Source of the DNA: Thermodesulfovibrionales bacterium
GTDB taxonomy: Bacteria; Nitrospirota; Thermodesulfovibrionia; Thermodesulfovibrionales; UBA9159
NCBI GenBank assembly: GCA_035686305.1
Contig: DASRZP010000063.1
Coordinates: 68,396-101,273, forward strand
DNA: 32,878 nucleotides
Direction of reading: 5' to 3'
Shown here: positions 1-32,878 of the stretch, in pieces
Position numbering within the stretch: position 1 is the stretch's first letter
How the letters are laid out: every line of letters starts with the position of its first letter
Translations under genes and position numbers: made by a program
Notes under the pieces: generated by a model
Databases searched by the model: none
What the model was told of the DNA's origin: nothing
Seen by the model: the letters and a program-made list of their open reading frames with translations, nothing else

Positions 1-19
1 GGCGCGCCGCTACCCGACG

Positions 20-1231
20 TCATCCCCGGGCATCTTCCCGAAGGGCAGGAGCCTTGTCGGTCAATTCCCACGGCAGACCGATGTCCATCCTGCCCACATG
101 GCCGTAAGCGCTGAGCTTGCGGTAGAAGCCTCCCTTGACGATTGAAGGCAGAGATCTCAGGCTGAACTGCCTCAGGATGGAAGCAAGCCTGAAGTCGAAA
201 TGTCTCTCCACGAGGGCAGCGATAGCGTCATCGGGTATCTTTCCGGTCCCAAAGGTCTCGGTCTGGATACTGACCGGCCGAGGAAGGCCGATAGAATAGC
301 TGAGCTGTATCTCACATTCATCGGCCAGCCCCGCAGAGACGATATTCTTTGCCGCATAACGGGCGACATAGGCGCCGACCCTGTCAATTCTCAAGGGGTC
401 CTTGCCGCTCAGGGCCGCACCGCTGTGGCGGGAATACTCTCCATAGGTGTCGATGGAGTTCTTTCTGCCGGTGAGGCCGGAATGGACAGAGGGACCGCCG
501 ACAAGAAAGGGACCATCAGGATTGATGAATATCCTCGTCCTCTTGTCAGGCTGGATCTCTTCGTCCTGGAAGGAAGGATTGATCACCGTTTCTCTCATGT
601 CGTCCTGGAGACGGCTGAAGTCCGGGCCACCCTTGTGAGAAGGTTCCATTTGGGACGCGATGACCGTAATGCTGTGAATTCGGTAGGGTCTGCCGCCCCT
701 GAATTCAACGCCGACCTGGGTCTTTCCGTCCGGCATCAGATAGGGGAGCATCTTCTGGATCCGCACCGATGTCAGTTTCCGTGCGAGTTTGTGGGCAAGC
801 CAGATGGGCAGCGGCATGAATGAAGAGGTCTGATTGCACGCAAAACCGAAGAGCGTCACCTGATTTCTTACGGGTATCCGCTCTATCTCTTCTTCGGACA
901 ACGTCCGTTCATCGAAGATGCGCTCGTTTTCAGGAGAGAGTTCCTTGAGGCTCGTGATGATGCTGCAGGTCTTGCTGTTGAAATCCTTCCGGTCATACCC
1001 TATCTGGCTGATGACCGTGCGCGCCACATTCGAGAAGTCCACATATGCAGCGGAAGCGAACCGCGCAGCAATGAAAAGAATGGCCGTCGAAACGGCGCAC
1101 TCTGCAATAACAGATGCATAGGGGTCCTGCTGGAGGAAGTGATCCACGATGGCGTCGCTGATCTGGTCGCAGAGCTTGTCCGGATGCCCCTCGGTGACCG
1201 ATTCAGAAGAAAAGATGAAGTCCTTTTTCAT
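20..1231 (-). CDS. MetK-family protein (divergent S-adenosylmethionine synthetase paralogue)
   Basis: The 403-aa protein aligns end to end with methionine adenosyltransferases, which make AdoMet from ATP and methionine in the cytosol. The N-terminal SESVTEGHPDK motif is kept, as are the PDGKTQV lysine region, GLTGRK, the SGKDP motif and the YGH...PWE C-terminus. Several active-site positions differ from E. coli MetK. The GAGDQG loop reads PVRNQV (Asp118 to Asn), the GGPMGD loop reads GGPSVH (Asp238 to His), and GGEIT reads AARFA (Glu55 to Arg). It therefore belongs to a divergent MetK branch, and AdoMet synthesis cannot be assumed. The ATG overlaps the stop of the upstream ATPase gene as ATGA, which implies translational coupling. 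It is the last gene of the DUF5132-HMA-ATPase operon. The family call is firm; the function is open. Confidence 0.85.
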   Translation of the reverse strand: MKKDFIFSSESVTEGHPDKLCDQISDAIVDHFLQQDPYASVIAECAVSTAILFIAARFASAAYVDFSNVARTVISQIGYDRKDFNSKTCSIITSLKELSPENERIFDERTLSEEEIERIPVRNQVTLFGFACNQTSSFMPLPIWLAHKLARKLTSVRIQKMLPYLMPDGKTQVGVEFRGGRPYRIHSITVIASQMEPSHKGGPDFSRLQDDMRETVINPSFQDEEIQPDKRTRIFINPDGPFLVGGPSVHSGLTGRKNSIDTYGEYSRHSGAALSGKDPLRIDRVGAYVARYAAKNIVSAGLADECEIQLSYSIGLPRPVSIQTETFGTGKIPDDAIAALVERHFDFRLASILRQFSLRSLPSIVKGGFYRKLSAYGHVGRMDIGLPWELTDKAPALREDARG

Positions 1232-4200
1232 GCCGTTGCCTCCTTCCTGTGCTGCCCGATGATCACGCCCGCATCGGCCTTCTCAGGACCGGACGTTATC
1301 CAGTGGGTTCCCTCGGAGCCCTTTGTTGCCTCGTTGATGACGAGGGAGCCGAGGGCCGTCCCGCCGACGACAAGCCAGTCGCCGAGGCCGATCGGGGTCA
1401 GGCCGAGGAGGCCCCTGAGCCCAGGCAGAATGATCGCCAATCCCTGGATCGAGACAGAGCCGACCAGTGCGGCGCTGAGATACCTGTTGGTCGGAAGGCT
1501 CTCCTTGTCGAATATGCGGTGCTTTTCGGACCGGCAGCTCAAGGCGTGGAGCAACTGTCCGAGGGTGAGGCCCATAAAGGCCATGGTACCTGCCTGCGCT
1601 CCCATGCCGTAACGCATGATCCCGTAACCGTAAGCACCCATCGCCCCTGCCGAAAGCGCCATTGATTCAAAGGCGATGCGCTTGAGGTCGCTCTTTCTGA
1701 CGATCGGTTCCTCGGGATTTCGCGGCGGCAGATGGAGGACATCGGGCTCAGGGAGTTCAAGAGCCAGGGCTAGTCCAGGGGCGATGTCCGAAATAAGATT
1801 GATCCAGAGGAGCTGCATGGCATTGAGCGGCTGCCCCAGGCCAGCCGTGAGCGACGCAAACATGACCATGATCTCGCTCATGTTCGTCGAAAGGAGGAAA
1901 TGCACCGATTTCCTGATATTGTTATAGATTGTCCTGCCCTGGCTGATGGCTATAATCATGGTCTGGAGATTGTCGTCTTCGAGCACGACGTCGGCAACCT
2001 CACGCGCAACATCGGTGCCCGTGTGGCCCATGGCGATGCCGATATCGGCAGCCTTAAGGGCAGGGCCGTCATTGACACCGTCTCCCGTCATTGCCACTAC
2101 CCTTCCAGATGCCTGGAGTGCCTGCACGATCTGGAGTTTGTTGGCGGGGCTCACGCGCGAGAAGACATGGACCTTTTCTGCGAGGGCCTTCATGACGCCG
2201 GGATCGATACGGTTAAGATGCGTGGAGTCGAGTATCTCGAGCTGCTCTCCCCTGCTGAGATCGAGGTCTTTGCCTATGGCATAGGCGGTAGGACCCTGGT
2301 CGCCCGTGATCATTACCGTGTCGATCCCGGCTTCATGAAACTTTCCGACCAGCTCCCTCACACCGTCCCTTACAGGGTCTGTCATTCCGGTAAGGCCGAG
2401 CCAGACGAGATCATCCGAGTAGCGTTGTATGTCGCAACTTTCCAAAAGGTCAGGCCATTCATCTCCTCCGTTGTGATATGCATAGGCGACGCCAAGGACC
2501 CTCAGGGCGTCGCCGGCCATCCGCTCGTTCTCGATCTGGATCGCCTCGCGGTCCTCATTGGTAAGGGGAATCTTCGTCCCTTCCTTCATCTGCCATGAGC
2601 AGACGGACAATACCTCCTGAGGACTGCCCTTTACGGCGATCACCATCGGCCCGCCGGCCACCGATGAATTCTCTAAGACATCATGGAGGGTAACCATGAT
2701 GTTGCAGTTTTCGGATCGGTGCATCACCTTCCTGAGGGGAAACTTTTCCCTTATCTCCGGAACATTGACTCCGGCGGCTACAGCGAGATGGATAAGGGCG
2801 TTCTCCGTGGACGAACCTATAACAACAAAATCGCCCTTTTCCTTCTTGACCTCGCTTTCGTTGCAAAGACAGCAGACATGCATGAGTCTCAGGAGCTCCC
2901 CGCATTCGTAGGGATTGAGGTCCCCTGAGGCGCTCCTGAATTTGCCGTCCGAAACCGCGAGTCTCGTCATCCCCGCATAGACGCTTACGATGGTCATCCT
3001 GTTTAATGTGATCGTTCCGGTCTTGTCGAGGCAGATGGTCTGCACCGAGCCGAGGGTCTCTACTGCATCGAGATGTCTCATGAGGACATTGTGTCTCCTC
3101 ATGTTCCTGATCCCGAGGGCCAGGGTAGTCGTTGCGACCATTGGCAGTCCCTCCGGGACCGCGGCCACGGCGAGTGCTATCGAAGATTTCAACATTTCGA
3201 GAAAGCCGTACCCCCTCAGGAGTCCTATAAGAAAGACGAAAGCGCATACTGCGCCGCTGATTAAGGCAAGCTGTGTTCCCATGCGATCGAGCTGTCGTTC
3301 CATCGGGGTCTCAGGAGGTCGTGCGCTGCCAACGAGGGTCTGGATCTTGCCGATTTCCGTAAACCTTCCCGTGGCAACAACAACGGCGAGGCCCTGGCCG
3401 CCCGTGACAAGGGTTCCCATGTAGACCATGTTTATTCTGTCGGCGAGGGGGATATCTTCGTCTGTCAGGGGCTGAAAGGTCTTCTTGACCGGCATGCTCT
3501 CACCGGTGAGTGCCGACTCGTCAACGCTGAGATGACTCACCTCAATGAGCCGCGCGTCGGCTGCAACATAGCTTCCCGGTCTCAGGATGAGGACGTCGCC
3601 CGGGACGACGTATTCAGCAGGGACCGTTTCTGATGCCCCCTCTCTCATGCACAATGCCGACGGACGCACGAGACTCTTGAGCGAATGGATCGTCTTTTCG
3701 GCCTGCGATTCGGTCGTATATCCGATAATACTATTAATAACGACAACGCCCGCAATAACCACGGCGTCAGCGATGCCGCCGGTGGCGATAGAGACGCCGG
3801 CAGCGACACCAAGGAGCGCTACGGGAAGGGAGTTGAACTGGCCCAGGAATATGCTCAGCCCTGACCGGGGGACCGATTCAGGAAGGAGGTTCGGCCCGAA
3901 TCTCTTCAGGCGTTCACCGGCTGCCACTCGTGAAAGCCCCCAAAGCTGCGACACGCCTGCGCTGTCGAGTATCTCACTCGTTCCCTTTACGTGCCACTGC
4001 CCGGCAGGCTGTTCCTCGGAATGAAGGACGCTCTTTCGAATCTGCCTCCGGTTGTTCTTCTGTTCCTTGGTGGTGACGCCGCTCTTCGATCTCTCCGTTG
4101 GCACGGAACGGCGTGCGGTCGCGACCGTAAGGACGCCTGTGCCGGAGCGTCTGCCATTGCCGGCATAACCCCTCACAGCCTCTTCTATGACCGAACGGAT

Positions 4201-4392
4201 CGTCTCGGCGGTATTGCCGGAATTAAAGTAGACGAGGACCTTGGAGGTGAGGACACTGACAGAGAACCCGGTGATGCCAGGATGCCCTTGAAGGGCAGAC
4301 TCGATCCTGAGCTTCAGCGCATCGGCTCTGTAGAGACCTTCGACCTCGTATCTGGCTCGACCCTTTACCGCATCATGGACAGTGCGAACCAC
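1228..4392 (-). CDS. P-type cation-transporting ATPase, Ca2+-ATPase-like, with N-terminal HMA-like domain
   Basis: This 1054-aa membrane pump should couple ATP hydrolysis to cation transport. Residues 1-75 resemble an HMA_2 ferredoxin-like fold without CxxC metal ligands. A charged linker follows to about residue 135, then the P-type core. TGES is at 296-299, the phosphorylated Asp456 lies in DKTGT, KGSPQ is at 588-592 and TGDGVND at 769-775. The membrane motifs are of P2 (SERCA-like) type: PEGLP at 413-417, Asn837 and Glu840 in helix M5, and Asn865 and Asp869 in M6. These match Ca2+-coordinating positions in SERCA, so Ca2+ (or Mn2+) transport is a better guess than heavy metal, despite the HMA domain. 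The gene starts four bases after the stop of the repeat protein gene, and its own stop overlaps the metK-like start. Confidence 0.92.
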   Translation of the reverse strand: MVRTVHDAVKGRARYEVEGLYRADALKLRIESALQGHPGITGFSVSVLTSKVLVYFNSGNTAETIRSVIEEAVRGYAGNGRRSGTGVLTVATARRSVPTERSKSGVTTKEQKNNRRQIRKSVLHSEEQPAGQWHVKGTSEILDSAGVSQLWGLSRVAAGERLKRFGPNLLPESVPRSGLSIFLGQFNSLPVALLGVAAGVSIATGGIADAVVIAGVVVINSIIGYTTESQAEKTIHSLKSLVRPSALCMREGASETVPAEYVVPGDVLILRPGSYVAADARLIEVSHLSVDESALTGESMPVKKTFQPLTDEDIPLADRINMVYMGTLVTGGQGLAVVVATGRFTEIGKIQTLVGSARPPETPMERQLDRMGTQLALISGAVCAFVFLIGLLRGYGFLEMLKSSIALAVAAVPEGLPMVATTTLALGIRNMRRHNVLMRHLDAVETLGSVQTICLDKTGTITLNRMTIVSVYAGMTRLAVSDGKFRSASGDLNPYECGELLRLMHVCCLCNESEVKKEKGDFVVIGSSTENALIHLAVAAGVNVPEIREKFPLRKVMHRSENCNIMVTLHDVLENSSVAGGPMVIAVKGSPQEVLSVCSWQMKEGTKIPLTNEDREAIQIENERMAGDALRVLGVAYAYHNGGDEWPDLLESCDIQRYSDDLVWLGLTGMTDPVRDGVRELVGKFHEAGIDTVMITGDQGPTAYAIGKDLDLSRGEQLEILDSTHLNRIDPGVMKALAEKVHVFSRVSPANKLQIVQALQASGRVVAMTGDGVNDGPALKAADIGIAMGHTGTDVAREVADVVLEDDNLQTMIIAISQGRTIYNNIRKSVHFLLSTNMSEIMVMFASLTAGLGQPLNAMQLLWINLISDIAPGLALALELPEPDVLHLPPRNPEEPIVRKSDLKRIAFESMALSAGAMGAYGYGIMRYGMGAQAGTMAFMGLTLGQLLHALSCRSEKHRIFDKESLPTNRYLSAALVGSVSIQGLAIILPGLRGLLGLTPIGLGDWLVVGGTALGSLVINEATKGSEGTHWITSGPEKADAGVIIGQHRKEATA

Positions 4393-4396
4393 ACCT

Positions 4397-5080
4397 TTAT
4401 TCGCGCCTTTTCACTCGGGTCTTTGTTTCGACCTCAGCCGGCGCAGGCCGTTCTTTAAGTGGCGCAGGCTGTCCTGTCGACCGTGTCTTTGGTAGTGCCG
4501 CGCCTGCGACATCCTTGACTCCTTCGACGACTCCGACAAGCATGTCTCTGACAGCGCGAACAGCTGTGTTGCCGATGCCTCCTGCAGCTTCAATCGCGCC
4601 GTTCACTGCGGCCGTGGCGACGTCTCCGACATTGGCTCCCACTTCTTTACCGGCCTCGATGACGCCGTCAACAGCGCGGCGCGCTACGAGGGCCACATCC
4701 GCACCGATCTCGGCTGCTCCCTTAACTGCACCCTTCACCGTATGTCCCGCTACCGTGATCACGTCTCCGCCGACATCGCTCACACCCATGATCACGCCCT
4801 TTGCAACGCTCTTCGTGCTGAGGATGAGGCCCGTCCCCACCTCTTCCGTCGCCTGAATCGCGCCCTTAACTACGTCCTTCGTGATGGTGATGCTTTCAGT
4901 GGCTACGTGACCAGTTGCCCGAAGTGCATTCGAGACCGTATTCCTTACGACGGTCACGATCTCCGCCTCGATCTCATTGATGCCCTTGAGGCTGCTCACC
5001 ACGCCCTCCTTGACGGCGGAACCAGCCCTGCCGATGCCTCCCTCAGGTGCTTCAGCGGTCGACCGACCTTTCGTTGCCAT
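4397..5080 (-). CDS. Ala/Gly/Val-rich protein with seven tandem 22-residue amphipathic repeats
   Basis: I recognise no named family. The 227-aa protein holds seven consecutive 22-residue units at about residues 28-49, 50-71, 72-93, 94-115, 116-137, 138-159 and 160-181, plus a partial eighth. The last five full units mostly open with K/D/N-G-A/V-I/V. All show an E/D-V/I-G centre and V/A-rich ends. A 22-residue (2 x 11) period is typical of amphipathic helices that lie on lipid surfaces, as in apolipoproteins and synucleins; that comparison is inference. There is no signal peptide or long hydrophobic helix. The tail (195-227) is Pro-rich and basic. The ATG has a strong AAGGAGG site. It sits between the HMA protein gene and the ATPase gene in the same operon, so a role at the membrane near the pump is plausible. 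Confidence 0.8.
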   Translation of the reverse strand: MATKGRSTAEAPEGGIGRAGSAVKEGVVSSLKGINEIEAEIVTVVRNTVSNALRATGHVATESITITKDVVKGAIQATEEVGTGLILSTKSVAKGVIMGVSDVGGDVITVAGHTVKGAVKGAAEIGADVALVARRAVDGVIEAGKEVGANVGDVATAAVNGAIEAAGGIGNTAVRAVRDMLVGVVEGVKDVAGAALPKTRSTGQPAPLKERPAPAEVETKTRVKRRE

Positions 5081-5099
5081 GACACCCTCCTTTTACGTT

Positions 5100-5212
5100 C
5101 CCTGAGCGACTCTCCCTCAGGGGTTTAAGGTTTATTGATACTGAAAAGGAATTAATAATACCGACATTCCTTTACAGGAAGATGACGTTCAGGTTACATT
5201 GACGTTACGTCA
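5100..5212. promoter_or_regulatory. Intergenic spacer with palindromic operator-like site and leader hairpin
   Basis: The 138-bp gap between the HMA protein gene and the repeat protein gene holds two structures. A perfect palindrome, TGACGT-T-ACGTCA, lies at 5200-5212 just after the HMA gene stop, and a second copy of TGACGTT lies at 5183-5189. A 7-bp stem (CCCTGAG/CTCAGGG) at 5100-5122 sits immediately upstream of the ribosome-binding site of the repeat protein gene. The stem is not followed by a U run, so it is not an intrinsic terminator. The palindrome could be a repressor or activator site for an internal promoter. No regulator is identified. Confidence 0.3.
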
Positions 5213-5218
5213 GCGAAC

Positions 5219-5698
5219 CTACGCCTTCGTCGCATTTGACTTGAGGAAGATGTTAAAGGCATACCACGCTGCTGTATACCAAGGTATTGCAGCGAGATTC
5301 CCCATGGATATCTGATAGATACCGGCGCCTATAAGCGCAAGAAATGCAACTCCGCCAAGATCCAGTTCGTTCGCCGATGCACGCCTCAGCGCCCCATCCA
5401 TATCCCCGAAGGTCTCGGAGAGCCGCTGGTGCAGATGCGTTGGGATGGCTCGCGGACCTCCCATGCTCAGGAGACCGGCCTTCATGGAAGTCTCGATAAT
5501 CCTCTCCGCCTCGGACTCATGATTGATCAACACGCTGCCCGTGAGCGGATTGACCTCAACGCTTCTGACCCCTTCAAAGGCAGAAAGCCTCTCGGCGAGG
5601 GAAGTGAAGAAAGCACTGTCCCTTCTCTTCGAGGGTACCTTGATTCTCAGCCGTCCGCCGGTCCTGTGGCTGACGACGGCAACCGGCAGATCATGCAC
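5219..5698 (-). CDS. HMA_2-type domain protein without CxxC, with C-terminal hydrophobic segment
   Basis: Starting from GTG at 5698 the protein is 159 aa. This start is chosen because GGAG lies six bases upstream and because it gives a short GTGCATGA overlap with the DUF5132 stop. An ATG at 5776 would force an 86-bp overlap. The N-terminal half has the pattern SHRTGGRLRIKVP followed by a VRSVEVNPLTGSVLI strand, as in HMA_2-type ferredoxin-like domains that lack metal-binding cysteines. Residues from about 110 onward contain two hydrophobic stretches separated by a short loop, consistent with a membrane hairpin. The same CxxC-less domain type occurs at the N-terminus of the ATPase in this operon, so the two may interact. 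Biochemical function is unknown. Confidence 0.8.
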   Translation of the reverse strand: MHDLPVAVVSHRTGGRLRIKVPSKRRDSAFFTSLAERLSAFEGVRSVEVNPLTGSVLINHESEAERIIETSMKAGLLSMGGPRAIPTHLHQRLSETFGDMDGALRRASANELDLGGVAFLALIGAGIYQISMGNLAAIPWYTAAWYAFNIFLKSNATKA

Positions 5699-5984
5699 CC
5701 GCCTCTCCTTCAGAAGCAAGCGGACGGGACGCAGCCTCCGTATGAGTCTCTGCAAGCTCAGACTTTGCCTCAGCAACGACGTCCTCGAAGATCTCGCCCA
5801 GCTCAGCGACGCTTTCCTTGCCCTTTTCGTAAATGATGATCCCGCTTTTCACAGCTGCCTTGATCAGCGGCTTAGCTACCCCTGCCAAAGCCGGAATCAC
5901 CGCCGGCGCGAGGATTGCGGCGCCTATGCCTATCGCCAGTCCGGTGGCAACATTTCCTTTTAAGCAGTCGTCAAGTAATCCCAT
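5691..5984 (-). CDS. DUF5132 family small protein
   Basis: This 97-aa protein begins MGLLDDCLKGN, followed by a Gly/Ala/Pro-rich hydrophobic segment (residues 12-50, with GIGAAILAPAVIPALAGVAKP) and an acidic amphipathic helix (KESVAELGEIFEDVVAE). This layout matches DUF5132 proteins, which have no established function and are often encoded beside HMA-domain proteins and P-type ATPases; that context is from memory. The ATG has an AGGAGG site. It is the first gene of a five-gene minus-strand operon ending with the MetK paralogue. The hydrophobic segment probably associates with membrane or self-assembles through its small residues. Confidence 0.75.
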   Translation of the reverse strand: MGLLDDCLKGNVATGLAIGIGAAILAPAVIPALAGVAKPLIKAAVKSGIIIYEKGKESVAELGEIFEDVVAEAKSELAETHTEAASRPLASEGEAGA

Positions 5985-6034
5985 AGGACCTCCTGTGATG
6001 TGTAGATTCTCTAACTATATTTTAATACAAATTA

Positions 6035-6055
6035 CGAAAAAGTCATAGTTTTTCG
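6035..6055. promoter_or_regulatory. Inverted repeat upstream of the DUF5132 operon
   Basis: CGAAAAA and TTTTTCG form a perfect 7-bp inverted repeat around the 7-base centre GTCATAG, about 50 bp upstream of the DUF5132 start. A TATAGT-like -10 for the minus strand lies nearby (about 6013-6018). The repeat is placed where an operator would sit. The rest of 5985-6170 is AT-rich and shows nothing else I can name. It could equally be a weak hairpin. Confidence 0.3.
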
Positions 6056-6170
6056 GCGAGGAAGCAGAATCCTCTGGCACCAAAAAATGATTGTTAGCCG
6101 GTCTCTTTTATTTGAATTTATCACCACCATGCCGCTCTGTCCAGATGATCTTTCATTACCTGCCTACCCA

Positions 6171-6228
6171 TTTAACCGAAATTTAATATGCCTGACATAA
6201 CCTTGCAACACTAAAAGAATACTATAGA
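6171..6228 (+). promoter_or_regulatory. Putative PhoB-dependent promoter for the Cys-rich gene pair
   Basis: Four 7-base units start exactly 11 bp apart: TTTAACC (6171), TTTAATA (6182), TGACATA (6193) and TGCAACA (6204). They are followed after 12 bp by a -10-like TATAGA (6223-6228). PhoB/PhoP-type regulators bind direct repeats with an 11-bp period that replace the -35 element. The geometry matches the two sites upstream of pstS in this window, which supports the call. No footprint or transcription start is known. Confidence 0.5.
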
Positions 6229-6267
6229 TGTATCGAATCGATGAGCACGTGCGAAAGGAGCGTCATT

Positions 6268-6456
6268 ATGAAGTGCTGCGAGTTTCTTACCGAACAGTCC
6301 CGTTGCAAGCGAGGAATTCCGGTTGCCCGTCTCTTCAGGCATTACTTCTGTGAGGGCAATCATGCGAGATGTCCCCTGAAGACTATCGATGAGGAAGAAA
6401 GAGAGCGTGCTCTATGGAAGTTGCAAGGTCTCCCGGCAATCAAGGGGGGAGCGTGA
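6268..6456 (+). CDS. Small Cys-rich protein, unknown family (first of a pair)
   Basis: The ATG at 6268 is preferred over the one at 6241 because AGGAG lies 7-8 bases upstream of it; this gives 62 aa. The protein opens MKCCEF and has six cysteines. It shares with its downstream neighbour an opening K-C and a module reading aromatic-C, 4-6 residues including His, then CP (here FCEGNHARCP). Such spacing suggests a metal or Fe-S site, but that is inference. The C-terminus is a charged helix with IDEEERERALWKL. It overlaps the next gene by four bases and follows a putative Pho box, so it may be phosphate-starvation induced. I do not recognise a characterised homologue. Confidence 0.6.
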   Translation: MKCCEFLTEQSRCKRGIPVARLFRHYFCEGNHARCPLKTIDEEERERALWKLQGLPAIKGGA

Positions 6457-6713
6457 AATGCGCACACCTCATCGACTGCGAAGACACGGCATCATGCTCA
6501 GCTCTTGATACCCCTTATGCGCCGAGTCTCTTTCAGCTCGGGGAATATTGCAGAACACGTGGCCATAGGAAATGTCCTTTTTATGCAAGGGGGCCGATCG
6601 CTGCTGATCGAACTGAAGACTGCAGGCTTGTCAGCAAGGAGCCCTTTGCTTCCACGGGAAGGAGGAGAAGATATTCCACGGTGAAGACGAGGAGCTTCTC
6701 GAAAATATCGTAA
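6453..6713 (+). CDS. Small Cys-rich protein, unknown family (second of a pair)
   Basis: This 86-aa protein starts at GTG (6453), inside the stop of the previous gene. The purine run AAGGGGGGAGC immediately upstream serves as ribosome-binding site, although spacing to the GTG is short. It opens VKCAHLIDCEDTASC, and residues 35-45 read YCRTRGHRKCP, the same cysteine module as its partner. The basic tail (RRRRYSTVKTRS) is unlike the partner. The paired, translationally coupled arrangement suggests the two act together, perhaps as a small metal-binding complex. There is no signal peptide or membrane segment. Function is unknown. Confidence 0.55.
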   Translation: MKCAHLIDCEDTASCSALDTPYAPSLFQLGEYCRTRGHRKCPFYARGPIAADRTEDCRLVSKEPFASTGRRRRYSTVKTRSFSKIS

Positions 6714-6780
6714 CGATAGCGTTTGCAGGTCTTCCTGAAAACAATGACAGATTTCGAAGGAATCAAATTCTTCACCGAAA

Positions 6781-6825
6781 TTTAACCGTTCCTTAATATT
6801 ACCGTAACAATTTCCATGCTATCCT
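6781..6825 (+). promoter_or_regulatory. Distal putative PhoB-dependent promoter of pstS
   Basis: The units TTTAACC (6781), CTTAATA (6792) and CGTAACA (6803) have an exact 11-bp period. After 10 bp they are followed by TATCCT (6820-6825), which is identical to the -10 candidate of the proximal pstS promoter. The implied transcript start is near 6832, leaving a leader of roughly 245 nt before pstS. Confidence 0.5.
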
Positions 6826-6890
6826 AATGCGCGGTTTTCACGACACTGAGACTCGCTGTCCTCATGATCGCATTAGATCCTGCTCTTCAG

Positions 6891-6955
6891 AGGAGAAAGC
6901 TCACATGGTTAGCTTCCTCCTGTTTGAGAGAATTTCTGAGGTCCCCTTTTCATAA
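6891..6955 (+). other. Leader hairpin and possible 16-codon reading frame upstream of pstS
   Basis: AGGAGAAAGCT (6891-6901) pairs with AGCTTCCTCCT (6911-6921) with a single mismatch around a 9-base loop. The loop carries an ATG (6905), and the left arm carries AGGAG, a fitting ribosome-binding site for it. The frame runs 16 codons to TAA at 6953-6955 and is rich in hydrophobic residues. The hairpin would hide this site. There is no U run, so it is not a terminator. It may be a leader peptide or a chance structure; coding is not demonstrated. Confidence 0.25.
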
Positions 6956-6998
6956 CACGCAGATAGAATTATCGAGATTGAAGGAGGATGAGAACAGA

Positions 6999-7053
6999 TG
7001 TAACAGAAAATTAACATTTCTGTAACGAAGCCGTAATATAATATCGGTATCCT
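6999..7053 (+). promoter_or_regulatory. Proximal putative PhoB-dependent promoter of pstS
   Basis: Four units carrying TAAC or TAAT begin at 6999 (TGTAACA), 7010 (ATTAACA), 7021 (TGTAACG) and 7032 (CGTAATA), an exact 11-bp period. The -10 candidate TATCCT follows at 7048-7053. This is the strongest Pho-box-like array in the window and lies directly upstream of pstS, the classic PhoB target. Confidence 0.65.
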
Positions 7054-7078
7054 AAAATTAATAAACAAGGAGGAACGT

Positions 7079-8089
7079 ATGAAAGTATTTCTTAAGATGG
7101 TCTTTGTACTGGCAGTTGTGTTGTCTTTCACCTCGGTGAATGCGGCGGAAACTCTTAACGGAGCAGGAGCATCATTCCCTTATCCGGTGTATTCTGCCTG
7201 GGCCTTTGACTATAACAAAGTAGCGGGAGTGCAGCTCAACTACCAGTCGATCGGCTCAGGTGGCGGTATCAAACAGATCACTGCGAGGACGGTCGATTTC
7301 GGAGCGTCCGATGCCCCTCTGACCACTGAAGAGTTGAACAAGGACGGTCTTCTTCAGTTTCCTGCGGTGATGGGGGGGGTTGTCCCCGTAGTGGCGATCC
7401 CTGGAGTGAAGGAGGGCCAACTCAGGCTCGATTCCGACGCGATTTGCAAGATCTACCTTGGGGATATAAAGCACTGGGATGACAGCAAGATCAAGTCCCT
7501 GAACCCTGGACTCAATCTGGCACATGATGAGATTACGGTCGTCCACAGGTCGGACGGTTCCGGAACAACCGCCATATTCACTACCTATCTGAGCGAACTC
7601 TGCCCTGACTGGAAGGATAAGGTCGGCGCCGGCACCTCGGTGAAATGGCCTGTCGGCATCGGCGGCAAAGGGAACGAGGGCGTTGCCAATTATACGAAGA
7701 GGACGCCGAACTCGATAGGATATGTCGAGTTTGCGTACGCGGAGCAGAATAAGCTCGCCTATGTGCTTCTCAAGAATCCTGCAGGCAATTTTGTGGAGCC
7801 CAATTTCAAAACCTTTGAGGATGCCGCGGCCACCGCCAATTTTGACCCCAAGAAACATTTTCATCTCTGGCTCGTCAACGCGCCCGGCAAGAACGCCTGG
7901 CCCATAGCCGGAGCAACCTTTATTCTCCTTGCGAAAGAAAAGACGGATTCCAATAAGAAAGTGGTCGCTTTTTACGACTGGGCTTTTAAGAACGGCGACA
8001 AGAAGGCGAATGAACTCGTTTACGTGCCCCTTCCAGCCTCTTTGAAAGACAAGATACGGGCTTACTGGAAGGCAAACGGTCTGCAATAG
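7079..8089 (+). CDS. pstS: Phosphate ABC transporter substrate-binding protein PstS
   Basis: This 336-aa periplasmic protein captures inorganic phosphate and delivers it to the PstC-PstA channel. A Sec signal peptide spans about residues 1-22 (basic MKVFLK, hydrophobic core, SVNAA cleavage region). The mature start LNGAGASFPYPVYSAW is the PstS signature for phosphate binding, and IGSGGGIKQ, DFGASDAPL and HRSDGSGTT form the other ligand loops. Length and order fit the family. The ATG has AAGGAGG five bases upstream. It heads pstSCAB-phoU and is preceded by two Pho-box-like promoters, so induction under phosphate limitation is expected. Confidence 0.98.
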   Translation: MKVFLKMVFVLAVVLSFTSVNAAETLNGAGASFPYPVYSAWAFDYNKVAGVQLNYQSIGSGGGIKQITARTVDFGASDAPLTTEELNKDGLLQFPAVMGGVVPVVAIPGVKEGQLRLDSDAICKIYLGDIKHWDDSKIKSLNPGLNLAHDEITVVHRSDGSGTTAIFTTYLSELCPDWKDKVGAGTSVKWPVGIGGKGNEGVANYTKRTPNSIGYVEFAYAEQNKLAYVLLKNPAGNFVEPNFKTFEDAAATANFDPKKHFHLWLVNAPGKNAWPIAGATFILLAKEKTDSNKKVVAFYDWAFKNGDKKANELVYVPLPASLKDKIRAYWKANGLQ

Positions 8090-8103
8090 ACTGCCGTATT
8101 GAA

Positions 8104-8136
8104 GGGAGGGCAGGTAAACCGGCCCTCCTTTTTTTC
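8104..8136 (+). terminator. Intrinsic terminator or attenuator between pstS and pstC
   Basis: GGAGGGC (8105-8111) pairs with GCCCTCC (8122-8128), extended inside by GGT/ACC, and is followed by seven T residues. It lies 15 bp after the pstS stop and before pstC. Partial termination here would give more pstS than transporter mRNA. Confidence 0.8.
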
Positions 8137-8174
8137 TTTCTGAGCATGGATTATAATAATACGTCGAGGATTAC

Positions 8175-9116
8175 ATGGCGACATCTGCAAAGAAGAATCC
8201 CATTGATACAATCTTTTCTCTTGTTACCGCAGCGGCATCGCTTACGGTAATCATTCTCATCATCGCCATCCTCTTTGAACTTTTTCGTGAATCGTCTCCT
8301 GCCATGGATAGATTCGGCGTCTGGAAATTCCTCTCTTCCACCGACTGGAACCCCGTCAAGGAATCATTCGGCGCTCTTACGAACATTTATGGAACGGTCC
8401 TTACGACGCTGCTGTCATTGGTGATGGCCATACCGGTTGCAATGGGCATCGCCATCTTCGTAACCGAGGTCTCACCCAATTTTCTGAAAGGGCCCATCGG
8501 GATTGGTATCGAGCTCCTGGCTGCAATACCGAGCATAATCTACGGCATGTGGGGCCTCTTCACGCTTTCTCCCATAATGAGCGGATACATTGAGCCCTTC
8601 CTGAAGAAGATTCTTGAAGGAGTGCCGATTGTCGGCGTCCTTTTTCAGGGGACCCCGATGGGGATCGACATACTGACCGCGAGCATAATCCTGAGCATTA
8701 TGATTATCCCCTTTACCGCGAGCATATCGAGAGACTCCTTTAATCTTACGCCTGCCGTTGTGAAGGAATCGGCATACGCCATCGGAGCAACGAAATGGGA
8801 GGTTGTGAAAGACGTTGTCATGCCTTATTCCAAACTTGGAGTATTTGGAGGCATTGTCCTCTCCCTCGGGAGGGCCCTCGGCGAGACCATGGCAGTCGCC
8901 TTTGTCCTCGGAAACAATCACAGAATTACGACATCGCTTTTTGACGCAGCCGCGACAATAACCGTCACCCTCGCCAATGAATTTGCCGAGGCAGATAAGG
9001 ACATATATCTCTCCTCCCTCTTCTATCTTGCATTGGTGCTCTTCATGATGAGTTTCATAACCCTCGCCATAGCCAAGTTCTTTCTCCTGAAAGCGGAAAG
9101 GAAATACTCGCGATGA
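8175..9116 (+). CDS. pstC: Phosphate ABC transporter permease PstC
   Basis: This 313-aa inner-membrane permease forms half of the phosphate channel. About six hydrophobic helices are visible, beginning at residues 17-38. The central motifs GIELLAAIPSIIYGMWGL and, near residue 235, SLGRALGETMAVAFVLGN (the permease EAA-type loop that contacts PstB) are typical of PstC. The ATG follows GAGGA by four bases. Its last bases overlap the pstA start as ATGA, indicating translational coupling. Confidence 0.97.
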   Translation: MATSAKKNPIDTIFSLVTAAASLTVIILIIAILFELFRESSPAMDRFGVWKFLSSTDWNPVKESFGALTNIYGTVLTTLLSLVMAIPVAMGIAIFVTEVSPNFLKGPIGIGIELLAAIPSIIYGMWGLFTLSPIMSGYIEPFLKKILEGVPIVGVLFQGTPMGIDILTASIILSIMIIPFTASISRDSFNLTPAVVKESAYAIGATKWEVVKDVVMPYSKLGVFGGIVLSLGRALGETMAVAFVLGNNHRITTSLFDAAATITVTLANEFAEADKDIYLSSLFYLALVLFMMSFITLAIAKFFLLKAERKYSR

Positions 9117-9952
9117 CGAGGGAACGATGGAGAAAAGCCGAAGGATTTTTCGCCCTTCTATTGAGCACCCTTGCCGCTTTCCTGGGCCTCTTCTGGCTTA
9201 TCTTCATTCTTGGCGACGTGCTTGTGCATGGAGTGAAGGCCCTCAATCTGGGTCTCTTCGTGAACGATCCGGTTCCCCCAGGAGTTGAGGGAGGCGGCTT
9301 GAGAAATGCCTTTACCGGACAGCTTCTCATAACCTTTTCTGCGACCCTGATCGGTGTGCCGATAGGAGTGCTCGGAGGCACATTCCTCGCAGAGTATGCG
9401 CGCGGTCACAGGATAGCCAGGCTCATCAGCGTTCTCGCCGACATCATGGTCAGTGTTCCATCCATTGTTATCGGCACCTTCATCTATGCTATTCTCGTCA
9501 AACCAATAGGTCATTTCAACGGCTGGGCAGGGGCAGTCGCGCTCTCGATCATCATGATCCCCGTCGTTCTCAGGACTACGGAGGATATGCTGTCCCTGGT
9601 GCCATGGACATTGCGGGAAGCGGCCTTTGCGTTGGGAGCCCCCTATTATACGGTGATAACGCAGGTGGTTTACCGGGGAGCGGCCACGGGCATCCTGACC
9701 GGTATCCTGCTTTCGATTGCCCGTGTTGCAGGAGAGACCGCTCCCCTGCTGTTTACGTCATTCAACAATGCATTTTTCTCGGTCGACATGAAGCAGCCTG
9801 TGGCCTCCCTGACGGTCACCATTTTTCAGTATGCCATGGGGCCTTATGAAAATTGGCATCAGCAGGCATGGGCTGCATCATTTGTCATTACCCTATTCAT
9901 CCTGCTCATCACAATCGCCGGACGGCTCATCATTAAATGGAGGTACAAATAG
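9113..9952 (+). CDS. pstA: Phosphate ABC transporter permease PstA
   Basis: The second permease of the phosphate channel, 279 aa, has about six membrane helices. [11 protein letters not shown] and the loop [17 protein letters not shown] are PstA signatures. It overlaps pstC by four bases and shares one base with the GTG start of pstB; its last codons also carry the GGAGG ribosome-binding site for pstB. Length is slightly short but within the family range. Confidence 0.97.
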
Positions 9953-10716
9953 TGCCTGAATCGATCGAACTCGAAGTCAAGGGACTCAATTTCTATTACG
10001 CAGGAGATATCGGCGCCTTGAAGAGCATAAGTCTCCCAATCTACAAGAATACTGTTACAGCATTGATCGGCCCTTCAGGATGCGGCAAGACGACCCTTCT
10101 TAGGTGCTTCAACCGCATGCATGACCTCTACCCGAAGAACAGATATGAAGGAGAGATCCTGTTCCAGGGAGAAAACATTCTTTCGAACGGGACGGACATC
10201 ATCAATCTGAGAAGCCGCATAGGAATGGTCTTTCAAAAGCCTACGCCATTCCCCATGAGCATCTTCGACAATATCGCCTACGGGTTGAAGCTCAAGGGAA
10301 TAACAAGGAGGGCAGAGCTTTCGGAACGAGTGGAGCGGGCGCTGAAACATTCTGTGCTCTGGGATGAGGTAAAAGACAAGCTCAGCGCCAGCGCCTATGA
10401 GCTTTCCGGCGGCCAGCAGCAACGGCTCGTTATTGCACGGGCCTTGGCGGTGAACCCTGAGGTTCTCCTTTTTGATGAGCCGACCTCAGCCCTCGATCCG
10501 ATCTCCACGGCCAAGATCGAAGAGTTGACGGACGTCCTCAAGAAGGATGTCACGATCGTTATCGTCACCCATAATATGCAGCAAGCCGCGAGGATTTCCG
10601 ACTGGGCAGGGTTTCTCATGCTCGGTGAACTCATAGAATTCGACAAGACCGACAGGATATTCACTGCGCCTTCGGAAAAGCTGACAGAAGACTATGTGAC
10701 GGGGAGGTTCGGATAA
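9952..10716 (+). CDS. pstB: Phosphate ABC transporter ATPase PstB
   Basis: The cytoplasmic ATPase that powers phosphate uptake. I place the start at GTG 9952 because GGAGG lies eight bases upstream; the in-frame ATG at 9937 lies inside pstA and has no ribosome-binding site. This gives 254 aa. Walker [11 protein letters not shown]-loop [13 protein letters not shown], signature LSGGQQQR, Walker [12 protein letters not shown] and the switch His in VTHNMQQA are all intact. The stop shares one base with the phoU start (TAATG). Confidence 0.97.
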
Positions 10717-11390
10717 TGACTATCTTTGATGATGAACTGCAGCAGCTCAAGGACAAGATCCTGAAAATGGGCTCTTTCGTTGAGGACGCCATAAGGAATT
10801 CGATTCGGGCCCTTGTGGAACGTGATAGTGAGCTAGCACGAAAGGTCATCGAGAATGACAGAATCGTCAATACCCTCGATGTTGAAATCGATGAAGAGTC
10901 CATCCGGCTCATTGCCTTGAGACAGCCGAAGGCGGGCGACCTGCGGTTCATCACGACCGCCATGAAGATAACCACAGACCTCGAACGGATGGGGGACATG
11001 GCAGTGAATATCGCCGAGAGGGCCCTCGAACTCAACGAGGAACCGCTCCTTAAGCCCTATATCGACATCCCCCGGATGAGCCAGATCGGACAGGGAATGA
11101 CAAAGGACGCCCTCGATGCCTTTGTGACGAAAAACAAGAAGCTGGCCATGGACGTCATCATGAGGGACGATGAAGTGGATGAACTGAAGCATCAGGTCCT
11201 CAATGAATTGCTGTTCTTCATGGTCCAGGACCCGTCTACAGCCTCACGGGCGATGAAGATCAGTTTCGTTGCCCAATACCTGGAACGGATTGCAGACCAT
11301 GCCACGAATATTTCAGAGATGGTGATCTACCTTGTCGAAGGGAAGATCATACGGCACATGATACCGCCCGTCGGTCACCATGAGGCATGA
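10716..11390 (+). CDS. phoU: Phosphate uptake regulator PhoU
   Basis: The 224-aa helical protein links PstSCAB activity to PhoR/PhoB signalling. Two PhoU repeats are visible, each with the E/D-rich metal-binding pattern: IALRQPKAGDLRFITTAMKI with DLERMGDMAVNIAE in the first half, and YLERIADHATNISEMVIY in the second. It is the last gene of the pst operon and starts within the pstB stop. No phoR or phoB lies in this window. The next gene is convergent; the 150 bp after phoU holds only short, weak palindromes and no clear terminator. Confidence 0.97.
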   Translation: MTIFDDELQQLKDKILKMGSFVEDAIRNSIRALVERDSELARKVIENDRIVNTLDVEIDEESIRLIALRQPKAGDLRFITTAMKITTDLERMGDMAVNIAERALELNEEPLLKPYIDIPRMSQIGQGMTKDALDAFVTKNKKLAMDVIMRDDEVDELKHQVLNELLFFMVQDPSTASRAMKISFVAQYLERIADHATNISEMVIYLVEGKIIRHMIPPVGHHEA

Positions 11391-11541
11391 CAGAGAATAG
11401 CCCCCTGTGATCGTCCCGGCCACATAATCCGAAGAACAGTCTGTTTTGAGGGGACGGTGACGGTCCGCATACGCTGACTGACCAATACCTCTGACCCTTG
11501 ACTGCAAATCGGACGCCGACTCCAAAGCGGATGGATGATAA

Positions 11542-12327
11542 TTATGTGGGTAAGAAAGGACCCTTCCCCTGAACGATTCTCTGACTGACTTTGGTAAAGC
11601 AGGTGAGGTGACCGTCGGTGTAGGAGAGGGAGAAACTGTCATCCAGGAACTCAGCGAGGCAGTCGGCAACACTCAGGATCGTGAGCTGCTTACGGATGAC
11701 GGAGAGTCTGTAGGCAATGGTCCGGTAGATATCGCACCCTCCGTCGAAAGGCTTTACCGGGCGGTAGATGTAGATGAAGTCTGCTCTCTCAAGGTCGACG
11801 TTTCTTATGTCATCATTGATCCATTCCACACGGTCCGCGCTGATCCCGAGGGCTCTCTGAAATATCTGTCCGACGCGGATCATTTCAGCTGAGAGCTCGA
11901 TCTGTAATGTCCTCCGATGAGGACGGATGCGCTGAAGCAGTAACCCCTGCAGTCCGTTGCCTGCGCCGAGGTCGGCGACAACGGAGTCCGGCCTGATAAA
12001 GGATTTGGCCATGATGAGCGGTGAGAGGCCTCCCGGATGGCATGAGTATCCGTTTCCTGTGGCAAGGACTTTCCGTTCAGATGCCGAATACGTTGATCCG
12101 GCGCGGTGCAGACAAACGTAGAGAGCGACGAGGGCCTGTTCGGCAGCCGAAGGATCGTCGCCCTTGAGAGCGGTTAAGAAGCCTCTCAGGGAAGAGCCGA
12201 TCCCTGAGAGATAGGACTGAGTCGTAGCGTCGGCTGCAAGTCCGAAGATCGCCCGTGCTATGGTCCCCATCCCCTGTTCCGGGAACGTCTTTTCCAGTTG
12301 ATCGTTCAAGTCTTCAGGCAATTCCAT
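11542..12327 (-). CDS. Class I SAM-dependent methyltransferase, substrate unknown
   Basis: The 261-aa protein has a helical N-terminal region (1-105) and a Rossmann methyltransferase domain. Motif I reads VVADLGAGNGLQG (about 114-126), an acidic residue closes the next strand (LQIELS), and DDIRNVDLERADFIYIYRP resembles the motif II-IV region. The Asp/Asn-Pro-Pro-Tyr signature of nucleic-acid N-methyltransferases is absent, so a protein or small-molecule substrate is likelier. It lies 126 bp downstream of two small genes on the same strand and converges on phoU. The substrate cannot be read from the sequence. Confidence 0.75.
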   Translation of the reverse strand: MELPEDLNDQLEKTFPEQGMGTIARAIFGLAADATTQSYLSGIGSSLRGFLTALKGDDPSAAEQALVALYVCLHRAGSTYSASERKVLATGNGYSCHPGGLSPLIMAKSFIRPDSVVADLGAGNGLQGLLLQRIRPHRRTLQIELSAEMIRVGQIFQRALGISADRVEWINDDIRNVDLERADFIYIYRPVKPFDGGCDIYRTIAYRLSVIRKQLTILSVADCLAEFLDDSFSLSYTDGHLTCFTKVSQRIVQGKGPFLPT

Positions 12328-12453
12328 CGTACTTGTTTCCCGGTTCTCCAGAGAGCTGACAGAACTCCTCGCAAAAAATAGAGCTAGGAAGGGTGAGGTT
12401 CAGGAGACCGCCTTCTTGCCGAAACACGTTACCTCATGCCTCGCGGAGGGCTG

Positions 12454-12672
12454 TCAGTTAAGACAGATCTCGATGTCGGTGATAGGCCGACCAAAGACCG
12501 TGAAATTCGGTGAGGTCACCTTGAATGATACGCCATTCTCCTTGAGAAATTCATAGAAGCTGAAATTGACATCGTACCGGTAGTTGTGGAAGCTGTTCCA
12601 TAGCCCCTTGATCGTCTCTTCACTCGCATTTGTTATAACGAAGTGACTGTTGTCGACCATAAAGAAGAGCAT
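12454..12672 (-). CDS. Hypothetical protein, 72 aa
   Basis: The start is placed at ATG 12672 because GGGAGG sits eight bases upstream; a GTG at 12681 overlaps that site. The protein is soluble, rich in aromatic residues and asparagine, with no cysteine-based motif or membrane segment. It lies 19 bp downstream of a two-helix membrane protein gene on the same strand, so the two are probably co-transcribed. I recognise no family. Confidence 0.6.
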   Translation of the reverse strand: MLFFMVDNSHFVITNASEETIKGLWNSFHNYRYDVNFSFYEFLKENGVSFKVTSPNFTVFGRPITDIEICLN

Positions 12673-12691
12673 GTCTGTCACCTCCCTTCCC

Positions 12692-13192
12692 CTATTTGAC
12701 GACGGTGAGGCTGAACATCTTCAGCGTCATGTGGGGGCTGCTATGGGTCAGGAAGCTGTCGAGCAATCTGTCGATGAAGGACTGTCTCACCGTCTCATAT
12801 ACATCTACCATCATCTTTATTGCCCTCCCAAACCTCTTTACAAGGAGCGAGTTGATGATAACGGCTGTGATGATTACGAGGATCGTGCAAACCTGGGCGA
12901 GGAGGTTGAAGACGGGGTTGATGTTCAACACCATGCACGTTATGGAGAGGAGCAAAGCACCTATCATGCTCAGCATGACCTTTACGAGAAGGCTGTTACA
13001 CTTCTTGAGCCTTTCGGTCTTCTTGAATAAGGCGAATACTATCTCGGTCTGGAAGAGCTCTTCAGCGAAATCCTTGGCGAGCCCCATCTCGTTCCTTCTG
13101 ATCTTGCTGTCTATGAGGTTGAGAAGTCTTTCCCTCTCAAAATTGAGGTCTTCCTCATAGCAGATCATCTGTGGCGGTGTCATCTCCTTCAT
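12692..13192 (-). CDS. Hypothetical membrane protein with two transmembrane helices
   Basis: The 166-aa protein has a charged N-terminal helix (residues 12-65, rich in Glu, Arg and Lys). Two hydrophobic helices follow at about 68-90 and 95-117, joined by a short loop. A C-terminal region with RQSFIDRLLDSFLTHSS completes it. The ATG has AGGAGG nine bases upstream. It precedes the 72-aa gene and follows the sensor kinase gene after a 329-bp gap. A membrane partner of signalling or stress proteins is possible, but nothing in the sequence specifies it. Confidence 0.65.
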   Translation of the reverse strand: MKEMTPPQMICYEEDLNFERERLLNLIDSKIRRNEMGLAKDFAEELFQTEIVFALFKKTERLKKCNSLLVKVMLSMIGALLLSITCMVLNINPVFNLLAQVCTILVIITAVIINSLLVKRFGRAIKMMVDVYETVRQSFIDRLLDSFLTHSSPHMTLKMFSLTVVK

Positions 13193-13521
13193 GCTCGGGA
13201 ACCTCCTCTACAGGAATCTATCATTGTGCATGCAACGGACATGCCAATACTGCAATGCTAGGACCTGCGGGGGACAAGATGGCGACAGCTTCCAATGCCC
13301 TGATAGAAAAAGACAAAAACGTGTATGCCCTTTCCCGGGATGAGCACGAATATTGATTATTGGAGAGATGCAGCATGAAATATGTCACTCCTGTGCCAAT
13401 TTTGTGTTCGTCCTACACTTTTGTCTCCAAGACCCCTCACAAGTCTTCATCTGCCAACAACCCCTGCTCCCTTCCGAGGAGTGGATGCCATTCATCTCTC
13501 CCGAAGCAGCGCGAAAATAGG
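13193..13521. other. Intergenic region without recognised gene
   Basis: This 329-bp stretch separates the sensor kinase gene from the two-helix membrane protein gene on the same strand. It has mixed composition. I found no convincing RNA gene, repeat or conserved reading frame. It carries the AGGAGG ribosome-binding site of the membrane protein gene at its left edge and presumably that gene's promoter, which I could not pinpoint. Confidence 0.4.
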
Positions 13522-14868
13522 TTACTTCGGCAGGACAAAGTAGAAGTTGTTTCCATACTGCGTAGGCTCATATCCGACCACGCCGTGGTGCATCTCGACG
13601 GCATTCTTTATGAAAGAAAGACCGTGCCCTGTTCCTGGTTTGGCCTGAGAATTCGAGCCGCGGTATTCATCCTCAAAGATCTTCTCCCGTTCTGCGGGAG
13701 GGACGTGGGGGCCGGTGGTAAAGACGTTGTATTTGATTCCGTCCTTGCCTGGCCCGAAAAAATCCCGAATGATCTCCCGGCCGTAGGCCATGTACTTCTT
13801 CTTTTCGCCCTCATGGGTGACCACTTCCTCGGTGTATTTCAGGGCATTGGAGAATAGGTTTGCATACACCTGGGCCATGAGGCCCACGTCTACAACGCTG
13901 ATGACATCTTCGTCGGGGATCCCGCTGGACTGTTCCGACATCTCGATCCCGGCGAGTCTGAACCGTTCGGCGAATCTCTCGATCTGGGGTTTGAGGATGG
14001 TCTTGTTCATGTTGCAAGGCCTCGTGCGGAGGGTAAAATGTCCGGTCTCGAAATGACTTCTCCTGAGAAGGGTCTCGAGGAAGAGTGTCATATTCTGATA
14101 GTGTTTCTCGATATTCTCGATTTCTTCCAGGAGCCCGTCATTGACCTCCCGCAGCTCAGCAAGAAAGGTTTGCCGTTCTGCCTCGTCACAGCCCCCCTCC
14201 GATGGACCCTGTGCAAAGACCTTCTCCAGTTCGACGTTCTTCATGATCTTCCGCTTCAAATGCCTCAGATAGAGCTTGTAGATCATGTTCGGCGCGATGA
14301 TATTATGTTCAATGTCTGCTACGAGTGACCTGATGAATCTCAGATGTTCGATGTTCTTCTCGACGATGAAGCGGTTGTGTATGTTGAAGCCGATACGGTT
14401 GGCATACTTCTCAAAGAAGAGCTCTCCATGGGGTCCCAGATCCCTCACGGGGTGTATTTCGAGGAGACCGATGACATTGTCTCTGAGCTTGAAAGGAAGC
14501 TGGTCAGTAAGAAAATCCTTGCCCCGTATCGTCAGCACGAGGCTGTTCCCTTTCGAGTAATAGGGATGGTCATTCGGCCTTATCTCGGGAGGAGGGGGCG
14601 TAAGGAGCCCGAGCTCAGGATCTTCGGTCTTTGCGACAAGGACCAGATTGTTCAGCTTTGGGTCTATTACGTAGAGCCGCGCTTCCCGGTTAAAGAAACC
14701 CTTAGGGATCGCAACGCAGACCCTGTAGAGATCATCGATCCCGTCGAATTCCTGCGCCAGATCAAAAAAGGTTGTTAACGCGTTATTTTCTGTTTGTGTG
14801 AAATCATAGTGGTTGTAATCGACCTTTTTTGTTTGAATCCGCTCCAGGATAAAATTCAGTGTCGCCAT
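13522..14868 (-). CDS. Soluble sensor histidine kinase (GAF-like sensor, HisKA-like, HATPase_c)
   Basis: The 448-aa protein has no membrane segment. Residues 30-170 look like a GAF-type sensory domain. A dimerisation region follows with EHNIIAPN, where His188 and Pro193 fit the H-box spacing H-x4-P; a long helix with a coiled-coil-like EELREVNDGLLEEIENIEKH character comes next. The ATPase domain shows an N box (NLFSNALKYTE), a G1-like segment TTGPHVPP in which the usual Asp is Thr, an F-box-like IFEDEYRG, and a G2 box GTGHGLSFIKNAV. There is no adjacent response regulator. Kinase activity is likely but the altered G1 box leaves doubt. The signal is unknown. Confidence 0.75.
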   Translation of the reverse strand: MATLNFILERIQTKKVDYNHYDFTQTENNALTTFFDLAQEFDGIDDLYRVCVAIPKGFFNREARLYVIDPKLNNLVLVAKTEDPELGLLTPPPPEIRPNDHPYYSKGNSLVLTIRGKDFLTDQLPFKLRDNVIGLLEIHPVRDLGPHGELFFEKYANRIGFNIHNRFIVEKNIEHLRFIRSLVADIEHNIIAPNMIYKLYLRHLKRKIMKNVELEKVFAQGPSEGGCDEAERQTFLAELREVNDGLLEEIENIEKHYQNMTLFLETLLRRSHFETGHFTLRTRPCNMNKTILKPQIERFAERFRLAGIEMSEQSSGIPDEDVISVVDVGLMAQVYANLFSNALKYTEEVVTHEGEKKKYMAYGREIIRDFFGPGKDGIKYNVFTTGPHVPPAEREKIFEDEYRGSNSQAKPGTGHGLSFIKNAVEMHHGVVGYEPTQYGNNFYFVLPK

Positions 14869-14963
14869 ATCTTCGGCCTTCCCTGTGAAATCTTCGCCTC
14901 CTCTGAGGGGGTCACGCTACAGAACAGACAGGGTCATTTTCATTATAGCAAACCTTTTTTCCG

Positions 14964-15350
14964 TCAGAGTAATATCCTGATCTCTTCAGGGATAGCGATG
15001 GGTCTGAGGTTCTTCCCCACACAGACCAACGTCGTCTTTGCTTCACTTACGACCTTCTCCACCCTGAGGATCCTTTGGGAGAACCGGATAGCAGCGGGTC
15101 GAGTGTTCTCGATTGACGTGAGTATGCGGATCGTATCCTGGTAGCGGGCAGGCAATTTGTAATCGATCTCGACTCTGGCAACGACAAAGATGATTCCGTC
15201 CTTGGACAGTTTTTTGAGGTCCACTCCCTTCACCAAAAAGAATTCCGTGCGAGCCTCCTCAAGATATTTGAGGTAATTGGCGTAGTAGACTACCCCACCG
15301 CAATCGGTGTCGTGGTAATATATCTTCTTTTCATAGGAGTGATCGTCCAT
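14964..15350 (-). CDS. YbgC/FadM-type acyl-CoA thioesterase (hotdog fold)
   Basis: The 128-aa protein matches 4-hydroxybenzoyl-CoA thioesterase-like enzymes, which hydrolyse acyl-CoA thioesters in the cytosol. The signature YYHDTDCGGVVYYANYLKYL contains the catalytic Asp, followed by EEARTEFF on the central hotdog helix. The later strands (VVARVEIDYKLPARYQDTI) agree with the fold. It is transcribed divergently from the DUF1284 gene across a 59-bp gap that must hold both promoters. Substrate chain length cannot be told. Confidence 0.88.
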   Translation of the reverse strand: MDDHSYEKKIYYHDTDCGGVVYYANYLKYLEEARTEFFLVKGVDLKKLSKDGIIFVVARVEIDYKLPARYQDTIRILTSIENTRPAAIRFSQRILRVEKVVSEAKTTLVCVGKNLRPIAIPEEIRILL

Positions 15351-15409
15351 GGTCCCTTTATTTTACCTGAAGGATATGGAAAATTTGCTAACCTATGGAG
15401 AGGTGAAGC

Positions 15410-15823
15410 ATGCCGAGACTAAGAGGACATCATCTCATCTGCCTCCGGTTCTTTCAAGGTGAGGGGTACTCTCCGGAGTTTGTGCATAACCTCACGGCCG
15501 TTCTGAATCTCGCAAGGGACGGGGATATTATAGAGCATTGCGATGGACCGGACGATATCTGCCGGAGATGTCCTCATCTCCACGATGAGAAGTGCCGATA
15601 CACCGAGACTGCAGAGGCAGAGGTGAGGGGAATGGACGAAAAAGCCCTGAGTCTCCTCCGCCTAGACCGGGGGAAGTTCGTCCGCTGGCGGCAACTAAGG
15701 GAAAGACTGCCGGAAGTGTTCCACGAATGGTACGGATTGTATTGCACGCGCTGCGCCTGGAAAGGGGCCTGCGAAAGGGATGAAGCATACAGGCAGTTGG
15801 TCAGAGAAAAGAAGGAAGGTTGA
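15410..15823 (+). CDS. DUF1284 family Cys-rich protein
   Basis: The 137-aa protein opens LRGHHLICLRFFQGEGYSPEF, the DUF1284 signature. Cysteines occur as CRRCPHLHDEKC in the middle and CTRCAWKGAC near the end, a pattern often annotated as iron-sulfur binding, without firm proof of function. The ATG follows a GGAGAGG site. Its 3' neighbour, the inositol-phosphatase-like gene, is co-directional after 79 bp. Confidence 0.8.
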   Translation: MPRLRGHHLICLRFFQGEGYSPEFVHNLTAVLNLARDGDIIEHCDGPDDICRRCPHLHDEKCRYTETAEAEVRGMDEKALSLLRLDRGKFVRWRQLRERLPEVFHEWYGLYCTRCAWKGACERDEAYRQLVREKKEG

Positions 15824-15902
15824 CTAGTCCGGATTATCTTCATCAGTGGCTAAAGAGGCCGAAGGTTGCGATGAAGAGATCCATGCTGTACAATAGATCG
15901 CC

Positions 15903-16691
15903 ATGTATCAAGCACTGTTTCATAGGATAAAGGAGCGTCTCCTGAGAAGGTTGTTAGAGGAACGGTCTGTTCCAGCGACACAACGAGCCCTGGGAACGGG
16001 CGCAGCAGGTGATAAGACCTTTCCCATAGACAAGCTGGCGGAAGACATCATAATCGCCGAGTTAGAGTCTTCCGGCCAGGCCTTCTCCATTGTTTCTGAA
16101 GAAGCCGGGCTTAAGGAGATCAAGGGAGGGGGAAATAAAGTCCTCATAGACCCCATAGACGGAAGCAAGAACGCCATATCGGGGATCCCTTTCTACTGCA
16201 CATCGATTGCGATTGCGACAGGGGACACCATTGGGAGCATTGTAGCGGCTTCTGTGGTCAATCTCATCACGGGCGACGAGTTTCTGGCTGAGAAGGGGAG
16301 GGGGGCGTTCCTGAATGGGGAAAGGATCTCGACACAGAAGGATGAGGAGTTCCGTCTCGTTGCCTATGAGGCGCAGGCTCCCGCTCAAGATATACCAAAA
16401 ATCATGCCCCTCCTCGCAAGATCTCACAAGACGAGGTGCCTTGGCGCGACAGCCCTTGACCTCGCCTACCTTGCACGGGGCTCTGTGAGCGTATTTGTGA
16501 GCTCTTTCCTCTCAAGGAGTTTTGATTTCGGAGGCGGATGGCTTCTTGTCAGGGAAGCGGGGGGTATCTTCACCGATTTGGATGGTAAAGCCGTCGATGC
16601 CATTGTCCTTGACCTTAAGAAGAGTTCGCCTCTTCTCGTTTCCGGAAACGAGAGGCTCCATGACAAGGCACTACGGCTGCTCAGGGGATGA
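15903..16691 (+). CDS. Inositol monophosphatase family protein
   Basis: The 262-aa protein belongs to the Li+-sensitive metal-dependent phosphatase superfamily (IMPase, FBPase, CysQ). Motifs in order are GDKTFPID (36-43), SEE (65-67), and the metal-binding DPIDGSKN (83-90). A C-terminal SFDFGGGWLLVREAGG takes the place of the usual WD-x-AAG loop. The divergent last loop resembles archaeal-type IMPase/FBPase proteins, so sugar-phosphate specificity is uncertain. Its stop overlaps the HAD phosphatase start, so two phosphatases are coupled in one operon. Confidence 0.85.
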   Translation: MYQALFHRIKERLLRRLLEERSVPATQRALGTGAAGDKTFPIDKLAEDIIIAELESSGQAFSIVSEEAGLKEIKGGGNKVLIDPIDGSKNAISGIPFYCTSIAIATGDTIGSIVAASVVNLITGDEFLAEKGRGAFLNGERISTQKDEEFRLVAYEAQAPAQDIPKIMPLLARSHKTRCLGATALDLAYLARGSVSVFVSSFLSRSFDFGGGWLLVREAGGIFTDLDGKAVDAIVLDLKKSSPLLVSGNERLHDKALRLLRG

Positions 16692-17383
16692 CGAAGATGT
16701 CGGTAATGAGCGAGCTTCGGAGGTCGTTATGGGGCACCGAGATTCAATTTGTCCTCCTTGACATGGACGGGACCCTCCTTGATAAGTACTTTGACGATTA
16801 TTTCTGGGAACACCTCGTACCGGAGAAGTACGCCGAAAAGCATGGTATAACCTTTGGGAGGGCAAAGGATGAACTGATGATGAAGTACAAACATCATGAG
16901 GGGACACTGAACTGGACGGACATCGATTTCTGGTCGAGGGAACTCGCCCTCGATATACCTGCGCTGAAAGAGCAGATACGGCATCTCATCGAGGTCCATC
17001 CCCATGTAGAAGACTTTCTGAGACTCCTCGGGAGACACAGGAAGAACGTCTTTCTCGTAACGAACGCACATATCAAGGTCCTTAACCTTAAGATGAAAGA
17101 GACGGAGATCGGCAGGTACTTTGACAGCTGTATCACCTCTTTTGAGACGGGCTATCCAAAGGAGGACATAGGCTTCTGGGAAAAGGCAAGGGAAAGGCTC
17201 GGATTCGAGGAAAGGCGGTCACTCTTCATTGACGACACCCTGGAGGTATTGAAAACGGCCCATCGGTTCGGGATTCAGTACGTCATGTATAAGGCAATAG
17301 CAAGCTCCAGAAAGAGATCTCCGGTATCAAAGGATTTCATGACCGTAACGGACTTTAAGGAACTCTTGCCGCCAAGGACTTGA
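16688..17383 (+). CDS. HAD-superfamily hydrolase, YrfG (GMP/IMP nucleotidase)-like
   Basis: The 231-aa soluble phosphatase has the HAD motif I LLDMDGTLLD (nucleophile Asp25, acid Asp27), motif II LVTNAH, a lysine before the last motif (YPKEDIGFW) and motif IV FIDDTLEV. The cap domain with YAEKHGITFGRAKDEL resembles E. coli YrfG, a GMP/IMP 5'-nucleotidase. Start codons at 16688, 16697 and 16706 are all in frame; 16688 gives the ATGA overlap with the previous gene. Exact substrate is inferred only. Confidence 0.85.
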   Translation: MTKMSVMSELRRSLWGTEIQFVLLDMDGTLLDKYFDDYFWEHLVPEKYAEKHGITFGRAKDELMMKYKHHEGTLNWTDIDFWSRELALDIPALKEQIRHLIEVHPHVEDFLRLLGRHRKNVFLVTNAHIKVLNLKMKETEIGRYFDSCITSFETGYPKEDIGFWEKARERLGFEERRSLFIDDTLEVLKTAHRFGIQYVMYKAIASSRKRSPVSKDFMTVTDFKELLPPRT

Positions 17384-17384
17384 A

Positions 17385-17418
17385 AAGGGGTATGGCCACG
17401 CCAAAGACCTTACCCCTT
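17385..17418. terminator. Possible bidirectional terminator between convergent genes
   Basis: AAGGGGTA (17385-17392) and TACCCCTT (17411-17418) form a perfect 8-bp stem with an 18-base loop, between the convergent HAD phosphatase and ferredoxin genes. The T run after the stem is weak on both strands, so efficiency is uncertain. Confidence 0.4.
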
Positions 17419-17425
17419 CAGAGGA

Positions 17426-17608
17426 CTATTCGAACTTTATCGCTTCAACAGGACAAGAGTTCGCTGCTGCTTCGCAATCACAGCTGCTGCACTTGTCAGG
17501 CCCAATAACCCATGCCTTGTCATCCCTCATTTCAAAAACTTCAGGACATAACTCAACGCACGTCCCACAACCTATGCAGAGATCCATGTCGACGACCGGT
17601 GATGCCAT
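17426..17608 (-). CDS. Single-cluster [4Fe-4S] ferredoxin
   Basis: This 60-aa electron carrier has C11, C14 and C17 in CIGCGTCVELCP plus C52 before Pro in SCPVEAI, the ligand set of Desulfovibrio-type [4Fe-4S] ferredoxins. C21 and one of the extra cysteines at 40-45 could form the disulfide known in that family. A full second cluster motif is absent. The ATG has GGAGG upstream. It stands alone, convergent with the HAD gene. Confidence 0.92.
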   Translation of the reverse strand: MASPVVDMDLCIGCGTCVELCPEVFEMRDDKAWVIGPDKCSSCDCEAAANSCPVEAIKFE

Positions 17609-17739
17609 GTTTTATTCCTCCTTTTTATTTTTTGTGGCCCATAGCCATCTCTGATTGTCCCTTCGGACTACCGGCACCAAGGGTTCTATTATAATTGTTC
17701 CGCCGGACGGAAGGCAATGAGATCATGCAGCCTTGTTCG

Positions 17740-17835
17740 CTACTTTCTCTTTGCCTCGGGCGGAAGGGTCCTGTCGATGATATCATCGACGGTCACGACC
17801 CCCGGCAGGATGCCGTGCTGTCCACAAAGGGGAGG
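17740..17835 (-). pseudogene. Remnant of the C-terminal CBS domain of a transporter-like protein
   Basis: Directly after the mqnD stop, two frames together read DLPFVD, then after a shift near 17810, GILPGVVTVDDIIDRTLPPE and a short basic tail to a TAG at 17740-17742. The string VVTVDDIID is typical of the last strand and helix of CBS domains in MgtE- or CorC-like proteins. No start or upstream part exists; mqnD occupies that position. I read it as a decayed fragment left by a deletion or rearrangement that placed mqnD against it. Confidence 0.45.
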
Positions 17836-18675
17836 TCACCGAAGAGCGGCATGGTTCACCCCATGAAATATTCTCCTCTCCTCAGCCTTGCGGAAAAGTT
17901 CTTCTATGGCACGCATCCCTTCATTCCCCAGGTCGAGAGAGTACTCATTCACATAGAGCTTGATATGCTGCTCTATCACGTCATCAGCGAGTTCCTGGGA
18001 ATGAGACTTGATATAGTCTCTCGTCTCTTCACGGTGAGAAAAGGCGTATTCGATACTCTCTCTGATGAGGCCTTCGAGGGTCTTTATCACTTCACTGCTG
18101 AGGCTCCTCTTGGCGATGATGCACCCAAGGGGGATCGGGAGTCCGGTCTCAGTCTCCCACCACTTCCCGAGGTCCTCTATCTCGACGAGGCCATGAGAAG
18201 GATAGGTGAAACGTGATTCATGAATAATCAGCCCCGCATCTGCGTCGCCGCGCCTGACGGAATCCATGATCATGTTGAAGGGCATGACAACAACGTTCTC
18301 TGCCAGTGCAGGGTCGAAGAGCTGAAGGAGGAGAAAGGCGGTTGTGAGATTACCGGGGATCGCGATTCTCTTCCCCCTCAACTTTTCTGCAGAAGTCCTG
18401 TTTTTCGTCACGAGCAGGGGCCCGCAGCCTCTGCCGATGGCCCCGCCGGAAGAGAGCAGGGAATACCGGTCCCGGAGATATCCATAGGCATGAAGGGAGA
18501 CCTTTGTTATGTCCAGCTCGGAATTCAGCGCCTTCCGGTTCAGCGTCTCGACATCGAGGAGGATCTCCCTGAACGAAAAACTGCCGGTCTCGATCTTTTT
18601 GTGCACAAGGGCATAAAAGATGAACGTATCGTTCGGGCAGGGCGAATAGCCGAGGGTAAAGGTCTGTTCCGCCAT
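17836..18675 (-). CDS. mqnD: 1,4-dihydroxy-6-naphthoate synthase MqnD
   Basis: The 279-aa enzyme converts cyclic dehypoxanthinyl futalosine to 1,4-dihydroxy-6-naphthoate in the futalosine route to menaquinone. The N-terminus LGYSPCPNDTFIFYAL, the middle DITKVSLHAYGYL and LLSSGGAIGRGCGPLLV, and IHESRFTYP with the catalytic His152 are characteristic. The C-terminal sixteen or so residues (ERRIFHGVNHAALR) run into the CBS-domain remnant, so this end may not be the ancestral one. A GGAG-containing site precedes the ATG. Another pathway gene, mqnB, lies near the right end of the window. Confidence 0.93.
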   Translation of the reverse strand: MAEQTFTLGYSPCPNDTFIFYALVHKKIETGSFSFREILLDVETLNRKALNSELDITKVSLHAYGYLRDRYSLLSSGGAIGRGCGPLLVTKNRTSAEKLRGKRIAIPGNLTTAFLLLQLFDPALAENVVVMPFNMIMDSVRRGDADAGLIIHESRFTYPSHGLVEIEDLGKWWETETGLPIPLGCIIAKRSLSSEVIKTLEGLIRESIEYAFSHREETRDYIKSHSQELADDVIEQHIKLYVNEYSLDLGNEGMRAIEELFRKAEERRIFHGVNHAALR

Positions 18676-18764
18676 TCAGTCCTTCTCCTTTCGTTATGTC
18701 TTGTGGCCTGTCATGCCGCAGGAGACGTTAATGTTCTCAAAATTGAATAGACATTTGATGAGAA

Positions 18765-18838
18765 AATCTCCCCTCGCCCCTCTTTGCCAAAGAGGGGTAA
18801 TAATCCCTTCCTTTAGAAAAGGGAGGTTGGGAGGGATT
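18765..18838. repeat. Short palindromic (MITE-like) intergenic repeat
   Basis: The 74-bp element starts AATCTCCCCTCGCCCCTC and ends GGGAGGTTGGGAGGGATT, an imperfect inverted repeat. It contains an internal perfect hairpin, CCCCTCTTTG/CAAAGAGGGG joined directly or with minimal loop. C-rich starts, G-rich ends and a hairpin core are typical of small dispersed repeats of many genomes. The rest of the mqnD upstream gap (18676-18969) shows nothing else. Confidence 0.6.
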
Positions 18839-18969
18839 CTTTCAGAATCATGCAAATGCCTATTATGAGAACCTCATGTGATTAGCACTATGAGACATAC
18901 TACACTATTATCCTCAGGGAAAACTACGGGAGCAGGAACGTGCCGGAAGGTCCATAGGTGTTCCTTGGA

Positions 18970-19494
18970 CTAGCCATCGAGGAGTGGAGCTAATACATCA
19001 GCCCATGCAGCGTATCCCTTGTCGCTCAGATGCACGCCGTCGCTGAGGTAGTAGTCCTTTACCGGTGCTCCCTCGCGGTCAGTAAACTTCGCATAGAGAT
19101 CGAAATACCCAACTCCGGTTTCTCCGGCCATCTCCCTGAGATGCGAATTCATTCTTCGGATGGAACCGTCTGATATCCAGGGAATCAGCGTCGGCAGGAG
19201 GCTGTGAACGATCATTTGCGCACCCGGATAAGAAGAGGAAAAGTTTTCAAGAACCTTTTTATAGGAACCGAGGAAGGCAAAATCCTCCATGGCCACGTTA
19301 TTGATCCCTGTCATGATGAAGATGAGGTCAAGTTGCCGGCACCTCTCTATAACCCTGCCGGTCCTGAAGAGAAGACCTTCAACCGTCTCTCCTGCCACGC
19401 CGAGGTTGCTGATCTCGTGTGCAGGAAACCTGGACTGCCAGTCAAAGAACTCTATGAGGGAATCCCCGATGAAAAGTATCTTCTTGCGACCCAT
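18970..19494 (-). CDS. SGNH/GDSL-type hydrolase
   Basis: The 174-aa esterase-like protein has the four SGNH blocks: GDSL with Ser12, a Gly in NLGVAGET, Asn in MTGINN (65-66), and Asp152-x-x-His155 in SDGVHLS. There is no signal peptide, so it is probably cytosolic, like many small TesA- or PAF-acetylhydrolase-like enzymes. Substrate is unknown. It is divergent from the nitroreductase gene across 83 bp. Confidence 0.88.
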   Translation of the reverse strand: MGRKKILFIGDSLIEFFDWQSRFPAHEISNLGVAGETVEGLLFRTGRVIERCRQLDLIFIMTGINNVAMEDFAFLGSYKKVLENFSSSYPGAQMIVHSLLPTLIPWISDGSIRRMNSHLREMAGETGVGYFDLYAKFTDREGAPVKDYYLSDGVHLSDKGYAAWADVLAPLLDG

Positions 19495-19577
19495 GATGAT
19501 AGCCTTTTAAGTCTGCACCTATTATAATTATCTATCTTATATTTATTACCCGGGAAAAGATACTATGAGGAGGTTCT

Positions 19578-20132
19578 ATGGATACTTTTGAGGCGATCAG
19601 GACAAGGAGGAGTGTACGCAAGTTTACCGATACGCCGGTTGAGGATGAGCAACTGCACTTAATTCTTGAGGCCGTCCGTCAGTCGCCCTCATGGGCAAAC
19701 ATGCAGTGCTGGAGATTTGTCATTGTAAAGGATGCCGCGGTGAGAGAAAAGATCAGCGAGTTGTCCTATGTCGAGTCTTTTTTTGCACCAAAGGGCTACA
19801 AGTCAAATCCTGCCAAGAAGGGACTTGCCGAGGCCCCTGTTGTGGTCATTGCCTGCGCAGATCCTTCACAGTCAGGGGTTATCTGGGACCAGCAGTATTA
19901 TATGGCTGATATAGGCATTGCGTCGCAGACCCTCATGCTCGCTTCCCGGTCTCTCGGTCTCGGAACGGTATTTGTCGGCGTCTTTGACGAGGAAAAGTTG
20001 AAGGATCTCCTGAATATTCCTTCAACCATTCGCATCGTCGGGCTCTTCCCCCTGGGCTACCCGACAGAGGAGAAGGCAGGACCAGCAAGAAAACCGCTCA
20101 GCGAAATCGTCTTCTATGAAAAGTGGGGGTGA
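19578..20132 (+). CDS. Nitroreductase family FMN-dependent oxidoreductase
   Basis: The 184-aa protein opens [21 protein letters not shown], the FMN-binding signature of the nitroreductase fold. It continues with [16 protein letters not shown], which forms the flavin pocket, and a C-terminal [11 protein letters not shown] motif. Such dimers use NAD(P)H to reduce nitro compounds, quinones or other acceptors. AGGAGG lies upstream of the ATG. It converges on the NRPS operon; nothing links it to that pathway except proximity. Confidence 0.9.
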
Positions 20133-20228
20133 GATATGGACGTTCCGTGGAGATGCAGGAACAAAGAGAAGCAGAGGTGTAGTGATACTTGATTTAAAAC
20201 TAGCCCTTATTCGAGGGATTTTCTGGAT

Positions 20229-23200
20229 TCATTTCTCGCTTAATGTGCCTATAAACTTCACAACCTCCAACTTGGTATCCAGTTCCGCTGCCTCTCCATA
20301 TCTCAGCAGTGTTCGATAGGTGGAAGGCAGGAGCGGTACCCCTTCCCGCATGTTACGCTCACGCGCCCTGAGTTCGGCCTCACCGGGGATAAGGATCTCA
20401 TGCGCATTTTGTGCGAGCTCTCCCGACTTTGTCTGCTCGATCATACGATCGACTCGTGCCATAAATTCGGCTGAAGACATGAAGAGTTCGGGGTCGATCA
20501 CCATAAAAAAATGGCCGAAGTCTGGTGGCCTCAAGTCCTTGTACATCTGTTCTCGGCTATGGTCATGGCAGAAGCCCGCCCCGCTCAGAACACCTGCCAT
20601 CGCCTCCATGACGAGCGCGAGACCATATCCTTTATGCCCCCCGATTGGCACACCAAGGCCAGCTGCGAGATCGGCCGGATCTGTTGAGGGACGACCAAAA
20701 TGATCGAGGATCCACCCCGGCGGTAACATTTTACCTTCAGCAAGTTGCAAGCCGATCTTTCCTCGTGGCGCAACACTCATCGCGATGTCCAGGAGAATCG
20801 GGTTGTAACGCGACGCTGGAATACCCACACCCAGCGGGTTGTTCCCGAATGTTGGAGTGACCCCACCGGTAGGCGCAAGGATCACCGGGCCGTTCGTAGT
20901 GCAGAGCCCTATCAGACCTTGCTGTACGGCGAGCCAGACATAATGTGCGGCAGCTCCAAAGTGGTTGGAGCGACGTGCACTTACTATGCTCATACCCGCC
21001 TGCTTTGCTTTTTGAATCGCCGTTCGCATAGCAATAACCCCAACCCACTGCCCGGGGCCGTTGTCTCCATCAATCCGCGCACTGATTGATGTCTCATGCT
21101 CTATCCGGATCCGGGGTTGTGGATTCGTCACGCCCGAACTGATACGCCGGGCATAACGGGGGATGCTGTCCATATTGTGCGTTCGTTGCCCGCGCAGGCT
21201 GGCCTCAAGCTGAACTTCTGTGACAATCGCAGCCCCTTCAGGCGACAAACCGGCCCTTTCCAACGCCTCACGGCCATAGGCCCGCAGGCTTTCCGCTGTC
21301 ACAAGGACCAAAGGCTTTACCGCGTCCTTCGCCATTGTTTCCTCAGGCTGAACCGAAGCGGTCGCCGTCTTCGGCTCGGTCCGTACATTGTGTGCGTTTT
21401 CAGAAATCCTCGCCAGTTCAATAACCGTCTGGTACTGGAAAAGCTCCTTAAGGGTAAGCTGCAACCCTCCCCGATTTGCGAGGCTGATTACTTGAATACT
21501 CAGAAGAGAATCCCCTCCCAATTCAAAGAAGTTATCCTCAATGCCTACACGGTCCACATTCAGAACCTGCCTCCATATGTCTGCCAGTGTCTTCTCGGCA
21601 TGGGTTCGCGGTTCGATAAATGCCCCTAAAAGTTCTTGCCGTGCCCTCTCGGGGTTGGCACAAACTGAGCCTGCCGCCAGGGCGGAAAGGGCTTTTCGAT
21701 CCAACTTCCCATTCGGTGTCAGCGGTAATGCCTTAAGTGCCACAATCATGGATGGAACCATATAACCCGGTAGCGAGCGCTTCAGAGACTCTCTCAATTC
21801 TACTATCACCCGCTTAGGAATCCGCAACACTTCTTTCGGAACTTCAGAAGCAATGGCATGATGAACACTCTCTCTAGGGACAACAAAGGCCACCAATTTT
21901 TGATTGCCTCCAGTGGCCGGCATACCACTCTTTACCATCACGCGGGTACCCTCCCCCGCTACCTCACCGGGAGTAATGACTGCGCTTTCACCCACCCACG
22001 GATGTTTTCGTAAGGCTGCTTCAATTTCCCCTGGTTGGATAAGGAAGCCGCGTAGTTTGATTTGAGAATCGTAGCGGCCGATGAGCACAATGTTTCCATC
22101 CGGCAGATAACGCGCCGTGTCACCGGTCCGGAAGAGTCGGGCTCCAGGGGCATCACTAAAGGGGTCAGACACGAACCGCTCCGCTGTCAGTTCCTGCTGG
22201 TTGAGGTACCCCCGGCCCACTCCAGCTCCACCGATATATACCTCGCCATAGACGCCGACTGGCACAAGCTGTCGGAGGGCGTCCAGGATATATACTCGCG
22301 TATTCTCAATCGGACGACCGATGGGGACGCCATTTGCGGCTTCAGCGCCAGGGTGATGGATATGATACATGCTCACGATACCCGTCGTTTCGGTCAGCCC
22401 ATACATGTTGATCAACTTCGCACCGCTTCGAAAGCAGGACGCCCACTCCGCTGGGATATCCGGGGACAGCGTTTCACTGGCGGAAAGGATCAGCCTCAGT
22501 CTACTGTTGAATGCAGCTGCCCTTGCGTCAGGCGCCAGACGACGCGCCATTTGAATACAGCTACGCCAGTACGACGGAACGACATCAAGAATCGACACGT
22601 GATGTTCACGAATGAGATCAAACAGAACTAAGTGGTCATGGATTTGATCGGTTGTGGCTATGACCACTGCTGCGCCGCAAGAGAGAGGGAGTAAAAATTG
22701 GCGAATGGATGAGGAGAATGCGAATGAGGCAGTGTGGAGATATCGATCCTCAACCATAATTCCTAACGCCTCACGCATTGCATGGACATAATGGCAAAGG
22801 TTGGCATGCGTGATCATCACACCCTTGGGGGAGCCTATTGAACCTGAGGTATAGATAACATATGCTAAATTCGTTTCTGTCGCACTGCTTTCAGGGTTTT
22901 GTTTGCTCTTTCCGTCAATAGCTTGGCAACCCGCTTCCAGACACACCAGTATCGGGGGGACGGGCTCTGAACCTTCGATTTCAGATTCCTTCTGACCAGA
23001 CACCCAAGGCGAAGTCCCGGGTCTGGCATTCAAGGCGGAAAACAGATGCTCTCCCGTGATAAGAACCGATACCTTGGCATCCCTCATCATAAAGACAAGA
23101 CGCTCTGACGGGTATTCTGGATCAAGGGGAAGGAAAGCACCTCCGGCCTTTAATACCCCCAGTATGGCCATCGCCATCTCCGCAGAGCGGGGAAGGATGA

Positions 23201-26200
23201 TCCCCACCAGTTTTTCTGGCCCCACTCCGAGTTTCTTGAGGTGCCAAGCCAGTTGGTTGGCTCTGCTATTCAGCTCGTCGTACGTGAACCTCTCATCTCC
23301 ACATTCGACTGCCAAGGCATTTGGTGTCTTGGACACCTGGTCTTCAAACACGTGATGGAGACAGAGATCGAAGCGATATGAATTTTCCGTGCGATTCCAC
23401 TCAACCGCCTGCTGGCGTCTCTCTGTGTCATCAAGTAACGGAAACTCCGAGAGACGCCTCTCGGGGTTGGCAACAATCCCTTCCAAAAGTACCTTGAAAT
23501 GCCTTGCAACCCGCTCGATTGTGTCCGCCTCGAACAGGTCGATATTGTATTTCCACAACCCCTCCAGCCCTTGCTTGGTTTCCGCAAGGTACAGGGTCAG
23601 GTCGAACTTCGCGGTTCCGCTAACTGTTCTGAAAGGATGGGCACTCAAACCCGGCGCAAGTTGAAACGGCAGTCCGGTCGTCCATATATCGTCCGACTGC
23701 TTAACCTCTCGTATCTCATTTTCTGTGGTTTCTGACCCAATCCCTATGTCAGGAAGATTCTGGAAGGCGAACATCACCTGGAATAAGGGTCCATGGCTCG
23801 GATCCCGCTCGGGCTGCAGCACCTCCACCACTTTTTCAAATGGCAGATCCTGGTGCGCGTATGCGCCCATGGCTGTTATACGCACCCGAGCCAGCAGCTC
23901 TCGGAATAAGGGATTTCCGGACAGATCATTTCTCATAACCAGCGTGTTCGCAAAGAACCCTATCAAAGGCTCTGTCTCGACACAAGGCCGGTTGGCGATC
24001 GGGACGCCTACTGGGAGATCGCTTTGCCCCGTGTAACGGAAAAGCAAGGTTTGGAATGCTGCCAGCAACGTCATGAAGAGTGTCGCTTTTTCACTCACGC
24101 TCAACGCCTTCAGCCCCTCGGTCACAGTGCGAGAGACTGTCAATTGGAGTGTCCCTCCTCGATACGTCTGCAAAGATGGACGAGGGCGGTCGGTAGGCAT
24201 CCCAATCACAGGAGGAACATTCTGGAGCTTCTCCTTCCAGTAGGCAATCTGCTTTTCTAAGACCTCTCCTTGTAGCCACCCTCTCTGCCAGACCGCAAAA
24301 TCACCGTATTGGACGGCCAGTTCCGGGAGCGGCGACTCGCAGCCTGACAGAAATGCCTCATAGAGCATTGCCAGTTCCCGGTGCAGCACTCTCATGGACC
24401 AGCCATCTGAAATGATGTGGTGCATTGTAAGTAAGAGAATGTGCTCTTCAGCGTCCAGCCCGATGAGTGCAGTCCGAAATAGAGGCCCGTGAGCAAGATC
24501 GAATGGCCGGCTGACCTCCTCGGCCCCCAGACGAAGCGCTTCGGCCTTCCGGTCGGAAGGTGGCAGCATCGTCAAATCCGTGATCGGTAGTTTTGTTGTC
24601 TCTTCTTTGACAATGACCTGTACAGGCTGCCCGCCGACCAAATGAAATGTGGTACGCAATATTTCGTGTCGGCGTCGGATTTCGTTAAGACTTTGCTCCA
24701 GTGCATCTTTGTTCAACCTGCCTTTGAGCCATAGTGAGGCGGACATGTTATAGGCGATGTTGCCGTGCTCGAACTGTTCAAGGAACCACAGCCGATGCTG
24801 AGCGAAAGAGAGAGGTAAAGGGCCTGTCATGCGCCTCCGTGGGATGCTCGCTGCTCTGGCGCTGGATAGTGTTTCTCTCGAAGATCGCTGGTCACACAGT
24901 ATGTACCCTTGGGATAAATGACCGGTCGTGCTTCGGGTGATCAGCTTCGCCAGTTGGGCAATGGTAGGATTTTTGAAAAAACTCTCCACAGGCAGGTCGA
25001 CCTGGAATTCGTCCCGCAGCCGGACGACAACTTGGCTCGCAGCCAATGAGTGGCCGCCCAAGAGGAAAAAATTATCGTGAATACCAGGGCAGTCGATTTT
25101 CAGGACACCGGCCCAGATATTTACCAACCTCTGCTCAATAAGCGAACGCAGAGGTTCAGGATCACAATGTTCTGGTTTCTGTTGGGCATTCAACTCCGTC
25201 AGACGTAGTTGCCGAGCAAGATTGGCACGCTCCAGTTTCCCTGTAGGACCCTTCGGGATGTCATCCACGATTACTACGTGATCCGGGACTTTGAAATAGG
25301 CAAGGTGCGTCGCGACAAAGCTGCGGATCTCCTGAATCAGATGATCGGGCTGGTCTGCTCTAATGCCCGAATACCCAAAGACTTGAAAATCCGGCTTAAG
25401 AACTACCGCAGCAGCGACGTTCTCGCCGAGCACGGGATGGGGGACCTTAAAGGTGACGGCCTGTGAAACTGCCGGGTGGTCCATCAGAACCTGGTCCACT
25501 TCCCTCGGTGAGATCTTCTCACCTCCCCGGTTGATTATCTCCTTGAGACTGCCGGTGACGAAAAGATAGCCATCCATATCCATGTATCCTATGTCTCCGG
25601 TACGGAACCATCCGTTGACAAAAGCGTCCTGCTTGGCCATGGTATCGTTTCCAGGGGACTGTGCAACGTTTGCACCACGGATCACGATCTCTCCTGGCTC
25701 TCCCGGCGGCATAATATTCCCCAACTCGTCCCAAATGGCGACCGCGGGTCCCGCGGCTCGACCTACTGAACCGGCCTTGCGCGGATGAGGGGGCAGCCGG
25801 TTACTCGCAATTTGAGGGGACGCTTCGGTCATCCCATACGCTTCAATAAACGGCGCACGGAACAGCCGCTCCAATTCAACCATCACAGGCAAAGGCATTG
25901 CTGCGGAGGCTGAACGAATAAAACGCAACTTGGCGCGCGCTGTGATCTCGGGATAGTGAAATGCGTTTTCGAGAATTATCTGGTGTATCGTCGGTGCTGC
26001 TGAATACCACGTTGGATGAAAAGAATCAAGACACTCGAAAAACTGCGCAGCGGAAAAGCCGGAGGGGTAGACCACACTCGCACCCGCTGCAAGTGAAGCA
26101 AAGAGCGTGCTCAGACCGTGGATGTGAAACAACGGCATCACACTGAGACAACGGTCGCTCTCCGTCAGCTGAACCGCAGCGCAGATGTTGTGTGCAGCGA

Positions 26201-26828
26201 CGCAAATGTTCTGGTGCGTCAGCCTCACTCGCTTTGGTCGAGCAGCAGTTCCTGACGTGTAAAGCGCCAGCGCCGCATCGTCCGGCTGGGACAAGCCATG
26301 CGTTATTGGAGCTGATACACTCCGACCGGCAAGGGTGAAGAGACCTGCCTCAGCTTCGGCCTGCGGAATCAATTCGAGAACGGGCACGCCTCGCGATCGG
26401 GCTACCGCCGCCGCAGTAGCCTCATAGCCTTGCAATACGATCAACGCTCTTGCATTTAAATCTCCGAGATAGAAGTCCATTTCGCTCGCGCGATAGGCGG
26501 GGTTAAGAGGTGCGCATACAGCGCCTGATGTAATAGCAACAGAGGCCACAGCCATCTCCGGCCCATCCGGAATCACCATTGCGACACAGTCCTCCCTACT
26601 CACACTCAGGGAATGAAGCGCCTCGAGAACGTACTCCACTTGGCGGCTCAAACGGCCGTAAGTCAGAGGTCTTCTTCCCGGGGCAAGGATGAAACTGGCG
26701 TTGGGGTTTCGCTCGGCCTGTTCGCGAACCAGCTGAAGGAGACAGTACTGCCGGGCCGGATCCCCCATTTGGACAGGATCAGCGTTCATAGTTCGCTCCC
26801 GCCTCTTCATTGCTCGCGCGTGCTGCAT
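20229..26828 (-). CDS. NRPS: A(acyl-CoA-synthetase-like)-PCP-C-A-PCP fused to a malate/lactate dehydrogenase-2 family reductase
   Basis: This 2199-aa megasynthase has six domains. (1) Adenylation 25-545 resembles oxalyl-CoA synthetase (AAE3) with YGMTEASPQ (331-339), TGDIGY and Lys531; its P-loop reads SGTAARPKR, slightly degenerate. (2) PCP 560-635, Ser594 in GGHSL. (3) Condensation 668-1115, LCL-like, with intact HHIISDG (803-809). (4) Adenylation 1158-1715 with YTSGSIGSPKG and Lys1708; the Asp that binds amino groups is Ser1372. (5) PCP 1735-1812, Ser1774. (6) Residues 1840-2185 form a whole Ldh_2 (AllD/YlbC-like) NAD(P)H reductase: SNHFG with His1956, TFGNNPLG, LLDIAMS and GGHKGYGLA. The ATG at 26828 has GGAGGAG upstream, inside the previous gene's end; ATG 26789 is an alternative start. 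No MbtH or carrier-activating transferase gene is near. Product unknown. Confidence 0.95.
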   Translation of the reverse strand: MQHARAMKRRERTMNADPVQMGDPARQYCLLQLVREQAERNPNASFILAPGRRPLTYGRLSRQVEYVLEALHSLSVSREDCVAMVIPDGPEMAVASVAITSGAVCAPLNPAYRASEMDFYLGDLNARALIVLQGYEATAAAVARSRGVPVLELIPQAEAEAGLFTLAGRSVSAPITHGLSQPDDAALALYTSGTAARPKRVRLTHQNICVAAHNICAAVQLTESDRCLSVMPLFHIHGLSTLFASLAAGASVVYPSGFSAAQFFECLDSFHPTWYSAAPTIHQIILENAFHYPEITARAKLRFIRSASAAMPLPVMVELERLFRAPFIEAYGMTEASPQIASNRLPPHPRKAGSVGRAAGPAVAIWDELGNIMPPGEPGEIVIRGANVAQSPGNDTMAKQDAFVNGWFRTGDIGYMDMDGYLFVTGSLKEIINRGGEKISPREVDQVLMDHPAVSQAVTFKVPHPVLGENVAAAVVLKPDFQVFGYSGIRADQPDHLIQEIRSFVATHLAYFKVPDHVVIVDDIPKGPTGKLERANLARQLRLTELNAQQKPEHCDPEPLRSLIEQRLVNIWAGVLKIDCPGIHDNFFLLGGHSLAASQVVVRLRDEFQVDLPVESFFKNPTIAQLAKLITRSTTGHLSQGYILCDQRSSRETLSSARAASIPRRRMTGPLPLSFAQHRLWFLEQFEHGNIAYNMSASLWLKGRLNKDALEQSLNEIRRRHEILRTTFHLVGGQPVQVIVKEETTKLPITDLTMLPPSDRKAEALRLGAEEVSRPFDLAHGPLFRTALIGLDAEEHILLLTMHHIISDGWSMRVLHRELAMLYEAFLSGCESPLPELAVQYGDFAVWQRGWLQGEVLEKQIAYWKEKLQNVPPVIGMPTDRPRPSLQTYRGGTLQLTVSRTVTEGLKALSVSEKATLFMTLLAAFQTLLFRYTGQSDLPVGVPIANRPCVETEPLIGFFANTLVMRNDLSGNPLFRELLARVRITAMGAYAHQDLPFEKVVEVLQPERDPSHGPLFQVMFAFQNLPDIGIGSETTENEIREVKQSDDIWTTGLPFQLAPGLSAHPFRTVSGTAKFDLTLYLAETKQGLEGLWKYNIDLFEADTIERVARHFKVLLEGIVANPERRLSEFPLLDDTERRQQAVEWNRTENSYRFDLCLHHVFEDQVSKTPNALAVECGDERFTYDELNSRANQLAWHLKKLGVGPEKLVGIILPRSAEMAMAILGVLKAGGAFLPLDPEYPSERLVFMMRDAKVSVLITGEHLFSALNARPGTSPWVSGQKESEIEGSEPVPPILVCLEAGCQAIDGKSKQNPESSATETNLAYVIYTSGSIGSPKGVMITHANLCHYVHAMREALGIMVEDRYLHTASFAFSSSIRQFLLPLSCGAAVVIATTDQIHDHLVLFDLIREHHVSILDVVPSYWRSCIQMARRLAPDARAAAFNSRLRLILSASETLSPDIPAEWASCFRSGAKLINMYGLTETTGIVSMYHIHHPGAEAANGVPIGRPIENTRVYILDALRQLVPVGVYGEVYIGGAGVGRGYLNQQELTAERFVSDPFSDAPGARLFRTGDTARYLPDGNIVLIGRYDSQIKLRGFLIQPGEIEAALRKHPWVGESAVITPGEVAGEGTRVMVKSGMPATGGNQKLVAFVVPRESVHHAIASEVPKEVLRIPKRVIVELRESLKRSLPGYMVPSMIVALKALPLTPNGKLDRKALSALAAGSVCANPERARQELLGAFIEPRTHAEKTLADIWRQVLNVDRVGIEDNFFELGGDSLLSIQVISLANRGGLQLTLKELFQYQTVIELARISENAHNVRTEPKTATASVQPEETMAKDAVKPLVLVTAESLRAYGREALERAGLSPEGAAIVTEVQLEASLRGQRTHNMDSIPRYARRISSGVTNPQPRIRIEHETSISARIDGDNGPGQWVGVIAMRTAIQKAKQAGMSIVSARRSNHFGAAAHYVWLAVQQGLIGLCTTNGPVILAPTGGVTPTFGNNPLGVGIPASRYNPILLDIAMSVAPRGKIGLQLAEGKMLPPGWILDHFGRPSTDPADLAAGLGVPIGGHKGYGLALVMEAMAGVLSGAGFCHDHSREQMYKDLRPPDFGHFFMVIDPELFMSSAEFMARVDRMIEQTKSGELAQNAHEILIPGEAELRARERNMREGVPLLPSTYRTLLRYGEAAELDTKLEVVKFIGTLSEK
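21333..21344 (-). promoter_or_regulatory. Internal in-frame ATG with ribosome-binding-like site before the Ldh_2 domain
   Basis: Inside the NRPS gene, codon 1832 is an ATG (21335-21333) with GAGG five bases upstream. It lies exactly in the linker between the last PCP and the reductase domain. It could start a free reductase of 368 aa, about the usual size of stand-alone Ldh_2 enzymes, or be a relic of a gene fusion. Confidence 0.3.
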
Positions 26829-26831
26829 AGA

Positions 26832-29800
26832 TCACTCCTCCGGCATCCGCCCAACGGTCTGTGGGGACGAGACGCAGATGTCAACCAGCGCAGAACGGCC
26901 GCGCCGCACTTCGCTGAGCGCCTCACGGAGTACCGACCTGAGTTTTGCAGGATCGTCCACTGTCCTGGCCCACAGACCCATTGCTTCTGCCATTTTTGAA
27001 TAGAGTGGCGGCTTTGGCAGATCGCATCCCGGATAGTTCCCTGTCCGCCTCGCGTATCCGTCAGGAGCTATGCCCAGGATCGCTTCGGTGGTGGCAGCAT
27101 ATGCCTGATTATTGAAGACAATCGTCAGGAACGGGCTTCGGGACTGCTCGGCTGCCCAGTAGGCTGCGAGGGGAGAACCGAATATCCAGGAGCCGTCTCC
27201 TAAAGTGCAGATGATGGTTTTGGAGGGGGATGCAAGCTTGGCTCCAAAGGCTGCTCCAAGGCCCCAACCAAGGCCGGACCCGAGGCTTTGATAGTAAGTT
27301 CCGGGCGTGTCCAACTGCAAATAACGCCACAGGACTTGGTTGTTACTGACAGCTTCGCTGACGATTACCGTGTCCTCATCCACAATCTCGCTCAAGCAGT
27401 ACGCAGCCCATTCAGGCGCGATCGGCTGTCGCGCCGCCAGACCGAAAGCTCTCTTCTGCCACCTCGCCCTTTGCGCCTGGTGTTGGGCGGTCAGGACATG
27501 GCGGCGTCTTTCAATCCGTGTGCGATCTGCACGGCTCAGCAACCGCTCGACCTCCTCGGCCAAGGCCGACATGGCATGGGACGAGTCGGCCTGAATGGCA
27601 AGATCCACTGGGAATCCCCAGATTGGAATATCCCGTTTGAGAGGGTCAATGTCCACATGGATTATGCGGCATGCAGACGGTGGTCTATATTGCGCTGGCA
27701 CCCATGGAACGTCGTGATCGACGATCAGAACGCAGTCAGCTCGGTGCAAATGGGAACCGGCCGAAAAACCGAGATGAAGAGGGTGACCAGAAGGAAAATT
27801 GACTCGGTGGCGCGACTCCACTACTGGTGCAGCCAGCGTCTCCGCGAGTCTAACCAGAGAGGCAGCAGCCTTGGGATTACGGCCCGCATAGGCTACAAGA
27901 ATCAAAGGTCTATCGGCCTCGATCAGCCACTTTGCTGCCCGGGAGAGGCTGTCAGGGTCAACCGCCAGCGTCGAAATCGCCGGCGCACGATTGGCATCAA
28001 CAATAGGGGTTTGCACGGTCTGCACAAGCACTTCCCTGGGGAGAGTCAAATATACCGGCCCAGCTGGCTCCGTCCGGGCTACCTGGAACGCACGCTGCAC
28101 CGCTAAGTGAAGGTTTTCCCGGCAGGTCAGCTCGTAATGCCATTTAACATAACCGTGCACAATGCTCTCCTGGCTGAACTGCTCTTGTATCCAGTGGATA
28201 TAGCTATCACGCCCACCTGGGAGACTGCCATCAACGGTGTACGGGGCCCTCCCCGCACAGACGACTACTCCGGCGCGGCCCCGCTGTGCGTTATGCAGGT
28301 TTGCGCCGATGTTCTGGGTCCCTACGTCAACGTGAACTAGGACTACCTGGGGCCTACCGCTGACCATGAAGTAGCCATGCGCGGCGGCCATAGCCACGGA
28401 CTCGTGTAGACAGAGGATCAGTTCGGGCGACCGGCGCCCCTGGACTTTAAACTTTGCAATGGATTCCTGGATCGGCACAGTGTCGGTCCCGGGATTGATA
28501 AAGATGTAGTCGACAGCGCAAGCGTTCAGCGACTCGAGATACCCGTCGGCTACGTTGTCAACCCCAGGCGGCTGTTGTATTCCCAGGTTGAGATGCTGAA
28601 GTTCTGCATGGCTGTCCTCCGTTGACATGGTCTTGATCTCCTTGAGTTCTCTGTTGATTTTCTCTGCCAGCATCCTCACATGCGGTTCTTTCAAAATACT
28701 CATATGATGTCCCGGAATGGACTGGATTCCCACACACTCTGCAACGCTACTCCATTCCATATCCTCGCAGGACGGAATTAACCGCTGAGCTCTTGCCCGA
28801 TAAAGGGTAATACGGCCGGGATATTTTTGAGGGGTATATCTTCTCAGCCACCGAATTATTTCCCGTAAGTTATCTATCGATTCTTCAGATACCTCGGTAG
28901 GGTTATAGGGTTTGCGGAGAAAAGTCTTTTTCATTTTATTGTTGGCAATCGTCCAATAATGGCTCAGCCAGAAGGGGAGCGTGTAATATAACCACCAAGG
29001 AAGGTTTCTCGCAAAGGCCCTTATCATTGCCGCTTCCCATGGTTTTGGTTTCTCCTTGGAACGATCCGGGCAAGAAGTATCAAGAATTCCGAGGAAGAGG
29101 ACATTAAGGTTCATCATCTGAAGCTGCCTCGCCATCTCAAATGCCACAAGTCCACCGGATGAAAACCCGATCAGCATGAAAGGTCCATTAGGTATTTTCC
29201 CGCGTAATTCACTGACATACTGAAATGCTATTTCTTCTATGGACCGACAAAGTACATCTTCAGCACCCTCTAACCCGTAGACCGGTTGGTCCGGATCCAG
29301 GTATTTTGCAAGGTGACGATAGATTAACGTGCTACCCATGACATCAGCCACGCAAAAAAGCGGAGGGTTAGACCCCTTTGGCTGTATGGAAACCAGGGAG
29401 GATTGAGACTCCGGTTCTTGATAATTGGTGATTACGGCGGCAAGCTTTTCTACAGTGGGCGACTGAAAAATAGCAGAAAGAGGAATCCTTATCCCAAATT
29501 CTCTTTCTATCCTTCTGAAGAGCTGAACGACCATAAGAGAATGACCACCCATATCAAAGAACGAGTCTTCAATGCCCACGGTATCAATTTGGAGCAGCTC
29601 AGCCCAGATTCCCGCCAAGACCTCCTCAATCGCATCACGCGGAGCGACAAACGGGCGAGCAAGTGTCGGTCGTGTGCGCCACGGGCGGCTGGCGGTGAAG
29701 TGGGCAGCGAGCGCCGCATGATCGACCTTGCCGCTTGGCGCACGCGGGAACTTCTCCCGCATTACGAAGACAGAAGGGATCATGTGCTCAGGCAGTGTCT

Positions 29801-31412
29801 CAGAAAGAGAGCGCCTGAGATCGCTGACGGTTGGTGCTGGCAGACGAGCTGGCACGAGGTAGGCTACGAGACGCTTCTCCTCGGGTTCCGTTATCTGCTC
29901 GTGATTTCCCGTCTCGCCACTCCCTGTGGGTGTCAAGTTGTCGCTTTTGGCGTGGAGATGAAACCGCCCGGAAGGGTTATCCTCTACCGTCCCCAGCGCA
30001 AGAACAACTGCCTCTGTGAAGGTGCCCAAGTTGAGCAGGGCAGTTTCCACCTCAATTGGTTCGATCCGGTGCCCACGGACCTTCACCTGGAAGTCCTTCC
30101 TTCCCAGGTAGAAGAGACAGCCGTCTGAGCGCATCCGTCCCATATCCCCTGAGAGATAGATTCGCGCCTCTCCGCCGTTCGGATCGGGCAGGAATCGCTT
30201 CCGGGTCAATTCGGGTTGGCGCCAGTAGCCTAGTGAGAGGTAGCGGCTCTTGACAGCAATCTCCCCGACCTCGCCGGGACCGACCTTCTGTCCGTTCTCG
30301 TTGAGCAAGAAGATCTCTGTCCCTTCAGTTGGGTAGCCGACCGGAATAAGCGCGTCGGTGAACTGGGTTTGTTTATCGATGAAATAATGGCAGTCACTCC
30401 CCGTTTCCGTCGCGGCCAGATTAATCAGCATCAGGCATTGGGGTGAAAGATACCGGCGGTAAAGCTCAACATCGCTTCGGTAGACCGGTTCCCCTCCAAA
30501 GGTCACCAGGCGGAGCCGGGGGAACTGATCTTCCCCGGTGAGAGAATGTCTCCAATCTCGCAGAAGCCGCCGCCCATTGCTGATCGTGATCTCTTCTTGC
30601 TCAAACCACCGGGGCAGGTCTTCCAGTCCCACCGTCCGCAAATCCAATGGATGGAGCGACGCACCGTTCAGCAGAGCGGGGAAAATTCTCCGCAGTGATG
30701 CGCTAGAGCTACAGGGGTGTAACAGAGCCAGTCGATCATCCCGGCAAACATGGAAGCTGTTCGTAACCCGTAAGACTTCGAACAAAAGGTTTCGGTGGTT
30801 CTGGAGGACTCCCTTAGGGGTTCCTGTCGAACCCGAGGTATAGATAATGTTAACACCATAATCGGGTGAAATCGCAATAGCCGGATTCGTGGAGGAGTAA
30901 TGAGAACTCGGCGTGTGTAGATTGATCCTTGGGATCTTTCGTGGCGTTAGTTCAGCTGCGGCAGACATATTCCGGGAGTCGGTGAGAATGAGGCTGGTCT
31001 GGGAATCCTCGATTATGTAGGAAAGACGAGGCCGTGGAAACCGGGGATCGAGAGGCACATATATCTTCCCTGCCTTCAACACCCCCATTATTGCAGCTAC
31101 TACCCATGCACCCTGATCCAGTAACAACGCAACCGGTTCCTCGCCTTCGCCGTATTGTTCCAGAATGGCGTCCGCGATCCGGTTAGCTGCCTTGTTCAGC
31201 TCGGCGTACGTGAAACTGCGGTCATGACTTCGAACGGCAAGCCGGTCAGGGTATCGCAGCACCTGTTGCTCGAAGCGAGACGGGATTGACTGCTTGATAT
31301 CCTCTAGGTCAAAGGGCTCAAAGTTATTCGTCGGTGTTACCAGTCGGGCCCTCTTCACTGGAGTGATATCGGAACCACTTGGGATGTCTAATTCTCTCCT
31401 TGCTGATTCCAA
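26832..31412 (-). CDS. NRPS-like A-PCP-TE protein fused to an acetolactate-synthase-like ThDP enzyme
   Basis: The 1526-aa protein has four parts. Adenylation 45-570: YTSGSTGTPKG (191-201), LAATETG, GRKDFQVKVRGHR and Lys562; the amino-group-binding Asp is replaced by Ser237. PCP 590-665, Ser625 in GGHSL. Thioesterase 682-930: Ser751 in GFSSG, Asp778 and His903. Then 940-1520 is a complete ThDP-dependent enzyme of the acetolactate synthase / benzoylformate decarboxylase type, with catalytic Glu1004 in LCLHESVA and the cofactor motif GDG-x26-NN (1405-1435). There is no condensation domain. The start codon is TTG (31412) with no strong ribosome-binding site, so the exact N-terminus is uncertain. 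Gene 2 of the operon follows after 3 bp. Fungal A-PCP-TE enzymes such as TdiA and AtrA use 2-oxo acids; the fused ThDP enzyme fits such substrates. Confidence 0.95.
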   Translation of the reverse strand: MESARRELDIPSGSDITPVKRARLVTPTNNFEPFDLEDIKQSIPSRFEQQVLRYPDRLAVRSHDRSFTYAELNKAANRIADAILEQYGEGEEPVALLLDQGAWVVAAIMGVLKAGKIYVPLDPRFPRPRLSYIIEDSQTSLILTDSRNMSAAAELTPRKIPRINLHTPSSHYSSTNPAIAISPDYGVNIIYTSGSTGTPKGVLQNHRNLLFEVLRVTNSFHVCRDDRLALLHPCSSSASLRRIFPALLNGASLHPLDLRTVGLEDLPRWFEQEEITISNGRRLLRDWRHSLTGEDQFPRLRLVTFGGEPVYRSDVELYRRYLSPQCLMLINLAATETGSDCHYFIDKQTQFTDALIPVGYPTEGTEIFLLNENGQKVGPGEVGEIAVKSRYLSLGYWRQPELTRKRFLPDPNGGEARIYLSGDMGRMRSDGCLFYLGRKDFQVKVRGHRIEPIEVETALLNLGTFTEAVVLALGTVEDNPSGRFHLHAKSDNLTPTGSGETGNHEQITEPEEKRLVAYLVPARLPAPTVSDLRRSLSETLPEHMIPSVFVMREKFPRAPSGKVDHAALAAHFTASRPWRTRPTLARPFVAPRDAIEEVLAGIWAELLQIDTVGIEDSFFDMGGHSLMVVQLFRRIEREFGIRIPLSAIFQSPTVEKLAAVITNYQEPESQSSLVSIQPKGSNPPLFCVADVMGSTLIYRHLAKYLDPDQPVYGLEGAEDVLCRSIEEIAFQYVSELRGKIPNGPFMLIGFSSGGLVAFEMARQLQMMNLNVLFLGILDTSCPDRSKEKPKPWEAAMIRAFARNLPWWLYYTLPFWLSHYWTIANNKMKKTFLRKPYNPTEVSEESIDNLREIIRWLRRYTPQKYPGRITLYRARAQRLIPSCEDMEWSSVAECVGIQSIPGHHMSILKEPHVRMLAEKINRELKEIKTMSTEDSHAELQHLNLGIQQPPGVDNVADGYLESLNACAVDYIFINPGTDTVPIQESIAKFKVQGRRSPELILCLHESVAMAAAHGYFMVSGRPQVVLVHVDVGTQNIGANLHNAQRGRAGVVVCAGRAPYTVDGSLPGGRDSYIHWIQEQFSQESIVHGYVKWHYELTCRENLHLAVQRAFQVARTEPAGPVYLTLPREVLVQTVQTPIVDANRAPAISTLAVDPDSLSRAAKWLIEADRPLILVAYAGRNPKAAASLVRLAETLAAPVVESRHRVNFPSGHPLHLGFSAGSHLHRADCVLIVDHDVPWVPAQYRPPSACRIIHVDIDPLKRDIPIWGFPVDLAIQADSSHAMSALAEEVERLLSRADRTRIERRRHVLTAQHQAQRARWQKRAFGLAARQPIAPEWAAYCLSEIVDEDTVIVSEAVSNNQVLWRYLQLDTPGTYYQSLGSGLGWGLGAAFGAKLASPSKTIICTLGDGSWIFGSPLAAYWAAEQSRSPFLTIVFNNQAYAATTEAILGIAPDGYARRTGNYPGCDLPKPPLYSKMAEAMGLWARTVDDPAKLRSVLREALSEVRRGRSALVDICVSSPQTVGRMPEE
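28626..28643 (-). promoter_or_regulatory. Internal in-frame ATG with strong ribosome-binding site before the ThDP domain
   Basis: Codon 929 is an ATG (28628-28626) with AAGGAG (28643-28638) nine bases upstream. It lies in the linker after the thioesterase. Translation from here would give a free 598-aa ThDP enzyme, the normal length of stand-alone relatives. Confidence 0.4.
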
Positions 31413-31464
31413 AATGCTATTAGACTGCGGAAGAGTTCTTTTTTTTGGTTCTTTTAGAGGTTAT

Positions 31465-31494
31465 ATTATAGAGTGAATAGTTGGGATATTGCAA
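31465..31494 (-). promoter_or_regulatory. Sigma70-type promoter of the NRPS operon
   Basis: On the minus strand, TTGCAA (31494-31489) and a perfect TATAAT (31470-31465) are separated by 18 bp. The expected start lies near 31458, giving a leader of about 46 nt before the TTG start codon at 31412. Confidence 0.75.
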
Positions 31495-31563
31495 CTTTTT
31501 CTGATAATGCACAGCTTTTAATCAACAGGATAACTAAACGTCAGTCTTTAAGCGTACGCTTCA

Positions 31564-31765
31564 CTAACGGTTTCTTTGCACCAATTGCCTCAGATAACTC
31601 GCACCTTGTCGCTTCAAGGTTTCAGTGTTGATTCCAGTCATCACCCCGCTTCGATATCCTGCTCCTTCTCTCGAACTGGCCTGACTGATACACCATGGGA
31701 TCTATGCCGGCAAGAGCGATGGAGTTCTGACCTCCAAATAGTAAGTCTTTGATATCTGCCGAGGG
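31564..31765 (-). pseudogene. Degraded IS110/IS116-family transposase C-terminal fragment
   Basis: Reading leftward from 31765, one frame gives SADIKD...IALAGIDPMVYQSGQF...RISKRGDDW and stops at 31622-31624. IAxAGIDPxVxQSGxF...ISKRG is the conserved C-terminal block of IS110/IS116/IS902 transposases. A second frame at 31617-31564 reads KRQGASYLRQLVQRN, matching the next conserved stretch (SYLR) but out of frame. Both ends are missing, so this is an inactive relic. It fills most of the gap between mqnB and the NRPS operon. The remaining 31500-31563 shows nothing recognisable. Confidence 0.7.
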
Positions 31766-32470
31766 TCATACAATCTTCAGTATCTCCATTACTGCTTTCT
31801 GGCAGTTCTCTGCCGCGAGCGGGATATTCCATTTGTCCCTGTCCCGGTCCTCCACGATATTGCTGATGCCCCGTATCTCGAGCATCGGGACTCCATACAA
31901 AGCGCAGATCTGTGCAACGGCAGCGCCTTCCATGTTCTCGCAGATGGCATGGTACTTCTTCTTGAGTTCGACGGCACGTCTCCTTGTCCCAGTGCATGTA
32001 GAGGTCGTAATGAAGGTGCCGGACTTGATGGGTGCAATACGCCCGCCAATCTTCAAAACTCTTTTCAGAAGTCTCTTGTCGAGCAAAAATTCATTGAAGA
32101 AGGTCTTCCTCCCCTTTCTTAGGAGCGGGATACCGACGAACTCGGTTCCATGGAAGCCATAACCTGTCTGAACCCCCTCATCGCCGTAAACCTCTTTTTC
32201 AGCGACTGCCACGTCACCAACCTCAAGTCCAGCGGAGGGATAGGCGCCTCCGATGCCGAAGAGGATTATGATATCAGGTGAGAATTCTTCGATCAGGATT
32301 GTTGCCGCATGTGCCGCGTTTGTCTTTCCCATGCCGGAGATGATATACGCGGTTTCTCTTAATCCGATGGTACCTCTGTAGAGTGTTCTGCCTGAAAGGG
32401 TCCTCTTTTTCCTAATGCGGTCAACGAGTACCTTCCCTTCTTCGAGGACTGATGATATAAGCCCAAGCAT
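31766..32470 (-). CDS. mqnB: Futalosine hydrolase MqnB
   Basis: The 234-aa enzyme of the purine-nucleoside phosphorylase fold removes hypoxanthine from futalosine in menaquinone synthesis. FGIGGAYPSAGLEVGDVAVAE with EVYGDEGV, and ENMEGAAVAQICALYGVP with the following RGISNIVEDRD, are typical of MqnB and distinguish it from MTA/SAH nucleosidases. It starts 21 bp after the proA stop and is probably co-transcribed with it. An MTA/SAH nucleosidase identity is the main alternative, less likely given mqnD in the same window. Confidence 0.88.
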   Translation of the reverse strand: MLGLISSVLEEGKVLVDRIRKKRTLSGRTLYRGTIGLRETAYIISGMGKTNAAHAATILIEEFSPDIIILFGIGGAYPSAGLEVGDVAVAEKEVYGDEGVQTGYGFHGTEFVGIPLLRKGRKTFFNEFLLDKRLLKRVLKIGGRIAPIKSGTFITTSTCTGTRRRAVELKKKYHAICENMEGAAVAQICALYGVPMLEIRGISNIVEDRDRDKWNIPLAAENCQKAVMEILKIV

Positions 32471-32491
32471 TCTGTCAGAAGCGTCTCAGAC

Positions 32492-32878
32492 TTACTCCCT
32501 CAACTGTCCGCTTCCGAAGACGATGAACTTTGTGCAGGTGAGTTCCTCGAGTCCCATCGGGCCCCTCGCATGGATCTTGTCGGTCGATATCCCGATCTCG
32601 GCGCCGAGGCCGAACTGGAAGCCGTCATTCAGCCTCGTCGAGGCATTCACAAGGACTGCAGAGGAATCAACCTCCCTCAGGAACCTCATGGCCCTATCAT
32701 AGTTCATCGTCACGATGGAATCTGTATGGGCTGAGCTGTATGTGGCGATATGGTCCATGGCCTCCTCCATATCCTTTACTACCTTCACATTGAGGATCAG
32801 ATCGAGATATTCCCGGTAATAGTCCTCTTCTCTGACCTCGGTTATATCGGGATAGATCGAGAGCGTCCTGGGGCATCC
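32492..32878 (-). CDS. proA: Glutamate-5-semialdehyde dehydrogenase ProA, C-terminal part (cut by window edge)
   Basis: About 128 codons of the C-terminus are present; the gene continues beyond the window. The enzyme reduces glutamyl-5-phosphate in proline synthesis. The segment with [33 protein letters not shown] and [18 protein letters not shown] is the conserved ProA end. The reading frame stays open from 32788 to 32878, so there is no true start here. Confidence 0.95.

Follow-up and report, generated by a model that had tools for sequence, protein, structure and literature searches.

The window analysed here, a stretch of 32,878 nucleotides from the genome of a Thermodesulfovibrionales bacterium, carries two nonribosomal peptide synthetase (NRPS) genes on its minus strand, gene Y followed by gene X, with 3 bases between them (Table 1). 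The Pfam domains of gene Y are AMP-binding, PP-binding and Thioesterase, then a three-part ThDP enzyme; those of gene X, whose open reading frame has no internal stop, are AMP-binding, PP-binding, Condensation, AMP-binding, PP-binding and Ldh_2. By domain annotation, gene X has no thioesterase (TE) and gene Y no condensation (C) domain. The genome has three PPTase-family matches above the cut-off. The NRPS pair lies between genes at 17836-18675 and 31766-32470 (both on the minus strand) that belong to the futalosine menaquinone pathway, a member of the menaquinone-biosynthesis family PF02621 and a futalosine hydrolase.

Table 1. Genes and domains of the NRPS pair, in window positions.
Feature	Position	Strand	Remarks
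NRPS gene X	20229..26828	-	2199 aa, AL-PCP1-C-A2-PCP2-Ldh_2 (Pfam)
Ldh_2 reductase domain	20307..21302	-	aa 1843-2174; full-length Pfam match and alignments
PCP2-to-Ldh_2 variable linker	21303..21392	-	aa 1813-1842; identity 5-28% among the three copies
PCP2	21393..21611	-	phosphopantetheine Ser1774; GGDSL at 1771
Adenylation domain A2	21669..23348	-	code SSRDLAMGIK, without Asp235; EntF as control
Condensation domain, gene X	23412..24818	-	active-site motif HHIISDG
PCP1	24939..25133	-	GGHSL
Loading acyl-ligase (AL) domain	25200..26744	-	nearest solved structures are oxalyl-CoA synthetases
NRPS gene Y	26832..31412	-	1526 aa, A-PCP-TE-ThDP enzyme; start codon uncertain
ThDP-dependent enzyme domain, gene Y	26877..28556	-	PRK08327, benzoylformate-decarboxylase-like
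Thioesterase domain, gene Y	28650..29363	-	GFSSG
PCP of gene Y	29430..29621	-	Pfam
Adenylation domain of gene Y	29700..31274	-	code SARNTGNGSK, without Asp235

The last domain of gene X matches the PF02615 profile over positions 1-332 of 333 (E 7.9e-109; 364.2 bits against a cut-off of 38.8 bits) and is the sole Ldh_2 match in the genome. An earlier note on this DNA had described an apparently intact reductase of this kind fused to the end of an NRPS at 20229-21345, behind a last PCP with Ser1774, and had singled out His1956. The alignments place both residues where the note had put them, the interval is correct for the domain together with the linker, and by sequence the reductase does appear intact, with a near-full profile match and the catalytic His kept. 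Thirteen distinct PDB sequences are related to the domain, including archaeal malate dehydrogenase (1v9n), L-sulfolactate dehydrogenase (2x06) and AllD (4fjs); piperideine-2-carboxylate reductase, DpkA (1wtj), scores 130.5 bits, a relation of sequence only. The best NCBIfam model is the L-sulfolactate dehydrogenase (ComC) equivalog, with 234 bits against a cut-off of 500, and the AllD-type ureidoglycolate dehydrogenase models give 195.5 and 201.7 bits against cut-offs of 496.2 and 356. Membership in a named equivalog was rejected because the domain scores below every NCBIfam equivalog cut-off listed, and the proposed "AllD/YlbC/piperideine-2-carboxylate reductase family" is thus accurate at the level of the superfamily only.

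The same fusion is present on two other contigs. Scanning genome contigs for six 8-residue patterns recovered one relative (L007), the Phycisphaerales MAG contig JAQGHK010000608.1, where a 2079-aa protein has the same domain order and is 49% identical to gene X over its whole length. The second relative (L056, from genome G546) emerged when 392 genomes of the phylum of L007 were searched with a profile; it also has the domain order of gene X, and its Ldh_2 domain is cut by the contig end. The threshold of E 1e-60 was passed by 17 of the 392 genomes, two of which, that of L007 itself and G546, contain the fused domain, the other 15 having open frames of 360-429 aa. Further samples yielded no other fused copy: for the window's genome they comprised 61 relatives and 395 genomes of its phylum (a count that includes this genome), for L007 61 relatives and 397 genomes of its class, and for G546 3 and 4 genomes. 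These samples overlap, their thresholds differ and the pattern scan missed G546, so that the count of fused copies is not a total. The fusion was not seen among the best 8 of 1184 plasmid records or the best 8 of 16 phage records, and a literature search, with most subscription journals outside its scope, returned no paper linking NRPS with the Ldh_2 family.

In a tree of the 3 fused and 30 free Ldh_2 domains the fused copies are monophyletic (support 100/100); the long stem leading to them measures 1.71 changes per column, and the fusion has a single origin in this tree. The phylum samples of the window's genome and around L007 had no genome in common among those listed, which suggests, without proving, that the window and L007 belong to different phyla and that horizontal transfer has occurred.

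Ldh_2 is the best conserved synthetase domain between the two complete copies. Its identity between the window and L007 is 71%, compared to 41-55% in the remaining domains of gene X; the corresponding values for L056 are 70% and 49-62%. Conserved columns were defined as those with the same residue in at least 85% of the 30 free enzymes, and all three fused copies retain that residue in 29 of the 38 such columns, both catalytic His included; the loss of cofactor-binding residues, which the earlier note had named as a refutation, did not occur. The catalytic residues His1884 and His1956, equivalent to AllD His44 and His116, are kept in 3/3 fused and 30/30 free enzymes, and Tyr52, Pro158 and Asp174 (AllD numbering) are likewise kept in every fused copy. 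AlphaFold run on a two-row alignment gave pLDDT 43 and pTM 0.38, and viral contigs yielded no relatives for this alignment.

It is very improbable, in our view, that the domain is structural or dead, or that the fusion is an assembly error. One residue speaks for a dead domain: Gly45, directly after the first catalytic His, is Gly in 30/30 free enzymes and Asn, His and Asn in the fused copies, a conservation that holds in this sample and is not a curated criterion of the family. Against this stand the high conservation and the two retained catalytic His, on which a degenerate domain was rejected; an assembly or frame artefact was rejected because three contigs from three genomes carry the same fusion.

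The SHGxxR loop of the free enzymes reads TH[NH]Mx[SD] in the fused copies, where Arg48 is replaced by Ser, Ser and Asp; Ser140 and Asp141 have become Gly and Pro in 3/3. For AllD, the study PMC3527362 reports that the carboxylate of glyoxylate rests on Arg48, near Ser140, and that the R48A and H116A variants are inactive. Since none of Arg48, Ser140 and Asp141 survives in any of the three fused copies, we favour action on a carrier-bound group over a free-acid role; of the two options offered earlier, reduction of a carrier-bound 2-oxoacyl group and supply of free 2-hydroxy acids, the former gains from these replacements. A substrate with its carboxylate engaged in a thioester bond would fit the changed loop, but this falls short of proof, because the three positions also vary in free relatives: Arg48 is found in 21 of the 30 and absent in 9, and positions 140 and 141 vary widely (Gly140 in 3/30, Pro141 in 3/30). 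In a comparison with five PDB sequences the missing Arg48 seemed decisive, but it carries less weight against the 30 free enzymes, and we lowered the claim correspondingly. No claim is built on AllD Met251 and Arg259, which fall in gappy columns aligned differently in two alignments. The residues suggest a reductase that is probably active and whose substrate entrance has been rebuilt.

Alternatively, the domain could use a small 2-oxo or 2-imino acid in free form, the fusion serving only to supply A2 with a 2-hydroxy (or cyclic amino) acid. The characterised family members named here act on free acids (PMC3527362 and PMC5695019), and an in-frame ATG, Met1832, begins the part resembling a free enzyme (the SD-like match before it is shorter than 5 bases). 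We nevertheless consider this scenario improbable, given that the AllD free-acid contacts are changed in all fused copies, that the fusion has been kept in three genomes, and that L007 has no Met near the start of the domain.

The adenylation domain A2 offers a possible source of a carrier-bound substrate. Its code is identical in all three copies and has Ser at position 235 in place of Asp235, which binds the alpha-amine of the substrate. The same extraction applied to EntF as a control gave DVWHFSLVDK, the known serine code. Together with the intact domain, the catalytic His and the conserved fusion, an A domain of this type lends the earlier interpretation partial support. From Arg239 and Asp278 of A2, the substrate may be an unusual one and perhaps carries a charge. 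Adenylation domains for keto acids typically replace Asp235, usually by an aliphatic residue, according to PMC10949194; the Ser of A2 departs from this usage and its code matches no known keto-acid code, both of which count against a 2-oxo acid substrate.

These results lead us to propose, as a reading with an even chance of being correct, that gene X encodes an NRPS with a terminal Ldh_2 domain acting in cis to reduce a 2-oxoacyl group on PCP2 before an ester is formed with the starter. In this scenario A2, lacking the Asp that holds the alpha-amine, would load a 2-oxo acid onto PCP2, which the flexible linker would allow to swing into the active site of Ldh_2. There a hydride from NAD(P)H would be transferred to C2, with His1956 and His1884 as acid-base residues, to give 2-hydroxyacyl-PCP2. 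The C domain would then transfer the acyl starter, possibly an oxalyl group, from PCP1 to the new hydroxyl and so form an ester.

The proposed chemistry has a parallel in the A-KR-PCP modules of depsipeptide synthetases (StsA and the cereulide and valinomycin synthetases), with which gene X shares an A domain without Asp235, a reductase in cis and a predicted reduction of a carrier-bound 2-oxoacyl to a 2-hydroxyacyl group ahead of ester formation. In StsA, as presented in PMC11355689, the A-KR-T module reduces a carrier-bound keto acid and the resulting hydroxyl forms the ester. Gene X would function like the KR of such modules but is not a member of that kind. It has no match to an SDR-type KR; its reductase is an Ldh_2 domain with a sulfolactate-dehydrogenase-like fold, unrelated to the SDR-type KR, and stands after PCP2, whereas the SDR-type KR sits inside the A domain. 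This placement, like the unfamiliar A2 code, weighs against the proposed 2-oxoacyl reduction. From the free Ldh_2 enzymes (AllD, ComC, DpkA, YiaK and type 2 malate dehydrogenase), with which it shares a full-length domain, His44/His116 and most conserved columns, the gene X copy differs in its fusion to an NRPS and its rebuilt loop.

The reaction could also run in the opposite direction, oxidising a carrier-bound 2-hydroxyacyl group or carbinolamide to a 2-oxoacyl group. AllD oxidises ureidoglycolate with NAD+ in the account of PMC3527362, and the ComC reaction is described as reversible in PMC5695019, but the A-KR-PCP precedent in PMC11355689 is reductive, and we regard oxidation as distinctly improbable.

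What the starter might be is indicated by the AL domain. Its best PDB relatives are three oxalyl-CoA synthetases, with 365, 364 and 312 bits, compared to 181 bits for the next, unrelated ligase; enzymes of this kind include AAE3 and Pcs60. A shorter construct with the same molecule name as these synthetases is also matched (229 bits), and the best NCBIfam model is the FadD7 family, with 386.9 bits against a cut-off of 650. Because of this resemblance oxalate may be the starter, and we consider it a good candidate; the AL domain differs from its nearest solved relatives in being followed by a PCP inside an NRPS. The two best free homologues of AL on plasmids are 50% and 49% identical to it (the next is 37%), and each adjoins a gene of the PanE/ApbA family; PanE of Methylobacterium extorquens is identified in PMC9485241 as an oxalyl-CoA reductase.

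The same observations give rise to the main competing explanation, namely that Ldh_2 reduces a carbonyl derived from oxalate instead of a 2-oxo acid loaded by A2. AL would load oxalate onto PCP1, and the oxalyl thioester, or the amide or ester present after condensation, would be reduced at the carbonyl beside the carboxylate to a glyoxylyl hemithioacetal or an alpha-hydroxyglycine-like unit. Such a route would mirror the pairing of oxalyl-CoA synthetase with oxalyl-CoA reductase in oxalate assimilation, as well as the action of AllD on oxalurate, which it interconverts with ureidoglycolate (reported in PMC3527362). An oxalyl unit would keep a free carboxylate, yet Arg48, Ser140 and Asp141 are lost in 3/3 fused copies, and Ldh_2 adjoins PCP2, not PCP1; we therefore think this explanation unlikely, though less so than action on a free acid.

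Taking the reduction of a carrier-bound group together with the candidate starter, we speculate that gene X represents a small two-gene NRPS family that would be primed with oxalate as an oxalyl-carrier thioester and would use Ldh_2 to reduce a carrier-bound 2-oxo (or oxalyl) carbonyl, a central-metabolism dehydrogenase having been captured once, lost its grip on free acids and become a non-homologous replacement for the SDR-type KR. This combined picture is tentative, and we consider it more probably wrong than right. Apart from the fusion, Ldh_2 members appear in this analysis only as stand-alone enzymes of metabolism, and the residue changes suggest that the fused copy may have been refitted for building blocks held on a carrier. 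If so, 2-oxoacyl reduction on an assembly line would have arisen twice in evolution, the second time out of a different fold and with a visibly rebuilt substrate loop. NRPS engineers would then gain a portable reductase of a new type, together with a route to ask how a free-acid enzyme learns a carrier-bound substrate. An NRPS primed with oxalate would also open an uncommon way into natural-product chemistry.

In all three loci gene X has a gene of type Y as its immediate neighbour, with the order of the two swapped in L007 relative to the window. The Y proteins are A-PCP-TE-ThDP in the window, A-PCP-TE in L007 (at 7194-9773, where the contig end is reached) and A-PCP in L056 (6272-8314), the tail varying from none to TE to TE plus ThDP. 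The code of the Y adenylation domain is identical in the window and L056; that of L007 differs (ASAHAARGHK). Because the ThDP part is absent from the Y of L056 and has no close homologue in the genome of L007 (the best is 28% identical), the conserved core is gene X plus an A-PCP protein.

The ThDP domain of gene Y contains the catalytic Glu and the GDG...NN motifs, and its best plasmid homologue is a free-standing protein of Thermomicrobium (47%). At its start, Met929 is preceded by a 6-base SD-like match, the sole one of at least 5 bases among 26 in-frame ATGs, which is no more than a hint. The plasmid A domain nearest to that of gene Y belongs to an A-PCP protein encoded on a plasmid of Nostoc sp. 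UHCC 0926 (locus L025, 17746-24896); this protein is 41% identical, lacks Asp235 and is followed by a C-A-PCP-C protein; none of the 9 ORFs annotated at this plasmid locus is an Ldh_2 partner. The genome of the window also contains a second NRPS locus (L057, contig C38, 356-9432) with genes for an A-PCP protein, a ThDP enzyme resembling acetolactate synthase/oxalyl-CoA decarboxylase, a protein of the PEP mutase/methylisocitrate-lyase family, and a C-A-PCP protein whose C-terminal ~400 residues are without a domain match.

Follow-up and report, generated by a model that had tools for sequence, protein, structure and literature searches.

A domains that activate alpha-amino acids carry an Asp at position 235, and several described systems depart from this. 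In the known 2-oxo-acid (quinone/furanone) enzymes the first residue of the A-domain code is reported to be Val (PMC10316625), and in known keto-acid A domains residue 235 is reported to be aliphatic (PMC10949194). A loading module of Pseudanabaena galeata has Ser235, and a hydroxy acid is proposed there as its substrate (PMC11356792, section 3.2). Two further systems bear on the locus described here. ObaH, of the obafluorin pathway, is a separate ThDP phenylpyruvate decarboxylase, and the assay described in PMC5490192 gave an aldehyde and no acyloin. In the Ldh_2 family of dehydrogenases two His residues are invariant; Arg48 of AllD contacts the carboxylate of glyoxylate and the R48A variant is inactive, although Arg48 is not conserved through the entire superfamily (PMC3527362).

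P0002 and P0001 are two adjacent open reading frames on the minus strand of a 32,878-nt stretch of DNA (the window), which forms the end of a 101-kb contig of a Thermodesulfovibrionales bacterium. The region studied consists of these two genes. P0002 (positions 26832..31412, gene 1 of the first-pass annotation) encodes 1526 aa with the domain order A-T-TE-ThDP, as displayed by the open reading frame and by Pfam and motif scans. The frame is listed from a TTG and its start codon is uncertain. P0001 (20229..26828, gene 2) starts 3 nt past P0002 and encodes 2199 aa, with the order A1-T-C-A2-T-Ldh_2. All domains are on the minus strand. Pfam and motif scans place the T (carrier) domain of P0002 at 29430..29621 (GGHS) and its TE domain at 28650..29363 (GFSSG). 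In P0001 the same scans place the first T domain at 24939..25133 (GGHS), the C domain at 23412..24818 and the second T domain at 21405..21596 (GGDS, with approximate ends). The three carrier Ser motifs, the HHIISDG (HHxxxDG) of the C domain, the TE Ser and the ThDP motifs are all intact. The domain scan of P0001 detected no TE after Ldh_2.

A promoter-like sequence, TTGCAA-18-TATAAT, is found on the minus strand at 31465..31494, about 50 nt 5′ of the listed TTG of P0002; it is a consensus match only, and two such matches are observed in the region where 0.8 are expected. Directly upstream of P0002, about 350 nt away and in the same direction, is a gene for futalosine hydrolase (MqnB; window positions 31766-32470). 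Positions 7079-11390 of the window encode a phosphate-type ABC transporter set, consisting of a binding protein, two permeases, an ATPase and PhoU.

The two canonical A domains are that of P0002 (29703..31274) and A2 of P0001 (21684..23348). E. coli K-12 EntF, aligned by MAFFT, was used as the ruler for numbering. The Asp of the EntF FDVSVWE segment aligns with a Ser in both domains, and the EntF Trp with an Arg. The A4 core of the P0002 domain is SSASLRRIF (30681..30707; Ser235, Ala236, Arg239) and that of A2 is FSSSIRQFL (22692..22718; Ser235, Ser236, Arg239). An alignment of 250 A domains gives the same placement, and in HMMER alignments to the solved LgrA the Ser columns of both domains are opposite the Asp of FDGS. 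The first-pass annotation had read Asp235 as changed to Ser and Trp239 to Arg in these two cores; this is confirmed by the three alignments, with the coordinates correct and no Asp at position 235 in either domain.

Pocket codes (positions 235, 236, 239, 278, 299, 301, 322, 330 and 331) were taken from the alignment blocks by visual inspection. With a one-residue gap ambiguity at positions 330/331, the code is S A R N T G L/gap S D for the P0002 domain and S S R D L A M G I for A2. Each domain thus has an acidic residue elsewhere in the pocket, Asp331 in P0002 and Asp278 in A2. The P0002 domain has LAATE in place of the A5 motif YGPTE. The Lys517 motif is intact in both (PSGKVD, PNGKLD), as are the core adenylation motifs (a YTSGS..G.PKG-type loop and GR.D). 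Both domains therefore lack the Asp235 of alpha-amino-acid A domains and keep the Lys517 and core motifs of an A domain.

Of the 250 A domains, 215 have Asp235, one has a gap and 34 have another residue. Because the loci were collected as sequence matches of P0002 and A2, domains without Asp are over-represented, and the fraction gives no population estimate. These 34 comprise 20 domains of the P0002 clade described below, three of the A2 clade, five acyl-CoA-ligase-like domains including A1, four with FVDSV and two single cases. Three loci (L042, L044 and L045) have A domains with FVDSVW at A4, in which the Asp has moved one place; we take this to be the beta-alanine code. Two other A domains (L013:359-4888 and L029:397-4155) keep Asp235 and have Arg239, with a code that is Ser-like at the remaining positions (D V R H F A/S L); their substrate is perhaps an acidic serine analogue.

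A coupling of Arg239 to the loss of Asp235 was considered. Arg239 is present in 12 of 29 non-Asp domains and in 4 of 213 domains with Asp (Fisher p 1e-9; 242 of the 250 rows, after removal of seven acyl-CoA-ligase/fatty-acyl-AMP-ligase-like rows and one gapped row). These raw counts are strong, but the coupling is unsupported once the tree is considered, as it has only four independent pairs, for which a sign test gives p 0.5.

A lineage tree was made from 98 of the 250 A domains with columns 235 and 239 excluded. The P0002 A domain is in a clade of 25 domains (SH-aLRT 100), 20 of which are without Asp235. The clade spans several phyla and consists mostly of stand-alone A-T, loading or A-T-TE units. 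A-T-TE members are L003-L010, A-T-C loading members are L030 (Moorena) and L031 (Nostoc), and stand-alone A-T members are L011, L012, L026, L029, L036 and L060; L020 is a C-A-T-C module. L011 (G000:C33) and L012 (G000:C105) are further genes in the window's own genome, and a gene for an FkbM-type methyltransferase (L012:2583-3386) is beside the A-T gene of the latter. Beside another A-T-TE gene, in genome G006, there are a LarA-like lactate racemase and a PLP-dependent PALP-family enzyme (L166:6939-9501), which hints at a supply of 2-hydroxy acid or amino acid for that clade member.

The clade also includes A-T-TE proteins of about 890 aa (family f4) from the same order as the window genome. 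In L160-L165 these have the A4 sequence FAASVPN, without Asp235, and their pocket residues are nearly invariant. A gene of about 249 aa is located 3′ of the A-T-TE gene in all six loci compared. It is an Sfp-type PPTase in L160 by Pfam, and the other five match the L160 gene by BLAST. By these sequence criteria, A-T-TE plus PPTase is a conserved small pathway. The window's own genome has a candidate Sfp-type PPTase as well (C34:12892-13203, a 249-aa frame).

A2 is found in a different part of the tree. It groups with the loading A domain L074 of Pseudanabaena sp. SR411 (FSSSVR) and with L063, an A-T-TE of Anaerolineales; SH-aLRT support for this trio is 97 in the 98-row tree and 75 in a 36-row tree. 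None of the A2-like loci of the phylum (L108-L136) is among the non-Asp domains of the 250-domain alignment. When both window A domains were placed in a single clade (36 of the 250 domains), the likelihood fell by 201 log units, with p-AU 2.7e-7. A common origin of Ser235/Arg239 in the two domains is thus ruled out. They are 31% identical, and nearly all other pocket positions differ. The shared change had at first been read as suggesting that the two domains use related substrates; with separate lineages and differing pocket residues, related substrates could arise only by convergence.

The loss of Asp235 from otherwise intact A domains, and its recurrence among the stand-alone, loading and A-T-TE members of one clade, fit acids without an alpha-amino group, and it is likely from these sequence features that both canonical A domains activate such acids. 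A-T, A-T-C loading and A-T-TE members fit non-amino acids because such units need no nucleophile. Some clade members, such as the C-A-T-C module L020, follow a C domain, where a nucleophile would be expected, and these count against a non-amino acid. Both window domains have Ser at position 235, in place of the Val or aliphatic residue of known keto-acid A domains of the TdiA/RalA/StsA type, which would be a point against the loading of a 2-oxo acid. The A1 domain of surfactin synthetase, with the code DAKDLGVV, is assigned to Glu/Asp (PMC10548584). Since Arg, Asp and Leu at positions 239, 278 and 299 of A2 resemble its Lys, Asp and Leu, one guess by analogy is that the substrate of A2 is a des-amino acid bearing another acidic group.

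The Ldh_2 domain of P0001 (20307..21302, malate/L-lactate dehydrogenase type) covers positions 1-332 of the 333 in the Pfam model. An alignment ruled on AllD shows that it retains His44, Tyr52, His116, Pro158, Asp174, Lys224, Met251 and Gly306, and thus both family His residues including the catalytic one. The changes are Arg48 to Ser, Ser140 to Gly, Asp141 to Pro, Thr156 to Asn and Arg259 to Pro. An Arg is present at the Arg48 site in AllD, in malate dehydrogenase 1v9n, in sulfolactate dehydrogenase 2x06 and in seven of the nine homologues that cover the site. Among solved structures the domain matches 1v9n (3e-61) and 2x06 (2e-58). A carrier-fused copy that acts on a thioester would be expected to lose its carboxylate clamp; this fit, although indirect, is the best argument for reduction in cis by Ldh_2. 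The loss of the Arg alone is weak evidence, since two of the nine homologues are likewise without it and positions 140 and 141 vary widely.

The ThDP domain of P0002 (26868..28562) scores above the NCBIfam cut-off for PRK08327 (673 vs 456 bits), and its nearest solved enzyme is benzoylformate decarboxylase (1e-37). It keeps Glu47 and His70, has a Thr for Ser26 and displays no counterpart of His281, these four being presumably the catalytic places of the benzoylformate decarboxylase type. From this homology the domain likely decarboxylates or carboligates a free 2-oxo acid.

A1 of P0001 (25194..26771) is positioned as a loading A domain. Its best solved match is oxalyl-CoA synthetase (AAE3 5ie0; 6qjz) with an E-value of 4.9e-108, and the next non-oxalyl enzyme is at 2e-52; by homology the oxalyl-CoA-synthetase-like character of A1 is real. 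The ThDP, Ldh_2 and oxalyl-CoA-synthetase-like domains named in the first-pass annotation are all confirmed by domain scans and homology. In A1, PKG has become PKR, the conserved GR has become GS, and a conserved pocket His, at the site that we take to be the oxalate-binding His319 of AAE3, has become Pro. Of three aligned A1 relatives, those on contig C38 of the window's genome (L013) and in genome G213 (L168) retain both the GR and the His, while the one in G081 retains the GR without the His. These differences imply that A1 has changed its specificity or lost activity. As important-looking residues are gone, the first P0001 carrier may depend on an enzyme in trans for its acyl group, or may stay unloaded.

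The window's genome has a paralogous cluster, L013 (G000:C38:1-9433), whose A-T is 49% identical to A1-T. It also encodes a ThDP enzyme that is nearest to 2-hydroxyacyl-CoA lyase/oxalyl-CoA decarboxylase (3e-90), and a lyase (KRCGH) nearest to petal death protein (3.5e-37) and oxaloacetate acetylhydrolase (9e-33); neither passes an NCBIfam cut-off. A C-A-T protein of the cluster has a tail that is ATP-grasp-looking by eye and has no Pfam match. Close kinship of the C38 ThDP enzyme with the P0002 ThDP domain is ruled out, as they are only 24% identical and so belong to different subfamilies. A cluster in G213, of the same class (L168; G213:C44:1-15000), combines an oxalyl-CoA-synthetase-like A-T, a two-module NRPS protein and an ICL/PEP-mutase-like lyase similar to the C38 lyase. 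The A domain in its C-A-T-C is in the P0002 clade, with the A4 sequence VHGSVR and no Asp235. The pattern in C38 and G213, both outside the window, hints that starter units may be supplied by oxalate chemistry, and C38 itself suggests a putative oxalate- or formyl-fed NRPS starter.

A tentative scheme, which we favour while holding it somewhat short of probable, is that P0001 and P0002 form an NRPS-type line in which both canonical A domains load non-amino acids, Ldh_2 reduces a carrier-bound 2-oxoacyl group, and the C domain forms an ester. A2 would load a 2-oxo acid onto the second carrier of P0001; this acid would probably be 2-oxoglutarate-like, with Arg239 holding its additional acidic group. 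Ldh_2 would reduce the 2-oxoacyl thioester on the carrier to a 2-hydroxyacyl thioester, and by doing so would fill the role of the inserted ketoreductase in depsipeptide modules. The C domain would then esterify the hydroxyl of the 2-hydroxyacyl unit with the acyl group carried by the first T domain. P0002 would activate another non-amino acid, and its TE, the sole release domain, may serve both proteins. The ThDP domain would most likely decarboxylate or ligate a free 2-oxo acid, so that a building block is made or trimmed.

C-A2-T-Ldh_2 has an A domain without Asp235, a C domain and an in-cis reductase, as expected of a depsipeptide module. An SDR-type ketoreductase inside the A domain is absent, and the only reductase is the Ldh_2 after the carrier. 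Of the products first proposed for this locus (depsipeptide, furanone, quinone or acyloin), a depsipeptide-like ester is favoured as the class that fits the domain order best. A broader proposal, for which we would claim rather little likelihood, is an oxalate- and 2-oxo-acid-fed NRPS lineage in which a carrier-fused Ldh_2 makes ester links and oxalyl or formyl starters are formed from oxaloacetate on the line. The last part is drawn from C38, where the A-T is paired with the oxaloacetate-hydrolase-like lyase and the oxalyl-CoA-decarboxylase-like ThDP enzyme.

Other explanations may be weighed against this scheme. The A domains could be specific for amino acids with the amine outside the alpha position (an aminobenzoate, or a beta- or omega-amino acid), with the relocated Asp278 of A2 or Asp331 of P0002 binding the amine. 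The one acidic pocket residue retained by each domain agrees with this, as do the Asp-shifted FVDSVW domains in the sample and an EntE N235S variant that binds 2-aminobenzoate (cited in PMC11356792). Neither window domain has an Asp at position 236, however, Asp331 is present in the Ser-specific EntF too, and the fused 2-hydroxy-acid-type dehydrogenase would have no explanation; we judge this reading unlikely. P0002 could instead be a bacterial counterpart of RalA and TdiA, a quinone/furanone synthetase that dimerises an aryl 2-oxo acid by Claisen-type chemistry, with P0001 as a separate line. The A-T-TE order, the missing Asp235 and a 2-oxo-acid ThDP enzyme in P0002 itself speak for this. The first code residue is Ser, though, and not the Val described for the 2-oxo-acid enzymes in PMC10316625, Arg239 and Asp331 are ill-suited to an aromatic side chain, and many members of the P0002 clade are A-T or A-T-C without a TE. 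This reading of P0002 is improbable.

A decaying line, with A1 inactive and the other pocket changes due to drift, would account for the three changes in A1, of which the GR and His sites are largely kept in its relatives, and the assembly is fragmented. Against decay are open frames of 2199 and 1526 codons with intact carrier Ser, HHxxxDG, TE Ser and ThDP motifs. In addition, Ser235/Arg239 or a similar non-Asp/Arg239 pair recurs in relatives of each A domain, which argues that the pocket changes are not drift within the window's genome. Decay is considered a poor candidate, about on a level with the quinone/furanone synthetase. Finally, Ldh_2 might be a cyclic-imine reductase (DpkA-like), with A2 loading an unusual cyclic imino acid such as a pyrroline-2-carboxylate. 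The Pfam family is shared, and delta1-piperideine-2-carboxylate reductase 1wtj is among the Ldh_2 matches (7.7e-37), but 1v9n and 2x06 score far better, and Arg239 and Asp278 of A2 would be unexplained. This is the least credible of the alternatives and appears very unlikely. Taken together, the earlier interpretation of the locus is partly supported: non-amino acids are likely, substrates related by descent are rejected, and an ester of depsipeptide type is favoured.

Genome searches were made for both fusions. Of 395 genomes of the phylum, the window's own is the only one with P0002 at full length. Among 230 genomes of the class, ten have Ldh_2 matches, all in separate proteins with frames of 396 aa or less except that of the window; ThDP matches at E 1e-60 are found in one of the 230, the window's own. 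In 72,556 plasmids, none of 353 records matching P0002 and none of 243 matching A2-T-Ldh_2 cover 80% of the sequence. The P0002 and A2-T-Ldh_2 fusions are thus without counterpart in the sets searched, which were 395 phylum genomes for P0002, 230 class genomes for each end domain and 72,556 plasmids. Among the papers searched, none names Ldh_2 together with NRPS.

If the proposed scheme is correct, ester-forming lines have evolved a reductase other than the usual ketoreductase, i.e. a second, non-homologous answer to the ketoreductase of depsipeptide modules. It would also mean that the Asp for amino acids disappeared from A domains on more than one occasion, with Arg239 arising in both window domains. 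The oxalate proposal, for its part, would bring an added starter unit to the NRPS repertoire. The P0002-type clade, with its A-T, A-T-C and A-T-TE members in several phyla, points to substrates beyond the present prediction codes, and it includes small single-domain proteins.

Comparison with known systems shows similarities and differences for each domain. A1 has a clear nearest sequence in oxalyl-CoA synthetase; unlike the plant enzyme, it serves a carrier domain, and several residues kept in the plant enzyme are missing from it. The P0001 Ldh_2 is full-length and shares both family His residues and the NADH-site Asp and Lys with ureidoglycolate, malate and sulfolactate dehydrogenases; it differs from them in being fused to an NRPS and in having Ser for the carboxylate-binding Arg. 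ObaH of obafluorin is a published parallel for the ThDP domain, as a separate enzyme there and fused in P0002. P0002 has the A-T-TE start and the lack of Asp235 in common with the quinone/furanone synthetases TdiA, RalA, AtrA and PpaA1, but has Ser and not Val, a fused ThDP domain and a partner gene with a C domain. A2 has Ser235 in common with module 1 of P. galeata OA858_03905, as described in PMC11356792. The L074 loading A domain of Pseudanabaena sp. SR411 is like A2 in having Ser235, Arg239 and Asp278, and also in its motifs, which read FSSSVRQ, DxVxSxWR and YGQTET. The Pseudanabaena domain is a loading module in A-T-C-A-T-TE, whereas A2 has a C domain before it and a fused Ldh_2 behind it. 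StsA is not named among the best 60 solved-structure matches of the window A domains. Cereulide is another depsipeptide system having modules with an inserted ketoreductase. The depsipeptide modules of StsA and of hectoramide HcaB are like C-A2-T-Ldh_2 in having a non-amino-acid A domain, an in-cis reductase near the carrier and an ester-forming C domain. In modules of the StsA/HcaB type the ketoreductase is inserted and residue 235 is aliphatic, whereas in P0001 an Ldh_2 domain follows the carrier and residue 235 is Ser.

Follow-up and report, generated by a model that had tools for sequence, protein, structure and literature searches.

The window, as we term the whole stretch of DNA analysed here (32,878 nucleotides), carries two adjacent genes that appear, from comparison with their relatives, to form a conserved two-gene cassette: an (A-PCP)-ThDP protein followed by an A-PCP-C-A-PCP-Ldh2 protein, with the thioesterase (TE) of the first gene lying outside the conserved design. 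The pairing of the ThDP enzyme with the second gene looks like a real, transferable cassette present in two phyla. Our best explanation, to which we give a probability of roughly 0.4, is that the ThDP domain decarboxylates a 2-oxo acid and transfers the acyl anion in cis, within an acquired two-gene assembly line.

A synthetase gene ending in a ThDP enzyme

Gene 1 (Table 1) has no internal stop over its 1526 aa and begins with a TTG codon, the alternative start being a GTG at codon 19. Its Pfam domains, which all exceed their gathering scores, are AMP-binding (residues 47-397), PP-binding (598-661), Thioesterase PF00975 (684-921) and the N (953-1083), M (1157-1284) and C (1357-1512) parts of TPP_enzyme. 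These six domains, in that order in one open frame, bear out the preliminary description of an A-PCP-TE unit joined to a full ThDP enzyme. Its further remark that it knew of no characterised enzyme with such a domain order agrees with the literature, mostly open-access, in which none was found; nor was an NRPS-ThDP or NRPS-Ldh2 fusion, or either domain on carrier-protein modules, encountered in that literature, which included few subscription journals. Neither an RNA family nor a tRNA was detected in the window.

Table 1. Positions of the two cassette genes, their domains and flanking genes in the window
Feature	Position	Strand	Basis
Gene 1, A-PCP-TE-ThDP, 1526 aa	26832..31412	-	ORF/translation, Pfam, NCBIfam
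Gene 1 adenylation (A) domain	30003..31274	-	Pfam, alignment of 42 A domains, tree
Gene 1 PCP, GGHS motif at residue 622	29430..29621	-	PF00550, motif position
Type I thioesterase, triad Ser751/Asp778/His903	28650..29363	-	PF00975, alignment with A-PCP-TE proteins of the order, composition
Internal Shine-Dalgarno-like AAGGAG	28638..28643	-	precedes in-frame ATG
In-frame ATG, residue 929, TE-ThDP junction	28626..28628	-	AAGGAG 9 nt upstream
ThDP enzyme NF006203/PRK08327, predicted benzoylformate-decarboxylase fold	26868..28562	-	NCBIfam, AF2, VIA, conservation
Gene 2, A-PCP-C-A-PCP-Ldh2, 2199 aa	20229..26828	-	ORF, Pfam
Gene 2 first A domain, oxalyl-CoA-synthetase-like	25194..26756	-	PDB search, alignment
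Gene 2 first PCP, GGHS	24939..25133	-	Pfam, motif
Gene 2 condensation (C) domain, HHIISDGW intact	23412..24818	-	Pfam, motif
Gene 2 second A domain	21939..23348	-	alignment
Gene 2 second PCP, GGDS	21400..21590 (limits approximate)	-	Pfam, motif
Ldh_2 (malate/L-lactate dehydrogenase type 2), gene 2 C-terminus	20307..21302	-	Pfam, PDB search, alignment
Left flank, futalosine hydrolase mqnB, outside the cassette	31766..32470	-	marks insertion site
Right flank, nitroreductase-family gene	19578..20132	+	directly after mqnB in G003

Amino-acid-activating A domains hold the alpha-amino group through Asp235. The gene 1 A domain does not fit this class, as it has Ser at position 235, as well as NLAATETG instead of the YGPTE core, and in an alignment of 42 A domains Asp235 was missing from all 14 members of its family, which is what non-amino-acid substrates would lead one to expect.

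The ThDP part scores 673 bits against NF006203 (cut-off 456) over residues 951-1515, and is thereby placed in that family. The label 'acetolactate-synthase-like' used in the preliminary description is a loose one: against TIGR00118, the model for acetolactate synthase, the same region reaches 150 of the 538 bits required, which rules that family out, and benzoylformate decarboxylase is closer by both sequence and fold. In sequence searches the nearest solved structures are those of benzoylformate decarboxylase (E 1e-37), followed by BbmA and cyclohexane-1,2-dione hydrolase. Benzoylformate decarboxylase is also the best structural match (VIA; Z 39, rmsd 2.6 A over 514 residues, 28% identity) of an AF2 model built from 59 sequences with a mean pLDDT of 92; an earlier model from three sequences, with a pLDDT of 47, was set aside. 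BbmA structures were again among the matches by fold. The catalytic Glu1004 and the motif GDG (1405-1407), x26, NN (1434-1435) are all present where they had been described, and both Glu1004 and His1027 are invariant among 59 related ThDP proteins (59/59 each), while D1406 and N1434 are found in 58/59 and 56/59, respectively. The pocket loop NPG(S/T)NE of benzoylformate decarboxylase, which includes Glu28, reads NPGTDT in the window. Based on its modelled fold and its motifs, the domain is predicted to work like a benzoylformate-type 2-oxo acid enzyme. No member of PRK08327/NF006203 with a tested function was found in the literature, and a plasmid megablast with the ThDP region returned no match.

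The TE scores 82 bits against PF00975 (cut-off 26), and alignment with the Ser-type TEs of relatives confirms the previously described Ser-Asp-His triad, with Ser751 in GFSSG. The GC content of the gene 1 domains varies, from 46-47% in the PCP and TE (46% in the TE) to 55% in the A domain and 59% in the ThDP domain, which fits a mosaic gene.

A conserved two-gene cassette

Scanning the genomes of 84,980 species with the ThDP part yielded 434 relatives, the best 80 of which were kept. Among these, the top two are 71% (L072) and 65% (L051) identical to the window domain, and the next at most 53%. The first is a free ThDP enzyme, from an order represented by one genome only. The second, from a Bryobacteraceae MAG, is part of a 1211-residue A-PCP-ThDP protein that has a Pro/Ala linker and no TE, and its gene is followed after 3 nt by one for a 2070-residue A-PCP-C-A-PCP-Ldh2 protein. 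Between the window and L051, identity is 65% in the ThDP domain, 54% throughout gene 2 and 33% in the A-PCP part. A scan of 257 genomes of the order to which the L051 genome belongs found one further cassette, in the acidobacterial genome G616, where the same set is spread over three contigs and the A-PCP-ThDP protein again has no TE; a TAA that interrupts the frame of its A domain (L153, upstream of 9865) means that this copy is either a broken gene or misassembled. Each of the three cassettes is from a MAG-type or draft genome. Apart from the window, a search at E 1e-100 found no NF006203 member in the window's order (175 further genomes) or among 395 other genomes of the phylum.

The position of a ThDP enzyme behind a TE, which the preliminary description singled out as the oddity, thus has to be viewed differently. 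No characterised precedent for it was found in the literature covered, but the TE is not conserved, and since in the two acidobacterial relatives, which have no TE, the ThDP domain follows straight after the PCP, the unusual feature is the presence of a ThDP enzyme on a carrier-protein synthetase. The conserved core of the cassette would accordingly comprise the ThDP domain and gene 2, with gene 2, which had earlier been left aside, as the better conserved partner.

The TE-ThDP junction had been flagged for a possible break at residues 930-940, but the frame is open and its codon structure clean; given this, and the fusion of ThDP to A-PCP in L051, a frameshift artefact is unlikely. The ATG at residue 929 is the only one of the 26 in-frame ATGs of gene 1 with an AAGGAG site of this kind, and it falls in the start region of the standalone L072. 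It is likely to be the former start of the ThDP enzyme and possibly still serves as such, in which case a free ThDP enzyme may also be translated. There is no comparable internal start at the PCP-ThDP junction of L051, and in this protein the fusion therefore appears to be obligatory.

Gene 2 starts 3 nt past the stop of gene 1, and the final codons of gene 1 contain its Shine-Dalgarno sequence GGAGG (GGAGGAGTGATCTATG). In a PDB search its first A domain matched oxalyl-CoA synthetase (E 5e-108). Both plant oxalyl-CoA synthetase structures have a His in the motif TEA(S/T)H; this His is replaced by Pro in the window (EASPQIASN), L051 and G616, and is retained, by alignment, in a protein from elsewhere in the window's own genome (L041) and in L162-L165; oxalate is made less likely as a substrate by this loss. 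The pocket of the second A domain contains Ser235, Ser236, Arg239 and Asp278, and is identical in L051. Arg239 and Asp278 might suit an amino- or keto-dicarboxylic acid that is activated via its distal carboxyl, a guess that draws on iso-Asp/Glu codes. The C-terminal Ldh_2 domain scores 364 bits against PF02615 (cut-off 38.8) and matches malate and sulfolactate dehydrogenases in the PDB. In free Ldh2 enzymes the Arg of SHGxxR holds the free carboxylate of the substrate; in all three cassette copies this motif has become THNMDS or THNVDS.

Origin and genomic setting

In the tree, the fused ThDP domains of the window, L051 and G616 group together as a single clade (SH-aLRT 97), the standalone L072 being next (100), and each gene 2 A domain falls with its acidobacterial counterparts (support 100/90-100). 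By contrast, the gene 1 A domain clusters with A-PCP(-TE) proteins from the order of the window itself (92/93 and 91/93), although constraining the fused A domains to one clade was not rejected by an AU test (p 0.08). ThDP-free A-PCP-TE proteins are common in this order, most of them beside a PPTase, and as the front of gene 1 resembles them, it is probably a local A-PCP(-TE) unit that took the place of another front. By this exchange, the TE would be a lineage-specific off-loading part. In a set of such PPTase-adjacent A-PCP-TE proteins, from order relatives (L168-L170, L172, L174) and the window's own genome (L042), the TE nucleophile is Cys (GYCFxG, GWCFWG) in place of Ser.

The cassette itself appears to have been acquired horizontally, because mqnB and the nitroreductase gene, which flank it in the window, are neighbours in the related genome G003: in this member of the same family, the nitroreductase gene follows about 47 nt after mqnB. 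The surroundings of the cassette (17836-32470) constitute a futalosine menaquinone neighbourhood, with mqnB on one side and, beyond the nitroreductase gene on the other, an mqnD-like and a GDSL-like gene. The contig is resident, since its MetK is 76-79% identical to those of same-family genomes and the genes around the cassette are arranged as elsewhere in the family; these two observations rule out contamination. The window MetK (20-1231) is present in some genomes of the family only, and is 47% identical to a second MetK on contig C116 of the same genome (G000).

The same genome contains a second assembly line (L041; contig C38, 1-9433). Its first member is an A-PCP protein that resembles oxalyl-CoA synthetase and retains the His. 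Next in the row come a free ThDP enzyme nearest to PRK05858/oxalyl-CoA decarboxylase (325 bits), a protein similar to PrpB/PEP mutase, and C-A-PCP. This line is possibly a carrier-bound oxalate-to-formyl route. Identical NRPS sequence is found at the ends of contigs C33, C38 and C34 (L039, L041 and L042), which probably derive from a single repetitive NRPS cluster that the assembly split up; an A-PCP-TE and a PPTase-like gene stand at the end of C34.

Neighbourhoods of free ThDP relatives

The gene neighbourhoods of 79 free ThDP relatives, 1.15 Mb in total, were surveyed. Ldh2 genes were found at four loci, from gut bacteria of one clade, always directly beside the ThDP gene with a gap of -19 to 37 nt, and these were the sole Ldh2 matches in the sequence surveyed. 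FMN-dependent 2-hydroxyacid dehydrogenases occur at six loci, aldehyde dehydrogenases at six loci and on a Comamonas plasmid, and AOR at two. For instance, in termite-gut bacteria (L087, L090, L098, L106) the PRK08327 ThDP gene overlaps or adjoins that of the Ldh2 dehydrogenase, and in a Tectomicrobia MAG (L067, 7315-12796) it lies between genes for a UbiD decarboxylase and an aldehyde ferredoxin oxidoreductase. Mandelate-type pathways lead from a 2-hydroxy acid to a 2-oxo acid, which is decarboxylated to an aldehyde. The neighbours of the free enzymes point to 2-oxo acid decarboxylation or carboligation accompanied by 2-oxo/2-hydroxy redox chemistry, and because of this mandelate-type setting, the ThDP and Ldh2 domains, as C-terminal additions of the cassette, look like a recruited metabolic pair.

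Proposed function and alternatives

In the assembly line that we favour, gene 1 would load a non-standard carboxylic acid onto its own PCP, with an active ThDP enzyme of the benzoylformate decarboxylase type supplied in cis, while gene 2 would join two more acyl units and likewise have a 2-hydroxyacid/2-oxoacid dehydrogenase in cis. The ThDP domain would strip CO2 from a 2-oxo acid and hand the acyl anion to another carbonyl compound in an acyloin-type carboligation, with simple aldehyde release as the fallback for this step, and the Ldh2 domain would set the 2-oxo/2-hydroxy state of the same or a neighbouring unit. Within this explanation we infer the activity, its direction, the substrates and the operation of both C-terminal enzymes on one unit. 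Three roles for the ThDP enzyme had been offered in the preliminary description; the joining (or decarboxylation) of 2-oxo acids is favoured, and action on a TE-released product is weakened by the relatives that have no TE. Several points count against our explanation: benzoylformate-type enzymes may only decarboxylate, the Ldh2 neighbourhood of the free relatives comes from one gut-bacterial clade, and, given the internal Shine-Dalgarno sequence and ATG, the ThDP enzyme may be partly independent. That the ThDP domain might form a carbon-carbon bond on a PCP-bound unit, as a means of chain building or release with Ldh2 setting the redox state, we regard as unlikely; we know of no NRPS or PKS line with ThDP-based release or extension of such a kind.

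The ThDP domain might alternatively do no more than supply a precursor, as a simple 2-oxo acid decarboxylase giving a free aldehyde to other enzymes or to the chain end. This is possible, if rather doubtful: the closest solved relatives of the domain are decarboxylases, its free relatives adjoin aldehyde dehydrogenases, and ObaH provides such a case, albeit as a separate gene (PMC5490192), but the cassette contains no aldehyde-using enzyme (transaldolase, aminotransferase), and the fusion of the domain with a carrier protein, found in three genomes, speaks for action in cis. The recurrence of this fusion also bears on whether it arose by accident, through loss of a stop codon between an A-PCP-TE and a ThDP gene, with the ThDP part being made mainly from the internal ATG as a free enzyme. 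The unique AAGGAG upstream of that ATG, the near absence of a linker between TE and ThDP, and their difference in GC content would all suit such an accident, which is nevertheless distinctly improbable given that the ThDP domain is fused in both L051, where no such start is present, and G616, and that the fused domains form a single clade. Still less credible, indeed barely so, is a missing stop or indel in the assembly that merged two neighbouring genes; the genome is a draft of 147 contigs, but two other genomes have the same joining, the codon structure of the junction is clean, and MetK and synteny show that the contig is resident.

2-hydroxyacyl-CoA lyase (HACL) and oxalyl-CoA decarboxylase are ThDP enzymes that act on CoA esters, and by analogy the ThDP domain might cleave or build a 2-hydroxyacyl thioester on the PCP, where Ldh2 would oxidise or reduce it. 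Such a carrier-bound substrate would be consistent with the ThDP domain following straight after the PCP in L051 and G616, with the loss of the SHGxxR Arg from 3/3 Ldh2 copies, and with the pairing, in the same genome, of an oxalyl-CoA-decarboxylase-like ThDP enzyme and an oxalyl-CoA-synthetase-like A-PCP protein. We nonetheless find it quite improbable, as the ThDP domain belongs to the benzoylformate branch and not to that of oxalyl-CoA decarboxylase and HACL, and the first A domain of gene 2 lacks the oxalyl-CoA synthetase His. Tailoring after release, in which the ThDP enzyme would modify a product already freed by the TE, draws on the intact triad of the TE and its position ahead of the ThDP domain, but is very improbable, because the two relatives that combine ThDP with gene 2 have no TE. 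The cassette gives the uncharacterised PRK08327 family a functional setting and constitutes a testable two-gene system of 11 kb.

Comparison with known systems

ThDP enzymes are major natural tools for umpolung carbon-carbon bond formation. The window domain scores above the NF006203/PRK08327 cut-off and has all of the catalytic motifs in common with that family. The members found are free enzymes, mostly of about 570-640 aa, and among them an NRPS-like fusion occurs only in the window, L051 and G616. The domain likewise resembles its best solved relative, benzoylformate decarboxylase (MdlC), in retaining the Glu and the His70 equivalent, and its free relatives sit among hydroxyacid and aldehyde dehydrogenases, as in the mandelate pathway. 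It differs from MdlC in its overall sequence, which is 28% identical, in its NPGTDT loop and in being fused to A-PCP(-TE).

In A-T-TE furanone and quinone synthetases of the RalA and AtrA/TdiA type, the TE is the last domain and forms the product. Gene 1 is similar to these in its A-PCP-TE order and in an A domain without Asp235, but its TE is followed by a 565-residue ThDP enzyme, and the relatives of gene 1 have no TE. Two reports (PMC10316625, PMC12105029) bear on this family, which has bacterial and fungal members. An example of 2-oxo acid carboligation beside acyl-activating enzymes is the acyloin-forming ThDP enzyme CybE (PMC12395478). The ThDP alpha-hydroxy-beta-keto acid synthases CybE, CsmA and BbmA differ from the window domain in being separate proteins, about 22% identical to it, with no carrier protein. 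ObaH, from the obafluorin pathway, is a phenylpyruvate decarboxylase beside an NRPS, a ThDP enzyme that makes an aldehyde, and yielded no acyloin (PMC5490192). Like the proposed role of the window domain, that of ObaH is as a ThDP 2-oxo acid decarboxylase serving an NRPS, but it is a separate enzyme and its aldehyde is free.

Keto acids are reduced within the NRPS by the A-KR-T depsipeptide modules of cereulide and valinomycin. FrsC, a malate-dehydrogenase-type enzyme, makes phenyllactate for the depsipeptide FR900359 (PMC9299796). The cassette has the handling of 2-oxo acids in an NRPS in common with both, but its dehydrogenase is of the Ldh2 family and forms the C-terminus of a synthetase. 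The individual domains of the cassette are all of known kinds and, to the extent that this could be tested, the novelty lies in their arrangement and pairing. In both phyla the built-in ThDP and Ldh2 domains have been retained, whereas the front module differs; this suggests a compact assembly line of the acyloin or hydroxyketone type. The ThDP enzymes found for comparison in NRPS-type pathways are separate precursor enzymes, whereas here the enzyme is built into the carrier-protein synthetase itself.
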